Position numbers and translations under genes: made by a program
The notes under the pieces: model-generated
Told to the model about the DNA's origin: nothing
The model's database searches: none
What the model saw: the letters and a program-made list of their open reading frames with translations, nothing else
In this document: positions 1 through 64,000 of the stretch, piece after piece
Numbering within the stretch: position 1 is the stretch's first letter
How the letters are laid out: each line of letters starts with the position of its first letter
DNA from: Thermoanaerobaculia bacterium
Lineage (GTDB): Bacteria; Acidobacteriota; Thermoanaerobaculia; Multivoradales; J023
Assembly: GCA_028066595.1 (NCBI GenBank)
Contig: JALCBJ010000009.1
Coordinates: 1 to 64,000, forward strand
Direction: 5' to 3'
DNA: 64,000 bases

Positions 1-77
1 TAATCCTTGAGCGAATCGCAAATGTCGCACGAACTTGTCAATCGGCACACTAGTGCATTCTTCGTCATGTAATCCTC

Positions 78-662
78 CTATCCCTTGTCGTCCAGTTCCA
101 CGTCGGCCAGTTCTGCCAGGGCCCGGCGCGCCCATCGCGCCAGGCCTTGGTATGACTCCATGCCGAGCTCCAGAGCCAGGCGGCCCGTGGGCAGGACTCC
201 CGGTGGCAGCCGGCTGTCGAGCATCGTTCCGTGATGAGCTTCCAGCCCCAGTAACAGAGCATCGATTCCGTCGGCTACCTCGCGCAGAAACCTGCAGATG
301 ATGCTCCGGTCGACCAGTTGGCCCATGAAGCTGAAGCGCAAGATCAGCTCCTCGGAGCGCCAAACAAGATCCTCGTGGGTTACCGCTTGCGACGCCCAGG
401 CTTCGAGCTCCTCGAGACCGCTCGGGGTCAGCGAATAGACCCGGCGCGGCCGCATCGATCCCGCCCGTTCGACAGTCCCAGCGAGGAGCTCGCGGTTCTC
501 CAAACGCTTTAGCGCCGGATAGATCGCCCCCGGGCTCGAGCTGTAGTGCCCCATGGGCGTCGTTTCGAAGATCTTGCACAGGTCGTAGCCGGCCCGCGGC
601 TCCTGCTGGATTAGTCCCAAGAGAGCAAGCTCGAGGTTCGTCAGTGGACGTGGCGTTTTCAT
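78..662 (-). CDS. PadR family transcriptional regulator
   Basis: Likely DNA-binding repressor of the PadR family, about 194 aa. The N-terminal winged helix reads LTNLELALLGLI, then AGYDLCKIF, then GAIYPALKRLE and RRVYSLTPSGLEELE, the usual PadR order of helices and wing. The C-terminal half (about residues 95-190) is the helical dimerisation region typical of the longer (Vir-type) PadR proteins. I chose the ATG at 662 because family alignments begin just before LTxLExALLGL and because a TATAAT box lies 7 nt upstream of it. In-frame ATGs also occur at 671 and 686; those starts would lie inside the promoter-like direct repeats. No regulated transporter is visible beside it, since the left side is cut by the window edge. 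The family is secure, the inducer and targets unknown. Confidence 0.85.
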   Translation of the reverse strand: MKTPRPLTNLELALLGLIQQEPRAGYDLCKIFETTPMGHYSSSPGAIYPALKRLENRELLAGTVERAGSMRPRRVYSLTPSGLEELEAWASQAVTHEDLVWRSEELILRFSFMGQLVDRSIICRFLREVADGIDALLLGLEAHHGTMLDSRLPPGVLPTGRLALELGMESYQGLARWARRALAELADVELDDKG

Positions 663-698
663 ACGATTCATTATATTACGATTCATAATAATAATCTA
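662..698 (-). promoter_or_regulatory. Putative padR promoter with two direct repeats
   Basis: On the minus strand a TATAAT box (675-670) is preceded, 17 nt upstream, by a weak -35 (TAGATT, 698-693). The box ends 7 nt before the ATG at 662, so the transcript could start at the A of the ATG (leaderless). Two perfect copies of TACGATTCAT (plus strand 662-671 and 677-686, 15 bp period) lie in the promoter and could be an autoregulatory operator. The AT-richness of 660-697 stands out from the GC-rich surroundings. Confidence 0.4.
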
Positions 699-978
699 GA
701 GCTGCCGCTGAACGAGGGGGACATCGACCGTGGTCACCTTACCGAGGATCAAGATCGACTCGCAGCTGGATCGTGCGTATGGGCGTGGGCCATTTCTGCG
801 ATGCGCGCGGCAGTTCGGGACGGCGGCGCTCTCGGACGACATCTCCGGGGGAGGGATGCCTCGTGCTACGATCTTCACAACGTTCCTGCTGTCTCGTCGC
901 CGGTATGGAGCTGATCACGGCACACTGGCAACCAGAGGCATTCGAATGCAAGCCGCGACTGATTCGTGCTCGATCCTC
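687..978. other. Intergenic region, no gene seen
   Basis: Short frames open through this stretch, but none has a plausible start or protein-like composition. The downstream frame is open from 730, yet its residues before the signal peptide at 979 look like non-coding read-through. Apart from the divergent padR promoter at its left edge I see no clear signal. Confidence 0.4.
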
Positions 979-1830
979 ATGTCGAAGCGAGGTACCCTAG
1001 TCGTTCTCCCGTTCCTCGTATGTATCCTCGTCTCTGCCACGGTCCACGGCCAGCCGGCGGACAACGAGTGGACACTTGAGCGCATGGAGTGGTCGAACCC
1101 GGTCGAGGATCTCGACTCCGTCACCATCACCAACCGATACGGCGCCATTCGCATCGGCGGTACGAGCGGAGAGCTCGCTGACATCGCCGACTTCCACGGC
1201 ATGGCCCAGTACCATGCCGATGATCCGCGGAAACCGGTTCTCGTCAGCCAGTTCGAGGACGGAGCGCTCTCCTTGGAGATCACGTACCCAAACGACGCCG
1301 AGGTGACCGATCCACCGGATAGCTGGCGGAAGCGACGCACTGACATCACTGTTTATGTCGACAAGAACGCCCATTTGAACCTTGAAACCCTGCACGGCGC
1401 CGTCGTCGTCCGAAGCTACTCCGGTCCGATCAACGTCCGTTCGGAGTCGGGAGACGTCCAGATCAAGGCAGAAGGTCCGCTCCAGGTCATGAGCAAGTAT
1501 GGCGCTGTTGAGACCTTCTTCCAGTCTGCCAACCTGCCGACACCGCTCGCCCTCGAGACGGTGACCGGCTCGATTCACCTTTCGTTGCCTTGGCATGCAA
1601 GCCCACATGCCTCGCTCGAAACCCGTGGCGAGATCAGCAGCGACTACTCGATTGGCATCGAGTGGTTGCCCGATTCGACGCTCAAACGTGGCTCGGTCGA
1701 CGAGAGCCACTCGGCCGAACCGATCATTCTGCGAAGCAACCAGGGCAATATTCGTCTTTTGCGCAGGATCGACGATCGTCGACCTGCACCGTCCGAAACC
1801 AACGCCGAGTCCTTGGAGAGAAGCCGATGA
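979..1830 (+). CDS. Secreted DUF4097-like beta-solenoid protein
   Basis: Predicted exported protein of 283 aa. A signal peptide opens it: MSKRG, then a hydrophobic stretch ending in ATVHGQ. The body consists of short repeating beta strands such as SVTITNRYGAIRI, LHGAVVVRSYSGPINV and SGDVQIKAEGPLQV. This is the pattern of DUF4097 (putative adhesin / auto-transporter-like) proteins, which often sit beside regulators in envelope-stress loci. The start at 979 is chosen because it opens the signal peptide; ATG 946 is an alternative. Its stop overlaps the next gene in an ATGA arrangement (1827-1830), so the two are probably co-translated. Biochemical function unknown. Confidence 0.65.
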   Translation: MSKRGTLVVLPFLVCILVSATVHGQPADNEWTLERMEWSNPVEDLDSVTITNRYGAIRIGGTSGELADIADFHGMAQYHADDPRKPVLVSQFEDGALSLEITYPNDAEVTDPPDSWRKRRTDITVYVDKNAHLNLETLHGAVVVRSYSGPINVRSESGDVQIKAEGPLQVMSKYGAVETFFQSANLPTPLALETVTGSIHLSLPWHASPHASLETRGEISSDYSIGIEWLPDSTLKRGSVDESHSAEPIILRSNQGNIRLLRRIDDRRPAPSETNAESLERSR

Positions 1831-3521
1831 GTCGAAACATTACACCCCGAACCGTCTCAGTTTGTTGCATCCTGCTAGCTCTCCTCGCTCTTGCCGCGAT
1901 GCCTCTCACCGCCCAGGAAGACCGTGTGGTGGTCAAGGGCGCCGAGGTAGTTGGCGATTCGGTCGAGCCCCACAGGTTCTACGGTGACGTGCGCGACCTG
2001 CCGACGGTGAACCAATGGGGGCCCGGCGATCCGTACGTGCCGAGCCCGCGGCGTTGGTACGGTCCGGATTTCAGCGTCCCGACCGAGCCCCAACTCGACC
2101 CGCTGGTCACGCGGCAGCGTGGTGTTCCGACGCGCGGCGCGCAGACCTCGATTCTCCAGGGTTTCGAGGGTGTCGACAATGGATTTCTTCCGGATCCGAG
2201 CCTCGATGTCGGTCCGAATCACGTCATTCACGTCGTGAACGCGAGTGCCTTCGCCATCTACGACAAGGCGGGGAACGTCCTCGCTGGCCCTACCGCCCTG
2301 GACTCGCTCGGTACGGGCGCCTGCGCAGCAGGCCAGGGCGATCCGATCGTTCTCTACGACGAGGCCTCCGATCGCTGGTTGATCAGCGAGTTCTCGAGCG
2401 GATTCGGCCAGTGCCTCTACATCTCGATGACCAACGACCCCGTCTCCGGTGGCTGGTGCCAGTACCTCCACCCACCGAGCACCGACTACCAGAAGTACGC
2501 GTTCTGGCCCGGCATGATCGTCGGTACTGCGAACGAGGGCAATTCCCCGCCGGTCTACCTGTTCGACTACGACAACATGATCAACTGCGACACTGCGCGG
2601 CCGGTACAGAAGCTGACCGGGCCCGGCTTGCCAGCTCTGGGATTCGAAGCCTTCACACCCGCTGATCGCGACGGCCCCAATGCGCCGCCTGCAGGCTCAC
2701 CCGCTTTCATGCTTCGCCACCGCGACACCGAACTCGGCAATCAGGGTCCGAGCCTCCCGACGCAGGACATCATCGAGGTCTGGCAGGTGGAGGTCGATTT
2801 CGACAACGCGGCGAATACCGCGCTGACCCAGCTACCCGACATCCTGTTGAGCGAGTTCGACTCGAACCTCTGCCCGCCGCTCAACATTTTCTCGTGTATT
2901 CCCCAGCCGGGCACGAGCACGCGCGTGGACCCATTGCTGGAGGTCGTCATGTACAAGGTGCAGTACCGGAATTTCGGTACGCACGAATCGATGGTCGCCG
3001 TGATGCAGACCGACATCGGCGACTTCCAGGACCACGCGGGTGAGCGGTGGTTCGAGTTGCGGCGAACGCCAGCCGGATCGGGCAATTGGACGCTTCATCA
3101 GGAGGGTACCTACTCACCGGACGCTGACCATCGCTTCATGGGCGCCATCGGTATGGACGGCGATGGCAATATGCTGATGGTCTACGCCTTGTCGAGCTCC
3201 ACGACCAACCCCAGCGTGGCCTTCACTGGCCGTCTCGCCGGCGATCCCCTCGGCACGATGACCGAGCCTGAGCAAATCGTGATCGCCGGCGCCGGCAACA
3301 CCGGCTCCATCCGCTTTGGCGACTACAGCCACTTGAGCATCGACCCGGTGGACGACTGCACCTTCTGGTTCACCGTTCACTACACCGAGGCCGTCGACAA
3401 CTCGGCGGCCGGCATAGGATCCGTCCGCTTCAACTCTTGTTCCGGCGATCCCGGAATGATCTTCAGCGACGGCTTCGAGAGCGGCAACCTGACGGCGTGG
3501 TCAGTGACCGTCGGTAACTGA
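1827..3521 (+). CDS. Large secreted protein of unknown function
   Basis: Exported protein of 564 aa. The signal peptide (about residues 1-31) starts MSRNITPRT and ends near MPLTAQ. The mature part holds a region around residues 105-330 with GFEGVDNGFLPDPSLDVGPN, IYDKAGNVL and ASDRWLISEFS, resembling secreted proteins that carry sequential beta-propeller-like blades. It ends with IFSDGFESGNLTAWS, a short C-terminal tag seen on many secreted proteins of gammaproteobacteria and acidobacteria (family knowledge). No catalytic motif is recognised. It is translationally coupled to the upstream DUF4097-like gene (4-nt overlap), so the pair is likely one envelope or extracellular module. A 9-bp inverted repeat (3536-3544 / 3594-3602) follows the stop, without a clear T tract. 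Confidence 0.6.
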   Translation: MSRNITPRTVSVCCILLALLALAAMPLTAQEDRVVVKGAEVVGDSVEPHRFYGDVRDLPTVNQWGPGDPYVPSPRRWYGPDFSVPTEPQLDPLVTRQRGVPTRGAQTSILQGFEGVDNGFLPDPSLDVGPNHVIHVVNASAFAIYDKAGNVLAGPTALDSLGTGACAAGQGDPIVLYDEASDRWLISEFSSGFGQCLYISMTNDPVSGGWCQYLHPPSTDYQKYAFWPGMIVGTANEGNSPPVYLFDYDNMINCDTARPVQKLTGPGLPALGFEAFTPADRDGPNAPPAGSPAFMLRHRDTELGNQGPSLPTQDIIEVWQVEVDFDNAANTALTQLPDILLSEFDSNLCPPLNIFSCIPQPGTSTRVDPLLEVVMYKVQYRNFGTHESMVAVMQTDIGDFQDHAGERWFELRRTPAGSGNWTLHQEGTYSPDADHRFMGAIGMDGDGNMLMVYALSSSTTNPSVAFTGRLAGDPLGTMTEPEQIVIAGAGNTGSIRFGDYSHLSIDPVDDCTFWFTVHYTEAVDNSAAGIGSVRFNSCSGDPGMIFSDGFESGNLTAWSVTVGN

Positions 3522-3600
3522 GGCGTAGAGGAGAAAGAGCCGTACGGTCTGCCCCCGAGTCATCCGGACGACCGCGATGTTATTCCTTGCCCTTACGGCT

Positions 3601-5088
3601 CTATCCTGATTGACTGCGCTGCGGGTGCTCTGAGTCGGATCTAGTTGGGCACACTCTGGTAGATGACCGTGAGGTCGGAGGATTCTTGTGTTCTCCCAAG
3701 AGGTGCGGAGGGGCTTCGGGTCTGCGGCTCTCTACTTGTCGCTTCATTCTGCCCGCTCGGGAAGTCGGGAGAGAAGCGAGAGGTCGAGTCGACTCGTGTG
3801 CCTCCGGGCTGTGGACAATACGGTCTGCTGCCATGCGGGCCCCGCTAAGATTGCGCGAAGCGGGTCCCACTTCCAACTCGGCCAGAGGGCCCATGACAAA
3901 TAGGCCTTTTCGCCAGCTGAGATGACGATCCACAATAGGAAAGCCGTCTCGAGCAGTTGGCAAGTTCATGCCCGGGATAGCTTCGTCGAGGAACGCGCCG
4001 CCGGGCCGTCTCGATTGGAATCCTGTCGCGAGCACGACGGTGTCTGCCTCTAGGATCTTGACATCCTTGCTGAATTGAAAGACCAAATCTCCAGTGTCAT
4101 CGTACTGGGTCGTATCCAGCTCGAAAGGGTAGAGGTGGAGCTGTAGATTCCGCCGGGTCGGGCCGTGGGAGACGGTATGGACCTTAGCCAACTCCAGGCT
4201 AATGGTCTTGTCTCGTAGGATGGCTTCTTGAAGACGATCTGTGACTTCCGAGGCCAGCGATCCTATGTGGCGCGCTTCCCGGATCATACTCCTCCGCTTG
4301 GCGTAGCATTTCTCTCTATGGAAAGCCTTCAGTAGCGTTGGACCAAGCCAACCCGGGTCACTATCGAAGTCTTGTTTTTTCAGAAAGTGGCGCGATACGA
4401 GGAAGATCCGACGGTTCGGGTTGGCTTCCAGCAAGGCCAGCGCCAGTTGAGCTGCGGAGATCCCGGCGCCGACGATCGCCACGTCATCCGTTTCGGCAAT
4501 CTGTTCGCGTGTGAATTCCGGCGCAAAGATGTGCCAGATGTTCGCTTCGCCCTTCTGGCTCTTGTATTGAACGGCCCATGGCGGCCAGTTGAGATGGTCT
4601 CCTGCGCCTAGGGCAAGGACGATGTTCTTTGCCTCGATCTGCTCGCCAGAATGGGTTTGAACACGGTAGCCATGTTCGAGAGCCTGCAGGGAGCGCGCCT
4701 CGGCTGATCTCCAGAGTCTCATCAGAGCCTTCGCATCGACAAGAGACTGTACGTGATGCGTGAACAGCCGGAGTGACGGGCGAGAATAGGGCGCGATGAA
4801 GTCACGCTCGCGAACTGGGTGCTCTTCTCTCAGCTCGCGCTTTGCAGCCATGAATGCCTTGGTCTCGGCGTGACGCGCCAGCGACAGTGGATCCACGTCG
4901 AGGTTGTGAACTCTCGGGGAGCGCAAATGGAGCATGCCCGTATTGTGAGTGTGGTGCTTCCACCGGGCGAGCGGCTCAGCATGCGGATCCAAGATCGCGA
5001 TCCTCTCGGGGTGGACGCCTCGATCAAGTAGGCGACAGGCCATGTGGATTCCGTGGGGTCCACCTCCGACAATCAGCCAGTCCAACAT
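3601..5088 (-). CDS. FAD/NAD(P)-binding oxidoreductase (monooxygenase-like)
   Basis: Flavoprotein of 495 aa with two dinucleotide-binding folds. The FAD site is at the N-terminus (WLIVGGGPHGIHMA, residues 4-17); the NAD(P) site is near residue 200 (VAIVGAGISAAQLALAL); the ATGF motif (VVLATGF) lies near residue 355. This layout matches class B flavin monooxygenases and the SidA/lysine N-monooxygenase relatives often named FAD/NAD(P)-binding protein. The last 60 or so residues are basic, low-complexity and probably not part of the fold. Its neighbours are unrelated secreted proteins, so the substrate cannot be inferred. It converges on the upstream secreted protein and has about 530 bp of non-coding DNA upstream. 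Confidence 0.7.
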   Translation of the reverse strand: MLDWLIVGGGPHGIHMACRLLDRGVHPERIAILDPHAEPLARWKHHTHNTGMLHLRSPRVHNLDVDPLSLARHAETKAFMAAKRELREEHPVRERDFIAPYSRPSLRLFTHHVQSLVDAKALMRLWRSAEARSLQALEHGYRVQTHSGEQIEAKNIVLALGAGDHLNWPPWAVQYKSQKGEANIWHIFAPEFTREQIAETDDVAIVGAGISAAQLALALLEANPNRRIFLVSRHFLKKQDFDSDPGWLGPTLLKAFHREKCYAKRRSMIREARHIGSLASEVTDRLQEAILRDKTISLELAKVHTVSHGPTRRNLQLHLYPFELDTTQYDDTGDLVFQFSKDVKILEADTVVLATGFQSRRPGGAFLDEAIPGMNLPTARDGFPIVDRHLSWRKGLFVMGPLAELEVGPASRNLSGARMAADRIVHSPEAHESTRPLASLPTSRAGRMKRQVESRRPEAPPHLLGEHKNPPTSRSSTRVCPTRSDSEHPQRSQSG

Positions 5089-5619
5089 GTGTTCTCGTTC
5101 AGTGCGCGCCGTAAAGACGGTGCTCGGGTTGAAGCACGATCATCAACGTGGGGTGGGAAGTAGCCAGGTGGTCGCCGTAGCTAAGGAATGCAAGCAGCTT
5201 GCAAGACGTTATACGCAAGCTGACGGTGAGTGCAAGGCGAGCCTCTCGGTGCCTACGACTCCTGTGGCTTGCATGGCCTCTTCCACATCGCTCGATTCCA
5301 ACTGGCTCGTTGCGCCACGGTGTGCCTAGACGCCAGCCTAGTGTTGGGCCTGGAGCCCGTTTCGTACCGGTAGGTGGATCGAGGGTGGTCAGAGCCTTCG
5401 GACAGTCGCTCACAACGACCCGACCCTTCGATCCAGGCTTCGATACTGAATCGCCTCCGCGACGTCTCCGGCGGCGATGTCGTCGCGCTGGGGGAGGCCG
5501 GCGATGGTCGCATCCAACCTTCAGATATCGTATTATCGCTTGACGAACTTACTGGGCGAGATCCCTTCCTGGGCGTGAGAGGCGCCTGCGGCCGGGTTCG
5601 CCTCAACCGAGGTTGGAAG
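5089..5619. other. Intergenic region between divergent genes
   Basis: I see no convincing gene here. The downstream frame is open from 5374, but its residues before the signal peptide at 5620 do not look like protein. The one structural feature is a perfect 8-bp inverted repeat, CAGCTTGC (5195-5202) and GCAAGCTG (5215-5222), with 12 nt between the arms. It could be a regulator site or a small hairpin. Confidence 0.35.
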
Positions 5620-7272
5620 ATGATGACGGATACGCTCCGCTGTTTGGTCGTGCTCGCGAGCCTGACAGCTCTCTTTCCGAGCGACGCCGACGCTGAAAAC
5701 GGCTCCTGCCGCTGGTCGACAGACTTTTCGGTTTCCGGCCTCGACGGACCGGTTCTCGCCATCGCGTCGGAAGAGACGGGCAGCGGCAGGCGAATCTACG
5801 TTGGTGGCCATTTCGCCGCGGTCGATGGCTACCTGGCCAATCACATTGCGGTTTGGGCGGACGGACGCTGGAGCGTACTGGAGGTTCCCGGAGGCGTCGG
5901 TGTTAACGGGCCCGTGCGGGCTCTGACCTTCTGGGACGATGGAACGGGTCCCGCGCTCTACGTTGGTGGCGACTTCACGTCGGCTGGCGGCGTTGTGGTC
6001 GACAACATCGCGCGCTGGCAGGACGGGGAGTGGTCGGCTCTCGGTTCGGGGTCGGCGCCGGGAGTCTCATCCAACCAGGAGTTCGCCAGCTTTCAGGTTC
6101 AAGACTTACTCCCCTTCGACGATGGAACCGGGTCCGCGCTCTACGTGACTGGGTCCTTCAGCACGGCCGGCGGTAGACCCGCCAACGGCCTTGCCCGATG
6201 GGACGGAACGGCCTGGTCTGCACCACTACTCGATCCATCTGTCCGCGCGGCATCGTACTCTCTGTCCCTATGGGACGACGGGACGGGCGAGTCGCTCTAC
6301 GTCGGCGTTTCGAAACTGGAGGATGGCCGGTTGTTGCCCCTAGGCGGTGTTGACATCTCCGACGTCCTCGACGTAACAGTGTGGAACGACGGTTCAGGTG
6401 AGACGCTCTTCCTCGCGGGAAGTCTCGAGACTCTAGGTCGCGATATCGCGAAATGGACTGGAAGCAAGTGGCAGTTGATTGGCAGAGTCGACCACCACTC
6501 TCACGATGTGATCTGGTCTCTGGAGAGCTTGCAGATTGGCGATGAGAATCTCCTCGTCGCTGGAGGGCGGTTTCAGACCATTGGTGGCGTACCAGCCAGC
6601 CTCATCATGGCATACGACGGCACCGAATGGCGGAATCTCGGCGACCCACCTGCGCAGGCGCTAGAAGGCTTCGAAATACGGACCCTCGCGACGGTCGATA
6701 TCGACGGCCCCAAGCTCGTCGCTGGCGGCGACTTCACCGCCGTCGCCAGCAAGAGGACTACCCATTTCGCGTTGTGGGATGGTTCGAACTGGGAAGCTCC
6801 GACATCTGGCGTGCCGCATCGAGGAGGAATCCTGGGAAGCGTCCACACGATCGCCGAGTGGGACGACGGCACGGGTCTCGCGACGTACGTCGGTGGCTGC
6901 TTCCTCTATGCCAGCGGAGAACGCGCCAATCACATCGCGAAGTGGGAGTCGGGACGCTGGGTCCCGCTACGCGGTCCGGACGGGGTCGGCGTTTCGGACA
7001 CGGTATTCGCGCTCACTGTATGGGACGACGGCACCGGGCCCGCCTTGTATGCAGGCGGTACCTTTGACACAGCGGGTGGGATTGAGGTCAACGGCGTGGC
7101 CCGTTGGAACGGCCGGAGCTGGTCTGCTCTCGAAGGGCCTATGGGAGTCGGGCTGGGAGGCCGAGCGCGGGCTTTGGTCAGTTGGAACGACGGCGCCGGA
7201 TCTGATCTCTATGTGGGCGGCTACTTCTTCACGGCGGGCGCCTTTGTCTCGGTGCCCAAGACCGCTTCCTGA
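5620..7272 (+). CDS. Secreted propeller-like repeat protein, C-terminus lost by frameshift
   Basis: Exported protein, 550 aa as read. A signal peptide (MMTDTLRCLVVLASLTALF) is followed by about ten repeats built on WDDGTGPALYVGGDFTSAGG plus IARWxxGxWSxLGS. This is the pattern of bacterial beta-propeller-like cell-surface proteins of unknown ligand. The frame ends abruptly inside the last repeat (after YVGGYFFTAGA) in an unrelated tail. Sequence homologous to the usual C-terminal module of such proteins resumes in another frame from about 7233. The gene therefore looks frame-shifted or partly deleted, and the protein probably lacks its normal C-terminal domain. The start at 5620 opens the signal peptide; ATG 5623 is equally possible. 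Confidence 0.65.
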   Translation: MMTDTLRCLVVLASLTALFPSDADAENGSCRWSTDFSVSGLDGPVLAIASEETGSGRRIYVGGHFAAVDGYLANHIAVWADGRWSVLEVPGGVGVNGPVRALTFWDDGTGPALYVGGDFTSAGGVVVDNIARWQDGEWSALGSGSAPGVSSNQEFASFQVQDLLPFDDGTGSALYVTGSFSTAGGRPANGLARWDGTAWSAPLLDPSVRAASYSLSLWDDGTGESLYVGVSKLEDGRLLPLGGVDISDVLDVTVWNDGSGETLFLAGSLETLGRDIAKWTGSKWQLIGRVDHHSHDVIWSLESLQIGDENLLVAGGRFQTIGGVPASLIMAYDGTEWRNLGDPPAQALEGFEIRTLATVDIDGPKLVAGGDFTAVASKRTTHFALWDGSNWEAPTSGVPHRGGILGSVHTIAEWDDGTGLATYVGGCFLYASGERANHIAKWESGRWVPLRGPDGVGVSDTVFALTVWDDGTGPALYAGGTFDTAGGIEVNGVARWNGRSWSALEGPMGVGLGGRARALVSWNDGAGSDLYVGGYFFTAGAFVSVPKTAS

Positions 7273-7931
7273 TTGAGATTACATGGCACGACTTTGACGG
7301 CAATGAGGGCAACGGACGTGTCGTGCCGTTCCAGACCGGCGACTCGGGTCTCTACTACTTCTTCGATGCCGATAACTGGGAAATGCTGGTCAAGGTGCTC
7401 GACGCCTGCGGCTTCAACGACCATTTCTGGGTCTTCTCCGCCGCTACCACCAATGTCGAGTACACGCTTACAGTGACCGATACCTTTACCGGCAAGAAGA
7501 AACGGTACTTCAACTCCCTGGGGACGGCGGCGCCAGCCATCACCGACACCTCGGCATTCGCAACGTGCGGCGCACGCGGTTCCGCATCGGCTGTTTTCGC
7601 GCCGGCCTCGGCCTCGTTCCCTTCTCCGGCCGAACAAGGCCTCAGAAGAAGGCGCGAATCGACGCCCGCCACCGAGAAGACGGAGTGCGTGCCTTCCGGG
7701 ACGACGATGTGCTTGGAAGGCGGCCGTTTCGCGTTGGAGATCGACTGGCGCAACTTCATGGACGAGACAGGGCCGGGCCTCGTAGTCCAGGGAACTCCGT
7801 CCGATGACTCCGGACTCTTCCAGTTCTTTGGCGAGAACAACTGGGAGGTGCTGGTCAAGGTGCTGGATGCATGCACTTTCAACGGTCGCTTTTGGCTCTT
7901 TTCAGCTGCTCCCGGTGCTAAACTTTCCTCG
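7206..7931 (+). pseudogene. Out-of-frame remnant with two copies of a C-terminal beta module
   Basis: The frame is open from 7206 but has no plausible start. From about 7242 it reads LCLGAQDRFLIEITW, then DSGLYYFFDADNWEMLVKVL and NDHFWVFSAATT, a nearly complete copy of an about 105-aa module. After a linker a second copy begins (CVPSGTTMCLEGGRF, ALEIDWRNF, NNWEVLVKVLDACTF) and stops at FWLFSAA. There it runs without interruption into the lipoprotein gene at 7932. Most likely the first copy was the C-terminus of the propeller protein at 5620 and was separated by an indel near 7225-7240; the second is a truncated duplicate. A sequencing error could explain the first break but not the truncation of the second copy. 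Confidence 0.6.
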
Positions 7932-8459
7932 ATGCCGAGCCGCCTCATGAACCACATGCCACCGTCAGTACGGAGTCACCCCGGGCCATTGAAACTCGTC
8001 CTTGGGCTAGCCTTCTGGGCCCTCGCGGTCGGTCTTGCGGGATGCTCACCGCCCGGGGCAGAGGAGATCGACAAATCGGAGGTCAGGACCCTGCTCGAAG
8101 CGTATCTTCCGAAGCTGGGGGAGGCCTACGCCCAAGCCGATCCATCCGTCCTCGAACCATGGGCGGTACCCAAAGAAGTCGCACGGATCGAGCTGCGAAT
8201 CGGGGAGTTGGAGGCGAATGGGCAGGTCTACGAACCGGTTTTCCAGAGTCTCGAGGTGGTCAGTATCTCGCCCTGGAACTATTCCAACGCCTTCGTCACC
8301 ACCATTGAAATCTGGGACGTCAGTGCCTACACCATGGGGAGCCGCCGTCTGGTGAATCAGGCGCTCGGTCAGAAGAGCCGGGTCAAGTATCAACTGAAGC
8401 GCCGAGACGATAGCTGGGTCGTTTTGTATCGCGAGCTCGAGCAAACGCTCGAATCCTGA
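7932..8459 (+). CDS. Lipoprotein with IMS-like domain
   Basis: Predicted lipoprotein of 175 aa. A short basic N-region precedes LVLGLAFWALAVGLAGC, with the lipobox LAGC and the acylated cysteine at about residue 38. The rest is a small alpha/beta domain: ALxLLEAYLPKLGEAYAQAD-type helices, then PVFQSLEVVSI, then a strand-rich end with SRVKYQLKRRDDSWVVL. This resembles the IMS / ARC6-like or NTF2-like fold, a weak match by eye. ATG codons at 7932, 7947 and 7956 are possible starts. The frame is continuous with the upstream module remnant, so the native promoter may have been disturbed. It lies 28 bp before der. Confidence 0.6.
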   Translation: MPSRLMNHMPPSVRSHPGPLKLVLGLAFWALAVGLAGCSPPGAEEIDKSEVRTLLEAYLPKLGEAYAQADPSVLEPWAVPKEVARIELRIGELEANGQVYEPVFQSLEVVSISPWNYSNAFVTTIEIWDVSAYTMGSRRLVNQALGQKSRVKYQLKRRDDSWVVLYRELEQTLES

Positions 8460-8487
8460 GCTCGGACCGTTCCTCGGAGGTCCATCC

Positions 8488-9789
8488 GTGAGTCAGCTCC
8501 CCACGGTCGCCATCGTCGGCCGGCCGAACGTCGGGAAGTCCACTCTGTGGAACCGCCTGGCGGGCCGTAAGAAGGCCATCGTGCACGACCAGCCAGGCGT
8601 CACCCGAGATCGGATGGTGGATCGGGTGGAGCTGGAGGAGCGCGCCGTCCACCTCGTCGATACCGGCGGTTTGGTGCCGGGGGACGATCCTCTGGGGCTC
8701 GGCGAACAGGTGCGTTTGGCGGTGGAGGAGTCCGACGTGCTTCTGCTGGTGGTGGACGGCAAGGAAGGCAGGACCGCTGCCGACGAACGGATCTGGCAGG
8801 AGCTGCGGCCCTACGGCAAGCCGACGATCTTGTTGGTGAACAAAGGAGATACCAAGGCGGCCGACGAGAACTTCCACGACTTCTATCGGATGGGAGTCGG
8901 GGAGCAGGTGAAGATGTCCGCTGAGCACGGGCTCGGTCTGCCCGACCTGCACGAGGTGCTCTTGCGCCACCTGCCAGCAGCACAGGACGAGGGCGAGTTG
9001 GACGATGCGCCGGCTCTGGCCGTCGTCGGCCGGCCCAACGTTGGCAAGTCTTCGGTGGTCAACCGATTGGTGGGGGAGTCGAGGGTCCTGGTTTCACCTG
9101 TCGCCGGCACCACGCGGGATCCTATCGACAGTGTGCTCGAAGTCGGAGACAAGCGCTATCGCCTGGTCGACACGGCGGGCATCCGACGACGTAGTCAGGT
9201 GACGGGCTTTGCCGAGGAAATCGCGGTCCTGTTCGCCAAACGTCAGATCGAACGCGCCGACGTCGTGCTGCTGGTGGTCGATGCCTCGCAAGGCATCACC
9301 TCCGGAGACCTGGCCATCGCCGGGGAAGCATGGGATCAAGGTAGAGCGGTCGTGGTGGTCTTGAACAAGTGGGATCTGCTCGATGAGGAGCTACGCGAAG
9401 AGCTAGAGAACGACTGGCCCCGACTCGACACGCTCCTCGGTGCGCCTGCTCGGGTCAACGTTTCGGCGCTCTCCGGCAGGCGACTCGATCGCCTCCTGCC
9501 GGCGGTCGATGCCGCCATCGAACGCAGCCGCCTGGAGCTCTCGACAAGTCAGGTGAACCGGTTCTTCGAGGCAGCAGTGCAGCGGCATCAGCCGCCTCAG
9601 GTGAAAGGCCGACCATGGCGGATCTACTACGCCACGCAAGTCAAGACCGCCCCTCCCACGTTCATGGTATTCGCCAACCGGACCTTGGAACGCTCCGATC
9701 CCTATCGTAGGTATCTCGAGAATCGGTTGCGTGAGGAGCACGACCTCGCCGGAGTGCCAGTGCGGCTGGTCATTCGCCGGCGGACGTAG
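8488..9789 (+). CDS. der: Ribosome biogenesis GTPase Der (EngA)
   Basis: Double-GTPase needed for maturation of the 50S ribosomal subunit, 433 aa, a normal length. The first G domain shows VGRPNVGKSTLWNR, DTGG and NKGD; the second (from about residue 173) shows VGRPNVGKSSVVNR, DTAG and NKWD. The last 80 or so residues form the KH-like domain ending VPVRLVIRRR. The start is GTG at 8488, preceded by a GGAGG box about 8 nt upstream. Identification is secure. No other ribosome-assembly gene is adjacent; the HU/IHF-like gene follows after 327 bp. Confidence 0.97.
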   Translation: MSQLPTVAIVGRPNVGKSTLWNRLAGRKKAIVHDQPGVTRDRMVDRVELEERAVHLVDTGGLVPGDDPLGLGEQVRLAVEESDVLLLVVDGKEGRTAADERIWQELRPYGKPTILLVNKGDTKAADENFHDFYRMGVGEQVKMSAEHGLGLPDLHEVLLRHLPAAQDEGELDDAPALAVVGRPNVGKSSVVNRLVGESRVLVSPVAGTTRDPIDSVLEVGDKRYRLVDTAGIRRRSQVTGFAEEIAVLFAKRQIERADVVLLVVDASQGITSGDLAIAGEAWDQGRAVVVVLNKWDLLDEELREELENDWPRLDTLLGAPARVNVSALSGRRLDRLLPAVDAAIERSRLELSTSQVNRFFEAAVQRHQPPQVKGRPWRIYYATQVKTAPPTFMVFANRTLERSDPYRRYLENRLREEHDLAGVPVRLVIRRRT

Positions 9790-10116
9790 AGGCTAGAGGC
9801 TCGATTTCAGTGGTCTCCTCCTTACGGTTCTCGGCTCGTTGCGCTCGGATTCTGAATCTCGATTCGTTCAGCTCGCGGCCGCGCAGCGGGTGAAGACGAT
9901 CGACGAACAGGCGGTATCGCTGACAACCCGGCAGGCGTCGATCTCTGCTTGTCGAGGCGGCTTTCCATCGCCTATACTGGTCGAACCTTGCAGCTCCGTC
10001 TTCGGCGTCGATCTGATTCGTATCTGCGGTCCGCTCGATGAGGCGACGGCGCTCGTACCCGCCGAGTCCCCTCAACCGCAAAGTCCTGACGCAGGCCGAA
10101 GAATGCCGGAGGAAGA
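9790..10116. other. Intergenic region upstream of the ihfA-like gene
   Basis: No coding region with good start or composition is seen. The stretch contains the putative promoter at 9949-9978 and, at its right end, a GGAGGA ribosome-binding site (10108-10113) for the GTG start at 10117. Confidence 0.4.
9949..9978 (+). promoter_or_regulatory. Putative sigma-70 promoter for ihfA-merR
   Basis: A TTGTCG -35 (9949-9954) and a TATACT -10 (9973-9978) are separated by 18 nt. The predicted transcript would start near 9985 and have a leader of about 130 nt before the GTG start at 10117. Confidence 0.4.
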
Positions 10117-10440
10117 GTGAGCCGGAAGATCCGAAAAGGACGCAGCGGCACCACGAAAGCCGATCTCATCGATGCCGTCTACCGGCGACACGGGGGGATG
10201 ACCAAGGCCGAGGCCGCCGCCGCCGTCGAGACGATCTTCCAGACGGTGAAGTCGACCCTCCAGGACGGCCGTTCGGTGCGTATTCGCAACTTCGGCGCGT
10301 TCGAGGTGACCGAGCGGGAAGGGCGGACTGGAGTCAATCCGGCCAGCGGCGAGAAGATGTATATCCCGCCGCGCACCGGGCTCACCTTCCGACCTTCCCG
10401 CCTCCTCAAGTCCGTGATGGTCGAAGAGGACGACGAGTAG
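10117..10440 (+). CDS. ihfA: HU/IHF family nucleoid DNA-binding protein, IHF alpha-like
   Basis: Small DNA-bending protein of 107 aa. The HU/IHF fold is clear: TTKADLIDAVYRRHGGMTKA (helices 1 and 2), VKSTLQDGRSVRIRNFGAFEV, then the DNA-binding arm with NPASGEKMYIPPR and the closing FRPSRLLK. NPxSGEKxxIPPRxGLxFRPS is closer to IHF alpha than to HU. It is followed by merR and tRNA-Pro, the same order I recall for the ihfA-merR-tRNA-Pro locus in gammaproteobacteria, which supports the IHF-like call. The start is GTG with a strong GGAGGA box. A basic N-terminal extension and an acidic tail make it slightly longer than the family norm (90-100 aa). Confidence 0.85.
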   Translation: MSRKIRKGRSGTTKADLIDAVYRRHGGMTKAEAAAAVETIFQTVKSTLQDGRSVRIRNFGAFEVTEREGRTGVNPASGEKMYIPPRTGLTFRPSRLLKSVMVEEDDE

Positions 10441-10486
10441 TCGGCATTCGCCTCTGCGGATCGGCCACCGGCCCGGTCACGAATCG

Positions 10487-10996
10487 ATGGCCAAGAAGCT
10501 CTTCTACAAGATTGGCGAAGCTTGCAAGAAGGTGGACGTGCAGCCATATGTGCTGCGCTATTGGGAAACCGAGTTCGAGCTTCTGAGTCCCGACAAGTCG
10601 AAATCAGGCCAGCGCGTCTACACCGAGGACGATCTGGCGATGATCCGCAGGATCAAAGAGCTTCTGTACGTCGAGGGGTATACCACTGCAGGTGCCAAGA
10701 ATCGGCTCCGAGCAGAGCTGGAAGAAGGGAAGCTCGGTGCCAAAGTAGCGAGTTCTGGCGGTGCAAAGAACAGCCGCAAGACGGCGGCCGCAAAGAAGGC
10801 CGAGGCGAAGGCGCCGAAGCGTGGTTCCAGGTCGAAGTCCGGAGTCGATCAGGAGCCGCCGAAGGATTCGAAGACGGTCGCAACGAAGCCTTCGAAGGGC
10901 TCGGAGAACGAGCGCGCAGAGCGGTTGGAGGCTGGTCTGCGGGTGGCACTCGATCAGGCACGAGAGATCCTCCAACGCCTGGGCGCCAGGGGCTGA
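10487..10996 (+). CDS. MerR family transcriptional regulator
   Basis: Regulator of 169 aa. Residues 6-75 form the MerR winged helix: YKIGEACKKVDVQPYVLRYW, then GQRVYTEDDLAMIRRIKELL. This belongs to the subfamily that follows ihfA in many genomes and lacks a metal-binding C-terminus. The middle (about residues 85-135) is a lysine/alanine/serine-rich low-complexity linker, and the end is a short helix (LEAGLRVALDQAREILQRL). No metal-binding cysteine array is present, so metal sensing is unlikely. It is probably co-transcribed with the ihfA-like gene 46 bp upstream. Targets unknown. Confidence 0.85.
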   Translation: MAKKLFYKIGEACKKVDVQPYVLRYWETEFELLSPDKSKSGQRVYTEDDLAMIRRIKELLYVEGYTTAGAKNRLRAELEEGKLGAKVASSGGAKNSRKTAAAKKAEAKAPKRGSRSKSGVDQEPPKDSKTVATKPSKGSENERAERLEAGLRVALDQAREILQRLGARG

Positions 10997-11035
10997 ACCT
11001 CAACTGAGAAGGGTGTTTGTGCCCCTCGGAAGGGG

Positions 11036-11064
11036 GTGGACACTTCGATCCCAGCTGCTACAAT
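11036..11064 (+). promoter_or_regulatory. Putative promoter of tRNA-Pro
   Basis: TGGACC (11036-11041, 4 of 6 match to the -35 consensus) and TACAAT (11059-11064) are separated by 17 nt. The tRNA begins 9 nt after the -10 box, the spacing expected for a start just upstream of the tRNA. Confidence 0.45.
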
Positions 11065-11072
11065 TCGCCGGT

Positions 11073-11149
11073 CGGGACGTGGCGCAGTCTGGTAGCGTAC
11101 CTGAATGGGGTTCAGGTGGTCGCGAGTTCGAATCTCGCCGTCCCGACCA
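11073..11149 (+). tRNA. tRNA-Pro (anticodon GGG)
   Basis: A full cloverleaf can be folded from 77 nt. The acceptor stem CGGGACG pairs with CGTCCCG; the D-arm contains GCGCAGTCTGGTAGC; the anticodon stem CCTGA / TCAGG encloses loop ATGGGGT with anticodon GGG; the T-arm is CGCGA GTTCGAATC TCGCC-like. The CCA end is encoded (11147-11149). It follows merR, as in the conserved ihfA-merR-tRNA-Pro arrangement. Confidence 0.97.
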
Positions 11150-11318
11150 TTCCTTATGCCGAAACGCGACGTGCGGCTCAGAGAGCCGGACGCTCTCGTC
11201 TCGGCAGTCATTTGGCCGGCCGAAGCCGCCTCCCGAGGCCAGATCACTCTGAATCAGAGCCACCTTGAAAACTTCAGTGTATTCGCCCCCTGTGGGTGGT
11301 CGCGGAACATGATCTGTC

Positions 11319-11843
11319 ATGAAGCGAAGTGACGCCGATCGTGCCCGAGACGAAGCGCTCGGAATCAGGTCACAGCCCGGTGATCTGAAAGGTCAGCGTT
11401 TCGGAATCGTCGCGGCTCGCTTCCACCACTCCATTGTCGACAAACTCCTCGCCGGCGCTACAACTTGTTTGCGAGGGCACGGAGTAGTGGATGACGACAT
11501 CATGATCCTGCGGGTCCCGGGTGCTTGGGAGATTCCGCTGGCGCTCGATGAGCTGATCGAGGCCCATGTGAGTGATGCTCTGGTAGCGCTCGGGGTCGTA
11601 ATCCGGGGTGAGACCCCTCATTTTGACTATGTGTGCAGCGAGGCCGCCCGCGGCTGCCAGGATGTATCACTTCGGCATCGGATCCCTGTGGGATTTGGTC
11701 TCCTGACGACCGACGACGAAGCGCAGGCCCAGGCACGAGCCGGCGGCAGCGCTGGCAATAAGGGAGCGGAAGCAGCGGCGGCAGCCGTCGAGATGTTGCT
11801 TTTACAACAACAGATCCGTGCTGGCCGGACGGTCGTGCGATGA
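11319..11843 (+). CDS. ribH: 6,7-dimethyl-8-ribityllumazine synthase
   Basis: Penultimate enzyme of riboflavin synthesis: it condenses 5-amino-6-ribitylamino-uracil with 3,4-dihydroxy-2-butanone phosphate. The protein is 174 aa, with GIVAARFHHSIVDKLLAGA (substrate-binding N-terminus), RVPGAWEIPLAL, and GVVIRGETPHFDYVCSEAAR, which holds the catalytic histidine. The end (NKGAEAAAAAVEML) is the usual closing helix. It begins a tightly packed operon: its stop overlaps nusB by 4 nt, the common ribH-nusB pairing. No other riboflavin gene lies in the window, and I see no FMN riboswitch upstream. Confidence 0.97.
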   Translation: MKRSDADRARDEALGIRSQPGDLKGQRFGIVAARFHHSIVDKLLAGATTCLRGHGVVDDDIMILRVPGAWEIPLALDELIEAHVSDALVALGVVIRGETPHFDYVCSEAARGCQDVSLRHRIPVGFGLLTTDDEAQAQARAGGSAGNKGAEAAAAAVEMLLLQQQIRAGRTVVR

Positions 11844-12358
11844 GCAAACGCGGACGGGTGGGTGGCCGGCGACGGAGAGCTCGAGAGATGGCTATCCAGA
11901 TGCTCTACCAGCAGGAGATGGGAGAGTCGACACTCGAGCAGATCTTCGATTCCTTCGATCTTTCCGATTACGTGGAAGAGACCGACGAACGCACGACGGG
12001 TGCCGAATCGGACGAGGTGCGGAACCGCCGGCGTCAGCAAGCAGCCGCATCCTTCGAGTACGCCCGGCGGTTGGTGGAGGGCGCGCAGGTCCATGGCGAG
12101 AGCATCGACTCCCTGATCCGCCGCCATGCCGAGAACTGGCGCCTGGAACGGATGCCGGTGATCGATCGGAACATTCTCCGTCTCGCGTTGTACGAAATGC
12201 TTCACGAAGAGAAGGTACCCAAGGTCGTCATCGTCGACGAAGCCATCGAATTAGCGAAGAAGTTCGGCTCTGAGAACTCCAGTCGCTTTGTCAACGGTCT
12301 CCTGGATGGCGTCCTCAAGTCCGAGATGGTTGCCAACGCGAGGAGTGGTGCGCGGTGA
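11840..12358 (+). CDS. nusB: Transcription antitermination factor NusB
   Basis: RNA-binding antitermination factor that works with NusE (S10) on boxA RNA in rRNA operons. The protein is 172 aa, and all-helical features are visible: RRRRAREMAIQMLYQQE at the N-terminus (arginine-rich, RNA contact) and IDRNILRLALYEMLHEEKVP plus VVIVDEAIELAKKFGSENS in the C-terminal half, the most conserved NusB segments. An insertion of about 20 charged residues (residues 45-70) makes it longer than the E. coli protein (139 aa). The start ATG overlaps the ribH stop (ATGA), and its own stop overlaps the next gene (GTGA). Confidence 0.95.
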   Translation: MSKRGRVGGRRRRAREMAIQMLYQQEMGESTLEQIFDSFDLSDYVEETDERTTGAESDEVRNRRRQQAAASFEYARRLVEGAQVHGESIDSLIRRHAENWRLERMPVIDRNILRLALYEMLHEEKVPKVVIVDEAIELAKKFGSENSSRFVNGLLDGVLKSEMVANARSGAR

Positions 12359-13545
12359 CGGACTGCCGCCGGAATACGTCGCTCCGCTCGAGATGGACCG
12401 GCTCCTCAGCCATCGTTGCGCTGTTATCGACCGTTTTGCTGACCGCCACCACGCCGGTGTTCGCCGAGTGGAATCGCAGCAGTGGACGAGCCGTCGCCGG
12501 CCTGGACGTCGCCCGGCTGCTACCGCCGGCCGGTGCCACGATCGAGCCGTACCACAACAACGGCTATCGTCTCGAATTCGAGAACGGCGAGGTGCGAATC
12601 GAGGTCGATGCCTCGGCAGTGGGTTCGACGACCCGATGGAAAGCGCCGACGGATTGGCCGGATGACTCGCTCGGTCGGCTCGCTCGCAGCATCACGGCCG
12701 GGGCCACCAGCGAATACCAGGCGTCCAGCCGGATACTCGGCTGGGTTTCGTCTCACGTGAGCTACGAGCTCGATCGAAGTCTCAGTCAGGAACCCTTTGA
12801 CATTCTCGAGCGGCGCACAGCCTACTGCACCGGATTCGCTCGCCTCGCGGTCGGTCTCTTGCGCGCTGCGGGCCTGGAGGCACGGGAGGTCGCAGGCTAT
12901 GTTCTCGGCCCGGAAAGTGCTGGAGCTCCGCGTGGGTTTCATCGCTGGATCGAGACCAGATTCTCCGATGTCGGATGGGTTTTCAGCGATCCGCTGTCGA
13001 GTCACCACTACGTGCCGGCTACCTACCTGCGCCTGGGTAGCGAGACCGTAGTACCTGATGCCGGCCTCGACGGCCTGCTCATCGAGCGCCGCGACCAGGT
13101 AATCGCGGTCGACATCGCATTGCTGGCGCCTCCCGGCGTGCGCGTGCGTCGCAATGAGGATCGGCAGCTGGCAGCTGCACTGCGTGTCGAGGTGCCGGGT
13201 GCGGGCGGCGGCCTGGCTGTTCTCGAGGGCAACTCGGAGCGGTTGACTCACACGCTAGTGGGTGGAACCACGACCTTTCTCGGCCTGGAGCCGGGGGACT
13301 ATCTGTTGGAGCTGCGAGTAGCCGGCTTGCCTGCCGTCCTCCGCGAATTCGAGCTTCCGGACCGTGGACGGACGTTGCTGAGATTCGACTTGGCAGAGCT
13401 GGTTGCCACTCGCCTGCCTGAGATCAGATCTCCTGCCTCCTCACCTACACTGCGTTCGCCGGATTCGGTGAGTTCCGATAGTCTCGGCGCCCGGGCCGCT
13501 TCTCCTGAACCCAAACTTCACCCGACGGAGCCACGCGATCGATGA
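12355..13545 (+). CDS. Secreted transglutaminase-like cysteine peptidase family protein
   Basis: Exported protein of 396 aa with a signal peptide (about residues 18-38, ending VFAEW). The central domain has the transglutaminase-core triad: Cys158 in RTAYCTGFARLAVGLLRAAG, His196 in GFHRWIETRF, and Asp212 in GWVFSDP. Such domains act as cysteine proteases or amidases in the periplasm; the substrate is unknown. The C-terminal 150 residues are a beta-rich region followed by a Ser/Pro-rich tail. It starts at GTG 12355 overlapping nusB (GTGA), and its stop overlaps the lptE ATG (13542-13545). It is therefore sandwiched in a riboflavin/antitermination/LPS operon, perhaps with an envelope role. Confidence 0.8.
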   Translation: MTDCRRNTSLRSRWTGSSAIVALLSTVLLTATTPVFAEWNRSSGRAVAGLDVARLLPPAGATIEPYHNNGYRLEFENGEVRIEVDASAVGSTTRWKAPTDWPDDSLGRLARSITAGATSEYQASSRILGWVSSHVSYELDRSLSQEPFDILERRTAYCTGFARLAVGLLRAAGLEAREVAGYVLGPESAGAPRGFHRWIETRFSDVGWVFSDPLSSHHYVPATYLRLGSETVVPDAGLDGLLIERRDQVIAVDIALLAPPGVRVRRNEDRQLAAALRVEVPGAGGGLAVLEGNSERLTHTLVGGTTTFLGLEPGDYLLELRVAGLPAVLREFELPDRGRTLLRFDLAELVATRLPEIRSPASSPTLRSPDSVSSDSLGARAASPEPKLHPTEPRDR

Positions 13546-14117
13546 GCCCAAGCCAGCAAACGATCCCCCAGTTGTTTTCTCTCCCGCTACTCCGACGGGC
13601 TCTCATCGGAGCGCTGGCCTGCCTGCTCGCAGGCTGCGGCTATAGCTTGGTCGGCAGAGGCAGCAGCAATCTTCCAGAAGATGTCCAGGCTGTCTTCGTC
13701 GAGCCCCTCGAGAACGAGACCCAACGGTCTCAGGTCGAACAGATCTTGACCCAAGCGATGATCGACGAGCTCGTAACTCGCAGGCGCTTCGAGATTCTCA
13801 ACTCGGCTGACGGCGCGGATGCGATCCTCAGCGGCAAAGTCACCGACTTTACGGTGCGGCCCGTCAGTTTCGACAGCGACGGCTTGGCCAACAACTTTGA
13901 AATCCTGATCACGGCCGACATGAAGTTCGAACGTCCGCCTCGGGGTGGTGACACGGAGCCGGAGACGATTTGGGCGAACTCTCGGTACCTCTTCCGACAG
14001 GACTACCCGCTCGAAGAAGATTCGGTCGAGTACTTCGACCGCGAGAACCTGGCTATCGAGGAGACGGCGGAAGATTTCGCTCAGACCCTGGTGACCGATA
14101 TTTTCGAGGGCTTCTGA
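13542..14117 (+). CDS. lptE: LPS assembly lipoprotein LptE
   Basis: Outer-membrane lipoprotein that plugs LptD and helps insert lipopolysaccharide, 191 aa. The lipobox is LLAGCGYSL with the acylated Cys at residue 32, followed by the family pattern VFVEPLENETQRSQVEQILT, ELVTRRRFEIL and ADAILSGKVTDF. These give the compact alpha/beta LptE (DUF799-like) fold. It is the last gene of the overlapping ribH-nusB-transglutaminase-lptE cluster. In many bacteria lptE is beside leuS or holA; here it is not. The call rests on the motif series and length and is fairly secure. Confidence 0.85.
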   Translation: MSPSQQTIPQLFSLPLLRRALIGALACLLAGCGYSLVGRGSSNLPEDVQAVFVEPLENETQRSQVEQILTQAMIDELVTRRRFEILNSADGADAILSGKVTDFTVRPVSFDSDGLANNFEILITADMKFERPPRGGDTEPETIWANSRYLFRQDYPLEEDSVEYFDRENLAIEETAEDFAQTLVTDIFEGF

Positions 14118-14179
14118 GCCGACAGCGCTTCTTGAGGGGTACCGCCTGGGACTCGACGCGTACCGCCTGAAACAGAAAA

Positions 14180-14199
14180 GGCTCCGCTTCCGCGGAGCC
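14180..14199 (-). terminator. Rho-independent terminator of rpsT
   Basis: An 8-bp stem (GGCTCCGC 14180-14187 with GCGGAGCC 14192-14199) encloses loop TTCC. On the minus strand it is followed by TTTTCTGTTT, so it terminates rpsT; it may also stop lptE transcription from the other side. Confidence 0.8.
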
Positions 14200-14225
14200 C
14201 TTCGTTGCGCCGGAATGGTTGGGAA

Positions 14226-14489
14226 CTAGCCCAGCGAGGAGACCGCGTACACCAAACGCGACTTGGTGCGCGCCGCTTTGTTGCCGTGAATCACGCCCTT
14301 CTGGGCGGTGCGGTCCACGATGCTCAGCGTCGGCTGGAGTAGCTCCTGAGCCGTTTTCTGATCGCCTTCGGCGACAGCTGCGCGCAGCTTCTTGATGGCA
14401 CTGCGCATACGGGTCATCTTCTGACGGTTGCGCAAACGGCGCTTCGCGGTCTGGCGGATACGCTTCTCGGCGGATTTGTGGTTAGCCAT
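14226..14489 (-). CDS. rpsT: 30S ribosomal protein S20
   Basis: Primary 16S rRNA-binding protein of the small subunit, 87 aa, a normal size. It opens MANHKSAEKRIRQTAKRRLR and continues with NRQKMTRMRSAIKKLRAAV and a closing region GVIHGNKAARTKSRL, the hallmark S20 pattern of three long basic helices. It is a stand-alone gene transcribed on the minus strand between lptE and the Tol-Pal operon, with its own terminator at 14180-14199. Confidence 0.98.
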   Translation of the reverse strand: MANHKSAEKRIRQTAKRRLRNRQKMTRMRSAIKKLRAAVAEGDQKTAQELLQPTLSIVDRTAQKGVIHGNKAARTKSRLVYAVSSLG

Positions 14490-14694
14490 TCGGCTCGATC
14501 CTCTCGGTTTCTCGGATGAATACTCGGAACGGAGACGTGAAGACTGGACCTCTCAACGGATGGACTTGCTCGAGGTCGACAGCCGGTTGCGCCGGCCTGC
14601 CCAGCACCTCATCGGAGAGCGCATACTGGTCAGCGGCAGGACGCACCGGGACCGCGGCGCACCAAGGCGCCGAGGAAGCGGCATGATAGCCGCG

Positions 14695-15549
14695 TCAGCA
14701 CTCGACGTCAATGGATAGCTCGCGCAGACGGTTGCGCGCCAGCACGGCCTCGTCGGTACCGGCGTGCTCGCAGATCACTTTCTGCAATTGCACCACGCCT
14801 TGCGCGCGTTCGTTGAGCTCGAGATACGCATAACCCTTCTTCAGCAGAGCGCTGGCCGCTCGATCGCTTGTCCCATAGCGATCCATCACCAAGTCGAACT
14901 GCTCGATCGCTTTCTTGAAGCGACTCTGCCGGTAGTAGCACTCGCCCAGCCAGTAGGCTGCATTGTCCGATTGATCGGTTTCAGGGAAGCTCTCCAGATA
15001 CTGTCGGAATCCTAGAATCGCCAGGTCGAAGTTTCCCGCTACGTAGTCGTTGTAGGCAGTGTCGTACAACGTCTGCGGGTCCCCGGGTTCCTCGGCGGGG
15101 GGAGAGGGAGGCCCCGCGCGCCGGGCCTCCTCGGCTGCGAGGCGCACCGCCTGGAGCTCCTTCTGCGTTGCTGCGATCTGCTGTGACAGCTGGGCGAGGC
15201 GAAAGTTTGTGTCTTCCAGCTTGTTCTGTAGCTGCTCGACCTGCAGTGCCAGCTGATCGACCCGCGTAGCGAGGTCGGTTTGACCGTCCTGGATGCCCTC
15301 GATCCGCTCCTCGACACGTTCGCCGAGAGCGACGATATCGTCTTGGCTGGGCGAAGACTTCTGAAGTTGCAGCAACTGCTGTTGCACATCCCGAATCTGC
15401 GCCGAGATCGCCTCCAGCTCCGTGGACGAGGAGCAAGAAAGGGCCGACATCGCGACCAGCGCGATGCCGACCCCCAAAACCACGGGCCGTCGGAGGATCG
15501 GCCCGGAGACGATGCGATCCTTCTTCGGCTGGTTGGCCTTCGAAGTCAC
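14695..15549 (-). CDS. cpoB: Tol-Pal system coordinator CpoB/YbgF
   Basis: Periplasmic TPR protein that coordinates Tol-Pal with peptidoglycan synthesis, 284 aa. Here it appears to be a lipoprotein: basic N-terminus, hydrophobic VVLGVGIALVAMSALSC, with Cys39 as the acylation site. Then comes a trimerising coiled coil (about residues 45-140) rich in Gln, a Pro-rich linker, and YbgF-type TPRs (YDTAYNDYVAGNFDLAILGF, AAYWLGECYYRQSRFKKAI). I chose GTG 15549, 8 bp after the pal stop; the frame extends further upstream but only as a shadow of pal. It is the last gene of the tolQ-to-cpoB operon. Confidence 0.88.
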   Translation of the reverse strand: MTSKANQPKKDRIVSGPILRRPVVLGVGIALVAMSALSCSSSTELEAISAQIRDVQQQLLQLQKSSPSQDDIVALGERVEERIEGIQDGQTDLATRVDQLALQVEQLQNKLEDTNFRLAQLSQQIAATQKELQAVRLAAEEARRAGPPSPPAEEPGDPQTLYDTAYNDYVAGNFDLAILGFRQYLESFPETDQSDNAAYWLGECYYRQSRFKKAIEQFDLVMDRYGTSDRAASALLKKGYAYLELNERAQGVVQLQKVICEHAGTDEAVLARNRLRELSIDVEC

Positions 15550-15556
15550 CGTCGGG

Positions 15557-16114
15557 TCATTGACCGCTGACGACGAAGTGTGCGCGACGGTTCTGCTGCC
15601 AGCAGCCCTCGCTGGATTCGGTGCAGAACGGACGCTCCTCGCCGAAGCTGCTGGTGCTGAATCGTCCGGCGCCAACCCCGAGGGACACGAGGTAGTCCTT
15701 GGCGGCTTGGGCGCGCCGATCGCCGAGCGCGAGGTTGTACTCATTGGTGCCGCGCTCGTCGCAATGACCCTCGATGGCGAAGGTCAGGTTGCTGCCCTCC
15801 GGGCTCTTCATGAACTCTGCATTCTTGGCCAAGCGGGAACGGGCCTCCTGGGTCAAGTCCGCCCGATCGAACTCGAAGAACACATCGCCGAGAAGGCCGC
15901 GAGTGCGGATGTCCTGTTCGATCTCCGCAAGGGTTGGTGGCTGCTCCTGTTCCACGGGATCGGGGGTCGCCTGCTGGGGTCTCACATCCGACTCTGGTTC
16001 GGGCGCCGCCGGGATCGGGGCGGGGGCGGCGACGGGCTCGGCTTTCTTGCCGCAACCGGTGACGACAAGCAAGGCAAAAAGGGCGGTGATGAGGGCGATC
16101 CACTTCCGATTCAT
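15557..16114 (-). CDS. pal: Peptidoglycan-associated lipoprotein Pal
   Basis: Outer-membrane lipoprotein that binds peptidoglycan and TolB, 185 aa. MNRKWIALITALFALLVVTGC gives the signal and lipobox (Cys21). A Pro/Ala/Glu-rich linker runs to about residue 65. The OmpA-like domain follows: VFFEFDRADLTQEARSRLAK, TFAIEGHCDERGTNEYNLAL and GDRRAQAAKDYLVSLGV, the canonical Pal signature. The start at 16114 has a GGAGG box 9 nt upstream; the frame is open further upstream, but that part is non-coding. It sits between tolB and cpoB. Confidence 0.96.
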   Translation of the reverse strand: MNRKWIALITALFALLVVTGCGKKAEPVAAPAPIPAAPEPESDVRPQQATPDPVEQEQPPTLAEIEQDIRTRGLLGDVFFEFDRADLTQEARSRLAKNAEFMKSPEGSNLTFAIEGHCDERGTNEYNLALGDRRAQAAKDYLVSLGVGAGRFSTSSFGEERPFCTESSEGCWQQNRRAHFVVSGQ

Positions 16115-16283
16115 GTTCTGATGGCCTCCGAATGGGGGTTTGCTGGCGATTCCGATGTGTCGAGCGGGACGAAATCTACCAGACATGGGGCACTGCGGCA
16201 ACCGAAGATCTTCAGATGTGGCACGGGAAAACGCCGCTTTGATGCGAGTTTGCGCAGTACGAAAGTCATCGCCGGCCAGCACC

Positions 16284-17669
16284 TCAGTCGACCTGGGGAC
16301 GGCTCCAATCAGGCGACGAGTTGTTCCCCTCGTAGGTGAGTTGCCGCCAGTTGTTCCCGTCGGAGTCCATCACGAAGATCTGTGCCTCGCGGCCCTGGCG
16401 AACCGTGAAAGCGATCTTGGAACCATCCGGAGAGAATGTCGGCTCTTCGTAGCTCTTCGGTCCTTGCGCAACGATCTTCGTATCCAGGCTGATCAGATCG
16501 GTCGTCGCGACGCGGAACCTATTGTTCTGGCGACTGGCGTAAACCAGATGACGTCCGTCCGGACTCCAATTGGCGCCTTCGTTGTAGTCGCCCTCGAACG
16601 AGATGCGTCGCACGTCCGATCCGTCGATCTTCATCACATAGATGTGAGGTCGTCCGGAACGGCTGGAGCTGAAAGCGATCTGGGCACCGTCCGGACTCCA
16701 TGCCGGGTTGGTGTCGATGGCGCGGGACGTGGTGATGCGCTGCGGCGCGACGCAGGCACGATCGCACAAGAAGATGTCGATGTTCGATTCGACGCTGGAA
16801 GCAAATGCCACTCTGCGACCATCGGGTGAAAACGAGGGAGAGAGATTGAGAGTACCTTCGGTGTAGATCGGAACCTTGGTCCCGCCGGCCGCGATGTCGA
16901 CGTAGTAGATACCTGCGGTTCCCGAGAAATAGGAAAGATAGGCGATCGCATCGTTCTGAGCCGACCAGTCGGAGAATCCGCTGGTGCTCTTGTGGCGGCT
17001 GATCTGATGCTGATTGTGGCCGTCGTAGTCCATCAGGAAGAGCTCCTGATAGCCGCTTCGGTCGCTTTGAAAGACGAAGTTGGTGAGAGCGAGGCTGTGA
17101 CGACCCATGAACTGGTAGTACAGGGCATCCATCAGTGTGTGCGCTACTTTCCGTGCTTGCTCGAGGGTGCCGCGGTAGCGCTTGCCGAGGATGGACTGTT
17201 TGCTGTCGAGGTCGTAGACCCAACCCTGGAGAACTACGCGATCACCTTCGCGACTGACCGAAGTCAGGAGAATCACCTCGTTGCCCAGAGAGGCATACTG
17301 GTCGAAATCGGCGTCGCGCTGACCGGTCAGCACCAGCACGGAAAGCTCTGCCGGGCCCTGCGTGTCGAAGAGCTTCGTCTGGGCCAAGTCGTCGCGCAAA
17401 GTCTGTTCGATCTCCTGTGCTGCCGCCAGGTAGTCGCCGGACAAGGCTTCGTCGACCTCGCCGGCTGGATATGCCAAGCGCACGGCCGCCCGGCCGCCGG
17501 TGGTCAATTCCAGGGTCGTCTCATCGCCCGTGGGCTGCTCGTCTTGCGACTGGGCGGGCGTTCCGAGGAGCACTGTGCCAGCGAGCAAGATCCCCGCGGC
17601 CAAAGTCTGTGGAAGAGCCACACGAAGCACGGGTTGGAAGTGATGGGAGCGGAGACGGGGAGAGCTCAT
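16284..17669 (-). CDS. tolB: Tol-Pal system beta-propeller protein TolB
   Basis: Periplasmic protein linking TolA-type transducers to Pal, 461 aa. A signal peptide precedes the mature start near QSQDEQ. The N-terminal alpha/beta domain spans about residues 50-190. The six-bladed propeller follows, with repeats such as LSPSFSPDGRRVAFAS, TNPAWSPDGAQIAFSS, GANWSPDGRHLVYAS and EPTFSPDGSKIAFTV, each with the WSPDG motif. The last DWS closes blade six. Its ATG overlaps the stop of the TonB-like gene upstream by 4 nt. Length and motif series are normal. Confidence 0.96.
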   Translation of the reverse strand: MSSPRLRSHHFQPVLRVALPQTLAAGILLAGTVLLGTPAQSQDEQPTGDETTLELTTGGRAAVRLAYPAGEVDEALSGDYLAAAQEIEQTLRDDLAQTKLFDTQGPAELSVLVLTGQRDADFDQYASLGNEVILLTSVSREGDRVVLQGWVYDLDSKQSILGKRYRGTLEQARKVAHTLMDALYYQFMGRHSLALTNFVFQSDRSGYQELFLMDYDGHNQHQISRHKSTSGFSDWSAQNDAIAYLSYFSGTAGIYYVDIAAGGTKVPIYTEGTLNLSPSFSPDGRRVAFASSVESNIDIFLCDRACVAPQRITTSRAIDTNPAWSPDGAQIAFSSSRSGRPHIYVMKIDGSDVRRISFEGDYNEGANWSPDGRHLVYASRQNNRFRVATTDLISLDTKIVAQGPKSYEEPTFSPDGSKIAFTVRQGREAQIFVMDSDGNNWRQLTYEGNNSSPDWSRPQVD

Positions 17670-18469
17670 CTTGGACCTTTCGCGAAGGGGTTCTTGACGA
17701 TCAGATTGATGCCGAGGAAATCTTTGTCGTAGCCCTTGGGCAAAGGCGGTAGCGGTGCCGACGTCTCGACCGCTCCGAGGGCTCGTCGGTCGAAGACATC
17801 GGCCCGTGAGCTTTCTCGGATTCGCAGCTCGGTGACGGTACCGTCTCGCTGGATGCGGAAGTAGACGATGGCGTCACGCGTATTGTCACCGACCCGCGGT
17901 GACCGCCAGTTCTCACTGATCCGCTGGACTACCAGATCGAGGTAGTAGCCGTAGGTGAAGTTGGGATCTTCGACGCCGATCGTCGCGGCGCTGGTGGAGG
18001 CCCCGAGTGGATCACCAAACACCGAGCCTACGCGCTGAGAGCGGGTGGGTGGGCGCTGGAGTGGATTCGCCCGGGGTGGTGGCTTGGTCGAGGTCTTTTG
18101 CTTGGTGGGCGGTGGCGGGGCCGGCGGCGGTGGTGGCAGAGTCGGCGTCCGCTCTGCACGGGGGGCCGGCTTGGGCGGAGGGGGAGGCGGAGGAGGTGGG
18201 GTTTGCTCCGGCTCCGGTTCGGGTTCCCGCTCTTTGGGAGGGGGCGTCGGGGGCGTTGGGTTCGGGTCGCCGAGGGCCTTGGGCGGCACGACTGTGACGG
18301 CGATACTGTCGAACGTCTCCGGAGGCTCCGCGAACAACGCCGGTAGAGCGATGAACAAGGCCGTGGCGCCGACGTGCCCAGCGACCGACATGGCCAGGTT
18401 CCTACGCCGCTGGGTGCCGGTCAGTCGCTTTCTTCGCTGATCGAGAACCTGGTCGACGTGGCTTGACAT
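17666..18469 (-). CDS. TonB/TolA-like energy transducer of the Tol system
   Basis: Inner-membrane-anchored energy transducer, 267 aa. One transmembrane helix lies near residues 27-47. Then comes a long Pro/Glu/Lys/Arg-rich periplasmic spacer (about residues 60-150, including runs of 9 or more prolines). The TonB C-terminal domain covers about residues 170-260 (YLDLVVQRISENWRSPR, IVYFRIQRDGTVTELRI, RRALGAVETSAPLPPLP). It occupies the TolA position between tolR and tolB, so it probably does TolA's job with a TonB-type end domain, an arrangement common outside Proteobacteria. It overlaps tolB by 4 nt, and tolR ends 33 bp upstream. Confidence 0.88.
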   Translation of the reverse strand: MSSHVDQVLDQRRKRLTGTQRRRNLAMSVAGHVGATALFIALPALFAEPPETFDSIAVTVVPPKALGDPNPTPPTPPPKEREPEPEPEQTPPPPPPPPPKPAPRAERTPTLPPPPPAPPPPTKQKTSTKPPPRANPLQRPPTRSQRVGSVFGDPLGASTSAATIGVEDPNFTYGYYLDLVVQRISENWRSPRVGDNTRDAIVYFRIQRDGTVTELRIRESSRADVFDRRALGAVETSAPLPPLPKGYDKDFLGINLIVKNPFAKGPR

Positions 18470-18502
18470 CAGCTTGCGTAGGGGCCTGCGAAACGGGGGC
18501 CG

Positions 18503-18934
18503 TCAGGAACGGCCGGCGGAAAGCTCCTCCGCCACCAGGCCAATATTGGTGATGTTGCCTGCGTGCAATAAGCCGACGACTTCGATGAACTGACCGTAGG
18601 TGATGTTCTTGTCGCCCTTGATGAAGACCTGGTTGTCGTCACGGGTGGCGAGGATCGGTTCGAGGGCCTCGAGCAAGCGAGACGGATGGACGGACTGGTC
18701 GCGAATCCAGACCAATCCGTCCGTTCGTACGGTGAGGACCAGAGGATCGTCTACCCGGAGCGGAATCTCCTCGGTCTCGGCCGACTGCGGCAGATTGACC
18801 TCCATGCCCTGGTGGAGCATCGGAGCGGTGACCATGAAGATGATCAACAGCACCAGCATCACATCCACCAGCGGCGTGACGTTGATGTCCGCCATGTGGC
18901 GGTCGTCGGACCCGTCGTCGAGATGGAATGCCAT
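18503..18934 (-). CDS. tolR: ExbD/TolR biopolymer transport protein
   Basis: Proton-channel subunit partnering TolQ, 143 aa. The single transmembrane segment is INVTPLVDVMLVLLIIFMVT with the essential aspartate in PLVDVML. The periplasmic domain has LTVRTDGLVWIRDQSV and VFIKGDKNITYGQFIEVVGLL, as in ExbD/TolR proteins. It lies 27 bp downstream of tolQ and 33 bp upstream of the TonB-like transducer, so the gene order tolQ-tolR-tolA-like is conserved. Confidence 0.94.
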   Translation of the reverse strand: MAFHLDDGSDDRHMADINVTPLVDVMLVLLIIFMVTAPMLHQGMEVNLPQSAETEEIPLRVDDPLVLTVRTDGLVWIRDQSVHPSRLLEALEPILATRDDNQVFIKGDKNITYGQFIEVVGLLHAGNITNIGLVAEELSAGRS

Positions 18935-18961
18935 GGTGATACCGCCGGCGTCGTCAGAGGG

Positions 18962-19753
18962 TCAGGTGAAGTTGCGTTCGGTGAGGTTCATGAACTCCAA
19001 GACGAAGTCCTGCATCTCGCCGCGCATGTTGCGGAGCCTCGAACCGAAGTAATTGAAGCCCATCAACGCCGGGATCGCGGCTGCCAGTCCGGCGGCGGTG
19101 TTGATCAGGGCCTCGGCAATGCCGGGCGCGACGACTGCCAGCGACGCCGATCCCGACGCACCAATGTCGTTGAATGCCACCATGATCCCCCAAACGGTGC
19201 CGAAGAGTCCGATGAAGGGAGCGGAGGCAGCCGTGGTGGCGAGGAAAGCCGTTCCGCGGTCGAGGACAGAGAGCTCGACTCCAATGGCGCGGCGCAGGCT
19301 GCGTTCCACGCCATCGAGACTCTTGACGCGGAACTTACCGTCGTTTCCTTGCTTCGCTGCCTCTTGCGCTGCCTTCACCTGCGCGTCGATTTCGGCATAG
19401 CCGGCCTGGAACAGACCCACCATCGGCGTGCCGGTGAGCCGGCCAGCGGCTGCATTGACCTCGCTGAATCGTTTGGAGCGCCGGAAGACCTCGAGGAATT
19501 CTTCGCCGTCGAGATCGGCCTTCCGGTACTGCATCGCCTTCGACACCATGATCGCCCAGGAACCCACCGACATGAGACCGAGAACGCCGAAGACCAACCA
19601 AGCCATGGGGCCGGCGCCCAGGAAAAGGTCGATGATCCCGCCATCGTGACCGGCCTGGCCGAGGGTGACGACACTGGAGCGGATCAAGCCCGGGGTGGCG
19701 TCGGAGAGGAGAGAAGAATAGAGGTCAATGGTGTCAAAAAGAATCGAAACCAC
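18962..19753 (-). CDS. tolQ: MotA/TolQ/ExbB proton channel family protein
   Basis: Pentameric proton-channel subunit driving the Tol system, about 263 aa. Three membrane segments are visible: GPMAWLVFGVLGLMSVGSWA near the start, ASAPFIGLFGTVWGIMVAF, and VAPGIAEALINTAAGLAAAI, the last two being the conserved channel helices. The start is uncertain. The frame is open to 19951; GTG 19753 gives MVSILFDTIDLY and is my choice, while an ATG at 19839 is the other candidate. E. coli TolQ begins closer to the IIDLFL segment, so even this may be slightly long. First gene of the minus-strand Tol-Pal operon. Confidence 0.9.
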   Translation of the reverse strand: MVSILFDTIDLYSSLLSDATPGLIRSSVVTLGQAGHDGGIIDLFLGAGPMAWLVFGVLGLMSVGSWAIMVSKAMQYRKADLDGEEFLEVFRRSKRFSEVNAAAGRLTGTPMVGLFQAGYAEIDAQVKAAQEAAKQGNDGKFRVKSLDGVERSLRRAIGVELSVLDRGTAFLATTAASAPFIGLFGTVWGIMVAFNDIGASGSASLAVVAPGIAEALINTAAGLAAAIPALMGFNYFGSRLRNMRGEMQDFVLEFMNLTERNFT

Positions 19754-20063
19754 GGGGTAGTCGCTCGCTGGTTGGCTGAACGGATGGATCTCCGCCGAGG
19801 AGTCCGAGGCCCCTCGAAGGCCCGGGAAAAATAGCATGCCGACCCTCTGGTGTCCACGTGACGAGGGCGGGCGAGGAGCGCGTTCGGTGCCAGAGAAACG
19901 GCCGCATACAACCGGATTTACGGCGATCGCGCATCGGCTTCGGAGGCTCATCGGAAGGCCCCCTCCGTGCTAGAGTCGGCCCCCCTGACTCGCCTTCTAC
20001 GCCCGCCTCCGTCCGGAGTCCCTTCAGGGCGTATTCATCGATATCGAACGCAGGAGAGATGCC
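19754..20063. other. Intergenic region between divergent tolQ and etfB
   Basis: This stretch must carry divergent promoters for the Tol-Pal and Etf operons, but I could not pick convincing -35/-10 pairs. An AGGAGAG ribosome-binding site precedes etfB. Part of the left side may be coding if tolQ starts further upstream. Confidence 0.35.
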
Positions 20064-20852
20064 ATGCGCGTTGCTGTGTGCATCAAACAAGTGCCCGACA
20101 CCGAGGCCAGGCTTCGGGTGTCGAAGGACGGCCGGTGGATCGAAGAAGAAGATCTCCGGTATGTCGTGAACGAAAGTGACGGCTATGCCCTCGAGGAGGC
20201 GCTGCAGATCGCCGAGGGAAGCGGTGGCGAGGTGATCGTCGTCTCGCTCGGACCCCAACGGGTCCAGGAAGCCTTGCGCAAGGGCCTGGCCCTCGGCGCC
20301 GCTCGGGCCGTCCACCTGGTGGACGAAGCCTTCCAGGGCGGCGATGCGGCCGCCACGGCCCGCGCTCTGGCTGCGGTGCTACAGAACGAAGACGTCGATT
20401 TGGTGCTCACGGGCTCACAGTCCGACGACGCAGGGTGGGGCTCGACGGCTTCCATGCTCGCAGGCCACTTGGGTTGGCCCCATGCCTGGTTGGTGATGGG
20501 TGTCGAGATGGAGGACGGTACCGCCAAGGTCACCCGCGAGATGGAGAGTGGCATGAATGAGGTGTTCCGTATGTCACTACCCGCAGTCATCGAGGTGCAG
20601 GCCGGTATCAACCACCCGCGATATGCCTCGCTCAAGGGCATCATGAAAGCCAAACGCAAGCCCATCGACACGCCGACGCCAGCAGAGCTGGGGCTCGATC
20701 CGGCGCAGCTCGGAGCTGCTGGTTCACGCATCGAGATCGTCGACGTCGCTTTTCCGGAAAGCGGGGAAGGCGCCGAAATGATCGAAGGCGATGCCTCAAC
20801 GGTGGCCCAGACCTTGGTCGACAAGCTGCAGAACGAAGCGAGGGTGCTGTGA
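20064..20852 (+). CDS. etfB: Electron transfer flavoprotein subunit beta
   Basis: Beta subunit of the heterodimeric electron-transfer flavoprotein, which carries electrons from acyl-CoA dehydrogenases and related enzymes to the quinone pool. The protein is 262 aa. Family features: MRVAVCIKQVPDTEARLRV at the start, ALGAARAVHLVDEAF, DLVLTGSQSDDAGWGSTASM (AMP/nucleotide region), and VIEVQAGINHPRYASLKGI, a classic EtfB signature. It is followed directly by etfA with overlapping stop and start codons, so subunit synthesis is coupled. Confidence 0.96.
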   Translation: MRVAVCIKQVPDTEARLRVSKDGRWIEEEDLRYVVNESDGYALEEALQIAEGSGGEVIVVSLGPQRVQEALRKGLALGAARAVHLVDEAFQGGDAAATARALAAVLQNEDVDLVLTGSQSDDAGWGSTASMLAGHLGWPHAWLVMGVEMEDGTAKVTREMESGMNEVFRMSLPAVIEVQAGINHPRYASLKGIMKAKRKPIDTPTPAELGLDPAQLGAAGSRIEIVDVAFPESGEGAEMIEGDASTVAQTLVDKLQNEARVL

Positions 20853-21844
20853 TGGCCGAGAACACGATCTACGTCGTCCTCCAGCATCGCGACGGTAAGC
20901 TCCACCGCATGTCTCGGGAGGCCATCGCGGCCGCCCAAATGCTCGCCGGCACGATCGGCGGCTCGGTGGAGGCGGTCCTTCTGGGAAGCAATGTCGGCGA
21001 CCTGGCCGACCAAGCCGCTGGATTCGATTTGGCGGCGGTCCACGTGGCCGACCTACCGGTCCTCGAGAGCTACACACCCGGCGCCTACGTCAATGTCCTC
21101 GCGCCTGTGATCCGGGAGGCGTCGCCCGCCTTCGTCGTCTTTCCCCACACATACCAGAGCGTCGACTTGGTAGCTCGGCTCGCGCAGGAAATCGACGCGG
21201 CCTATGTGCCCGAAGTGGTGTCGTTCGAGGCTTCGGGTGACGACCTCCTTTGGAGACGTCCGGTTCTGGGCGGCAAGCTCCAGGCTCGTGTGCGAGTCAA
21301 GGGCGAGGGAACGGTGTTCCTTTCGGTGCAGAGCGGTGCTTTCCGAGCAGATGACGCGGCTGTTGCCCCGGAATCAGGTGGGGTCGCAATCACACCTCTC
21401 GCGGGAACAGATGTCAGCTCCGACCGCGAGCTGCTGGGTGTGGAGCAGGTGGGTGGCGATCAGGTCGATCTGTCCAAGGCCGACGTGGTGGTAGCCGTCG
21501 GCCGGGGAATCGGCAAAGAAGAGAACTTGCCGATCGTCGAAGAGTTGGCCGCAGCTCTAGGGGCCGACATCGGCGCCAGTCGTCCGGTGATCGACAACGG
21601 TTGGCTGCCGCGCGATCGTCAGATCGGGTCGTCGGGTCAAACAGTGGCGCCAAAGCTCTACGTGGCGGTCGGCATCTCGGGTGCGATCCAGCACCTCGTC
21701 GGTATGAAAGGCGCGCAGTGTGTGGTGTCGATCAACAAGGACCCGTCGGCACCCATCTTCACGGTGTCGAAATACGGCATCGTCGGAGATCTGCACGAGG
21801 TGGTGCCAGCGCTCACCGAAGCGATCCAGGCGGCCAGGGGCTGA
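20852..21844 (+). CDS. etfA: Electron transfer flavoprotein subunit alpha
   Basis: FAD-binding alpha subunit of Etf, 330 aa. The N-terminal half mirrors EtfB (AQMLAGTIGGSVEAVLLGS). The C-terminal FAD domain contains VVAVGRGIGKEENLPIVEEL, ASRPVIDNGWLPRDRQIGSS, LYVAVGISGAIQHLVGMKGA and SINKDPSAPIF, the standard FAD-binding signature. ATG 20852 is used because AGGG lies 7 nt upstream and the ATG shares one base with the etfB stop (TGATG). GTG 20849 would add one residue. A strong terminator follows at 21868-21894. Confidence 0.96.
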   Translation: MAENTIYVVLQHRDGKLHRMSREAIAAAQMLAGTIGGSVEAVLLGSNVGDLADQAAGFDLAAVHVADLPVLESYTPGAYVNVLAPVIREASPAFVVFPHTYQSVDLVARLAQEIDAAYVPEVVSFEASGDDLLWRRPVLGGKLQARVRVKGEGTVFLSVQSGAFRADDAAVAPESGGVAITPLAGTDVSSDRELLGVEQVGGDQVDLSKADVVVAVGRGIGKEENLPIVEELAAALGADIGASRPVIDNGWLPRDRQIGSSGQTVAPKLYVAVGISGAIQHLVGMKGAQCVVSINKDPSAPIFTVSKYGIVGDLHEVVPALTEAIQAARG

Positions 21845-21867
21845 CGATCCTCGTGTGATCGAACCAG

Positions 21868-21894
21868 AAAGGGGGCTCGACGAGCCCCCTTTTT
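21868..21894 (+). terminator. Rho-independent terminator of etfBA
   Basis: GGGGGCTCG (21871-21879) pairs with CGAGCCCCC (21881-21889) and is followed by TTTTT (21890-21894) on the plus strand: a near-ideal intrinsic terminator 24 bp after the etfA stop. Confidence 0.9.
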
Positions 21895-21943
21895 CAGAGC
21901 TGAACGAATTCCCTAGGAAGAAGTACCCAATCAGGAGACGTGC

Positions 21944-22945
21944 ATGGCCTTCAATCTTCGCAACCGCCATTTCCTCAAGCTTCTCGACTTCACTCCCCAG
22001 GAGATCGTCTTCCTCCTGGACCTCTCCCGCGATTTGAAACGTGCCAAGTACGCAGGTACCGAACAGCCACGATTGCGTGGCAAGAACATCGCGTTGATCT
22101 TCGAAAAGGCCTCTACGCGTACCCGCTGTGCCTTCGAGACCGCCAGCTTCGATCAAGGTGCCCACGTCACGTATCTGGGCCCGTCCGGTTCCCACATTGG
22201 CTACAAGGAATCGGTGAAGGACACGGCCCGGGTCCTTGGGCGCATGTACGACGGCATCGAGTATCGGGGCTTCGGCCAGGAGCGGGTCGAGGAACTGGCG
22301 GAGTGGGCCGGGGTACCGGTGTGGAATGGCCTGACCGATGAATTCCATCCGACGCAGATCCTCGCTGACGTTCTCACCATGCGGGAGTTCTGCTCCAAGC
22401 CGCTGTCGGAGATGTCGCTGTGTTACCTCGGCGACGGCGGCAACAACATGGGCAACTCCCTCATGGTGGGCTGCGCCAAGCTCGGTATCGACTTTCGTAT
22501 GGCCTCGCCGGAGGAGTGCCGTCCAGAGTCCAACCTGGTCGAGGCATGTCGCGGAATCGCGGAGTCTGGAGGAGCGGACATTCTGCTCACCGACAACGTG
22601 GAGCAGGCTGTCGCAGGGGTCGACTTCCTCTATACCGACGTCTGGGTGTCCATGGGCGATCCCGACTCGGCTTGGGAGGAGCGTATCGCGTTGCTCAGGC
22701 CATTCCAGGTGAACTCTGACGTGGTCGAAGCAACCGGCAACCCTGACGTCAAGTTCCTGCACTGCTTGCCCGGCTTCCACAACCGCGAGACGACGAAGGG
22801 CGAGGAGGTTTTCCAGAAGTTCGGACTGGATGGGATCGAGGTCACGGACGACGTCTTCGAGTCGGAACACTCGGTAGTCTTCGACCAGGCCGAGAATCGC
22901 GTCCACACGATCAAGGCGGTGATGGTCGCGACCTTGGGGAGTTGA
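21944..22945 (+). CDS. argF: Ornithine carbamoyltransferase
   Basis: Forms citrulline from ornithine and carbamoyl phosphate (arginine biosynthesis, or its catabolic reverse). The protein is 333 aa. Carbamoyl-phosphate sites STRTR (residues 57-61) and HPTQ are present, with the ornithine-site HCLP and the SMG loop in [21 protein letters not shown] is the family nucleotide-fold segment. Its length and [13 protein letters not shown] context resemble the enterobacterial ArgI/ArgF type. It stands alone between the etf terminator and the convergent epmA, so the pathway direction cannot be told from context. The stop lies 3 bp from the epmA stop. Confidence 0.96.
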
Positions 22946-22948
22946 TCG

Positions 22949-23965
22949 TCACGCCTTCGAGAGATCGAAGCTGATCATCGGACGCAGGTCATCTGACCCC
23001 TCCTGCACCATCAGCAGGCGGTCGACACCCACGGCGACTCCGGCGCAGGCGGGAAGACCGTGTTCCATGGCCGCCAACAGCTTCTCGTCCAAAGGCACCG
23101 CCGGCAAACCCCGGCGGTGCCTTTCTTCGAGATCGAGCTCGAATCGTCGGCGCTGTTCCACTGGATCCGTAAGCTCGTGGAAGCCGTTGGCCAACTCCAC
23201 ACCGTGGACGTAGACCTCGAATCGCTCCGCCACCGGCGGAAGACCGGCGGTCGCAGGACGTATCCTGGCCAAGGCCGCCTGGCGCGCAGGAAAGTCCAGC
23301 AGGTATGTGGGGCGGGGAGAGCAGGTTCGGTCCGCGGCGGGCTCGCTACCGAGGTTGGGCTCCACGACCTGGCTCAGGATCAAGTGTAGCCAGGCGTCGC
23401 GATCCCAGCCGTCCGCAGACCCTGCGTCGATGCCACATCGGCGAGCGCAGCTCGCCAGCTGATCCAGAGTTGCCTCGTGGGGATCGAGGCCGGCCCAGCG
23501 CTCGAAGACTTCGCGGTAGGTCAGCCGTTCGGCTGGCTGGGCGGAGAGGATGCGGCCGAGAAAGGCGTCCATCTCGTCCATCAGATCGTGATGATCGAAA
23601 CCTGGCCGATACCACTCGAGCATGGTGAACTCGGGATTGTGCCGGCGTCCAGCCTCGCCGTCTCGGAACGCCTTGCAGATCTGAAAGATCGGTCCACTGC
23701 TGGTAGCCAGTAGCCGTTTCATGGCGAATTCCGGGGACGTCTGGAGGTAGAGGTCGCGCAGATCATCTCCCGGCAGATCGAGCCGCGTTTTCAGGCTATG
23801 CAGGTGGAGGTCGGTCACCGTGGCCGTCGACAGCAACGGGGTCTCCACTTCTAGAACGCCACGCTCCCGGAAGAACTCGCGGATTCCGTGAAGCAGACCG
23901 GCCCGACGTCTCAGGGTGTCCAGGCTGGCGGACGGGCGCCAGTCCCTATCGAACTCTCGCGTCAC
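22949..23965 (-). CDS. epmA: Elongation factor P beta-lysine ligase EpmA
   Basis: Lysyl-tRNA-synthetase-like enzyme that attaches beta-lysine to EF-P, 338 aa (E. coli 325). The class II core is clear, with no anticodon-binding domain: [16 protein letters not shown] (motif 1), [15 protein letters not shown] and [20 protein letters not shown] (motif 2), and [12 protein letters not shown] (motif 3). GTG 23965 overlaps the efp stop (GTGA), so the two are coupled; a longer frame reading upstream would be a shadow of efp. With efp and epmB next to it, this forms a complete modification locus. The start is less certain because the AAGGAG box sits very close. Confidence 0.93.
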
Positions 23966-24531
23966 TCCTTGGAGCGCGACACGTATTCGCCGGTGCGCGT
24001 GTCGACCTTCAGAACTTCTCCCTCGGAAATGAACAGAGGCACTCTCACTACGGCTCCAGTCTCCAGCGTTGCCGGCTTCGAGCCTCCAGACGAGGTATCT
24101 CCCCGCAGACCCGGGTCGGTCTTGGTGACCGACAGATGGACGAAGTTGGGTGGGGTTACGGAGATAGGCCGGTTGTTCCAGAGCGTGACGTCGACTTTGT
24201 CCTCTTCCTTGATCCACTGCTCGGCGCCGCCCATGGCTGCTTCCCCCGCTTCATACTGCTCGTAGCTGTTGGGATCCATGAAGTGCCAATTGGCCCCGTC
24301 GTGGTAGAGGTACTGCATACTGGTCTCGAGGACGTCGGCACCTTCGAGAGAATCGCCTGCCTTGAGCGTTTTCTCCAATACCCGATCGGTGATCAGGTTG
24401 CGCAGCTTGACACGCGTAAAAGCTTGGCCTTTGCCAGGCTTGATGTAGTCGGTGTCGACGACCGTACACGGATCTCCGTCCAGGAGGAGCTTGAGACCGT
24501 TCTTCATCTGATTCATTCCGTAGCTGGCCAT
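23962..24531 (-). CDS. efp: Translation elongation factor P
   Basis: tRNA-shaped factor that rescues ribosomes stalled at polyproline motifs, 189 aa. [16 protein letters not shown] at the tip of the first domain holds the modified lysine (Lys34). The OB-like domains follow with [20 protein letters not shown] and [19 protein letters not shown]. Lys34 together with adjacent epmA and epmB indicates the beta-lysyl pathway rather than rhamnosylation (Arg32 type). A polyproline rescue factor suits this genome: the TonB-like transducer in this window has runs of nine or more prolines. Confidence 0.97.
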
Positions 24532-24732
24532 GGAAAACCTCTTGGCATATGGGCTCGACGGGACCAGGGGAAGGCCGACGCGAGCGTGGGCCGTATCCGG
24601 TACAGGTCAGAAAGGGACCGGAGGGTCGAGCTACGAGTTTGGAGCTGAGTGCGGGCTCGAAGAATCGGGGCGGGCAACGCGACCACGGCGGTTCCGATAG
24701 GACCACGCGTTGCCGATGGTAACGTCCCGGGC

Positions 24733-25764
24733 ATGATAACCCGAACCCCGAAGGAGGCGACAGTCGAGACCGGGCGAGCGCTCTGGCAACTCGAGCTGGG
24801 AAGCGGTATCCGCGGTGTCGGCGAGCTTCTTCAGCGACTCGACCTCCGACCGGAGCAGGTCGGGTGGACGGACGAGTCCGTGGCAGCGGCGGACTATTTT
24901 CCGCTACGGGTGCCGACGTCGTTCATCGATCGAATGCGTCCTGGCGACCCGGCGGATCCCCTGCTGCTCCAGGTCCTGCCGGTCGGCGACGAAATGTTGC
25001 CGACACCCGGCTGGAGTCTAGATCCGTTGGCGGAGGCCCCAGCGTCGCCGGTGCCTGGCCTGCTCCACAAGTACTGCGGGCGGGTTCTACTGATCACCAC
25101 GGGAGCGTGTGCCGTCCACTGCCGCTACTGCTTTCGGCGTCACTTCCCCTACGCCGAGCACAGGGTGTCAGATCCCGACTTCGACGCGGCACTCGACTAC
25201 GTGGCAGCCGATCCAACGATACGAGAGGTCATTCTTTCGGGTGGAGATCCACTCTCGCTGCCCGATACCAAGCTGGCCCGTCTGACGAAACGCCTCGAGG
25301 GGATCGCCCACGTCGAGCGGTTACGGATTCACACCCGTCTTCCGGTGGTTCTACCAACGCGGGTCGACGAAGCTCTGCTTACCTGGCTCACCTCGACTCG
25401 GTTACGTCCCGTGATCGTGCTGCATGTGAACCATGGCAATGAGATCGATGCCGAGTTCGCGGCCTGGTCACGGCGCCTGCTCTCGGCAGGCGTTCCGCTG
25501 CTGAATCAAGCGGTGTTCTTGCGCGGAATCAACGATTCAGTGGAGGCTCAGCGCGATCTCTCTGAAAGGTTGTTTTCAACGCATGTTATGCCGTACTATC
25601 TTCATATACTGGATCGCGTCGAAGGCGCGGCCCACTTCGCGGTGGAGGAGGAGACCGCGAGGGGACTGATTCGGAGCCTTTCTCAACAGCTTCCTGGTTA
25701 CCTGGTTCCACGCCTGGTCCGCGAGGATGCAGGGGCTTTGGCGAAGACTCTGATCTGCCCATAG
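24733..25764 (+). CDS. epmB: EF-P beta-lysylation protein EpmB (lysine 2,3-aminomutase)
   Basis: Radical-SAM lysine 2,3-aminomutase that makes (R)-beta-lysine for EF-P, 343 aa (E. coli 342). The [4Fe-4S] motif is CAVHCRYCFRRHF with Cys126, Cys130 and Cys133. EVILSGGDPLSLPD, RLRIHTRLPVVLPTR and HVNHGNEID are aminomutase signatures. The truncated N-terminus and lack of the long C-terminal zinc domain separate it from catabolic KamA. ATG 24733 gives the family length; an upstream GTG is open but adds unlikely residues. It is divergent from efp-epmA, with about 200 bp of shared upstream DNA. Confidence 0.93.
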   Translation: MITRTPKEATVETGRALWQLELGSGIRGVGELLQRLDLRPEQVGWTDESVAAADYFPLRVPTSFIDRMRPGDPADPLLLQVLPVGDEMLPTPGWSLDPLAEAPASPVPGLLHKYCGRVLLITTGACAVHCRYCFRRHFPYAEHRVSDPDFDAALDYVAADPTIREVILSGGDPLSLPDTKLARLTKRLEGIAHVERLRIHTRLPVVLPTRVDEALLTWLTSTRLRPVIVLHVNHGNEIDAEFAAWSRRLLSAGVPLLNQAVFLRGINDSVEAQRDLSERLFSTHVMPYYLHILDRVEGAAHFAVEEETARGLIRSLSQQLPGYLVPRLVREDAGALAKTLICP

Positions 25765-25771
25765 GGCAGAT
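25753..25771 (+). terminator. Hairpin over the epmB stop codon
   Basis: ATCTGCCC (25753-25760) and GGGCAGAT (25764-25771) form a perfect 8-bp stem with a 3-nt loop that includes the TAG stop of epmB. The T-rich stretch after it (ATCTTTCCTTTCC) is imperfect, so terminator function is only likely. Confidence 0.45.
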
Positions 25772-25860
25772 GAAAATCTTTCCTTTCCGTCGTTCCATGT
25801 TTCCTTAGATTGCCCATCCGGCAACGCCGGAGGCCTTTGCCGTGGTCCTTGGATCGACTG

Positions 25861-25878
25861 CGTCCTGAGCTCAGGACG
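25861..25878. repeat. Perfect 18-bp palindrome upstream of the ankyrin gene
   Basis: CGTCCTGAGCTCAGGACG is self-complementary over all 18 bases and ends 44 bp before the ankyrin gene start. It could be a dimeric-regulator site or a hairpin; no T tract follows, so it is not a standard terminator. Confidence 0.5.
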
Positions 25879-25922
25879 ACCCCAACAACTTGGAATGCCT
25901 ACGGCATTTGATCGGAGCGGCT

Positions 25923-27296
25923 ATGTCTCAGGTACTGACCCTCGGTGGGTCTCGAGCGTCCCTCGAGCTGTTCGATGCCATCGAGCAGAGTGACTTCGGG
26001 AAGGTGTGGCGGTTGGTGAAGTCCGGTCGTGGACTGCAGGGCGAGGATCCTGAGAGCGGTCTGACCCCGCTGGCTCTGGCGGCAGAAATGGGACAGACGG
26101 AAGTCGTCCGCATCCTTTTGGAGAACGAGGTAGACCCCAATTGGGGTGGTTCGGTGACACCCCTGGAGGCTGCGGTCCTCGAAGGCAATCCCGAGATCGT
26201 CGATCTGCTGCTTGCCGCCGGCGCGGACGTCAACCGCCCCGTGGAGGAGGGATTCACTCCGTTGATGAGCGCGGTGACCATGGGCAACGCACGCATTTCG
26301 CGACAGTTGCTCGACGCAGGGGCCAAGACGAGGCTCAAGAACGCAGATGGAGATACGGCACTGGATCTTGCCGAGGCTGCGGGGTTCGAGAAGCTTGCTG
26401 AGACCTTGCGCAAGCACAAGCCGAAGCCGCGACCGGTTCCCGCCGAGTTTCTACGCCCCCTGGAACTTCCGAAGTCGAAGCATGAAGCCCGCAGCTCGAC
26501 GCCGCCGAGCTCCGAAGCGAGCGAAGCGGCGATCGAGAAGGACTGGATCCAGCCGGACGTCGAGCAGGTGGCCGCAAACCTCGGCCACGTTGCGAATACG
26601 AATGATCTTCCTCCATATGAACCGGCGCCGGACCTCGCACCGGAACCAATTCCGGTGCCGGCGGCGGAAGCTCCCGTCTCCCGTACCGCGGACCCGAAGC
26701 CACCCGAGCTGGCCGGAATCGAGAGATTCGAAGCGCTCCTCAAGGTCGAGGACCACGACGCTGCCTTGTCGATGTTCGCCCAGGGCTTGGTCGGAGTAGA
26801 GGAACGTGACCGGAACGGACGTACGGCCTTGATGATGGCTGCGGGTGACGGAGTCGAGGAGCTGGTGGAGGCCTTGGTCGCCACTGGTGCCGATGTCCGA
26901 GCCCGAGACGACAGCGAGTCGAGAGATACGGCACTGGTCCTGGCCATACGGCACGAGGGTCCCAATCGCACGGACATCGTTCGACGCCTGGTGGAAGCAG
27001 GAGGGGATCTCGAGACGCGTCACGGTGCAAAGGGCGTGACACCGCTCATGGAAGCGGCCACGGCCGATGTCTACGGTGATGTCGGCAGCCCGGTGAACTT
27101 CGCACCGGTAACCAAACTACTGATCGCCAAGGGCGCAGAGCTCGAGGCGACGGATGCCCAAGGCAACACCGTCTGGCAGGTCGTCAAACGCAGCGCCATG
27201 GCCACACTCACCTCTTCGCCATATCGACGTCGCTTGCACCAGATGCTCAGAGTTTTGGAGAGCGCAGGCTGTCAGCAGACGGCAGGCCGTCTCTGA
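25923..27296 (+). CDS. Ankyrin repeat protein
   Basis: Cytoplasmic-looking protein of 457 aa, without a signal peptide, and with two ankyrin blocks. The first (about residues 18-160) has GLTPLALAAEMGQTEVVRIL, VTPLEAAVLEGNPEIVDLLL and GFTPLMSAVTMGNARISRQLL. The second (about residues 265-440) has GRTALMMAAGDGVEELVEAL, DTALVLAIRHEG and GVTPLMEAATADVYGD. A Pro-rich linker of about 100 residues joins them. Ankyrin arrays bind partner proteins; no catalytic domain is seen. ATG 25923 has a GGAGCGG box just upstream; an upstream in-frame ATG (25890) is less likely. Confidence 0.85.
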   Translation: MSQVLTLGGSRASLELFDAIEQSDFGKVWRLVKSGRGLQGEDPESGLTPLALAAEMGQTEVVRILLENEVDPNWGGSVTPLEAAVLEGNPEIVDLLLAAGADVNRPVEEGFTPLMSAVTMGNARISRQLLDAGAKTRLKNADGDTALDLAEAAGFEKLAETLRKHKPKPRPVPAEFLRPLELPKSKHEARSSTPPSSEASEAAIEKDWIQPDVEQVAANLGHVANTNDLPPYEPAPDLAPEPIPVPAAEAPVSRTADPKPPELAGIERFEALLKVEDHDAALSMFAQGLVGVEERDRNGRTALMMAAGDGVEELVEALVATGADVRARDDSESRDTALVLAIRHEGPNRTDIVRRLVEAGGDLETRHGAKGVTPLMEAATADVYGDVGSPVNFAPVTKLLIAKGAELEATDAQGNTVWQVVKRSAMATLTSSPYRRRLHQMLRVLESAGCQQTAGRL

Positions 27297-27363
27297 GTTT
27301 CAACCATGCGGTGGCTGGATTCTTGCGGCACGATCGGAAGCTGTGAGCGCGACGTCACCATTT

Positions 27364-29331
27364 CTAGTCGAAGACCGGTTCGTCGTCGTCGGCTACGAAA
27401 TACTGTTTAGAGATCTGGGTGGCGCCGCGGATGGCGGGCAATGAGGTAGCGACGACGACCTGGATGGAATGGGCGTGGCGGTCCTCGATTTGGGACAGCA
27501 GCTTCACCACGGCCTCGAAGTCCCCTTCCACCATCTCCTCTTTTCCCGGGGAGTCGATGAGGAGTAGGCCGGGGTGGGCGCCATTCTCCAGGTCCTCCGC
27601 CGTGGCGATGGCGAGCGCGAGGTAGAAAGCCAGCACGAAGCGAACTTTCTCTCCGGGCGATAGCTCGTCGAAGGTATAGATCTTGCCGTTCTGTGAGATA
27701 CGAGGCCTCAGCTGGGCATCGAGCCGGACCTCTTCCAGTCCCGGGAATCCAATGGTAGTGCAGAAGTCTTGAACCCGGCGCGCGAAGTCCTGCTTGCGAC
27801 GTTCGTTGCTGTCAGCATCGATGGTGCGCAGGTGGCGCAAGACGATATCGAGGATCCGTTGGGCGGTGAGGAGCTTCTTCATCTCCGTTCCCGAGCTGTC
27901 GTTCGACACCAAACCGGCGGCAGCGTCCCGCTCTGCCTCGAGGCGCCCCAGGTATCGGGTTTCGAGCTCGATCTCGTGATCTAGCTCCTGCGTACCCTGA
28001 TATGCACTCTGCAGTTGGCTCTGGAGATGACGCTTCTGCTGCCGGATCTGATCCGCCGTGAACTCCAGCTCCTGGAGCTCCGTACGGAGCGTTTCGACTC
28101 GCCGCTTGCGGGCGGAGAGGGCCCGTTGGGCCTCATTCAGCCGCTCTTCGGTGATGTGGCGAAGCTCCTTTGCCATTTGCGCTGTTCGTTCCTGGAGCTC
28201 CTGGCGCTGTTGGTCCGTCAGCTCGATTTCGAATACCGGGTGGCGACTGGGCACGACAGAGCTGAACAGCTCTGATGCCGAGATTGCCGACGCAAGCTCG
28301 GCTGCCTCGGTTTCTGCCGACTCGAGATCCAACTCGGCTTCGCGGTGCGCCTCAGCCGTCTGTCGGCGGGCAGCCGCGAGGTCTACCAGTTGGTCGGTGA
28401 GGTTCGTGAGGCGTTGATCCAGATCGCTCGAGGTGGCGCGGACTAGCAGGGCCGTGCGTTCCACCTTCATCTCGTCGATGTAACGCTCCAGCCTGTGGAT
28501 CTCGTCGTCCAGGGTGGCCAGGTCTCGCAGACCGAGCCGTTGCTCCACTCGACGGTGGTACCTCTCCTCCTTGGCGAGCTGGTTTTCCACGTGAGCCCTG
28601 CGCGCCTCGACAGCGAAGTACGCATCGATGCCGCGCATGCCTAGAAGCATGCCGACGATCTTCATGAAGAGATTGCCGTAAGGAACGCCATCGGTGACCA
28701 GGTCGACGTACCCCATGTCCTGGGTGATGTAGAGCCCCCGGACGTAGGCGCGATACGACGTTGGAGAATCTAGAAGGGCGTCAGAGCCCTTGCGTGAGTC
28801 CTTTTGGGTGCCGAGTAGAGGACGAAGGCCCAACGCATGGTTGAAGAACGCCTCCAGCTTGCGCTGCATCTCTTTCCCGTTAGTCCACGAGTCGAGGGTC
28901 TCACCCCGTTGGGATTCTTCGGGTGCCTCGTCGGAGCAACGCACCAGACGCCCCGCGGGACGTCGGCTCTTGCGGACCAGAATGGCGTGTGGCGTACCCG
29001 CGAGCTCAAAATAGAGCTCGACGTCTGCGATCCACGAATCGACATCTTTCTTCAGCTCATTCCGCCCCGTCAGACAGTAGTGGATCATCTTGAGCAGCGA
29101 CGACTTACCCTTGTCGTTTCCAGCACGGATAACGTTGACGCCTGGAAAGAAGCGAAAGTCACCCTTCTTCTCGCCACGGAAGCGAAGTCTTCGTAAGGTG
29201 AGCTGAGTACGTGGGCTGGGTGTGGCGCTCAGATGCGCCTCCAAGCCACCCAACGCCTGCTGGAATGTCCCCGCAGGGATGTTCTGCAGTTGACCCCGAA
29301 GGGAGGAGTAGAGGTGTTCGAGCTCGCTCAT
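27364..29331 (-). CDS. SMC/Rad50-like coiled-coil ATPase
   Basis: ABC-type ATPase with a central coiled coil, 655 aa. The N-terminal head has a Walker A variant (AGNDKGKSS, residues 70-78, Ala in place of the first Gly), followed by LLKMIHYCLTG. Heptad-rich coiled coil spans roughly residues 255-500. The C-terminal head has the ABC signature LSPGEKVRFVLAFYLALA (near 556) and Walker B LLLIDSPGKEE (near 590), where Ser follows the Asp instead of Glu. This resembles the RecF/Rad50-related ATPases of ABC three-component (DUF3732-like) and other conflict or repair systems. ATG 29331 lies 5 bp after the stop of the upstream partner gene, so the two are an operon. The exact family is not settled. 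Confidence 0.75.
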   Translation of the reverse strand: MSELEHLYSSLRGQLQNIPAGTFQQALGGLEAHLSATPSPRTQLTLRRLRFRGEKKGDFRFFPGVNVIRAGNDKGKSSLLKMIHYCLTGRNELKKDVDSWIADVELYFELAGTPHAILVRKSRRPAGRLVRCSDEAPEESQRGETLDSWTNGKEMQRKLEAFFNHALGLRPLLGTQKDSRKGSDALLDSPTSYRAYVRGLYITQDMGYVDLVTDGVPYGNLFMKIVGMLLGMRGIDAYFAVEARRAHVENQLAKEERYHRRVEQRLGLRDLATLDDEIHRLERYIDEMKVERTALLVRATSSDLDQRLTNLTDQLVDLAAARRQTAEAHREAELDLESAETEAAELASAISASELFSSVVPSRHPVFEIELTDQQRQELQERTAQMAKELRHITEERLNEAQRALSARKRRVETLRTELQELEFTADQIRQQKRHLQSQLQSAYQGTQELDHEIELETRYLGRLEAERDAAAGLVSNDSSGTEMKKLLTAQRILDIVLRHLRTIDADSNERRKQDFARRVQDFCTTIGFPGLEEVRLDAQLRPRISQNGKIYTFDELSPGEKVRFVLAFYLALAIATAEDLENGAHPGLLLIDSPGKEEMVEGDFEAVVKLLSQIEDRHAHSIQVVVATSLPAIRGATQISKQYFVADDDEPVFD

Positions 29332-29335
29332 CGCC

Positions 29336-30088
29336 CTACAGTCTCTCTCGGAACACCGTGTGGAAGAGGGGCGGTGCCGCATCGGTGCCGGCGGTCAGCC
29401 TTTGATCCCGTCGAAAGACCGACAACCGGAGTCCGGCCTGCAACAACCGTTCGGGTAGCTGCTCGGGTGCGGGCAAATAGTCGGCGATCGCCATGCAGAT
29501 CTGGGAGTGGAAGCTGGCGTCCTCCGAAGAGGAATAGACCTCATCCTCCAGCCAGCGAGAAGCGCGGCTGGTCAGACCGTAGCGTAGTCGAGGCGGTTCA
29601 CTGGACGACGATCCGGCCACGTCGATCTGAAGGAGGGCACGGGCCTGGAGAAAGGCGAGCGAATCATCCCACCGGCGCCAGAAGAACGGCTGAAATCTAT
29701 GCGGACGCCCCCCGTCTATTTGGACGGAGGGATCTTGGCCCCGGCGTCTCGAACGCGGACGACGGGCCGGGTCGTAGTGCCGCCGGTCGTTGGCCAGGAG
29801 CCATCGAACCCGGCGAGCCAGCGCACCTCGGTGTTCTCCTTGACCACCCTCGCCGGCGAAGCTGTCCATCAGGAGGTAGGCGAGGGTCGCGGGATAAGTC
29901 AGGAGATGGTCGAGGTGCTGCACCACGTTCTCGCCGCGCAGCTCGCGGACCACGTCACCCTCTCTCTCGGCATTCCGGGATCTTGAGTCTCGACCCAATC
30001 GGTGAAGTAGTACGAGGAGACGCAAGGCGGCGAGCTCCGGTAGGGATTGCCGGCCAGCCAAGAACGTTGAGTCCGATCGTGCCTTCAA
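29336..30088 (-). CDS. Partner protein of the SMC-like ATPase, possible winged-helix
   Basis: Protein of about 250 aa read from TTG 30088, encoded immediately upstream of the SMC-like ATPase with 4 bp between stop and start. I do not recognise the family. Helical segments (LPELAALRLLVLLHRL, NVVQHLDHLLTYPATLAYLL) are followed by FLQARALLQID and LRYGLTSRASRWLEDEVYSS, which looks like a winged-helix recognition helix and wing. The frame stays open about 60 codons further upstream (to 30272) without ATG, GTG or TTG, and those residues look protein-like near TTG. The true N-terminus is therefore uncertain, and a rare start is possible. Likely an accessory subunit analogous to MukE or to the middle component of ABC-3C systems (inference). 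Confidence 0.5.
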   Translation of the reverse strand: MKARSDSTFLAGRQSLPELAALRLLVLLHRLGRDSRSRNAEREGDVVRELRGENVVQHLDHLLTYPATLAYLLMDSFAGEGGQGEHRGALARRVRWLLANDRRHYDPARRPRSRRRGQDPSVQIDGGRPHRFQPFFWRRWDDSLAFLQARALLQIDVAGSSSSEPPRLRYGLTSRASRWLEDEVYSSSEDASFHSQICMAIADYLPAPEQLPERLLQAGLRLSVFRRDQRLTAGTDAAPPLFHTVFRERL

Positions 30089-30179
30089 GACCTCCGTCCC
30101 TAGGATTCGGAAGGTGGGAAAGAAACGGATCCGCGATTGGGCGCAATAGTCTACTACCGTACCGTGATAGAACGCCCCT

Positions 30180-31994
30180 ATGGAGGCGGTGAGATCCGGC
30201 GCAAGAAACGAGGTGCTTGCGGGCGATGAATATGGCGAGGCGGGCGAGCATAGCTCCAGTCCTCTCCTGCGCTACGGGCCGGCGCTCTCGGCAATACTGT
30301 TCCTCGGTCTAGCACTACGCCTGATGCACTGGTGGGCCGTGCGTACGCGACCGTTTTTCGCTGAACTGGCGATGGACAGCCAAGAGTACGATCGCTGGGC
30401 GAGGGTCGTCGCGTCGGGGAACTGGCTCGGCAGCGAGGTGTTCTTCCAAGCGCCGCTCTATCCGTACACGTTGGCTGTGATCTATCGCATCTTTGGGCAC
30501 AGCTACGACGCGGTTTACCTACTTCAGAGCGTCTTGGCTGTCTGTGCCTGCTTTGCTCTTGCGGAGGCGGCACGGTCGCTTCACTCCGACAGAGGCGGAG
30601 ATCGCGCGAAGCTTCATGGACTACTCACGGCCGCGTTGGCCTCACTCTACGCACCCTTCGTCTTCTACGACGTGCAAATGGCGAAGGAGTCAGCTGCGGT
30701 ATCCATCACGTGCTTCTTGCTGTTCTTATGGATCGATGCACGTCGTAGGCACTGTTTTGCGGTCGTTCGCTGGCTGAGCATTGGCTGCCTTCTGGGGCTA
30801 CTGATTCTGCTTCGTGAGAACGCTCTCTTGGTTCTGCCGTTCGTCCTCGCAGGTGCATGGGCGGGAGCTAAGCGCCCTGTAGCGGTGGCGATCCGAGGTA
30901 TATCTATCGTATTCGGAATTGTCCTGATACTGACGCCCGTGGCGCTACGCAACGGCTTCGTCGGTGGATCTTTCTTGCCGACGACCTTTCAAGGGGGAAC
31001 CAATTTCTACATCGGCAACAACCCGGAAGCCGACGGCACCTATAGGCCTATCGTCCCCGGAAAGCAGATCCCGCGCCTGGAACGTACTGAACCGACCCGT
31101 ATTGCAGAGGAAGATCGAGGTCGCGAGCTCACAGCGTCCGAGGTTTCAGCGTACTGGCTTGGAAGGTCCCTCGATTGGATGGTGGCGGAGCCGACTGCTT
31201 TCTTGCGCCTTCAGCTGAGAAAGGTGATGTTGTTCTGGCGCTGGTATGAATGGCCCGATGCCGTCGACTATGCATGGGTCCGCAGGCAATCGCTGGTACT
31301 TTGGCTGTTGCCCGTAGGATTCGGTAGCGTCGTACTGCTGGCGTGTGTCGGCTTCTTCCTACGTTGGAGGGAGCAGATGTGTCGTTGGAGCGGGCCGGAC
31401 TTGCCTTTGTCTCTTTGGACCGTAGGCTGGACCGTGTCGACAGTGATCTTCTTTGTCTTCTCGCGCTATCGGATTCCTGTCGTACCCGCACTATTGCCAT
31501 GGGCGGCATGGTCGCTAGTTCGTCTCTGGGAGGTTTCGGTCGACGGCCGTAGTCGGCGATTGTCGCCATGGATGGCGGGTCTTCTCGTAGCCCTAGCCTT
31601 GCTCCTGCCGAGGGCGATGGAACCCGGACCGAGGCAGGATCTTGTGCAGTACAACCTGGGAGTGTTACATCGGGACGGAGGGCGGACGGCACTGGCAAGG
31701 GAGGCCTTTGTTGCGGCCTATGCTGTCGATTCTCAACACTTCCTTGCGGCGATGAACCTGGGGCTCCTCGCGGCGAAAGACCGCCGGTGGGCTGAAGCCG
31801 AGCTGTGGTTGCGTCGCGCACTTGCTATCGAGCCTCGATCCGATGACGTTCGCGCCAATCTCGGGGCTCTACTTTTAGCCACTGGGCGAATTGAGGAAGC
31901 CGAGGAGGAGCTACGGCAGGTCCTCCAAGCCAATCCCAGCCATCCTCAGGCGCGAAGGAATCTCGACTTGCTAGGGCGCGGCAACTTCCGGTGA
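30180..31994 (+). CDS. Membrane glycosyltransferase (family 39-like) with C-terminal TPRs
   Basis: Polytopic inner-membrane protein, 604 aa. Residues 35-500 hold about 11-12 hydrophobic segments. The first loop has FAELAMDSQEYDRWA, matching the acidic catalytic loop (DxxxY/DD-like) of polyprenol-phosphate-dependent GT-C enzymes (PMT/ArnT type). GGTNFYIGNNPEADGTYRP is a typical periplasmic loop in this group. The last 100 residues are TPRs (NLGVLHRDGGRTALAREAF, NLGLLAAKDRRWAEAELWL, NLGALLLATGRIEEAEEEL). It probably transfers a sugar from a lipid carrier to a lipid or protein; acceptor unknown. It is divergent from the SMC-like pair, with starts about 90 bp apart. Confidence 0.75.
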   Translation: MEAVRSGARNEVLAGDEYGEAGEHSSSPLLRYGPALSAILFLGLALRLMHWWAVRTRPFFAELAMDSQEYDRWARVVASGNWLGSEVFFQAPLYPYTLAVIYRIFGHSYDAVYLLQSVLAVCACFALAEAARSLHSDRGGDRAKLHGLLTAALASLYAPFVFYDVQMAKESAAVSITCFLLFLWIDARRRHCFAVVRWLSIGCLLGLLILLRENALLVLPFVLAGAWAGAKRPVAVAIRGISIVFGIVLILTPVALRNGFVGGSFLPTTFQGGTNFYIGNNPEADGTYRPIVPGKQIPRLERTEPTRIAEEDRGRELTASEVSAYWLGRSLDWMVAEPTAFLRLQLRKVMLFWRWYEWPDAVDYAWVRRQSLVLWLLPVGFGSVVLLACVGFFLRWREQMCRWSGPDLPLSLWTVGWTVSTVIFFVFSRYRIPVVPALLPWAAWSLVRLWEVSVDGRSRRLSPWMAGLLVALALLLPRAMEPGPRQDLVQYNLGVLHRDGGRTALAREAFVAAYAVDSQHFLAAMNLGLLAAKDRRWAEAELWLRRALAIEPRSDDVRANLGALLLATGRIEEAEEELRQVLQANPSHPQARRNLDLLGRGNFR

Positions 31995-32064
31995 CTATTC
32001 GGTATTTGGTAGTTTAAGTAGCCAATCGGCTGTTTCGTCGCCCGTTCCGCTCCGAGGCCCTCGC

Positions 32065-33210
32065 TTGACCATCGACATTCACTCTCTCGAGCCCCGCGCC
32101 ATGTCTGCGTTTCTGGAGCGCAGGCGCGCGACTCTGGCGTTCGCATCGGAGATGAATCTTGCGGAGAATCTTGCGGAGATTCTCCGCAAGGCGAACGAGT
32201 TCGTGCCGTCGGCGGCTGGCTCGATCCTCCTCGACAACCCGCTCGAGAAGCAGCCCGACCGGGGCAAGAACCGTCTCACCTTCGTCGCAGCCTTCGGCGA
32301 ACGGGCCGACGAGCTCGTCGGTCGCACCATTCCCGGTGATCGCGGCATTGCCGGGCACGTCTATGTCCACGGCTCGGCGTACCACACCTCGGAACCCAAC
32401 GGCGATCGTCATTTCTTCGCTGGGATGGACAAGGCCATCGACTACAAGACGCGGTCTCTGGTCGCGGTTCCCATCCGTATCGAACAGGAGGTTTGTGGGG
32501 TCTTGGAGCTGGTCAACCGGCAGGGAGCCAATGACTACTCCGACGACGATCTCAACCTCCTGCGCATTTTCGCGGGCTACATCTCGATCTCCATTCAGAA
32601 CATTCTCGATGGTCGGCGTGCGCAAGAGCTGGCGAAACGAGACAATCTCACCAGCCTGTTCAACGATCACTACCTGCACGTGGCGATGAGCCGGACGATC
32701 GAGCTCTGCATCGGGGAAGGCACAGATCTGGCGGTGATCTTCCTCGATCTCGACTATTTCAAGAGCGTCAACGATACGTACGGCCACCTTGCGGGCAGCC
32801 AAGTATTGCGTGAAGTGGGTCACCTCCTGAAGAGTTATCTGCGGCCGTTGGAACATTCGATCCCTGCGCGGTATGGGGGCGACGAATTCGTGCTGGTGGC
32901 TCCGTACCTCTCGCTGGATGAGGGTGTCGATCTGGCGGAGCGCATCCGTGAGGAGATCATCTCCACGCGGTTTTGTGCCAAGCCGGGAGATATCCAGCGC
33001 GAGACGTTGAACCTGTCCGGTATCACTTGCTCGATCGGCGTCGCGACCTTGGCACGACACGTCCAGGAGTGCTCGTCGGTGGAAGAGTGCAAGTCGACGC
33101 TCCTGCGTCTTGCCGATGCCGCGATGTACGTGGCGAAGAAGACCGGACGCAATCGGACCGCCGTGGCGGGAGAGCCGGTGCAGCGGCGCAAGTCGGCAGC
33201 GGAAGCCTGA
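32065..33210 (+). CDS. GAF-GGDEF diguanylate cyclase
   Basis: Cytoplasmic signalling protein of 381 aa. A GAF domain (about residues 15-190: AAGSILLD, GDRGIAGHVYVHG, SLVAVPIRIEQEVCGVLELV) is joined to a GGDEF domain (about 195-365). The active-site motif is intact (RYGGDEFVLV), with LDLDYFKSVNDTYGHLAGSQ upstream, so c-di-GMP synthesis is expected. The inhibitory I-site (RxxD before GGDEF) is absent: the equivalent positions read LEHS. Product inhibition by that route is therefore not expected. The start is TTG 32065 with a GAGG box; ATG 32101 is an alternative. The GAF ligand is unknown. A 12-bp inverted repeat lies in the coding region at 32158-32190. Confidence 0.88.
   Translation: MTIDIHSLEPRAMSAFLERRRATLAFASEMNLAENLAEILRKANEFVPSAAGSILLDNPLEKQPDRGKNRLTFVAAFGERADELVGRTIPGDRGIAGHVYVHGSAYHTSEPNGDRHFFAGMDKAIDYKTRSLVAVPIRIEQEVCGVLELVNRQGANDYSDDDLNLLRIFAGYISISIQNILDGRRAQELAKRDNLTSLFNDHYLHVAMSRTIELCIGEGTDLAVIFLDLDYFKSVNDTYGHLAGSQVLREVGHLLKSYLRPLEHSIPARYGGDEFVLVAPYLSLDEGVDLAERIREEIISTRFCAKPGDIQRETLNLSGITCSIGVATLARHVQECSSVEECKSTLLRLADAAMYVAKKTGRNRTAVAGEPVQRRKSAAEA
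32158..32190. repeat. 12-bp inverted repeat inside the GAF-GGDEF gene
   Basis: CTTGCGGAGAAT (32158-32169) and ATTCTCCGCAAG (32179-32190) are perfect inverted arms with a 9-nt loop that repeats CTTGCGGAG. It encodes a duplicated NLAE motif about 100 bp after the start codon. An mRNA hairpin here could affect early translation. Confidence 0.5.
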
Positions 33211-33296
33211 GAGGGCGTTTGGATCGTTCCTCTTGGGTAGTTTGTTATGCTGCCAAGACATGTCGGCCCGCTCAGCCTGCAGGCCGGTGTCCCACA

Positions 33297-36017
33297 ATGA
33301 AGCGTCAACAGCTCCAAGATCGTCACGCAGCGTACGGAAAGCCGCGCAGAGTCTCTGTCCTCCGACGTGCGCTCGCCACATGGATGTTCTGTGTGCTGAG
33401 CATGGCTGTGAGCCAAGCTACGGCACTGGTCTACGCCCCCATTTCCGATGCCGATCTACTTGCCGGCGCAGACCGTGTCGTCGTGGGCGAGGTGGTGGAA
33501 GTGAGACCTGTGACCGCGGAGGGGGCACCGTCCTTGGACTACGTTGTCCGCGTAGTTGACGAATTCAAGAGTTCATCCTCGGCGCCGACCGGGTTCGTCA
33601 CGGTACGGGTACCCGGTGGCCGCCGCGATGACGGCTTGGCCATGTGGATTCCCGGCACACCAAGGCTCGAAGTGGGCGAGCGGTTACTGCTCTTTCTTGC
33701 CGACGTCGCGAGCGATCAGTCTGCGCAGCCGCTGGCTCGTCTCTATCAGCACAGCCTGGGCTTATTCCACGTCGTCGAGGTCGGCGACAAGACACTCGCG
33801 GTCCGGGCGCTGGCGGAGGCTGGGGTCGTCTTTCTCGCGCAGACGGAGCGGCACGCAGCGAAGGGGCTCTCGCTGTCCGTGGAGCACCACGAAGACAGGC
33901 CAAGGGACTTCGAGGGCTTCGTCCACTGGCTGAGAAACGGCGTCCAGGCTGAGTACGAGCTAGATCCCGAGTCGTTGGGCACCGCCTATGCCGACAAGTT
34001 CACGCTGCTCACGTCGCGTACGGGTGCGGAATTCGGAGCGTGTGGCGACAACGGAGGCCGTCCGCTTCGCAGATTTGGCTTCGACGAACCGAATGCCCCG
34101 CCTACGGGCTGGCGTGTCCACTTTGCGGCTCCTCACGGGGCCGTTGCAGCATTTCGCGAGGCCTTGGCGGCCTGGAGTGACGATTTCGCCACGACGGTGC
34201 GGTACACGTTCGAAGGATTGACGTCAGCCAACGGTGTGCTTCGCAACTCGGACGGAGTCAACGCGTTGCGTTTCGACGATCCCTTCGACGACATTCCCGG
34301 AACATTCAATGGGTCGGGGTTGCTGGCGCTCGGCGGTCCGTGGTTTTTCTGCCACCACGAGCAGCACCGAGGCGAAGAGTTCCACGAGATCGTCGAGGGC
34401 GATATCGTGGTCCAGGACGGCGTGCCCGAAGCGTTCGCCGCCACGCCTTGGCCAGAGCGGCTGATGGTGCAGCTCCTGGGCCACGAGCTTGGACACACCC
34501 TTGGGATCGGGCATTCCGAGGAGCCACAGGCTCTCATGCAGGCGGTGTTGCATCTCGATCCGCGAGGCGCAGCGCTGGAGCCCGATGACCTGGCTGCTCT
34601 CGAATATCTCTACGCTGCGGAGGGCGTTGGTGCAACGTCGAATCCGCCTGCACCGGAACGACCACAGGCGGTCACTGGACGCGGGCCCTTCGTTCAGCTC
34701 TCTTGGCCGAAAGTCGTCGGTGCATCCAACTACCGAATCGAGCGCCGCAGGGCCCAGAGCGCCTGGACGCTTCTGACCACCATAGCGGCTTCTGAATTCG
34801 AAGACGTCTATGTCGACCCCCACGTCACGTATGACTACAGGCTCAGATCTCAGAATGCAGCGGGAGCTTCTGGTAGCTCGCCCTACGTCAGGGTGACGGC
34901 GGCCGAGGACGGCCGCCCGGCTTCGCCCAGTCAGTTGCGCGCTTATCCAACCAACCGCACCGGTATGGGTCTGCGTTGGCAGAGCAATTCTTGTGAGGTG
35001 GACTTCTTGCGCCTGGAGGTGGATGCTGGCAATGGCTTCCAGGCTCTGTTCACCACCATCGAAGGAAGCCGAACGGAGCTACTGCTCACGGGATTGCGTA
35101 CCGATTTGGAGTACGGCTTCCGCTTGACTGCCGAGAACCGCTGGGGCGACTCGGCTCCTTCGGAACCAGTCTTGTTCAAGTCAAAGGAGGCCAACGATCT
35201 CTGCTTCTGGCGTCCGAGAGAGAAACATCTCTGTCTCGACGAGCAACGGTTTCGGGTGGCGCTGGAATACCGAGACAACGCGACGATGAGCTGGCGATCC
35301 GCCGTGGGTCGCCCCGAGGACGGGCGCAGGGGCTATTTTTCGTTCTTTGATCCGGAGAACCTGGAGGTCGAGCTGTCCTTCGATCGCGACTCTTCGCAGG
35401 CTCCGATCCTCACCTGGACCAGCTTGACGGATCAGGAATGGCGGGTCGAGATCGTCGATACTCAGACCGACAAGTCATGGACCTTTGCACCTCCTCCGAG
35501 GTTGTGTACTGGATCGCTGTCGCTGGCCGACGCACCAGCTTTCGAACAGCCGGCACCCGAGATGATGGGCGCCGTCGGCGACTGGTGGCTCGCGGAGGTG
35601 ATCGACAATGATCCTGCTATGAAGGCGACATCACCTCAGGTCCCGTGTGGCCGAGCTCCGACTGATCTCTATCTAGCGGACGGTCGATTCCGTGCCCGGG
35701 TCAACTGGTGGGACGACGATGGTGTTCGTCGCCAAGCGCGTGCTCTCGATCTCACCAACGTGGCCGGTGGATTCGAGATGACCACGAACGATGAGCTGGG
35801 TTGGTTGGTCAAGCTGCTGGACGGACGGCAGATGAACGGGAGTTTCTGGCTCTATGCCGGCCCTATGCGGTCCTCCGCGGCGTTTGAGGCGGAATTGGAG
35901 ATCACAGACCTCGAGACGGGCTTGACGCGCATTTACCGGCGCGCGCGGCCTGCTGGAACTGGGCCAGATAGCGGGTTGGCCTGTGCGGTAGGCGATGTCT
36001 CCGCCTTTGGGGATTGA
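33297..36017 (+). CDS. Secreted matrixin-like metalloprotease with Fn3 and C-terminal modules
   Basis: Exported zinc metalloprotease of 906 aa. A signal peptide spans about residues 22-46. A prodomain-like region follows to about 240. The catalytic domain (about 250-440) contains HELGHTLGIGH with zinc ligands His396, His400 and His406. Fibronectin type III-like domains cover about 455-640 (YRIERRRAQSAWTLL, YDYRLRSQNAAGASG). Two divergent copies of the about 105-aa module found in the remnant at 7206-7931 end the protein (HLCLDEQRFRVALEYRD; DLYLADGRFRARVNWWDDDG). ATG 33297 opens the signal peptide. It probably degrades extracellular protein; substrate unknown. It is followed at once by the cobalamin adenosyltransferase gene, possibly with translational coupling. 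Confidence 0.82.
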   Translation: MKRQQLQDRHAAYGKPRRVSVLRRALATWMFCVLSMAVSQATALVYAPISDADLLAGADRVVVGEVVEVRPVTAEGAPSLDYVVRVVDEFKSSSSAPTGFVTVRVPGGRRDDGLAMWIPGTPRLEVGERLLLFLADVASDQSAQPLARLYQHSLGLFHVVEVGDKTLAVRALAEAGVVFLAQTERHAAKGLSLSVEHHEDRPRDFEGFVHWLRNGVQAEYELDPESLGTAYADKFTLLTSRTGAEFGACGDNGGRPLRRFGFDEPNAPPTGWRVHFAAPHGAVAAFREALAAWSDDFATTVRYTFEGLTSANGVLRNSDGVNALRFDDPFDDIPGTFNGSGLLALGGPWFFCHHEQHRGEEFHEIVEGDIVVQDGVPEAFAATPWPERLMVQLLGHELGHTLGIGHSEEPQALMQAVLHLDPRGAALEPDDLAALEYLYAAEGVGATSNPPAPERPQAVTGRGPFVQLSWPKVVGASNYRIERRRAQSAWTLLTTIAASEFEDVYVDPHVTYDYRLRSQNAAGASGSSPYVRVTAAEDGRPASPSQLRAYPTNRTGMGLRWQSNSCEVDFLRLEVDAGNGFQALFTTIEGSRTELLLTGLRTDLEYGFRLTAENRWGDSAPSEPVLFKSKEANDLCFWRPREKHLCLDEQRFRVALEYRDNATMSWRSAVGRPEDGRRGYFSFFDPENLEVELSFDRDSSQAPILTWTSLTDQEWRVEIVDTQTDKSWTFAPPPRLCTGSLSLADAPAFEQPAPEMMGAVGDWWLAEVIDNDPAMKATSPQVPCGRAPTDLYLADGRFRARVNWWDDDGVRRQARALDLTNVAGGFEMTTNDELGWLVKLLDGRQMNGSFWLYAGPMRSSAAFEAELEITDLETGLTRIYRRARPAGTGPDSGLACAVGDVSAFGD

Positions 36018-36022
36018 TCTAC

Positions 36023-36604
36023 GTGCCGGGTGAGTCCTCGCGAAACGCATCGCGTATCTACACCCGTACGGGTGACGACGGATCGACCGGACTGGGAGCT
36101 GGTCAACGAGTGCCGAAGGATCATCCAAGAGTGGAAGCCTATGGCACGGTGGATGAGCTGAATTCTCAGCTGGGCGTCGTGATCGCTACCGGGGTCGACG
36201 AGGAGCTGTTCGACCCCCTGGTCCAGATCCAGAACCTGCTGTTCGACCTAGGCTCCGGTCTTTGTATGCCGCTGGAGGATCGAGGAGAGTTTCGGTTGCC
36301 GGAGGTGCAGGAAGAGCACGTCGAGGATCTGGAGCACCTCATGGACCGGCTTTCCCGATCTCTTCCACCGCTCAAATCCTTCATTCTGCCCGGAGGCCAT
36401 CCGGCGGCGGCTCAGCTTCACGTGGCACGTTGTGTTTGCCGACGGGCCGAGCGTCTGGTGGTGGCTCTGTCGCGGACCGAGACCCTCGGTCAGCACGATG
36501 CCAGCTTCCTCAACCGTCTGTCCGACGCCTTGTTCGTCATGGCCAGGTACCAAAATGCCCGAGCCGGCGTCGAAGACGTGAAGTGGCTCGGGCGAAAGGG
36601 TTAG
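36023..36604 (+). CDS. Cob(I)yrinic acid a,c-diamide adenosyltransferase, PduO type
   Basis: Transfers the adenosyl group of ATP to reduced corrinoid, making coenzyme B12. The protein is 193 aa, the usual PduO/MMAB size. The ATP-binding N-terminus RIYTRTGDDGSTGL is clear, then VEAYGTVDELNSQLG, FILPGGHPAAAQLHVARCVC, RRAERLVV and LNRLSDALFVMAR, the full family signature. GTG 36023 has GGGGA 9 nt upstream; TTG 36014, which overlaps the stop of the metalloprotease, is the other candidate. No B12-dependent enzyme or cobalamin riboswitch is visible nearby. Confidence 0.93.
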   Translation: MPGESSRNASRIYTRTGDDGSTGLGAGQRVPKDHPRVEAYGTVDELNSQLGVVIATGVDEELFDPLVQIQNLLFDLGSGLCMPLEDRGEFRLPEVQEEHVEDLEHLMDRLSRSLPPLKSFILPGGHPAAAQLHVARCVCRRAERLVVALSRTETLGQHDASFLNRLSDALFVMARYQNARAGVEDVKWLGRKG

Positions 36605-36684
36605 TGCACCGTTGGTCGATCGGCGCACTGGTGACTCGTCGCCGCTACCGGTCGGTGCCGGGCGACCGACGTGATGGTGGCAAA

Positions 36685-38208
<1,524 letters not shown>

Positions 38209-38252
38209 ATGAGGGATCTCCTGGTGAGTACTGCCCTAGAGCGTAGGATCGG

Positions 38253-40244
38253 ATGATGGAGGGACGAGGCCAGACCGCCGCACTGCTTCCGGCGGCAGGA
38301 CTGCTGATCTTCGCGCTGTACTGCGGCACCTTCGCCGGCGGCGCGTCCGCTGGCGGCGCGATCGTGGCGCACGCAATCCTGTGGCTGGCTGGTTTCTCGT
38401 TCGTGATTCTGGTCGCGACGTCCGGACGACGCCGTGAGAGTGTCGGGGGCGGGTGGCTGAGCGGTGCGGTCTTTCTGATCGCTTGGGCTGGCGTCGCATT
38501 GCCTTGGTGGGCGTCGCCGGTACCCCGGGCTGGAGCGAGCGCCATCGTTCTCGTAGCGGTCTTCCTGATCTTACCGTGGCTCGTCGCTCGTTGCTGGCGT
38601 CTCGAAACGGGTACTGCGACGCGAGCGCAGCGAGGAGTTTTCGGCGTTGGCTTGGTCTTGGCAGCGGTGTCGGCGAGAGGGTTGTGGGGTTGGCTGGGTA
38701 TGGACACCGACGGAGCGTCGATGCCCCTTGGGCATCACAACCTGTTGGCGGCATTTCTGGTGACCACGCTGCCGCTGGCGGCGCTTGGATGGCGTTCGGC
38801 GGGGGCTTATCGTTGGCTGGCCGCCGCTTCCGTGGGGTTGGGCACCGCGGCGCTTCTGGCGACGCGTTCCCTGGCCGGTGCATTGGCCCTCGCAGCCGTC
38901 ATCGTGGTGTGGGGTATGTCGCTTCGTTTCCGGCCCCGTCCTGTGCCGCGTCGGTCTCTGGGTTGGACTCTGCTGGTCGCTGCGGGTACGGTGGTGGGAC
39001 TCGGTCTCGTTTTCGGGCGACGCATCCTCGATGTGGTCATAGGTATCGACCCTTCGACCATGGCTCGCCTCGGGTACTGGCGGGCCGGTGTCGAGGGCAT
39101 CGTCGAACGACCGCTTTGGGGCTGGGGTCCCGGGTCGACTCCTTGGACCGTTCACGAGCATTTTCGGCCTGTGCCCGGTGTTCATCCGCCGGATCAAGTA
39201 CTCGCCGACCTGCACAGCTTGCCCCTCCAGCTGCTCTACGAGCACGGCTTCGTGGGCTGCAGCTGTCTAGTGCTGGCGCTGATCGGTAGTTGGATCCTGC
39301 TACGCCGCCGAACGATCGTGGATCGGGGTCTCGTGACCGCGGGGCTCGCGGGACTCGTGGCGCTCAGCGTTGCCTCCCTGGCGGGCCTGCCGCTCTCTGT
39401 GTTGGCGGTGCCGTTGGCGGCGTGTCTGGCGGGTGGTGCGGTATTGGCGGGGTTGGGTATCGGGAATGGGGCCGGCCCTTCGTCCTGGACACCGCAATTC
39501 ACCTTGCAGGCCGTGGGGGCTGGAGCCGCGCTGGTGCTGGCGCTCGCGATCCTCGTGCCGCAGGATCAGGCTCATCTCGCCTACCAGCGGGCCCAGCGTG
39601 CAGACTCTGCTCCGGAACGCCTGGTCCTTCTAGAACGTGCAGTCGTTCTCGATCCGGAGTTTCCGCTGTACCGCTGGCGCCTGGCACTGGAGCGGGACGA
39701 CCCCTCGCTAGCGCGCGAGGCGGCGGAGCAGGCTCGTTCCGTCGCTGCGCCGTGGCTGACGGCAGAGGCTTGGGACGACGTTTGTCGCCTATCGCGGCTC
39801 GGTACGGTCGCACCCTTTCGCGCCAGTCTCGAGCGAAGCGAGCCCGAGGTCATGGCGCGAGCTTTGGCGGCCCAACCGTGGTTGTTGGCTGCTGAAGCCT
39901 GGCGCGGTCGCGAGCGACAGGTCGCCGACGCGGTGGCTTTGCTGGTGGACGACCCGCGGATCGAGATCGGCTGGCGCGCCCGGCTGCGTGACGTCTGGGT
40001 GCAGATCCGCAGGATCGACGGGCACGAAGAAGCGGCTCGGCTCCTGGTCCTCGACCTGGATGCCGAGCCGGCGACATCGCTTTCCCTTCACACGTTTCGG
40101 CGAAGCCCCTGGCCCGCGCGTATCGGGCAGATCCGGCTCGACGGGCGGCGCCTCGGTCCCGTTGCGGACATGCCAGCTGCCGTGGCCCTCACCACCACGG
40201 AGGCGTCCTTGTTTCGCTCCCCGAGTTGTGCCATCGGCCGCTGA
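38253..40244 (+). CDS. O-antigen ligase-like (Wzy_C) membrane protein
   Basis: Polytopic membrane protein of 663 aa with roughly 12 hydrophobic helices in the first 440 residues. The Wzy_C/WaaL core is visible: MPLGHHNLLAAFLVTTLPLA, then RLGYWRAGVEGIVERPLWGW with the following GPGSTPW, and the large periplasmic loop with HPPDQVLADLHSLPLQLLYE holding conserved Arg/His residues. The C-terminal 200 residues are soluble and helical with TPR-like spacing. It probably joins polysaccharide to lipid A or a protein; the exact role (ligase or polymerase) is open. It starts 44 bp from the divergent aldehyde dehydrogenase and is followed by a bidirectional terminator. Confidence 0.8.
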   Translation: MMEGRGQTAALLPAAGLLIFALYCGTFAGGASAGGAIVAHAILWLAGFSFVILVATSGRRRESVGGGWLSGAVFLIAWAGVALPWWASPVPRAGASAIVLVAVFLILPWLVARCWRLETGTATRAQRGVFGVGLVLAAVSARGLWGWLGMDTDGASMPLGHHNLLAAFLVTTLPLAALGWRSAGAYRWLAAASVGLGTAALLATRSLAGALALAAVIVVWGMSLRFRPRPVPRRSLGWTLLVAAGTVVGLGLVFGRRILDVVIGIDPSTMARLGYWRAGVEGIVERPLWGWGPGSTPWTVHEHFRPVPGVHPPDQVLADLHSLPLQLLYEHGFVGCSCLVLALIGSWILLRRRTIVDRGLVTAGLAGLVALSVASLAGLPLSVLAVPLAACLAGGAVLAGLGIGNGAGPSSWTPQFTLQAVGAGAALVLALAILVPQDQAHLAYQRAQRADSAPERLVLLERAVVLDPEFPLYRWRLALERDDPSLAREAAEQARSVAAPWLTAEAWDDVCRLSRLGTVAPFRASLERSEPEVMARALAAQPWLLAAEAWRGRERQVADAVALLVDDPRIEIGWRARLRDVWVQIRRIDGHEEAARLLVLDLDAEPATSLSLHTFRRSPWPARIGQIRLDGRRLGPVADMPAAVALTTTEASLFRSPSCAIGR

Positions 40245-40258
40245 GCCAAGGCCCCACG

Positions 40259-40288
40259 AAAAAGGGGCGTCCTGAGACGCCCCCCTTC
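40259..40288. terminator. Bidirectional terminator between the O-antigen ligase-like and ferredoxin genes
   Basis: GGGGCGTC (40264-40271) and GACGCCCC (40276-40283) enclose loop CTGA. On the minus strand the stem is followed by TTTTT, so it terminates the ferredoxin transcript well. On the plus strand only CCTTCT follows. Confidence 0.8.
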
Positions 40289-40308
40289 TACAGCCTATTC
40301 TCAAGCTG

Positions 40309-40566
40309 TCAACCCGGTGGCTCGAGATCGAAATGAGTGTAGTTCTCATCGGTGAAGGCTGACCATTTCTCCGGCACTTCCTCTTCCGGGAAGATTGCCT
40401 CGACCGGGCAGGCATCCACGCAAAGCCCGCAATCGATACATTCCTCGGGATGAATGTAGAGCTGCTTCCAATCGTCGTCCTGGCCATAGATGCAGTCGAC
40501 GGGGCAGACGTCGACGCAGGCCGTATCTTTCACACCGATGCAGGGTTCGGCGATGATGTGCGTCAA
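40309..40566 (-). CDS. fdxA: 7Fe/8Fe ferredoxin, FdxA-like
   Basis: Small electron carrier of 85 aa. CIGVKDTACVDVCPVDCIY supplies the first cluster ligands (CysX7CysX3CysProX2Cys pattern), and CIDCGLCVDACPVEAIF the second (CysX2CysX2CysX3CysPro). This is the FdxA-type arrangement with an extended C-terminal tail. The start is TTG 40566, giving MTHIIAEPCIG; it is fixed by an AAGGAGAG box 4 nt upstream (40571-40578). The open frame continues upstream but reads as non-coding. It lies between a terminator and the thiO-like gene; its redox partner is unknown. Confidence 0.92.
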   Translation of the reverse strand: MTHIIAEPCIGVKDTACVDVCPVDCIYGQDDDWKQLYIHPEECIDCGLCVDACPVEAIFPEEEVPEKWSAFTDENYTHFDLEPPG

Positions 40567-40570
40567 AGTG

Positions 40571-40578
40571 CTCTCCTT
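40571..40578 (-). promoter_or_regulatory. Ribosome-binding site deciding the TTG start of the ferredoxin
   Basis: AAGGAGAG on the minus strand lies 4 nt before TTG 40566. It is the only good initiation signal in the region and supports the short, family-length ferredoxin. Confidence 0.65.
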
Positions 40579-40684
40579 GAACCGGGACGTAGGGTGTTCC
40601 GTGCGGCGCGGGCATCCGAGCCGGGGTGGAAGATACCGAAGACGGCGGAAGTATAGCAACGGCTCGGAAAGCGTCTCAAGCGGT

Positions 40685-41854
40685 TCACGCCTCGGTTTCG
40701 GCGTGTGAGAACCGGCCGAACGAACAGAGAGCTTGCCCTTCTGGGACGGCATCGTCTGCGATCCAGCTCGCCATCGTGTCAGCGGTCCACGGGGCTAGCA
40801 AGATGCCGTTGCGGTGATGTCCCGTAGCGACCCAGAGACTCGTATCCAACTGATCGAGTACTGGCCTTCCATCGGGCGTCGAAGGTCTCAGTCCGGCCCA
40901 GCTCTCGGCCACAGCGTGCTCGGCCAACTCTGGGAAGACGTGCAGCAGCCAGGAGCTGAGCTCTGCCAGTCCGGCGGTGGTTACCCTGCAATCGAATCCT
41001 GCCTGGTCTTCGGTCGCGCCGATCAAGAGATCGCCGGCAGAGTCCGAGCTCGAACCACGCCTACGTACCGCGTAGCAGCTCGAACCGCGAACGCTACCCA
41101 GGAACGGCCAGTCGACCCCTGACAAGCGAATCATCTGTCCCCGCAGGGGGCGGATCGGTAGTGCCGGCAACCCGCCGATGCGGCTCGACCAGGCGCCCGC
41201 GGTCAGGAGGACCGCACCCGTGCTCAGGGTGTCCTGGTCAGTACGCACGGCGGATGAAGCGCCGATCTGCTCGATCGACAGTACCTCCCTGCGAAGGATC
41301 TCGACGCCGAGCTGGTCGAGTCTGCGGAGCAGCGCGTGGCATACGTTGCGATTGTCGACGCGGTGCTCACCGGGTAGTCGGAGGCCGACGTCTAGATTGT
41401 GTGCTGCATCGGGAAGCAGACGGCGTATCTCCTGGGCCCCCAGACGCTGTACCAGTTCGCCGACCCGGTGGGCCACCGACTCGAAGACCTCGAGACGATC
41501 GGGTTCGTCGTGGGGGCGGTCAGCCACCAGTAGAGCTCCGGACCGATCGTAGTCGAGATCGATTCCTGTCGCACTTTCGAGCTCGGCGGCCCAACGTGCC
41601 CAACGGTTGCGAGAACTCAGGCAGATCCGCAGGAACTGATCGTCGTCCGGTACTTCCGCGAGGGGAGCGATCATGCCCGCGCTGGCCCACGATGCAGAAT
41701 TCGAGGCGTTCTCGCCGACCACGTGACGACCGGCGGTTCGATCGATCACTTGAACCCGGAGACCACGCATCGCCAGTGCCTCGGCACAGGCCAGGCCGAT
41801 GATTCCGCCACCGACGATCGAGATGTCCGCTCGGGAGTGGGGGCGTGCCCTCAT
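40685..41854 (-). CDS. thiO: FAD-dependent amino acid oxidase, glycine oxidase ThiO-like
   Basis: DAO-family flavoenzyme of 389 aa. The FAD Rossmann motif SIVGGGIIGLACAEALAMRG lies near the N-terminus, then SWASAGMIAPLAE, the ThiO/glycine oxidase signature. PIRPLRGQMIRLSG and the C-terminal SWAGLRPSTPDGRPVL with ATGHHRNGILLAP match glycine oxidase, which supplies dehydroglycine for thiazole synthesis. ATG 41854 opens MRARPHSRADISIVGGG; the frame is open to 41935, but that part is not conserved-looking. No other thiamine gene is in the window, so a different D- or imino-acid substrate is possible. Confidence 0.85.
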   Translation of the reverse strand: MRARPHSRADISIVGGGIIGLACAEALAMRGLRVQVIDRTAGRHVVGENASNSASWASAGMIAPLAEVPDDDQFLRICLSSRNRWARWAAELESATGIDLDYDRSGALLVADRPHDEPDRLEVFESVAHRVGELVQRLGAQEIRRLLPDAAHNLDVGLRLPGEHRVDNRNVCHALLRRLDQLGVEILRREVLSIEQIGASSAVRTDQDTLSTGAVLLTAGAWSSRIGGLPALPIRPLRGQMIRLSGVDWPFLGSVRGSSCYAVRRRGSSSDSAGDLLIGATEDQAGFDCRVTTAGLAELSSWLLHVFPELAEHAVAESWAGLRPSTPDGRPVLDQLDTSLWVATGHHRNGILLAPWTADTMASWIADDAVPEGQALCSFGRFSHAETEA

Positions 41855-42106
41855 GGCGCCATTGTGGCCCAGCCAATAGTCGCGGGCAAGCGCGGCGTCT
41901 CTCTGGATTCGCCGCACCGAGACGTGCCGCAGCATCCGAGTCGAGTATTCATGAGACTCAGTTTTCGCTTGATTTCATAGGGGCTTCTCGGGCTCGGGAA
42001 GATCGCCCCTTGTGCTACGATCCCGGTCGCGCCGCACCGCGGCGTTCGATCTGCGCCGGCCCGTGCGGTCGGCAACCTGCCCGAGCTCCCACCTGACCGT
42101 CTCTCG

Positions 42107-43027
42107 ATGTCTCTGCTCCAGCCGTTGCAACAGCGCAAGCTCGTGGTCGTCACCGGAAAGGGTGGGGTGGGGAAGAGCGCTCTGACGTCCGCTTTGGGTC
42201 GTCTGTTGGCGACTTCTGGACGACGGACGCTGATGTTGGAAGTGGATCCGCGAGAGAACCTTCATCAGCTGCTCGATGTGGCACCCTCGGCCGGCGAAAT
42301 CGTTCCGGTGACGCGAGGCGAGACCGGGGGACGTCTCTTTCTCCAGAACCTGAAGCCGCACGAAGTCGTCGACTGGGTGGTGCGCAAGCAGGTGAAGATC
42401 GACATGCTCGTCGAGCGCGTGCAGAAGAGTCCTGTTTACCACCGATTTGTCGAAGGTGCACCGGGTCTCAAAGAAATGGCGATTCTGGGGCACGCGTTGC
42501 GACTGGTCCGGGGAGACATGGGGCGTGAGGTCCCACCGCTCGACACGGTCGTACTCGACGCGCCGGCCACTGGCCACGGCGTCTATCTCCTGACGGCTTC
42601 GCGGCTCTATGCAGAAGCCATCGCCGAGGGCCCGTTCGCCGATCTTGCACGCGAGGTCGCCGACTTCACCGCCGATGCCGAGGCGTGCAGCGTTGTCGTG
42701 GTGACCCTCGCCGAGGAGATGCCGGTGCAGGAAGCGCTCGAGCTGAGGGAGTCGCTACAAACCCGTTTCGGCCGCGAACCCGAGTTGTTGGTGGTGAACG
42801 GTCTCTACCCCGAGGTACCCGAGGTAGACGGTCCGTCCCATGATGCCGACGGTCTCTTGGACCTATGGCAACGGCGACGTGGCGTAAATGCCAGAGAGCT
42901 GCAACGCCTGGCCCGAGAATGGGATGGCGCGCGGGTGAGTCTTCCCCTGCTTCCCGTGGATCGGGGACCAATACTCGTAGATCAGTTGACAGACCGGCTC
43001 GGTGCCGAGTTGGGGCGTGTAGCGTGA
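42107..43027 (+). CDS. ArsA/GET3-like ATPase, first of pair
   Basis: P-loop ATPase of 306 aa in the ArsA/Get3 (deviant Walker A) group. VVVTGKGGVGKSALTSALGR carries the signature lysine before GGVGKS, so it can form the ATP-sandwich dimer. LEVDPRENLHQLL and VVLDAPATGHGVYLL are the switch I and switch II equivalents. The C-terminal half is VVVVTLAEEMPVQEALELRE. No arsenite-binding Cys triad is obvious. The stop overlaps the next ATPase (GTGA). The partner domain and the phasin genes downstream suggest a bacterial housekeeping ATPase of unknown target rather than arsenic export; no arsB or arsD is nearby. Confidence 0.85.
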   Translation: MSLLQPLQQRKLVVVTGKGGVGKSALTSALGRLLATSGRRTLMLEVDPRENLHQLLDVAPSAGEIVPVTRGETGGRLFLQNLKPHEVVDWVVRKQVKIDMLVERVQKSPVYHRFVEGAPGLKEMAILGHALRLVRGDMGREVPPLDTVVLDAPATGHGVYLLTASRLYAEAIAEGPFADLAREVADFTADAEACSVVVVTLAEEMPVQEALELRESLQTRFGREPELLVVNGLYPEVPEVDGPSHDADGLLDLWQRRRGVNARELQRLAREWDGARVSLPLLPVDRGPILVDQLTDRLGAELGRVA

Positions 43028-44172
43028 GCGCGAGGAGCGGAAGCGAAGCCCCCCAGAAGCTCGATCTGACCTCCTCTGATCCGCCGCTGGTGGTCGTGGT
43101 CGGCTCTGGCGGCGTAGGCAAGACGACGCTGGCTGCCGCGATGGGCGTTGAATCGGCCCGCAGCGGATTGGACACCTTGGTCATGACCTTCGATCCATCG
43201 TTGCGTCTCAAGGATGCACTGGGTGTGGATCGCTCTGCCCAGCAAGATGAAGTGACGGTACCTCTCGACCAGACGGAAGAGGGTGGGGTCTTGCGAGCCA
43301 GCCTCCTCGACGCAGCAAGGACATTCGATCGGCTGGTGGAACGGTATTCGCCTGACGCGGAGGCACGAGACCGAATTCTGAACAACCGTTTCTACCGCCA
43401 CATGGCAGGACACCTCGGCGGCATCTTGGAGTACATGGCGGTGGAGCGGCTCTATGAAGTCGCGTCGGAGGGCCGCTACGATCGCATCTTCCTGGATACG
43501 CCACCCACCTCTCAGGCGATCGATTTTCTCGAAGCGCCGGAGCGCATCGTTCAGTTCCTCGACTCCGGTGTGCTCAAAATCGCTTTACGACCTTGGTTCG
43601 ATCGGGAAGGTTCGCTGAGAGTCTCGTCGGGCATTGCCGGCTTCTTGGGCCGACGCCTCGAAAGCTTCCTCGACCGCATCGTCGGACTCCAGTTGCTGCG
43701 CGACATGTCCGAGTTCTTCCGCGCATTCGAGCCGCTGTTCGACGGATTCCGACGGCGTGCGGAGAAGGTCCAGGCTTTGCTTCGAGATCGCGGCACGATC
43801 TTCGTTTTGGTTACAGGACCTGGCGAAGCACGTATCCCCGACACCCTCTTCTTTGCTCGAAAGCTCACGGATTGCGGCCACCGATTGGGTCCGGTGGTGG
43901 TCAATCGGGTCCACCCTGAATTCGATCCCGCCACGATCTCGAGCTTGCCGACGGACTTCCGAGAGGGAGTCGATCTATTCCGCTGGCTGGGAGACACTCA
44001 CCGCCGCAGCATCTCCCACCTGCGGGAGCTACTGCCGACCGATCAGGTGGTGACCGAAGTGTCGTTAGAGGCCGACGAGCCGACGGATCTAGAGGCCTTG
44101 GCTGCATTGGGCAATGCGCTCGGCCACGACCTGGTCGCCTCATGCCGCGATGCGGCATCCTCTTCCCAATGA
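43024..44172 (+). CDS. ArsA/GET3-like ATPase, second of pair
   Basis: 382 aa, from GTG 43024 overlapping the stop of the first ATPase. Its P-loop reads VVVVGSGGVGKTTLAAAMG: the signature lysine before GGVGKT is replaced by Ser, unlike its partner. TFDPSLRLKDALG and IFLDTPPTSQAIDFLEAPER are the switch regions of the ArsA family; ETGPGEARIPDTLFF-like and PVVVNRVHPEFDP sequences follow. An amphipathic middle region (about residues 170-255) could be the client-binding insert. The two proteins may form a heterodimer like the two halves of ArsA (inference). The last codons contain the first dyad of the operator-like array. Confidence 0.85.
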   Translation: MSARSGSEAPQKLDLTSSDPPLVVVVGSGGVGKTTLAAAMGVESARSGLDTLVMTFDPSLRLKDALGVDRSAQQDEVTVPLDQTEEGGVLRASLLDAARTFDRLVERYSPDAEARDRILNNRFYRHMAGHLGGILEYMAVERLYEVASEGRYDRIFLDTPPTSQAIDFLEAPERIVQFLDSGVLKIALRPWFDREGSLRVSSGIAGFLGRRLESFLDRIVGLQLLRDMSEFFRAFEPLFDGFRRRAEKVQALLRDRGTIFVLVTGPGEARIPDTLFFARKLTDCGHRLGPVVVNRVHPEFDPATISSLPTDFREGVDLFRWLGDTHRRSISHLRELLPTDQVVTEVSLEADEPTDLEALAALGNALGHDLVASCRDAASSSQ

Positions 44173-44404
44173 CGCGATGCGGCGTCCAAGATCCTAGGGG
44201 TTCAGGCAAGCCTGGGGAGAAGCCCAATCCGATTTCGGAGATACGCGTGACAGATGTGAAAATCACTGAGAACAAAGGCAGAAAGTGGCTGTCTGAAGCA
44301 GGCATCTCGCGTGCTGAGCCGGCGATGCCGCAGCGCGGCAGAAGAACCTTGACAGCTTTGCCGCGGCGCGGTATAACAGGATTGTTGATGCCGCGGTGCG
44401 TCAT
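44142..44404 (+). repeat. Five-copy 17-bp dyad array (putative PhaR operators)
   Basis: Consensus ATGCCGC-NNN-GCGGCAT. Copies: 44142-44158 (perfect 7-bp arms), 44169-44185 (two mismatches), 44325-44341, 44358-44374 and 44388-44404 (one or two mismatches each). The last three are spaced about 30 bp apart, centre to centre. They flank and overlap the promoter at 44349-44377. The first two overlap or follow the 3' end of the ArsA gene. TGC-rich dyads of this kind are known targets of PhaR in other bacteria, so autoregulation of phaR is the likely purpose (inference). Confidence 0.6.
44349..44377 (+). promoter_or_regulatory. Sigma-70 promoter of phaR
   Basis: TTGACA (44349-44354, perfect) and TATAAC (44372-44377, 5 of 6) are separated by exactly 17 nt. 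Dyad 4 (44358-44374) fills the spacer and touches the -10, dyad 3 lies just upstream of the -35, and dyad 5 lies at about +4 to +20. This is a layout suited to repression. Predicted start near 44384, leader about 100 nt. Confidence 0.75.
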
Positions 44405-44485
44405 GAATGGCGTAGCCGAGGTTTCGACGAAACGCAGCGCCGAATGCTCTCGAGCCCACACCGCCGGGACCGCAGGAGGACGAAC

Positions 44486-44947
44486 ATGATCCGAGTCATA
44501 AAACGCTACGAGAGTCGCAAGCTCTACGACACAGAAGAGAGTCGCTACGTGTCCCTCGAGGACATCGCCCGATGGGTTCGCGACGGCCAGGAGGTCAAGG
44601 TGATCGACAATGCCACCTCCGAAGACGTCTCCGCGCAGATCCTCACCCAGATCATCCTGGACGAAGGGAAGCGCGGTACGTCGTTTCTGCCCACCGAGCT
44701 CCTCCACGAGCTCGTACGCGCGGGAGAGAAGGCGGTGGCACAGAGTGTCGAGCAAGTCCAGGGTCGTGTCGACCGCTTAGTGCGCAAGTCCATCGACCGG
44801 CTAGCTCCGGTTCGGAGGGCCCGTTCGGAAATGGCGGAGCTGCGTCACCGGCTCGCAGAACTCGAGAGCGCGTTGACCGAGCTGGAGTCAGAGAGCGACT
44901 CCGCCTCCGGGGACAGTAAGCCTGTGAAAGGGGCAGCGAAGTCCTGA
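44486..44947 (+). CDS. phaR: Polyhydroxyalkanoate synthesis repressor PhaR
   Basis: DNA-binding regulator of polyhydroxyalkanoate (PHA) granules, 153 aa. The N-terminal domain (residues 1-65) is the PHB/PHA accumulation regulator domain: IKRYESRKLYDTEESRYVSL, EDIARWVRDGQEVKVID, and SAQILTQIILDEGKR. The C-terminal half is an amphipathic coiled coil (about residues 75-140), which in this family binds the granule surface. It has a GGAGGA box before ATG 44486 and is followed by two phasins. PhaR is known to release phasin promoters when granules form. The dyad array upstream suggests autorepression. Confidence 0.9.
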   Translation: MIRVIKRYESRKLYDTEESRYVSLEDIARWVRDGQEVKVIDNATSEDVSAQILTQIILDEGKRGTSFLPTELLHELVRAGEKAVAQSVEQVQGRVDRLVRKSIDRLAPVRRARSEMAELRHRLAELESALTELESESDSASGDSKPVKGAAKS

Positions 44948-45013
44948 GGCGGCTGTCTCGCACCTCAACCCCGAATCGAAGTTGCGGCGTGGAGCCGCCA
45001 GGAGACGAAGACC

Positions 45014-45400
45014 ATGAACACTCGTGAACAGATCACCGATCGCCTCCAACAAATGAACCGCGATGCCAAGGAGCTCGGCCGCAATGTGTGGCTCGCCGGG
45101 CTCGGTACGGTCGGCATGGCCGACCAGGCCAGCCGCGACTTGTGGACCCGCCTGATCGAGCAAGGCAAGAAGGTCGAGGTCGGCGTCGACGAACTCCCGA
45201 AAGGAGATCTCCTCCGATCAGTTCGGGACGCCGGCGTGCGCGTGAACGACCGGCTCACCGAGACCCGGGAACGGGTAGAGCGCGGAGTCGAGGAGAACAT
45301 GGCCGGAGTACTTCATCGTTTCGGTGCTCCGAGTCGCCGTGACGTGCAGGACCTGATCGATCGCGTCGACAAACTTACGCGCAAGGTCGAAAACCTGTAG
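45014..45400 (+). CDS. Phasin family granule-associated protein
   Basis: Phasin of 128 aa that coats PHA granules. It is entirely amphipathic helix with the PhaI/PhaF signature KELGRNVWLAGLGTVGMADQ and a C-terminal RFGAPSRRDVQDLIDRVDKL, ending in a leucine-rich coiled coil. It lies 66 bp downstream of phaR and is paralogous to the next gene: WLAGLGT and RFGxPxRxxVxxLxxRVxxL recur in both. Signal and membrane segments are absent, consistent with a cytoplasmic surface protein. The ATG has a strong AGGAG box. Confidence 0.88.
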   Translation: MNTREQITDRLQQMNRDAKELGRNVWLAGLGTVGMADQASRDLWTRLIEQGKKVEVGVDELPKGDLLRSVRDAGVRVNDRLTETRERVERGVEENMAGVLHRFGAPSRRDVQDLIDRVDKLTRKVENL

Positions 45401-45506
45401 GCCTGAGCGTTACTCTCCGCCGCGAGACCCGGCATTACCGGCTCTTGCGGCAGATTTTGGAACGAGTTCTGGATCGCTAGAGACCGCGATCCGAAAGGAG
45501 GCTGTC

Positions 45507-46058
45507 GTGGCCGAAGACAAGACGGATAAGAGCAGCAAAGGCAAAGAGAAAGTCAAGGAACTTCAGGCCGAGCTGAAGGAATCGGCGAGCAAGATCTGGC
45601 TCGCTGGACTCGGTGCGCTTCAGAGCGCCGAGGAAGAAGGCTCGAAGCTCTTCCGCAGCCTGGTAGAAAAGGGAGAGGAGTACGAGTCCAAGGGACGTGA
45701 ACGTGTCGAAACGGTCAAGGACGATCTCGGGAAGCGTGTCAGCGGTGCCCGCGATCGCGCCTCCGGCACAGTTGGGAAGATCGAAGAGCATCTCGACGAA
45801 GCGGTCTCCGGCGCTCTGAAGCGTTTCGGCGTACCGACCCGAGACGAGATCGGCACGCTGACCAAGCGGGTCGAGGAGCTGACCCGTGTCGTCGAGAGCT
45901 TGAAAGAGCAGCAGCCGGCCAAGAAGAGCGCGTCGACCGCCGCCAAGGCGTCGACCCGGAAGGCGCCGGCGAAGAAAGCTGCCGCGCGCAAGACGGCAGC
46001 GAAGAAGGCGGCTGCCAGCAAGACCTCGACGTCCAAGTCTTCGTCGAGCAACGGCTGA
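45507..46058 (+). CDS. phaF: Phasin PhaF-like, with histone H1-like tail
   Basis: PHA granule protein of 183 aa. The phasin part (residues 15-140) contains ESASKIWLAGLGALQSAEEE and RFGVPTRDEIGTLTKRVEEL, as in PhaF/PhaI. The tail (about 143-183) is rich in Ala, Lys, Ser and Thr (APAKKAAARKTAAKKAAASK), resembling histone H1 and the DNA-binding tail of Pseudomonas PhaF, which links granules to the nucleoid. GTG 45507 is preceded by AAAGGAGG (45494-45501). It is a paralogue of the phasin upstream. No PHA synthase is in the window. Confidence 0.88.
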   Translation: MAEDKTDKSSKGKEKVKELQAELKESASKIWLAGLGALQSAEEEGSKLFRSLVEKGEEYESKGRERVETVKDDLGKRVSGARDRASGTVGKIEEHLDEAVSGALKRFGVPTRDEIGTLTKRVEELTRVVESLKEQQPAKKSASTAAKASTRKAPAKKAAARKTAAKKAAASKTSTSKSSSSNG

Positions 46059-46135
46059 GGACGCAGCTGACGCGGACGGGACTGGCCCGGTCCCGCCCGG
46101 CGTCATCTTCAGAGACCGGGCACGTGAGGAGTCGA

Positions 46136-47443
46136 ATGAGTCCTGGAACACAGGAGCGGCTGACCTCCCCGGTCGGACTGGCGTTGGCCGGAGGGGCTCC
46201 CGGGGGCGCCATCTACGAGATCGGCGCCTTGCGCGCCTTGGACGAGGCGATCCTCGGCCTCGATCTAAGGGATTGTGGATGTTTTGTCGGTGTCAGCGCA
46301 GGGGCTTTTCTCGGTGCGTGTTTGGCGAACGGACTGTCGACGGCTCAGCAAGTACGAGCGATCGTCAAACACGAGCCCGGAGAACATCCCTTCGTACCGG
46401 AGACGTTCTTCCGCCCCGCGATCAAGGAGCTGGGCCTTCGCCTCCTCAAAGTCCCGGGGCTCCTCGGCGAGGCGGTTCGCGACTACGTCACGCGGCGAGA
46501 AGGGCGTCTCCTAGATGCGCTCACCGTCGTAGGACAGGCCATCCCGGTCGGGATCTTCGACAATGATCCGATCCGGGACTACGTCCATCGAATCTTCTCG
46601 ATCAAAGGCCGGACCGACGAGTTCCATCAGCTTCGCCGGAAGCTGACAGTCGTCACCACCGACCTGGAGTCGGGGGAGTCGATGCGATTCGGACACCTCG
46701 GCTGGTCGCATGTACCGATCTCCGTTGCCGTGCAGGCGTCGACGGCGTTGCCCGGGCTGTACCCACCCGTAGAGATCAATGGCCGTCAGTACGTCGATGG
46801 CATCCTGCTGAAGACGATGCACGCGTCCGTGGCGCTCGAAGCCGGCGCCGAGCTCGTGTTCTGCATCAACCCTTTGGTGCCGGTAGATACCCGTCAAGCC
46901 GTGCAGGAAAACCGCTTGGCCGCGGGTCAGGTGACGAAGCGCGGCCTTCCTTCGGTCATGTCTCAGACGGTGCGTACCCTGATCCACTCGCGTATGGTGC
47001 TAGGAGTCGGCGCCTACGAGACGAAGTACCCCGACGCCGACGTGGTGCTGATCGAACCGCCACGGGACGACTACCAGGACTTCTTCTCGAACATCTTCAG
47101 CTTTGCCTCGCGCCGTGCCGTCGTCGAACGAGCCTACGATGCGACGCGAGAGAGCCTGCGATCGCGCAGAAAAGAGCTCGTACCGATCCTCGAGCGCCAT
47201 GGACTAGGTCTCGATATCGATTTTCTCGAGGACGAGAGCAGGGACCTCTGGGTTGGCGTCGGCCTGCCGGAGTTCAGCCCAGGTGCGCGATCGAAGGCAA
47301 CCCCGGAGAGTGAGTCACCCAGCGCCGAAACAAGTGAGCGTCTGGTCAGCGAGGTCGACGAGACTCTCGACCAGCTGAGTGGGTTACTGGACCGGATCGA
47401 GCGTTGGGCCGAGCATCGCTCGAAACAGCGCGAGGTTGCGTAA
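46136..47443 (+). CDS. Patatin-like phospholipase
   Basis: Serine hydrolase of 435 aa with the patatin catalytic dyad: oxyanion loop LALAGGAPGGAIYEIGALRA, nucleophile Ser54 in GVSAGAFLG (GxSxG), and Asp221 in YVDGILL. The C-terminal half is helical and charged. ATG 46136 sits 4 nt after GAGGAG; GTG 46124 is an alternative. It could be a phospholipase acting on membrane lipids, or, given its place right after two phasins, an intracellular PHA depolymerase or granule-surface lipase. The dyad does not distinguish between these. Confidence 0.85.
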   Translation: MSPGTQERLTSPVGLALAGGAPGGAIYEIGALRALDEAILGLDLRDCGCFVGVSAGAFLGACLANGLSTAQQVRAIVKHEPGEHPFVPETFFRPAIKELGLRLLKVPGLLGEAVRDYVTRREGRLLDALTVVGQAIPVGIFDNDPIRDYVHRIFSIKGRTDEFHQLRRKLTVVTTDLESGESMRFGHLGWSHVPISVAVQASTALPGLYPPVEINGRQYVDGILLKTMHASVALEAGAELVFCINPLVPVDTRQAVQENRLAAGQVTKRGLPSVMSQTVRTLIHSRMVLGVGAYETKYPDADVVLIEPPRDDYQDFFSNIFSFASRRAVVERAYDATRESLRSRRKELVPILERHGLGLDIDFLEDESRDLWVGVGLPEFSPGARSKATPESESPSAETSERLVSEVDETLDQLSGLLDRIERWAEHRSKQREVA

Positions 47444-47503
47444 GTATTGATCTGCCAAGGGCTTGGGTAGTTTCTCGAGGTGTCGGGCCGGGGCACTTCG
47501 TGG

Positions 47504-47581
47504 TTGACACGGCGGGCTGCGACGGCCAGAATGTTGGGACATTCGCGGATAGGTTGCCAATGCATGTTGTGATGGCATAAT
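47504..47581 (+). promoter_or_regulatory. Two tandem promoter candidates upstream of the TPR gene
   Basis: Candidate 1: TTGACA (47504-47509), 17 nt, CAGAAT (47527-47532). Candidate 2: TTGCCA (47554-47559), 16 nt, CATAAT (47576-47581), with 33 bp to the ATG at 47615. The second is better placed for the TPR gene. Confidence 0.4.
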
Positions 47582-47614
47582 ATTCCGTGAGGCCCGACTT
47601 CTGGATTGATTTTG

Positions 47615-48625
47615 ATGATCGCCGAATCGCATACCCCCAGAGCCCTGGAACGAGCGACCTCGCCGCTCGTCAGAGCATATGCAGAGAGCAGCACCACGCC
47701 GAAGCGTCGCGTGGAGGTTCTAGACGCCGAGACAACCGAGGAGCGCTACTACAGCCTCCGGGACCGCAGCCAGGTTCTGGTCGACCAAGGTCGACTCGAT
47801 GCGGCTCTCGAGGTCTTGCGAGAGGCATTGCAGGTCGCTGTCGAGCTGGACGACGAGAGCTTGGTCGCGATGGCGAAGTGCAACGTCGCGGCCCTGTCGA
47901 TCTCTCTCGGGAACACATCGGAGCATATTGCCGACCTCCGAGCCGTGCTGATGAAGAACTTCAGCGCCGAGACCAGCTATCGGGCGGCGTACAACCTGTC
48001 CCATGCCTACGAGCTCCAGAAGGAATTCAAGAAGGCTCTTTTCTACGCGCAGATCGCGCGGGAGCGCGCCCTGGCGGCAGAGGATCATCTCTACGTGGCG
48101 AAGAGCCTCAATCAGATCGGCAACGGCTTGGTCGGCGAGAGCTACTTTCTGAAGGCGGTACGTAGATACCAGGAGGCGCTTCGTCTGATGGACAGAGGTT
48201 TGAACAACCTCACCGTGCCACCCAGGATCAGTTGCTCGTACTGTCTCATCGTGTTGGGACAGGTACACGAAGGGATGATGCAGCTCTTTCGCTCACTGCG
48301 GTGGATGAAACGCCATCGGGCGCTACCGGTCTATCAGGCGTGGGCTCATCTCTTTCTGTGCTGCGGTTACCTCGAGCTGGGGCGTTTTCGTCGCGCCTGG
48401 CTCCATGGGATGAAGGCTCGTTCTTTGGCTGACCAGACCGGAGACTACGGTGCCATCAAGAGCTCACTGTTCATGCTGGGAGAGGTCGAACGGAGCGCAG
48501 GGGACTCCGCGGCGTCCTACCAGTGGTTCGCCGAGATGCAGCGGCGGTTCTTTCCCGACAGTCCCGAAATGCCGGAATTGATGTCACAGATCGGAATGAC
48601 GCGAGTCGTCAACCTAAGGGCGTAG
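47615..48625 (+). CDS. TPR repeat protein
   Basis: Cytoplasmic protein of 336 aa made mostly of TPR-like helical pairs: DQGRLDAALEVLREALQVAV, AAYNLSHAYELQKEFKKALF, AKSLNQIGNGLVGESYFLKA, HLFLCCGYLELGRFRRAW. It looks like the regulatory repeat domain of MalT/ComR-type or secretion-associated proteins, but no DNA-binding or enzymatic domain is attached. ATG 47615 is used; TTG 47606 is open too. It is 2 bp from the next gene, a secreted protein, so the pair is probably an operon. Function unknown. Confidence 0.7.
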   Translation: MIAESHTPRALERATSPLVRAYAESSTTPKRRVEVLDAETTEERYYSLRDRSQVLVDQGRLDAALEVLREALQVAVELDDESLVAMAKCNVAALSISLGNTSEHIADLRAVLMKNFSAETSYRAAYNLSHAYELQKEFKKALFYAQIARERALAAEDHLYVAKSLNQIGNGLVGESYFLKAVRRYQEALRLMDRGLNNLTVPPRISCSYCLIVLGQVHEGMMQLFRSLRWMKRHRALPVYQAWAHLFLCCGYLELGRFRRAWLHGMKARSLADQTGDYGAIKSSLFMLGEVERSAGDSAASYQWFAEMQRRFFPDSPEMPELMSQIGMTRVVNLRA

Positions 48626-48627
48626 CG

Positions 48628-49953
48628 ATGAAGCAATGGATCATACTCACGACTGCCTTGGCGCTTGCTGCCCTCTGGGGAACGCAAGCCGCGGGGGCAG
48701 AGCTGGCGGTCGGGTCGGATGGACAGGTCTTGCGCCTGATCCAGGGGCAATACGGGGATCTCTTTCCAGATGGAGAAGACATTGATCGTACTGCTTCCGT
48801 ACTCGCCGTCGAGATCGTAGGGGCGGAGGGCGTATCGCGTACTCTCGTCCCGTCGACGGCTGACCTGGCAGAAGAGTTTTCACCGACTCTCTATCATGAC
48901 CCGATCGTGGACGTGACCTACGTCCTCTGGTCCTCGCGTTACAACGGAGTCCATCCGTTTCTTCGTCTGACGCAGTACTCCGATGGTGAGTGGAGCGAGA
49001 CGCTCGACATCACGGGCAGCGTCTTCGCCGCCAAGAACGATCCTCGACTTTCAGTTCATCACGACTCGTGGTCAGATTCTGAAGACGAGAGGATCGAGCG
49101 AACCGTCTTCCATGTGATTTGGTGGGAAGACGGCATCAGCCGAATCGAGAAGCGGGTTGCAGCGTTGATCTTGGAGAATGGAACGCTCGTCGGTTCCACG
49201 GGGTTGATCACGCTGAGCAATCTCATATCGAGCGAGGAAGATGCCCCCGAGCCGAGCGGCCTTGGCGCCGCGGTCCGGCTCGTCGACACCGAGAACGGGT
49301 TGGTGGTCGGTTTCGTCGGCAGCAGCGGACGTCTGGAGATCCTGAGATCCGCGGTCCTGCCCGAAGCCTTGAGTCAGTTGGGCGTGGCGGTAGAGCAGGC
49401 GATTCTCGCCTTCGATCCAAACCAGGGCTTGCCACTGGAAGAGGTGGTCATCGAGTCGATCGCCCAGGCGGGGACCGACTTCCATCCTGCAACGCTGCAA
49501 GCGATGGCCGACTCGGTGTTCGATCTGATCGAGGACGCATCACCCGATTCGGGCCAGTGGGTGGCGGACACTCTTTCGAGTCTGTCCGACAAAGCCATGC
49601 CTCACATCATCGAGATCGGGGCGCGAATGAAGGCGGGCGGCCTCGAGGGTCAGGATGTTTCGGTGATCACGGTTCGCCCAGAGCACGAGGGCGCCAGGGC
49701 ACCGGCGCATCACCTGGCATTCTCGAACGTCGCTAGCTTCGATTTGCCCGACTCGGTTCCCGAAGAGGGTGCACAGCTCTTCATCTCCGAACGCGGTACG
49801 GCGGCTCTGATCGCATGGGACGACGGCGACTACGTCGCTTACCGTGAGACGACCTCGGATGGTTGGTCTGACGTAGCTGCCCTGGATGTGACCAAAGGGA
49901 TCGATCGCGCCACGGCGTATCGGATCCTCGAAGAGCGTACGCTGGAGCGGTAG
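48628..49953 (+). CDS. Secreted protein of unknown function
   Basis: Exported protein of 441 aa with a clear signal peptide (MKQWIILTTALALAALWGTQ, AAGAE). The mature part has beta-rich segments resembling propeller blades (PIVDVTYVLWSSRYNG, FLRLTQYSDGEWSETL, AALIAWDDGDYVAYRE) around a helical centre of about residues 245-330. No catalytic motif is recognised. It starts 2 bp after the stop of the TPR gene, suggesting co-translation and a shared role at the cell surface. An inverted repeat (GCGCCTG 49962-49968 / CAGGCGC 49999-50005) follows before the convergent signalling gene. Confidence 0.65.
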   Translation: MKQWIILTTALALAALWGTQAAGAELAVGSDGQVLRLIQGQYGDLFPDGEDIDRTASVLAVEIVGAEGVSRTLVPSTADLAEEFSPTLYHDPIVDVTYVLWSSRYNGVHPFLRLTQYSDGEWSETLDITGSVFAAKNDPRLSVHHDSWSDSEDERIERTVFHVIWWEDGISRIEKRVAALILENGTLVGSTGLITLSNLISSEEDAPEPSGLGAAVRLVDTENGLVVGFVGSSGRLEILRSAVLPEALSQLGVAVEQAILAFDPNQGLPLEEVVIESIAQAGTDFHPATLQAMADSVFDLIEDASPDSGQWVADTLSSLSDKAMPHIIEIGARMKAGGLEGQDVSVITVRPEHEGARAPAHHLAFSNVASFDLPDSVPEEGAQLFISERGTAALIAWDDGDYVAYRETTSDGWSDVAALDVTKGIDRATAYRILEERTLER

Positions 49954-50026
49954 TAGTCTGGGCGCCTGTTCGGATCGATTCCGGCTGTCGGGTCGCGTCA
50001 GGCGCTACGGATCCTGAGGGACCGGC

Positions 50027-52861
50027 CTAGGACCAACGAAGGTCGTTCTCTAGGATGGCCTCCAGGTCGCGTGCGCTCAGGGGCTGGGCGAAGTAGTGGC
50101 CCTGGGCCCAATGAACGTTGAGGCTCCGGACCTGTTCCATCTGTTGTCGTGTTTCGACGCCTTCGGCGACCACCCGTTTCCCAAGGCTTTCCGCCAACGC
50201 CGCGACGGCCCGTACGATTTCCAGACTTCCATCCGCCGTCTTGGCGCCCGGATCGAGGCCCGCGACAAAGGAGCGGTCGATCTTTACCGCGTCGACCGGG
50301 GAACTCTGGAGAGACAAGAGGGACGACATGCCGGTGCCGAAGTCGTCGATGAACAAACGCGCCCCCGCCCTGTGGAGGTGCAGGAGACCTCTTTCTGATC
50401 GATCGCGATCTTCCACCAGAAGGCTCTCGGAGATCTCGAGTCCCACGCGATCGGGAGACACGTTCGCTTCTTTGCAGCTCGTCAATAGGTAGTCGGCATA
50501 TTCCGGCTGTCCGAGTTCCTGGGCCGAGACGTTGAGATGCAAACACAGATCGAGTGCCTTGTGGCGCTGGCGCCAGTCAGCTAACTGACCGACTGCCTTG
50601 CGCACCACCCAACGACCCACAGCGGGCATCAAGCCGCTCTCCTGGCAGGTGGCGAGCCATCGGCCTGCCGGAAGCAAACCGTCCTCGGGGTGTCGCCAGC
50701 GAACGAGGGCTTCGACCGCCGTCATGTGGAAGTCGACGAGATCGACGATCGGATGAAACGCCAGCTCGAACTCGTCGTTCTCCACGGCACGCCGTAGGAG
50801 GCTCTCCTGATGCAAGCGAGCCACCGCCGTGCGATGCATCTCTGCGTCGAAGATCTCGTACCGGGCCTTGCCACCCGTCTTCGCCCGGTACATGGCGATG
50901 TCCGCGTCGCGTAGGACATCATCGGCAGAACGATAGGCCGGGGAGCTGAACGCGACTCCGATCGATCCCGAACTGACCACTTCCTGACCGGCGATCTCGA
51001 AAGGACGACCCAAGGCTTCGAGCACGCGTTCCGCGATACGTGTCGCCGTCGTGGGCTCGTCGACGTCTTCTAGAAGAATGGTGAACTCGTCTCCGCCCAG
51101 GCGGGCCACGGTGTCGCCCGGACGCAGGCAGCCCTCGAGGCGGTTTGCCATCTCTACCAAGAGTTCGTCGCCCGCGGCATGGCCGAGGCTGTCGTTGATC
51201 ACCTTGAAGCGATCGAGATCGATGAACAGGACCGCGAACAGGTAATCGCCCCGAGTGGCCCGTCGCAGGTCTCGCTCCAAGCGTTCCGCGAAGAGTGCGC
51301 GATTGGGTAGTCCTGTTAGCTCATCGTGAAATGCATGATGGAAGAGCTTGCGTTCCGCCGCCTTGCGCTCGCTGATGTCGGTATAGATGCCGTACGCCCC
51401 GATACGGCGATCACCGATGTCGATCGGGTAGCCGAGGATCGATACCTCGACTTTGGAGCCGTCCTTGCGCTGGCGGACCGTTTCCTTTTCGACGCTGCGG
51501 CGTTCGAACACCGACTGCGACAGCGTCGTCGCCTCCGACCGAAGCTCCTCCGGTACGATGAAATCGGAGAGCGGTCGCCCCGCCATTTCGTCCGGGTGAA
51601 ACTGAAAGAGCTCGATGAACGGGTGGTTGGCGTCGACGACGCGATCTTCGTGATCCAGGATGACGATGCCCGCCGGCGAGTTGCGAAACAACTGCTGAAA
51701 GAAGGCGCGTTCGCGCTTCAGGGCTTGCTCCACTCGCCGCCGTTCCGTGACGTCGCGGGAGGTCACCAACACGCCGCCTAGCACGGGATTGTCCACCTGG
51801 TTGCGCAGCACAGATTCCAGAACGAGATAGTCGCCGTCGGCTCGGCGGTAACGAATCTCCGCGGCACGCGTCGCTCCAGGCTGCTCGAGAACGTCGTCCA
51901 GGGCTTCCTCGAATCGTTCCCGATCCTCTGGATGGAGAAAGTTAGGTAGGTCGTCGCCGACCACCTCTTCCGGCGGCAATCCCAGGACGCGCCGGCTCGT
52001 CTCGCTTTGAAACAGAGTCCGGCCGCCGATATCCAGAATAGTGATGACGTCGGAGGAGTTCTCCAGCAGCGCCCGATAGTACTCCTCGCGGTGGCGCATG
52101 CTCTCTTCGACCTCGCGACGCTCGGTGACGTCTTGCATCACACCGAGCGTCCACCCGGGCCGCCCATCGTCGCTGGCGGCCGGTGTGACGATGAGCTCTA
52201 CCCACCGCCGGCCACTCTCCCGGTTGGACACGGCGATGTTGTATTCCTCCGTGCCGCCTCCGAAGAGAGTCCGTCCCGGCAAACGATCGCGGTACTTCGA
52301 TTCGACCAACGCGTCGGCATTGAGGCCTTTGAGCTCCTCTTGGCTCCGCCCGGTCAGCGCGGCGAGGCGACTGTTGGCGAAAACGATGGCACCCGTCTCG
52401 TTGCTCACGAAAACCCCTTCGCGAAGGGTCTCCATGAGGGTCCGATGCCGGCGCTGCAGGAGATCGAGACGGCGCGACAGCTCGGCCTGCTTGGCCCTTG
52501 CCGCCAACGTTCGTTCAGCAGTCGCGAGCTTGATCTGAAGAGTCTTGGGTTGCACCGGCCGTAGCAGGTGGTCATCCGCACCGGCCGAGAAGGCGGCTCG
52601 CACTTCCTGTGTGGTGTCCTCTTTCACCACACCGAGAATGTACGTGCCGTAGCCGTCGGTTGGCTGCCTCAGCCGTCCGCAGAGGTCGCGGGCGCCGTTG
52701 TCCTCGAGGTCGAGGAGCAACACACGGAGACGATTTTCGGCCAACGCCTCTTCCACCTCTGCGGCTGCGCCGCATACCTGGAGAGCGTTTTCCCGACCTG
52801 CGAAGACCTGTTGGATACTCTTGCGCAGACCGGGATCGTCGACCAGCAGCAGAACCCTCAT
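50027..52861 (-). CDS. Response regulator-PAS-GGDEF-EAL cyclic-di-GMP protein
   Basis: Multidomain signalling protein of 944 aa. An N-terminal receiver (about 1-120; VLLLVDDPGLR and LLLDLED with the phospho-acceptor Asp) is followed by three PAS domains (about 140-510; HREEYYRALLENSSDVITIL, FFQQLFRNSPAGIVILD). The GGDEF domain has an intact ARLGGDEF and a preceding RPGD I-site. The EAL domain retains AVEALVRW, LNVSAQEL, LEISESLL, IDDFGTGMSSL and VKIDRSF, so both cyclase and phosphodiesterase activity are possible. The receiver has no histidine kinase partner beside it. It is transcribed towards the secreted protein, convergent. Confidence 0.92.
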   Translation of the reverse strand: MRVLLLVDDPGLRKSIQQVFAGRENALQVCGAAAEVEEALAENRLRVLLLDLEDNGARDLCGRLRQPTDGYGTYILGVVKEDTTQEVRAAFSAGADDHLLRPVQPKTLQIKLATAERTLAARAKQAELSRRLDLLQRRHRTLMETLREGVFVSNETGAIVFANSRLAALTGRSQEELKGLNADALVESKYRDRLPGRTLFGGGTEEYNIAVSNRESGRRWVELIVTPAASDDGRPGWTLGVMQDVTERREVEESMRHREEYYRALLENSSDVITILDIGGRTLFQSETSRRVLGLPPEEVVGDDLPNFLHPEDRERFEEALDDVLEQPGATRAAEIRYRRADGDYLVLESVLRNQVDNPVLGGVLVTSRDVTERRRVEQALKRERAFFQQLFRNSPAGIVILDHEDRVVDANHPFIELFQFHPDEMAGRPLSDFIVPEELRSEATTLSQSVFERRSVEKETVRQRKDGSKVEVSILGYPIDIGDRRIGAYGIYTDISERKAAERKLFHHAFHDELTGLPNRALFAERLERDLRRATRGDYLFAVLFIDLDRFKVINDSLGHAAGDELLVEMANRLEGCLRPGDTVARLGGDEFTILLEDVDEPTTATRIAERVLEALGRPFEIAGQEVVSSGSIGVAFSSPAYRSADDVLRDADIAMYRAKTGGKARYEIFDAEMHRTAVARLHQESLLRRAVENDEFELAFHPIVDLVDFHMTAVEALVRWRHPEDGLLPAGRWLATCQESGLMPAVGRWVVRKAVGQLADWRQRHKALDLCLHLNVSAQELGQPEYADYLLTSCKEANVSPDRVGLEISESLLVEDRDRSERGLLHLHRAGARLFIDDFGTGMSSLLSLQSSPVDAVKIDRSFVAGLDPGAKTADGSLEIVRAVAALAESLGKRVVAEGVETRQQMEQVRSLNVHWAQGHYFAQPLSARDLEAILENDLRWS

Positions 52862-52995
52862 CGTGGCGTGTTCTTCGCGCGGCGTGGATGCGGTCCGGTC
52901 GCGTGGCGGACTCTCCGACCGGGGCTTAGACGGTGCCGGACGCTATCACGCGGAAGGTGTCGAATCTTCTGTAGACTTGCTCCGATGGAGAGCCG

Positions 52996-53721
52996 GTGGA
53001 GCAGCTGACACCCGAGTTCCTGGCCACTGGTTTCCTGTGGTTTGCAGCCTTCCTTTTCTCGGTCACAGTGCATGAGGCTGCCCATGCGTTTGTCGCTTGG
53101 CGCCTCGGAGATCCGACGGCCTATGAAGGCGGCCAAGTGACGCTGAATCCGCTACCGCACGTTCAGCGCGAACCGGTCGGCACGATTCTGGTACCGGTCA
53201 TTTCCTACGCCATCGGTGGCTGGATGATCGGTTGGGCCTCCGCTCCCTACGACCCGATATGGGCCGACCGTCACCCCAAGCGAGCGGCGTGGATGGCCCT
53301 CGCCGGACCGGTTTCCAACCTGCTGATCGTGCTGCTGACGGCCCTGGTGATCCGGGGCGGCATGTTGTTCGGCGTCTTGGCAGCTCCGTCCGATACCTCA
53401 CCGGGGCTCACCGGCCTGGTTCAAGCTGCCTCGAGCGGGCCATGGGAGGCAGCGGCGACTCTGCTTTCTGTGCTTTTCGCCCTGAACGTCCTGTTGTTCG
53501 CCTTCAACCTGTTGCCCTTACCACCGCTCGACGGCTCGGGTTGTCTGCCACTGGTGTTGCCCGAGGCGGCGGCGAGAAAGTGGAACGACACCCTCCGCGA
53601 GCCGGGCTTCTCGCTGCTAGGACTGCTGGTGGCCTGGAAAGTCTTCGGGTATGTCTTCTGGCCAGTGCTGGTGTTGATGCTGAATCTTCTCTATCCGGGT
53701 ATGGGCTGGCATCTCAGCTAG
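52996..53721 (+). CDS. Site-2 protease family (M50) membrane metalloprotease
   Basis: Intramembrane zinc protease of 241 aa. Six or so hydrophobic segments are visible. FSVTVHEAAHAFVAW supplies zinc ligands His26 and His30 with the general-base Glu27, and NLLPLPPLDGSG gives the third ligand Asp179. It lacks a PDZ domain and is the short, YwhC/FtsH-independent type seen as S2P family. GTG 52996 is the start used. Its stop overlaps the end of the convergent DUF374 gene by 8 bp. Substrate unknown; it may cleave a membrane-anchored regulator. Confidence 0.9.
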   Translation: MEQLTPEFLATGFLWFAAFLFSVTVHEAAHAFVAWRLGDPTAYEGGQVTLNPLPHVQREPVGTILVPVISYAIGGWMIGWASAPYDPIWADRHPKRAAWMALAGPVSNLLIVLLTALVIRGGMLFGVLAAPSDTSPGLTGLVQAASSGPWEAAATLLSVLFALNVLLFAFNLLPLPPLDGSGCLPLVLPEAAARKWNDTLREPGFSLLGLLVAWKVFGYVFWPVLVLMLNLLYPGMGWHLS

Positions 53722-54439
53722 TTGCCTTGCCAGCGAACGAGCCTCCTACGGCTTCTTCTGCCTGGCGGGTCGCGTCATCGATGGCGTCCTTGGCCCGCTG
53801 GCGTGGCCCCGTACGTGCGTCGATCTCGTCGCCTGTCGCGGCGACCACCCACGGCTCGCCAAGCGCCACCGCCACCCGGGCGAACGGTTTGGGAACGATC
53901 AGCCGGTCCCAGGAACGGATTCGCCAGACACGATCCGCGGCGAATCCCAGGGGAACGATGGGGGACCCGGAGGCCTCCGAGAGGAACAGAATTCCGTCCT
54001 TGACCTCATACATGGGTCCGAGGGGACCATCGGGTGCTACCACCGGCGAAGCGCCGTTGCGGATCGCCTTGAACAAGCCCCACATCGCCCGTTGTCCACC
54101 ACGGGTTGTCGAGCCCCGTACGAGCTGCATTCCCCAAGCCCTTGCCAAGCCCGCCACCAGCTCGCCGTCCCGCGACTCGCTGGCCAGGAGCGCCAGGGGT
54201 CGGCCGCGCCGCTGAACCTGCCGCCACAGCACACGCGCGGCGATGACCGACCGGTTGTGCCAGAACGCCAGCAGGGCAGGGTTCTCGTCGGTCTGCAGGC
54301 CTCTGAGGACGGCCTGGCCGGCGACGACTTCGACCCGCCAGCTGCGACCCAGGGCACCGACAATCACGCGGAGGAGCCGCGCGGCGAGCCACAGGAGAAC
54401 CCTGCCGCGCCGCGTGGTCGGATCCACCTTGATCGCCAT
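53714..54439 (-). CDS. DUF374 lysophospholipid acyltransferase-like protein
   Basis: Membrane-associated acyltransferase relative, 241 aa. Family features are PALLAFWHNRSVI (the HNR catalytic-like box), LLASESRDGELVAGLARAWG, LVRGSTTRGGQRAM and VVAPDGPLGPMYEVKDGIL, where the DGPxGP motif is diagnostic of DUF374. These proteins sit near lipid A (lpx) genes in many bacteria. ATG 54439 opens the protein; a longer frame upstream is out of context. It converges on the M50 gene with an 8-bp overlap and is divergent from the hyuA-like gene. Confidence 0.88.
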   Translation of the reverse strand: MAIKVDPTTRRGRVLLWLAARLLRVIVGALGRSWRVEVVAGQAVLRGLQTDENPALLAFWHNRSVIAARVLWRQVQRRGRPLALLASESRDGELVAGLARAWGMQLVRGSTTRGGQRAMWGLFKAIRNGASPVVAPDGPLGPMYEVKDGILFLSEASGSPIVPLGFAADRVWRIRSWDRLIVPKPFARVAVALGEPWVVAATGDEIDARTGPRQRAKDAIDDATRQAEEAVGGSFAGKATS

Positions 54440-54491
54440 GGCGGTGATTGTAGTCAGCCCGTCACCACAGTGCCACCGGTAAGATCCCGCC

Positions 54492-56789
54492 ATGTGGCGG
54501 TTGTGGATCGATACGGGTGGCACGTTTACCGACTGTTTGGCACTGGATCCTTCGGGCCGGCTTCGCCGTGCCAAGGTGCTGAGCTCGAGCGGGTTGCGCG
54601 GCGTCGTGGTCGAATCGCTCGATAGATCGACACTACGTCTCGATCTGGGCATGGGCATGGACCTCCCGGATGGTTTCCTGGCCAGTGGAACCCTACGCGC
54701 GCTGGAGTCGGAACGCGGGGTCTGCATCAGCTCCTCGAGTGGAGCCGAGGTTCGGGCGCCGGAGCACGACCTCACCGCCGGCGATCGGATCGAGCTGCAG
54801 TTCGACGAAGAGGCGCCAATCCTCGCAGCCCGCCTGGTGACGGGTGCTGCCCGAGCGGCGGATTTGCCCCCGCTGGAGCTACGCTTGGCGACGACCCGGG
54901 GAACCAATGCACTGTTGGAGCGGCGGGGAGCACGAACGGTGTTTCTCGTCACGAGGGGATTTGCCGATCTCTTGGTGATCGGCGATCAGAGACGTCCAGA
55001 TCTCTTCGCGCTACAGATCGACCGCCCCGAACCGCTCTACGAACGGGTCGTGGAGGTAGAGGAACGTCTGGCTGCAGACGGCGAGGTCGTGGAACCGCTC
55101 GATCTCGATTCGCTGAAGCTACGAATCAAGGGACTGCGGGCCGAAGGCTTCGAGTCGGCTGCGGTGGCACTACTGCATTCCTACCTCCAGGAAACCGAGG
55201 AAGTGCAGCGGGTGGAGCATCACGAGCGGAGGGTGGCAGGAGCCCTACGCGACGCCGGCTTCCAATTCGTGTCTCGCTCGGCCGAGCTGTCACCGTCGAT
55301 CAAGATCCTTCCCAGAGCGGAAACGGCCGTGGTCGATGCCTATCTTTCACCTGTTGTGGGCCGCTATCTGGATCGAGTCTGTACCGCGCTCTTCGATGGA
55401 GCCAGGGAGCCGAGGCAGGTTCGGGTCATGACCAGTGCTGGCGGGCTGGTGTCAGCCGACCGATTTCGTGCCAAGGACAGCCTCCTTTCCGGACCTGCAG
55501 GCGGTGTAGTCGGAGCAGCATGTGTTGGGCGTGAAGTTGGATTCAAGCGTCTGATCGCTTTTGATATGGGGGGTACCTCGACCGACGTCTCCCGCTTTGA
55601 TGGTGACTATGAGTACCGTTTCGAGCAGCAGGTGGGCGATGCAACGATTGCTGCCCCATCGCTCGGGATCGAAACGGTCGCCGCGGGGGGAGGCTCGATC
55701 TGTGGCTTCGACGGACCGCGTTTGACGGTAGGGCCTCAGAGCGCCGGAGCTTCCCCGGGGCCCGCTTGTTACGGCGCCGGCGGGCCCCTGACCTTGACCG
55801 ACGTCAACCTGCTGCTCGGGCGCCTCGATCCGCGCCGGTTCGGCATCCCTGTCGATGTTGCGGCGGCCGCCGCTGCGCGTGATCGTGTGCTCGAGTCGTT
55901 GCATCAGGAGGGCTCCGCTGTAGAGGCCGACCAGCTTCTGCGGGGCTATCTCGAGGTCGCCGATCTACGGATGGCCGGTGCAGTGCGGCGGATCTCGGTG
56001 CGGCAAGGCTACGATCCACGTGAGTACACGCTGGTGGCATTCGGCGGCGCCGGTGGCCAGCATGCTTGCGCCGTTGCCGAAGAGCTGGGGATCTCTACGA
56101 TCGTCTTGCCCCGGGAGGCAGGACTGCTCTCGGCGCTGGGGCTCGGTACCGCGAGAATCGAGCGGTTTGCCCAGCGTCAGATCCTGCGCCCACTCGAGGA
56201 TCTCGAGGAGCTCGATGGGCTGTTGGGCGAGGTTACCGAGACGGCACTCGGCGAACTGGCCACCGAGGGTATTGCAGCGACGGACAGCGAGGTTCGGCGG
56301 CGGATCGCGTTTCTGCGCTTCGCCGGCCAAGATGCGACGTTAGAAATCGAGATCGAACTCGATATCGGACACGATACGCGTACCTGGTTGGCTCGGAAGT
56401 TCGTCGAGCGATACGAGCACAGGTTCGGCTATCGGCCAGGACAGAGGCCCATCGAGGTGGAGTCGCTCCGGGTGGTCGCTTCGAGCCGGGAGTCCGCAGG
56501 AACACGCTACCCGTCGTCTGACCCGCTGGCGGGAACTTTGGACTGGGCGAGGCTATCCGCAGCCACGCCACAGGACCGACGTCGTGTCTGCTTCGATGAC
56601 TGGTACGAAGTACCGGTCTACGACCTGCAGGGAATCGAGCCCGCACATCGAGTCGACGGACCGGCTTTGGTATTCGATACCCATGCTTCGTTGACTCTCG
56701 CACCCGGCTGGCAGGCCGTGGCGGCGGAGGTGGGAAGTTTGGTTGCGCGTCGGTCCTCTTCGCAAGATGGGTCGCCAAGCGGTGCCTAG
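54492..56789 (+). CDS. Hydantoinase A / 5-oxoprolinase-like subunit without its B partner
   Basis: ATP-dependent hydrolase subunit of 765 aa in the HyuA family. The actin-like ATP site opens with MWRLWIDTGGTFTDCLALDP; LATTRGTNALLERRGART, FDMGGTSTDVSRFDGDYEYR and TVAAGGGSICGFDGPRLTVG follow, all diagnostic of hydantoinase A / oxoprolinase. In this family a B subunit (or fused B domain) is needed for activity, but the next gene is a histidine kinase and no HyuB is in the window. The substrate (hydantoin, oxoproline or ketone carboxylase type) is undecided. The downstream kinase gene starts inside its 3' end. Confidence 0.88.
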   Translation: MWRLWIDTGGTFTDCLALDPSGRLRRAKVLSSSGLRGVVVESLDRSTLRLDLGMGMDLPDGFLASGTLRALESERGVCISSSSGAEVRAPEHDLTAGDRIELQFDEEAPILAARLVTGAARAADLPPLELRLATTRGTNALLERRGARTVFLVTRGFADLLVIGDQRRPDLFALQIDRPEPLYERVVEVEERLAADGEVVEPLDLDSLKLRIKGLRAEGFESAAVALLHSYLQETEEVQRVEHHERRVAGALRDAGFQFVSRSAELSPSIKILPRAETAVVDAYLSPVVGRYLDRVCTALFDGAREPRQVRVMTSAGGLVSADRFRAKDSLLSGPAGGVVGAACVGREVGFKRLIAFDMGGTSTDVSRFDGDYEYRFEQQVGDATIAAPSLGIETVAAGGGSICGFDGPRLTVGPQSAGASPGPACYGAGGPLTLTDVNLLLGRLDPRRFGIPVDVAAAAAARDRVLESLHQEGSAVEADQLLRGYLEVADLRMAGAVRRISVRQGYDPREYTLVAFGGAGGQHACAVAEELGISTIVLPREAGLLSALGLGTARIERFAQRQILRPLEDLEELDGLLGEVTETALGELATEGIAATDSEVRRRIAFLRFAGQDATLEIEIELDIGHDTRTWLARKFVERYEHRFGYRPGQRPIEVESLRVVASSRESAGTRYPSSDPLAGTLDWARLSAATPQDRRRVCFDDWYEVPVYDLQGIEPAHRVDGPALVFDTHASLTLAPGWQAVAAEVGSLVARRSSSQDGSPSGA

Positions 56790-58134
56790 TGTGCGTCGAC
56801 TGGCTCACGAGGAACGACTGTTCTGGTTGGCGGTCGCGGCAGGCTTTCCAGGATCGGTCACGGCCTTGGCCATTCTTTGGAGCGGCGACTACACGGCCAA
56901 AGTGCAGTGGACGTTGACGGTTTTCATCATGATCTTCTGGTGGGGCTTCGCCTTTTCAGTGAGGGAACGGACGCTTCTCCCGCTACAGACGGTCGCCAAT
57001 CTCTTGGAAGCCATGCGCGAAGGCGACTATTCGATTCGCGGTCGGGTTCCGCGACCCGACGACGCGCTCGGTGAGGTGATGGTGGAAGTCAACCAGCTCG
57101 GCGAGCTCTTGCGTAGCCAGCGATTCGAGCGTGTCGATGCGCGGTCATTGCTCCGGCAGGTCCTGAAGGAGGTCGATGTGGCGATCTTCACCTTCGATGA
57201 GGATCAGCGTCTGCGGCTGGTCAACGACGCCGGCGAACGTCTGATGGCGCAGCCAGCGGAACGGCTGGTGGGGCGCAGCGCGGGAGACCTCGGACTCGAG
57301 GCCTGTCTGGAAGCCGAGGTCACTGCGAGTCTGGAGACATCCTTTCCTGGCCAGACGGGGCGCTGGCAGGTGCATCACAGCGTTTTCCGGGAGGCCGGTG
57401 CGCCGGCGCACTTGCTCCTACTCACGGATTTGTCGAAGGCCCTCCGTGACGAAGAGCGGCAAGCATGGCAGCGCTTGATCCGGGTTCTGGGGCATGAGCT
57501 CAACAACTCGTTGGCGCCGATCAAGTCGACGGCTACGACGTTATCGTCGATTCTGCGGCGCGAGGACCCCCACCAGGGCTGGCGGGAAGACGCACAACGG
57601 GGTCTGGGAATGATCGCGGACCGATGCGAGGCGCTGAATCGCTTTGTCGTCGCATACTCGAAACTAGCGAGACTGCCGGCTCCCCAGCTTCGCCCGGTCG
57701 CGCTTTCGCCGCTGGTACGACGAGTGGCTTCGATGGAAAACCGGCGGCCGGTGCACGTCGAGCCAGGGCCCGACGCAATGTTGCGCGCCGATGGGGATCA
57801 GCTGGAGCAGTTGCTCATCAACCTGGTCAAGAACGCAGCCGAAGCGGCGGAAGAGACGTCCGGAGACGTGACCGTGACATGGCGCACCGCAGGAGACTCG
57901 GCGGGGGAGCCGAGTGGCGGAGTGGTGGTGCAGGTGATCGATACCGGACCTGGGCTGTTGAACACATCGAATCTCTTCGTGCCGTTCTTCACTACCAAAC
58001 CTGGTGGCTCGGGGATCGGACTGGTCCTGTGCCGTCAGATCGCCGAAGCCCACGGCGGTAGCCTGGAGCTCGTGAACCGTGACGACGGCGTCAGCGGCTG
58101 CGTGGCGTCCCTCAGGCTTTCGGGCCAACTGTAA
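56767..58134 (+). CDS. NtrB-like sensor histidine kinase
   Basis: Membrane sensor kinase of 455 aa. Two hydrophobic segments (LFWLAVAAGFPGSVTALAIL and TLTVFIMIFWWGFAFSV, about residues 15-75) are followed by a HAMP-like stretch and a PAS-like domain (about 125-225). The transmitter follows: H-box GHELNNSLAPIKSTA (His243), N-box INLVKNAAEAAE, G1 IDTGPGL and G2 GGSGIGLVLC. The NtrB/NtrY type H-box suggests control of an NtrC-type regulator, but none is adjacent. ATG 56767 overlaps the hyuA-like gene by 23 bp; GTG 56791 directly after that stop is the other candidate. Confidence 0.9.
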   Translation: MGRQAVPSVRRLAHEERLFWLAVAAGFPGSVTALAILWSGDYTAKVQWTLTVFIMIFWWGFAFSVRERTLLPLQTVANLLEAMREGDYSIRGRVPRPDDALGEVMVEVNQLGELLRSQRFERVDARSLLRQVLKEVDVAIFTFDEDQRLRLVNDAGERLMAQPAERLVGRSAGDLGLEACLEAEVTASLETSFPGQTGRWQVHHSVFREAGAPAHLLLLTDLSKALRDEERQAWQRLIRVLGHELNNSLAPIKSTATTLSSILRREDPHQGWREDAQRGLGMIADRCEALNRFVVAYSKLARLPAPQLRPVALSPLVRRVASMENRRPVHVEPGPDAMLRADGDQLEQLLINLVKNAAEAAEETSGDVTVTWRTAGDSAGEPSGGVVVQVIDTGPGLLNTSNLFVPFFTTKPGGSGIGLVLCRQIAEAHGGSLELVNRDDGVSGCVASLRLSGQL

Positions 58135-58434
58135 GCCCACACGGATTCTGGCCGCAGGACCGTTCGAGACTGGTCGAGGTATTGCGCCGACAGAGTACAC
58201 AGCGAGACTTGCTCGGCGAACCGGAACCGCGGGCCGCGCGGGCCGATCCGGCATCAGGGATCTCGGCCCGCCGACCGGACCGTACAGTAGACTCGGACTG
58301 TCGGAGTCATCATTCTGTTCATCTCTCGGGGCACCTTCTTGCCAGCTTGGTGCATCGCGGGAGCCCACGATGCATCGGTTCGAGGCGGTATTCTGACTTC
58401 ATGTCCAGGGTACGAACGCGGTTGGAGGAGTGGG
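58135..58434. other. Intergenic region upstream of the DUF3667 gene
   Basis: Apart from a GGAGGAG box (58424-58430) for ATG 58435 I see no gene. Short open frames run through but have no protein character. The region probably carries the DUF3667 gene promoter. Confidence 0.35.
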
Positions 58435-59241
58435 ATGTCCAGCTATCGTCGCAAGACCGACACACTGCCTACCTGTATGAACTGTGGTGCGGTGCTCTAC
58501 GGCGTGTTCTGCTCCCAATGCGGCCAGCGTAGCGCCGAGCCAATCCGCTGGCAGCGTGCCGTCGCCGAGACAGGGCGGCGGCTCAGGACCTTGGACTTCT
58601 GCTGGGTACGTACAGTCGCAGCTCTGACGGTCGATCCGGGGCGGATGATCCGACGCTACCTTCGCGGTCGCCGAATTCCCTACGTCTCGCCACCGCTCTA
58701 CGCCATCGGTGCACTGGCGATCTTTCTCGCCGTGGTCCTCTGGCAGCGTCCGGAGCTGACCGCGCCGGGGACGCCGTGGTCGGTCTTACCTGATCACCCT
58801 GCTTCACCGGTGCACGGCTCGGCTCTGGAGGGCGAGCAGGCGATCGAGCGACCGGCCGATTCGACGGAACGGCTCGGCAGAACCGTCTTTGCACTGTGCG
58901 CCATGTCAAGCCTTCTGGTCGCCGCCCTCACCGCTCTGGTGCAGTCGAAGCTCTACGCGGGACACGATTTCACCTGGGTCGAGACGTACGTATTCGAGCT
59001 CTTCGTGCTCGGCCAGCTCGCACTTCATCAGACCCTCTTCGCTTTACTTGGTGCCTTCGCTTCGAAGATCGGTCTCCTCTCGCTCGCTGTCGTGTTCGTT
59101 CTGTTCCTGGCCTTCGCTCTTTCCGGCTTCTATCGTAGGAGCCTCACCTCGAGTCTCCCTGCGGCGTTGCTCCTGGCGACTGTGCAAGTAGCCGGAGTCT
59201 TCGTGGTTGGGTCTTTCGTTCGGATCGCGCTCCGGGGATGA
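58435..59241 (+). CDS. DUF3667 membrane protein with zinc ribbon
   Basis: Protein of 268 aa. The N-terminal zinc ribbon is CMNCGAVLYGVFCSQCGQRS (two CxxC pairs). A cytoplasmic stretch TVDPGRMIRRYLRGRRIPYV matches the DUF3667 pattern (RRYLxGxRxxYVxP). Four or five transmembrane segments fill residues about 95-265 (PPLYAIGALAIFLAVVLW, VFALCAMSSLLVAALTAL, LSLAVVFVLFLAFALSGF). Function unknown; the family often lies near oxidoreductases. ATG 58435 has a GGAGGAG box; the frame is open upstream. It ends 4 bp from the convergent stop of the TamB-Omp85 fusion. Confidence 0.82.
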   Translation: MSSYRRKTDTLPTCMNCGAVLYGVFCSQCGQRSAEPIRWQRAVAETGRRLRTLDFCWVRTVAALTVDPGRMIRRYLRGRRIPYVSPPLYAIGALAIFLAVVLWQRPELTAPGTPWSVLPDHPASPVHGSALEGEQAIERPADSTERLGRTVFALCAMSSLLVAALTALVQSKLYAGHDFTWVETYVFELFVLGQLALHQTLFALLGAFASKIGLLSLAVVFVLFLAFALSGFYRRSLTSSLPAALLLATVQVAGVFVVGSFVRIALRG

Positions 59242-59245
59242 GGAA

Positions 59246-62200
59246 CTAGAAGGCGTGTCCGAAGCCCAGATAGACCTCGAAATCGTCGTCTTGCGGACGT
59301 CCGTCGAGCGGGAAACCGAGATCCAGACGAACGATTCCGATCGGAGTTTGGGCGCGTAGGCCGAGACCGAGGGAGGCGAAGAGGTCGTCGAGGGATAGGT
59401 CTTCGACCTCATCCCAGACGTTGCCTGCATCGGCGAACGCCACCCCCTGGACTCCCTCCCACGGCAGGGGGAATCTCAGCTCTTGATTGAGGACAAGGAG
59501 CGCCTGACCACCGCGGGCGCGCAGGCTGCCGTCTTCGTTGGCTTCCCGAGGACCCAGGTCTCGGTCGCTGTAACCACGTACCGAGAACGGTCCGCCGGCG
59601 AAGAAGCGCACGCTACGCGGGAGGACGGTCGCCGTGTCCGATAGGCCGACACGAAGGCTCTGCGACCACACCCACGAGGACGACGACCGTTTCGGAGAGA
59701 ACCTCGACAGCGGAGTGAAGTGATTGAGCTGGCCGTAGAAGCGGAGGTACTCATCCTGTTCGGAGATGATCTCTCGTGCGCCCGACAGATCGAGGCTGAG
59801 CAGGGTGCCTCGCTGCGGGTCGAGGATCCGGTCACGGCTGTCCAGGATCAACTGGATTCCGAGGGAAGGCGTCCGCTCCCGCTCGGAAACCGCTACGGCG
59901 GCGGACCGGTCGGTCAGCTCCTGGTCCACGAAGCGGCCGTAGAGTCGACCCTCCAGCTGTGGCCGGAGGCGCAACCTCAATTGCCCGGTGACTTCCCAAC
60001 CCTCGGACTCCAGGCGGTCCTCGGTCTCCTCGAAGACATCCGCGAAAAGCTCCAGCTCAAGGCCGCGATCGGTTAGCCGGGGAATGCGGCTGTAGAAGCG
60101 GGCGCGTTCCTCGTTCTCGCCATAGAGCACCCGCAGGCCGAGATCGACGCCTCGGCCGGTGAAGTTGTTGTCGAGGGCCTCGAAGATGCCACCGAAGCCG
60201 CCTTCGCTTTCCCACCTCCCTCCATAGGCGACCTCGAAGCGAGGCTTCTCGACGAGGTCGAAGACCAACTTCGTTCCTTCGGCGCCATGTTGGGCATCGA
60301 CGGTCACACGCGAGAAAAGCCGGGTCTCGATCAGTCGTCGCCGGGCTTCTGCGACCTTGAAGCGATCGAGGAGTGCACCGGACTCGAGCCCTGTGAGGTT
60401 ACGAATCCAGCTCTCCCGGACGTGTCCGGCGCCGCGGAGCTCGACCTCGCGCAGGACGTAGCGGTTGCCCGGTTCTGCGACCAGTCGAACATCGGTGACG
60501 TGATTGGCACCAGCGTCGATCTCGGAGTGGACTTTGGCTTCGTAGTAACCCCACGAGCGCAAGTCGGCTTCGAGCCGCGCTGCTTCCTCGGCGACCCGCG
60601 TGCTGGAATAGGCATTGCCCGAAAACAGCTCCGTGCTAGGGCTGCGTGTCTCGACTCGTCGCTCGAGATCCTCGGTCTCGAGACCCTCGATCGTTAGAGA
60701 GCTCACTACGCGTCGAGGCCCTGGCGAGAGGCGAAGGCTCAGGAGCCGATCACGGTCCGTCAGCTTGCGACTCGCCACCTCGGCATTGGGGTAGCCCTCG
60801 GCAGACAGGACACTGAGGAGTCTTGCGTCGGCGTCTTCGTCGGCTGCGGCCAGCTTCACGCGCCACAGAGGACTCTCGAATCGGTGGTGGAGAGTCCGGA
60901 TCACCGATTCGGGAAGGTCTGGCTCAACGCCTTCCGCAACGCGGAACTCGAGCTCCCGAAGATCTAACTGACGGCCGGGCTCGGAATGGACGATCACCCG
61001 GCGATCGGAATCGGAATGGCCTGAAGCGAGTGGCGGTCGCTCGACGTTCACTTGCGGCTCGGGATGACCCAAACTCTTCCAGACCCGAACGGCCTGCTCA
61101 CGCATCTCCTGCAACGACGCCTGCTCATAGTAGTCAGCACGATAGAGGCTGCGAATAGAGTCGCGACGGCTGCGTGGCGGTTGCTCACCAGTGAACTCGA
61201 TGACGGCACGCGGCCCCAGATCTACGTCGAGCACCAGGTCGACGTACCCGGGATCCTTGTCCGGCTCGATGTCGGCGCGCACTTTCGGGTCGGGGAAACC
61301 CGAGCGGCGCAGGGATTCCTCGACGTCTACTTCGATGTCAAAGTCGCTGCCATCGGGAACGAGGTCGCCCGGCAGGAATCCTACGGCTCGCCGGATCCGG
61401 CGTTCTGCGACGATCGCCTCACCGTCCTGCTCGGTACATGCTGCGCATCGGATCTCGATGTCGTCGAGGCGCGGCAGGTTTTCATCGTTGAGATCCTCGG
61501 CACCGCCGAGCCGGATCATCTGCTGCAGCGTCAGGCCGTAGTCGATTTCCTCGGTCGTGAATGCCGTGGCCGACATGCGGGGTAGGAAAGCCAGCTCGTG
61601 GAAATCGAGCAGATAGGTCCGGTCCTCAGCCTCGCGAAGGCCGAATGCAGCGGACAGCGAGACGTTGGGCGACAAGTCCTGGCTGACCACCAGCTTGGCC
61701 TCCGGGCTGGACTCTCCGAAGATGCGCAGCGGACGGTATTCGATGCGCGGGCCGGACAGGCTCGAGCCGAGCCGTGACGCCAGCTGGTCGCCATAGTACG
61801 TGGTAAGCCCGGAAGCGATGGCCTGGCTGTCGATCCGACGATCCTCCGCGGCCGTGCTGCCGAAAGGTACGGGTTCGGCTCTCTCCGCGATCAGCCGCCG
61901 GTCGCCGGACGTCGCGATGGAAGGATCTTCGAGAGACGAGGTGGTGGTCAGATCCAGACGGGCCGGAACGTCCGACCTGCCGGAGAACTCCAGTACCGCA
62001 CGATCCAGCCGAACGACCTGGCCCCAAGCATAGACCTTGCCGCCCGGGTCCACTTCGACGCTGCCGCGAACGTAAGGCCCGTCGAGCGTTCCTCCTACCT
62101 CGAGGGGCGCCCAGCTGGCGTGGAGGTCGGCTACGTTGTTCTTGATCCGCACGCCTTCGACCGTGGCGATGTCGAGATCGAGACGCAGGTCGCGTGTCGA

Positions 62201-64000
62201 CTCGGTGGCATCCCCGATATCCAGCTCCGGCGGCTGAAGGAGCAGATTCAATACTTCGCGATCCGGATCGATCGGCCGGCGGAGGAATCCACGTTCGACC
62301 AGGATATTGGCTCCCAGGTCGCCCGGGCGGTCCGGGTACAGCTGCAGGTCGAAGTTGCCAGAGAGCAGTACCGTCAATCCGTAGTCGAGGCGATACCGGA
62401 TGCTGTCGAGGAATCCCGAGAGGTGTGTTTTTCGATCCTCGTCGAGAATCGTACCTTCGACGTCGAGACGGCCTTCGTTGAGGCGTGCATTGGCCTCCAT
62501 GAGCGAGATCACGCCGTCTTCCACCTTCAAACGGACCCTCGGTGAGACGACGCGGGTGGCATAGGGAGAGACCCAGGTGAACGACATGTCGTCGTCTCCA
62601 ACGACTTCGATCTCGGCGGCATGGTCCTCCGGTGTGCCCGCCGCCAGTACCGTGACCTCGGCAAGACCTTGTGCTCTGCCGCCCGCCAGATAGCCGTTCA
62701 GGAGCTCGGCCTCGAGACTGCCGGTGGCGACTGCCGAGAACTCGCTGACCATTTCGAGAATCGGTTGATCCAGGCGCCAACCTGGCTCCAGCTTGACTTC
62801 GGCTTCGACGTCGAGCTCCCGGTTTCCGGTCTGCCACAGGCCGCGTCGAAGCCGCAGCCTCCGATCGGTGAGAGAAACCGTCTGCCGCTCGGCAGATCGA
62901 AAGGTGTGCTCGGCGAGCTGTACCGTCGCGTCGCCGATGAAGATCTCGCCGGTCGACGCAGTGGGATCTTCCGGCCGTATCTCGAGTCCGCCATGAAGGG
63001 ATGTCCGGAGTGTTTCGGAGGGTGGTGCGTTGCCCAGCCACTGGGCGACACCCCCGGTGTCGAGCGCCGGGATCTCGAACGCGACTCGCAGAGGACCGGA
63101 TGCCTTCTGCGCCAGGGGAAGACCACCGACCGTGTCGAGCCCGGGTAGCTGCTCCAGGGCACTGAGCGGCAGATGAGCGGTAAGCGTTTCGACACTCGGC
63201 CCTCCCGGGGGCAGATCCAGCTCCAAGAGGTCCAGAGCCAGCGCGCCGTTCTCGAGTCGTGTGTCGAGGACCAGCCGTTCCACCGTCGGGTGCGGGGAGT
63301 CGACGGCAACACGTAGCTGAAACCCGTCGAGCAGCGCTCGGGTCACGGCCTGGTTCCTGGTGAAATCTGCCTGGCCATCGAGCTCGAACGGAGCGACAAC
63401 GGCCGTTTCCCGACCCTCGGCCTGAATCGTCCCGGTGGCGCGACGCAGTTGCAGAACCGCGTCGGCCAGAGAGAACTCCGCGTCGAAGTCTTCGAGCCAC
63501 GGCCCGGCCGGCTTGCCCAAGCGGCCGATCACCAACCGCCCATCTACCTGGAGGTCTTCTACGCGAGGGACGGTCTGATCGGGGTCGCCCGCCCAAGGTA
63601 GGGAGGCCCGACCTTCGAGAACTACCGTCCGGGCCTCCAGGTCGACGTCCGTCGTCTCCGGCGCCGACACGACCGAGAGGTCTTCGACTTTAAGGCGGCT
63701 CCGCAGCGCCAGGCTCGGGCCGGTCTCATCGGACAGCTCCAGCTCCAGCTCACCGTCGACTCGGCCCTCGACGCCTGGTGCGTCGTTCGGATGGATCGCA
63801 GCGAGCGACGCGAGCTCGAAGCGATCGGCTGCGATCTCGGAACGGAGTTGGCGGCTGACCGGCCGGCCATCGAAGCGGAAGCGGATCGACGAGTCCTCAT
63901 TGGGGCGCCATAGGCCGCTGCCATCGATGTGCGGGTCCGTGACGGTTCCCGTGAGCTCGGTCCGAATGTTGAGTTGGCCCAGCCAGGGGAGTGGAGGAAG
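59246..64000 (-). CDS. TamB-Omp85 (TamA/BamA-like) fusion protein, partial at window edge
   Basis: A single open frame of at least 1,584 codons that enters from the right edge with no stop, so the N-terminus lies outside. Numbered from a GTG at 63670, which is just an internal codon: residues 1-720 are TamB-like (AsmA/DUF490) beta-taco repeats ending in the C-terminal DUF490 core. That core includes GGTLDGPYVRGSVEVDPGGK, VYAWGQVVRLDRAVLEFSG and VVSQDLSPNVSLSAAFGL. Residues about 735-1140 give five POTRA-like repeats; the last contains YVLREVELRGAGHVRESWI, and LFSRVTVDAQ near its end. Residues about 1143-1474 are the beta-barrel, with the Omp85 motif VRFFAGGPFSVRGYSDRDLG and a terminal Phe (GFGHAF). 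TamA and TamB are normally two proteins in the outer and inner membranes; here they would be one chain. No stop or frameshift is seen at the junction (about 61500-61420). Confidence 0.85.
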   Translation of the reverse strand, partial: LPPLPWLGQLNIRTELTGTVTDPHIDGSGLWRPNEDSSIRFRFDGRPVSRQLRSEIAADRFELASLAAIHPNDAPGVEGRVDGELELELSDETGPSLALRSRLKVEDLSVVSAPETTDVDLEARTVVLEGRASLPWAGDPDQTVPRVEDLQVDGRLVIGRLGKPAGPWLEDFDAEFSLADAVLQLRRATGTIQAEGRETAVVAPFELDGQADFTRNQAVTRALLDGFQLRVAVDSPHPTVERLVLDTRLENGALALDLLELDLPPGGPSVETLTAHLPLSALEQLPGLDTVGGLPLAQKASGPLRVAFEIPALDTGGVAQWLGNAPPSETLRTSLHGGLEIRPEDPTASTGEIFIGDATVQLAEHTFRSAERQTVSLTDRRLRLRRGLWQTGNRELDVEAEVKLEPGWRLDQPILEMVSEFSAVATGSLEAELLNGYLAGGRAQGLAEVTVLAAGTPEDHAAEIEVVGDDDMSFTWVSPYATRVVSPRVRLKVEDGVISLMEANARLNEGRLDVEGTILDEDRKTHLSGFLDSIRYRLDYGLTVLLSGNFDLQLYPDRPGDLGANILVERGFLRRPIDPDREVLNLLLQPPELDIGDATESTRDLRLDLDIATVEGVRIKNNVADLHASWAPLEVGGTLDGPYVRGSVEVDPGGKVYAWGQVVRLDRAVLEFSGRSDVPARLDLTTTSSLEDPSIATSGDRRLIAERAEPVPFGSTAAEDRRIDSQAIASGLTTYYGDQLASRLGSSLSGPRIEYRPLRIFGESSPEAKLVVSQDLSPNVSLSAAFGLREAEDRTYLLDFHELAFLPRMSATAFTTEEIDYGLTLQQMIRLGGAEDLNDENLPRLDDIEIRCAACTEQDGEAIVAERRIRRAVGFLPGDLVPDGSDFDIEVDVEESLRRSGFPDPKVRADIEPDKDPGYVDLVLDVDLGPRAVIEFTGEQPPRSRRDSIRSLYRADYYEQASLQEMREQAVRVWKSLGHPEPQVNVERPPLASGHSDSDRRVIVHSEPGRQLDLRELEFRVAEGVEPDLPESVIRTLHHRFESPLWRVKLAAADEDADARLLSVLSAEGYPNAEVASRKLTDRDRLLSLRLSPGPRRVVSSLTIEGLETEDLERRVETRSPSTELFSGNAYSSTRVAEEAARLEADLRSWGYYEAKVHSEIDAGANHVTDVRLVAEPGNRYVLREVELRGAGHVRESWIRNLTGLESGALLDRFKVAEARRRLIETRLFSRVTVDAQHGAEGTKLVFDLVEKPRFEVAYGGRWESEGGFGGIFEALDNNFTGRGVDLGLRVLYGENEERARFYSRIPRLTDRGLELELFADVFEETEDRLESEGWEVTGQLRLRLRPQLEGRLYGRFVDQELTDRSAAVAVSERERTPSLGIQLILDSRDRILDPQRGTLLSLDLSGAREIISEQDEYLRFYGQLNHFTPLSRFSPKRSSSSWVWSQSLRVGLSDTATVLPRSVRFFAGGPFSVRGYSDRDLGPREANEDGSLRARGGQALLVLNQELRFPLPWEGVQGVAFADAGNVWDEVEDLSLDDLFASLGLGLRAQTPIGIVRLDLGFPLDGRPQDDDFEVYLGFGHAF

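Follow-up and report, generated by a model that had tools for sequence, protein, structure and literature searches.

A probably inactivated, module-bearing beta-propeller gene beside a conserved lipoprotein gene in a Thermoanaerobaculia genome

A secreted beta-propeller gene that formerly ended in two tandem C-terminal modules has most likely been inactivated, and probably recently, by two losses in the genome of a Thermoanaerobaculia bacterium. The gene lies in a stretch of 64,000 nucleotides from contig JALCBJ010000009.1, referred to here as the window, and all of the parts described below are on the forward strand. The first loss, at about 7240, would have taken away the propeller's end together with the linker behind it and shifted the reading frame, and the second, at about 7910, would have taken the end of module 2, its stop codon and the space ahead of the neighboring lipoprotein gene. 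With a propeller fragment deprived of its tail and modules deprived of a signal peptide and a proper start, the locus would no longer yield a tail-bearing protein.

The propeller ORF extends from 5374 to 7272, with a likely ATG at 5620 and a stop at 7270-7272. The remnant of the secreted beta-propeller gene proper occupies 5620-7240 (540 codons, open), as delimited by its alignment to a paralogue and its match to Pfam PF17164 (DUF5122; E 9.3e-8, 32.6 bits, passing the curated cut-off of 27). The protein is above the curated cut-offs of both DUF5122/Rax2-type beta-propeller models (PF17164 and PF12768), neither of which covers the C-terminal modules. At junction 1 (7240-7242), the blade end YFFTAG is joined with no visible filler to the LCLG of module 1, whose first residues, LCLGAQDRF, are read from 7242 in another frame than the propeller. 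Module 1 (7242-7568) is complete save for its N-terminal Cys lead-in; an inter-module linker, placed by alignment to the paralogue, follows at 7569-7682, and module 2 (7683-7910) matches only profile positions 1-68 of 106 and ends in FWLFSAA. In terms of the predicted fold, the last three strands (87-94, 100-105 and 114-120 of the model) are absent from module 2. The match to the paralogue breaks off at 7909-7910, after FSAA; beyond this point, junction 2 (7910-7911), a stretch leading into TAAACT and the ATG at 7932 replaces the module end. Module 1, the truncated module 2 and the lipoprotein are found in one ORF (7323-8459), whose stop-to-stop frame is open from 7206 and closes with the lipoprotein stop at 8457-8459. 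A preliminary description of this DNA had the propeller ending early, its probable C-terminal module continuing in a different frame from about 7242, and another module copy, truncated at FWLFSAA, leading in frame into a lipoprotein gene; these features and the coordinates given for them were correct. A search of 3500-12000 against Rfam gave a tRNA at 11073-11146 as its sole match.

An intact paralogue is present in the same genome (contig C176, locus L029:4359-7484, minus strand). It encodes 1041 aa in one frame, arranged as a signal-like start (judged by eye), the propeller, a linker with a Cys, module 1, a linker, module 2 and FATCR-stop. The window copy is colinear with it apart from gaps and has the two modules in identical order, with 48% identity over residues 6-512 of the propeller. 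The modules that follow the break are not there by chance, as they match the two modules of the paralogue in order with 73% identity across 218 codons. Measured against this 1041-aa protein, the window gene carries disabling lesions at two sites, a frame change with a loss at about 7240 and a truncation at about 7910. At junction 1 the gene lacks the remainder of its last blade, more of the propeller, the linker and module 1's Cys lead-in. In the paralogue, LCL is separated from the last aligned blade by 167 residues, and a further gap of 54 residues opens in the alignment ahead of that blade; on this comparison the first loss would amount to roughly 170-220 residues of propeller end and linker, a size that is uncertain because the ancestor is inferred from a paralogue only 47-48% identical and the window gene may have been shorter. 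At junction 2, the last 42 residues of module 2 and the stop are missing.

These comparisons bear on the earlier reading of the locus as an indel plus a duplication. A fresh duplication of the module was rejected, because the tandem pair is a usual architecture: the intact paralogue has it, two-module ORFs make up 10 of the 27 apparently intact ones among the 32 looked at in the same genome, and 20/29 ORFs in relatives have two or more modules. A simple indel at about 7230 likewise falls short, and so does a single-base error as the full explanation, since the blade end, more propeller sequence, the linker and the Cys lead-in are also missing; repair of the frame alone would not restore the architecture of the paralogue. 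A lone C-terminal module fragment on contig C170 (at 25014, about 25 kb into the contig; L131:4922-5215, profile positions 42-106 in a 98-aa frame) was considered as the displaced end of module 2 and set aside, being only 73% identical over 81 bp beside the junction. It looks like another remnant.

All 18 near-invariant positions of module 1 are kept, as are all 13 in the remaining part of module 2, and the 540 and 223 codons of the two parts contain no further stop. The retained positions and open codons point to a probably recent event without dating it. We infer that the losses took place in the cell, and their order and age likewise. Of the earlier suggestion of a recently broken secreted-protein locus, the break itself is borne out by the two losses relative to the paralogue, and its recency is probable. 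The pairwise dN/dS between the window copy and the paralogue is about 0.20 for the propeller and about 0.10 for the modules, with synonymous sites near saturation, and mostly reflects the time before the break, so that it is uninformative on relaxed selection. Phase variation, which had also been proposed, found no footing: tandem repeats are absent from 5600-8500, within 40 nt on either side no base run exceeds 3 at junction 1 or 4 at junction 2, and neither junction has the simple repeat or long base run expected of slipped-strand variation.

The lipoprotein gene at 7932-8459, with a lipobox LAGC identified by eye, has matches in 49/59 genomes, its own included. Next downstream at 8488-9789 is a GTPase gene, which from its sequence we take to be der (EngA), a gene essential in the bacteria in which it has been studied. 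The same order was found in relatives: among the best-scoring 19 of the 48 relatives with a lipoprotein match (L010-L028), der directly follows in 18 loci, and the 19th (L022) stops at the contig end. No module or propeller ORF was found in 23 loci of these 19 relatives (flanks mostly of about 1.5 kb, longer in four). A search of assembled contigs with the lipoprotein returned a single locus, in the own-genus MAG Thermoanaerobaculia bacterium Co_bin.310. The protein matches no named family; a weak ARC6-like IMS match (E 0.013) is below the cut-off.

The start of this gene is conserved as well. Among the same best 19 of 48 relatives, TANNNT occurs 6-8 nt before an in-frame start in 18, compared with 0, 2, 2, 0, 0, 3, 1 and 1 of 19 at eight other offsets used as controls; the exception (L027) has TAGACT 13 nt before an ATG. 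The window has the extended -10 type element TGC-TAAACT at 7916-7924, with a 7-nt spacer and the first T 13 nt before ATG 7932, a leaderless layout. In the work of Zheng et al. (2011, PMC3160421), leaderless bacterial genes are recognized by a TANNNT placed about 12 nt ahead of the start codon. The lipoprotein gene, the one gene examined here in this respect, resembles these TA-led genes in that the first T lies 12-14 nt before a start codon in 18/19 relatives. Judging from this conservation, the lipoprotein gene keeps its own -10 type element and start. The second loss would have ended 8 bp short of the hexamer, so that the pair of lipoprotein gene and der could still be transcribed by its own promoter, beginning in leaderless fashion at ATG 7932; the lipoprotein would presumably still be expressed, and selection on the pair may have set the edge of the loss. 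In its disabled frame, accompanied by an intact paralogue in one genome, the locus is like bacterial pseudogenes formed by internal deletion, and its only oddity relative to these is that one edge lies 8 bp away from where the following conserved gene pair has its start element.

Two other origins of the junctions deserve consideration. The contig could be mis-joined at one or both junctions, with the gene intact in the organism; the genome is a draft of 7.5 Mb in 228 contigs, the propeller and module families are repetitive, and another module gene near a contig end, on C203 (L035:8404-9895), is also frameshifted inside module 1. An artefact of this kind is nevertheless quite unlikely, as matches elsewhere in the genome, the locus itself excepted, are only 66-86% identical (40 of 60 first-look candidates scored), so that no long exact repeat to mislead an assembler was found, and as the join at junction 2 leads directly to the conserved -10 type element of the lipoprotein gene, where that gene should begin. 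A truncated propeller-module copy might instead have been inserted beside the lipoprotein gene by recombination and never have been intact there. We regard this as unlikely, since an internal loss at junction 1 would still be needed and no mobile element was noticed on casual inspection of 5088-8459, even though the flanks examined at the lipoprotein loci of the 19 relatives contain no such gene and the own-genus relative G001 carries other ORFs upstream.

Readings in which the broken frames are functional are far less probable. The first listed start of the module frame is the GTG at 7323, which lies within module 1, and no signal peptide was seen; the propeller ends mid-blade and module 2 is short of three strands; and the junctions have neither a tandem repeat nor a base run over 4 near them. 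Although both residual frames are open and well conserved, a functional split into a propeller fragment and a module ORF acting as two proteins, or joined by programmed frameshifting, is accordingly very improbable. The preliminary description had also noted a chimeric frame into the lipoprotein. A single open frame does extend over 7206-8459, but an exported fusion of modules and lipoprotein would have the lipoprotein's signal peptide and lipobox mid-chain, and the gene's own start element, found in 18 of the best 19 of 48 relatives, is kept in the window. A true chimeric lipoprotein is hence the least probable of the alternatives. Under the preferred explanation of two losses in a formerly intact gene, the in-frame join of module 2 to the lipoprotein would be incidental.

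The module itself appears to represent a large, apparently unnamed domain family. Modeling with AlphaFold2 from 70 sequences (mean pLDDT 93.9, pTM 0.87) predicted a domain of about 110 residues that is all-beta, consisting of strands with two short helices. Searches with 70 module members gave a best E of 0.0066 in Pfam and of 0.022 in NCBIfam, the hits being scattered over families with at most 3 members each, and no match above a curated cut-off. With the model, neither the Foldseek search of the PDB nor the structure search of BFVD returned anything at E <= 0.001, and the best VIA hit, at Z 5.4 over 73-74 residues, may reflect no more than a shared arrangement. The top of the VIA list consisted of ssRNA phage coat proteins (Z 5.0-5.4, 71-74 residues), which were not regarded as kin. 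Four matches to solved structures by sequence (best E 0.039) were judged to be chance. The lack of structural matches does not prove a new fold. Literature searches on a Thermoanaerobaculia C-terminal domain in secretion and on a C-terminal sorting signal in Acidobacteriota found nothing, although the domain may still be published; those on an Acidobacteria C-terminal sorting domain and on GFESG gave nothing related by title, and for Thermoanaerobaculia and secretion the searched passages of PMC8528874 contain no occurrence of "C-terminal".

The position of the module in its host proteins was surveyed with a profile built from the paralogue's modules and grown on loci of the same genome. In that genome, 32 ORFs with matches were looked at, being part of 45 matches (C226, for example, was left out), and 27 of them appear to have an undamaged module end. 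Excluded from this count were five: the window locus, the C203 gene with its frameshift (in two pieces), the C170 fragment and L135. The last module stands no more than 10 residues from the C-terminus in 26 of these 27 ORFs, and in the other (L130) it is followed by 25 residues with a DGFESG tail. In relatives, the same holds for 28/29 ORFs with a visible stop, the remaining one having 13 residues. The L135 frame (L135:4520-7399, on C55) has two module matches near the N-terminus of its 960 residues, the second partial, and counts against a strict C-terminal rule. The N-terminal parts of 20 module ORFs were scanned for families and included lactonase, fn3 (with an M12-like peptidase below the cut-off), ricin lectin, trypsin types (two ORFs), cupredoxin with Calx-beta, GDSL lipase (two), penicillin amidase, glucose/sorbosone dehydrogenase with Calx-beta, CarboxypepD_reg, alpha/beta hydrolase and Spond_N (two); six of the 20 (L118, L124, L134, L126, L120 and L129) had no family match. 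The module is thus found at the extreme C-terminus of unrelated, secreted-looking proteins, with signal peptides judged by eye. It matched in 26/30 genomes, the own genome included, at 14 to 67 matches each, and was not found in the four f3 genomes of that search (G008, G016, G023 and G029). Across the phylum, it was present in 34/297 sampled genomes, with at most 15 candidates scored per genome. The window contains a second module-pair protein, at 33297-36014, in which both modules are very divergent.

Homologues of the propeller in relatives have a different ending. They were examined at 11 loci, one ORF each; nine have a visible stop, whereas two are cut off by the end of the locus or contig. 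All nine lack the module and end in a short FxDGFESGxxxAW-type tail, which reads exactly DGFESG in six and DGFETG, DGFEAG or DDFESG in one each, and for which five scanned ends gave no credible Pfam or NCBIfam match. The paralogue in the own genome has two modules in place of this short tail. The occurrence of either tail on propellers of one kind fits a shared role of the two in export or attachment. A protein ending at 3521 in the window finishes in IFSDGFESGNLTAWSVTVGN (3456-3518), the short tail type of the relatives' propeller homologues, and the small two-module ORF of L130 (5682-6671), with its DGFESG tail, has both tails on one protein.

A possible, still doubtful extension of these observations is that the module serves Thermoanaerobaculia (Acidobacteriota) as a hitherto undescribed C-terminal tag for export or surface attachment, one that dozens of unrelated secreted proteins in each genome would carry, that can be exchanged for the short FxDGFESGxxxAW-type tail and that is read by machinery not yet described. 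Sorting domains at protein C-termini, those of type IX secretion among them, are likewise beta domains with which many unrelated secreted-looking proteins end, and the module shares with them its dozens of matches per genome; unlike them, it matches no named sequence family. SprA_N (PF14349), from the core translocon of type IX secretion, was found in 0/30 genomes, but in 0/14 control genomes as well, which makes this result uninformative.

The locus as such is a case of ordinary gene decay, and it carries the warning that 7323-8459 should not be annotated as a single protein. Its useful by-product is the module, the final domain of proteases, lipases, lectins, acylases and propellers in a single bacterial class, which deserves separate study. 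Should it prove to be a tag for sorting or attachment, it would give access to the way in which these bacteria position the enzymes they secrete.

Follow-up and report, generated by a model that had tools for sequence, protein, structure and literature searches.

In many Acidobacteriota, TamB and TamA, the two parts of the bridge that normally links the inner membrane to the outer one, are made as one protein of ~2,000 aa. The fusion probably arose at least twice, each time at the same joint, and thereby provides a natural experiment on the way the bridge works. The case described here comes from a window of 64,000 nucleotides, positions 1-64000 of a contig of 116,966 bp (C131) in a genome of 7.5 Mb, where a single frame joins a TamB region, five POTRA domains and an Omp85 barrel. 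The protein is likely to be a single-chain TAM anchored in both membranes, with a gate strand able to pair with its own barrel. Under a wider formulation, the complete TAM would be a single polypeptide integral to both membranes, with its barrel completed in cis by the internal TamB strand, and this fusion, made twice at one joint, would have displaced the two-protein TAM altogether in many Acidobacteriota; the chance of this being correct is about even.

The gene and its full-length protein

The minus-strand frame at 59246-64000 contains no stop and runs past the window edge. The whole single-chain TamB-POTRA-Omp85 gene occupies C131:59246-65377 on the minus strand (window part 59246..64000) and encodes 2,043 aa, the upstream limit of the frame being a GTG at C131:65377 (the choice of start codon is unproven). 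The first 459 codons lie outside the window and include the inner-membrane anchor at residues ~28-46. Directly after the start, RRRWLVRLVIGVLVFTTAMTLSVWWLL reads as a typical signal-anchor, and the protein has one hydrophobic segment only, with a hydropathy peak of 2.07 and RRR before the peak, so that an N-terminal inner-membrane signal-anchor, as expected of TamB, is predicted at residues 28-46. The sequence-only reading had proposed to look for such an anchor by extending the contig, and it lies where that extension leads. The convergent neighbour of the gene encodes a DUF3667 protein (window 58339-59241, plus strand).

The TamB, POTRA and Omp85 families, named by the same reading as the profiles to search, are all matched above their cut-offs. 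PF04357 (TamB/DUF490) reaches 38.0 bits (cut-off 22.4) over residues 964-1158 (61904..62488, minus strand, as are all features of the gene), covering positions 5-218 of the 381 in the profile. PF07244 (POTRA) scores 51.4 bits over residues 1640-1711, and PF01103 (Omp85) 146 bits against a cut-off of 24 over residues 1738-2043. The VRGY motif (as SVRGY) and the C-terminal Phe that had been read from the sequence are both present.

AlphaFold2 (AF2) models were obtained for residues 865-2043 of the window protein (pLDDT 81.8, pTM 0.69) and for a distant homologue, L083 (pLDDT 80.9, pTM 0.64), and they agree on six TamB strands, a linker, five POTRAs and 16 barrel strands. In the window protein, the TamB C-terminal domain, delimited by AF2 and by alignment of a family profile to E. 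coli TamB, would comprise a helix (residues ~1184-1204, modelled with low confidence) and six beta strands (61508..61828). The five repeats and complete barrel announced from the sequence are recovered in the model as five beta-alpha-alpha-beta-beta units followed by 16 strands. By AF2 secondary structure, POTRA1 extends over residues 1303-1386 (61220..61471), POTRA2 over 1391-1466 (60980..61207), POTRA3 over 1475-1551 (60725..60955) and POTRA4 over 1557-1635 (60473..60709), while POTRA5, residues 1641-1710 (60248..60457), is supported by PF07244 as well. The 16-strand barrel, with SVRGY and the C-terminal Phe, covers residues 1714-2043 (59249..60238; PF01103, AF2 and Foldseek). Foldseek aligned the C-terminal part with BamA over all five POTRAs (E 4.6e-41) and with TamA (8us2, E 2.3e-33), and VIA-align of the models against BamA and TamA gave Z values of 20-25. 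A few barrel-only alignments of the window model start near model residue 378, within the TamB domain. As the sole hint of pairing between beta-6 and the barrel, they do not recur with the L083 model and support no claim of such pairing.

Family assignment of the two halves

The hallmarks of the Omp85 superfamily, i.e. a POTRA array, a 16-strand barrel, the VRGY motif and a C-terminal aromatic residue, are all met. Assignment within the superfamily is less direct. The window protein scores 188 bits against the BamA equivalog TIGR03303 (cut-off 297) and 98 bits against the TamA equivalog NF047950 (cut-off 625), so that the BamA model scores higher than the TamA model and both remain under their cut-offs; the three POTRAs of a strict TamA are also not matched by the five found here. 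The Omp85 half is 'TamA/BamA-like' and not TamA in the strict sense, and the original label 'TamA/BamA' stands in that looser meaning only. A plasmid search returned distant Omp85 matches only, the best at 23% identity, with BamA among the ten matches listed.

For the TamB half, model and alignments indicate the six-strand C-terminal domain, ending in a beta-signal-like strand, that is expected of TamB, and the TamB-end profile of the fusion family aligns with residues 898-1249 of the 1,259 aa of E. coli TamB (E ~1e-21). The NCBI TamB equivalog NF047952 has no match listed for the window protein and its cut-off is not met. This model appears too narrow for Acidobacteriota, since the separate TamB of the window genome scores just 17 against a cut-off of 825. 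Assignment of the TamB half to another AsmA-like protein (YhdP, DUF748) was rejected: these matches are weaker, fall under the cut-off and concern the N-terminus only, and the C-terminus aligns through E. coli TamB. No MCE domain occurs among the Pfam matches of the window protein at E 0.01, so the protein is not of the MlaD/MCE type.

The homologue L083 combines PF04357 (119.9 bits over 3-379 of 381), POTRA and Omp85 matches in the same protein and reaches 313 bits with TIGR03303, above the BamA cut-off of 297. Such fusions are therefore probably recorded as BamA in databases, which supports the earlier suspicion that they exist unnoticed under another name. Database genes named BamA can hide whole TAMs.

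The joint between TamB and POTRA1

In the alignment, the last TamB strand of the window protein, beta-6, is a beta-signal-like stretch at residues 1280-1290 (YGLTLQQMIRL, 61508..61540) with the conserved G or GG next to it. A linker of 12 residues (GGAEDLNDENLP, 61472..61507) connects it to POTRA1, and the junction reads YGLTLQQMIRL-GGAEDLNDENLP-RLDDIEI. Stand-alone TamB proteins of Acidobacteriota mostly end in a beta-signal-like strand too, e.g. SYSADARWDSTF, and their final Phe aligns directly before the conserved G or GG of the fusion. Across 64 aligned fusions the strand is kept, often with a terminal aromatic residue (YRFEFRHDLRF, YGSSFRHRFTF); the linker opens with the widely conserved G or GG and counts 10-30 residues (median 15) without sequence conservation. 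A second, smaller clade of fusions retains the strand as well (EYRVEARFRRRYEG), followed by a longer linker of ~40 residues, part of which looks, in our reading of the letters, like a worn-down signal peptide. On this alignment evidence, both clades are joined at the same point, where the final TamB strand is kept and a variable linker leads to POTRA1.

Distribution and origins of the fusion

The fusion is not confined to the window genome. Seventeen full-length relatives, window protein included, share the domain order in frames that are uninterrupted through the junction and measure 1,900-2,300 aa, one frame reaching 2,534 aa by upstream extension. When the whole phylum was searched with the junction region, many further frames of 2,000-2,450 aa were obtained, and in ~70 fetched loci the TamB-end, POTRA-array and barrel HMMs all match one ORF. 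These loci are spread over 29 Acidobacteriota family codes (assigned, like the genus codes, by the search tool); the survey was confined to Acidobacteriota, with genomes that for the most part appear to be MAGs or drafts. Of the 73 fusion rows, 65 have a clear hydrophobic segment at the N-terminus and 71 a C-terminal Phe, the remaining two ending at the edge of the fetched stretch. Among contigs of named records, an alignment query gave 14 matches and a single-protein query none; the named records with relatives are MAGs, most titled Acidobacteriota and several assigned to class Thermoanaerobaculia, the latter being the nearest named relatives. Two loci show an apparent loss of POTRAs: L055:6099-11801 (plus strand), probably the one with the minimal distance of 336 residues from TamB beta-6 to the barrel (median 414), and L132:3704-9271 (plus strand), of 1,855 aa only and with a weak POTRA match.

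The claim of a real TamB-TamA/BamA fusion in one uninterrupted frame is borne out by the conservation of the junction in ~70 loci, its coordinates being cut by the window edge only. Neither of the features that would have refuted it, a stop or a start with a ribosome-binding site between the halves, was encountered: there is no stop and no plausible start. In-frame starts with a Shine-Dalgarno-like site occur at the junction in 5 of 64 fusions, against a background of 9%, and in the window gene there is none; without enrichment of such starts, internal translation initiation at the junction was rejected. The mean hydropathy over 15 residues at the junction has a median of 0.63 in the fusions, against 1.7-2.4 for the signal peptides of stand-alone TamA. 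Judged from these profiles, the TamA signal peptide is lost at the junction, the second clade retaining a remnant at best.

The phylogeny suggests that this arrangement arose more than once. In a careful tree of 50 Omp85 rows (a wider, quick tree was also made), the window protein falls in a large fusion clade (98/95) that is separate from BamA (100/100), and the second small clade (L101, L137, L140 and L143; 100/100) groups with stand-alone TamA-like proteins (99/95). A single clade of all fusions was rejected by the AU test (p = 0.0047), the group having been defined after the first tree was seen. In the TamB tree the second clade also stands apart from that of the window, with weak deep branches. 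Stand-alone pairs show the order tamB then Omp85 partner gene, and from these comparisons the fusion was probably made twice, each time from tamB and the Omp85 partner gene that follows it, a claim that rests on trees with long branches. In all four genomes of the second clade the fusion is the only PF04357 protein, and L101 shows six Pfam POTRA matches.

Other TamB, TamA and BamA genes in fusion-bearing genomes

The window genome carries other members of both families. On contig C135, a separate tamB (1,414 aa) overlaps at its end with the open frame for an Omp85 of 992 aa, and contig C43 encodes a BamA (441 bits against the cut-off of 297) that lies apart from the fusions in the tree. Two more proteins with weak Omp85 domains occur at G000:C192:42310-43041 and G000:C138:46591-47052. 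Fused and separate TamB are found together in 14 of the 35 fusion-bearing genomes examined, including this one. In the other 21 the fused form is the only type of PF04357 protein and must therefore be the whole TamB there; for example, in the single-contig genome G116 it is the sole PF04357 protein, the genome additionally encoding a separate Omp85 in its own frame. Genome G029 encodes two different full-length fusions (L042 and L050; 2,191 and 2,077 aa) from different subclades, with no separate TamB detected.

At roughly 24 of 73 loci, and across distant families, the gene directly adjoining the fusion encodes an exported TPR protein of ~200-290 aa (L042, L043, L045, L046, L047, L083, L085, L122, L123, L128, L129, L138, L139, L141, L146, L147, L150 and L155, among others). 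The two genes mostly stand tail-to-tail, a few bases separating their 3' ends. TPR proteins also include BamD, and the neighbour is a candidate partner. It is not a universal one: it is missing beside the window gene, and the many TPR matches in the window genome yield no clear orthologue.

Proposed mechanism and alternative explanations

In the proposed mechanism, the N-terminal helix, predicted from sequence, would anchor the chain in the inner membrane. Some 1,140 TamB residues would form a hydrophobic groove spanning the periplasm, where membership of the family is established and both groove and lipid transport are inferred from E. coli TamB. The outer membrane would house the C-terminal Omp85 portion. 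Phospholipid, and possibly an OMP substrate, would move along the groove to the outer membrane beside the lateral gate, as in TamAB, and the last TamB strand is inferred to pair in cis with the first strand of its own barrel. The linker of 10-30 residues would do away with a docking step and keep the gate strand permanently at hand. In the usual barrel topology, the last TamB strand descends from the outer face into the periplasm; it would thus end on the periplasmic side near the POTRAs, so that the fusion does not block gate pairing and needs only POTRA1 to be within the reach of the linker from the gate. This scheme builds on what the analysis itself has contributed, namely one conserved frame, the identity of both halves, the retained strand, the loss of the signal peptide and, from the trees, two origins. 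Simultaneous insertion in both membranes, the hybrid barrel in cis, the transport of lipids and the lack of proteolytic processing are inferences for which there is no experiment.

Removal of a stop codon between two adjacent genes by an assembly or sequencing error deserved consideration, since tamB and tamA lie side by side and overlap elsewhere in the window genome and a lost stop in such a pair would look alike. This explanation is refuted by the uninterrupted fusions of related genomes, ~70 homologues from independent assemblies and one of them in a single-contig genome, and no point error accounts for the absence of an intervening signal peptide; what remains of it is negligible. The coexistence of fused and separate TamB in the window genome and 13 others of the 35, like the two fused copies in G029, could instead point to a specialised paralogue, in which the fusion serves one substrate class (e.g. 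an OMP family or a lipid) while the separate pair does the general job. The fusion may have such a job in the window genome because the separate tamB-tamA pair is kept; as a general account this is improbable, given that in the 21 genomes with fused forms only, any general TAM job falls to the fusion. Specialisation narrows the role in the window genome and does not compete with the single-chain reading.

A more substantial objection concerns the fate of the chain after export. It could be a precursor that is cut in the periplasm at the GG or in the linker, releasing TamB and its Omp85 partner as an ordinary two-protein TAM with a fixed 1:1 supply. The linker is variable and short, looks flexible and starts at a conserved G or GG, which with the loose stretch behind it could equally be a processing site; furthermore, without a cut BAM would have to insert a barrel that is still attached to the inner membrane. 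However, the linker has no conserved cleavage motif beyond the G or GG, it differs and is longer in the second clade, and the recurrent neighbours, which were not exhaustively annotated, include no recognised protease gene. Its length is also bounded at 10-30 residues, as expected if the tether matters. Processing is accordingly regarded as unlikely, if less so than the preceding alternatives.

The fusion bears on two open questions, namely how TamB delivers lipids to the outer membrane and whether its last strand pairs with TamA as a working state or only in passing. That a conserved fusion occurs repeatedly at that very strand speaks for TamB and its Omp85 partner functioning as one durable unit, with the last TamB strand remaining a few nanometres at most from POTRA1. 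The fusion also constrains the models: pairing of the gate strand in cis would require POTRA1 to lie within the reach of 10-30 residues from the end of the strand. One gene that reaches across from the inner membrane to the outer is, moreover, convenient for structural work.

Comparison with known systems

No description of a TamB-Omp85 fusion was found in the open-licence literature, most subscription papers and preprints being outside the scope of the search. In E. coli TamAB (PDB 9xdc/9xdd), the last TamB strand pairs with beta-1 of TamA at the open lateral gate while the other terminal TamB strands fold inside the barrel; a second state lacks the strand contact, both states occur in vivo, and TamA and TamB stand at 1:1 (PMC12800296). 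The fusion resembles this system in its predicted inner-membrane anchor, inferred TamB groove, six-strand C-terminal TamB domain, Omp85 barrel and 1:1 ratio. It differs in being one chain with five POTRAs and an internal last TamB strand, whereas E. coli TamAB consists of two proteins, a TamA with three POTRAs and its own signal peptide, and a TamB whose last strand is a free C-terminus. These structures also qualify two inferences of the sequence-only reading. A fixed 1:1 ratio is in itself no novelty, E. coli TamAB being already 1:1 in cryo-EM (PMC12800296). The idea that the TamB C-terminus placed before POTRA1 mirrors the physical contact is incomplete, the known contact being that of the last TamB strand, kept in the fusion, with the first strand of the barrel.

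Closer in phylogeny, a second BamA encoded beside TamB was described in Acidobacteria by Heinz et al. in 2015 (PMC4494059). As in the fusion, Omp85 and TamB sequences are adjacent and the Omp85 part is a duplicate of BamA-like type placed near the root of TamA, and a pair of this kind is also present on C135 of the window genome. The genes are separate, unlike the single frame described here, and the words 'fused' and 'fusion' are absent from that paper. In Borrelia burgdorferi, a hybrid BAM-TAM associates a BamA-type Omp85 having five POTRAs with TamB (PMC13382580, PMC11361582), and completion of the barrel by the C-terminal strands of TamB has been modelled (PMC13382580). The Borrelia system is made of separate proteins and uses its canonical BamA, whereas the window genome has a separate BamA (C43) besides the fusion.

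For the elongated MlaD of Veillonella parvula, one polypeptide has been proposed to be anchored in the inner membrane by a helix and in the outer membrane by a barrel, and to support lipid traffic (PMC10665443). That protein belongs to the MCE family, is modelled as a hexamer with a 10-strand barrel and has a proposed retrograde role, while the fusion has no MCE domain and carries an Omp85 barrel with POTRAs. The long MlaD of V. parvula is thus the nearest precedent for one chain in both membranes, reached in an unrelated family.
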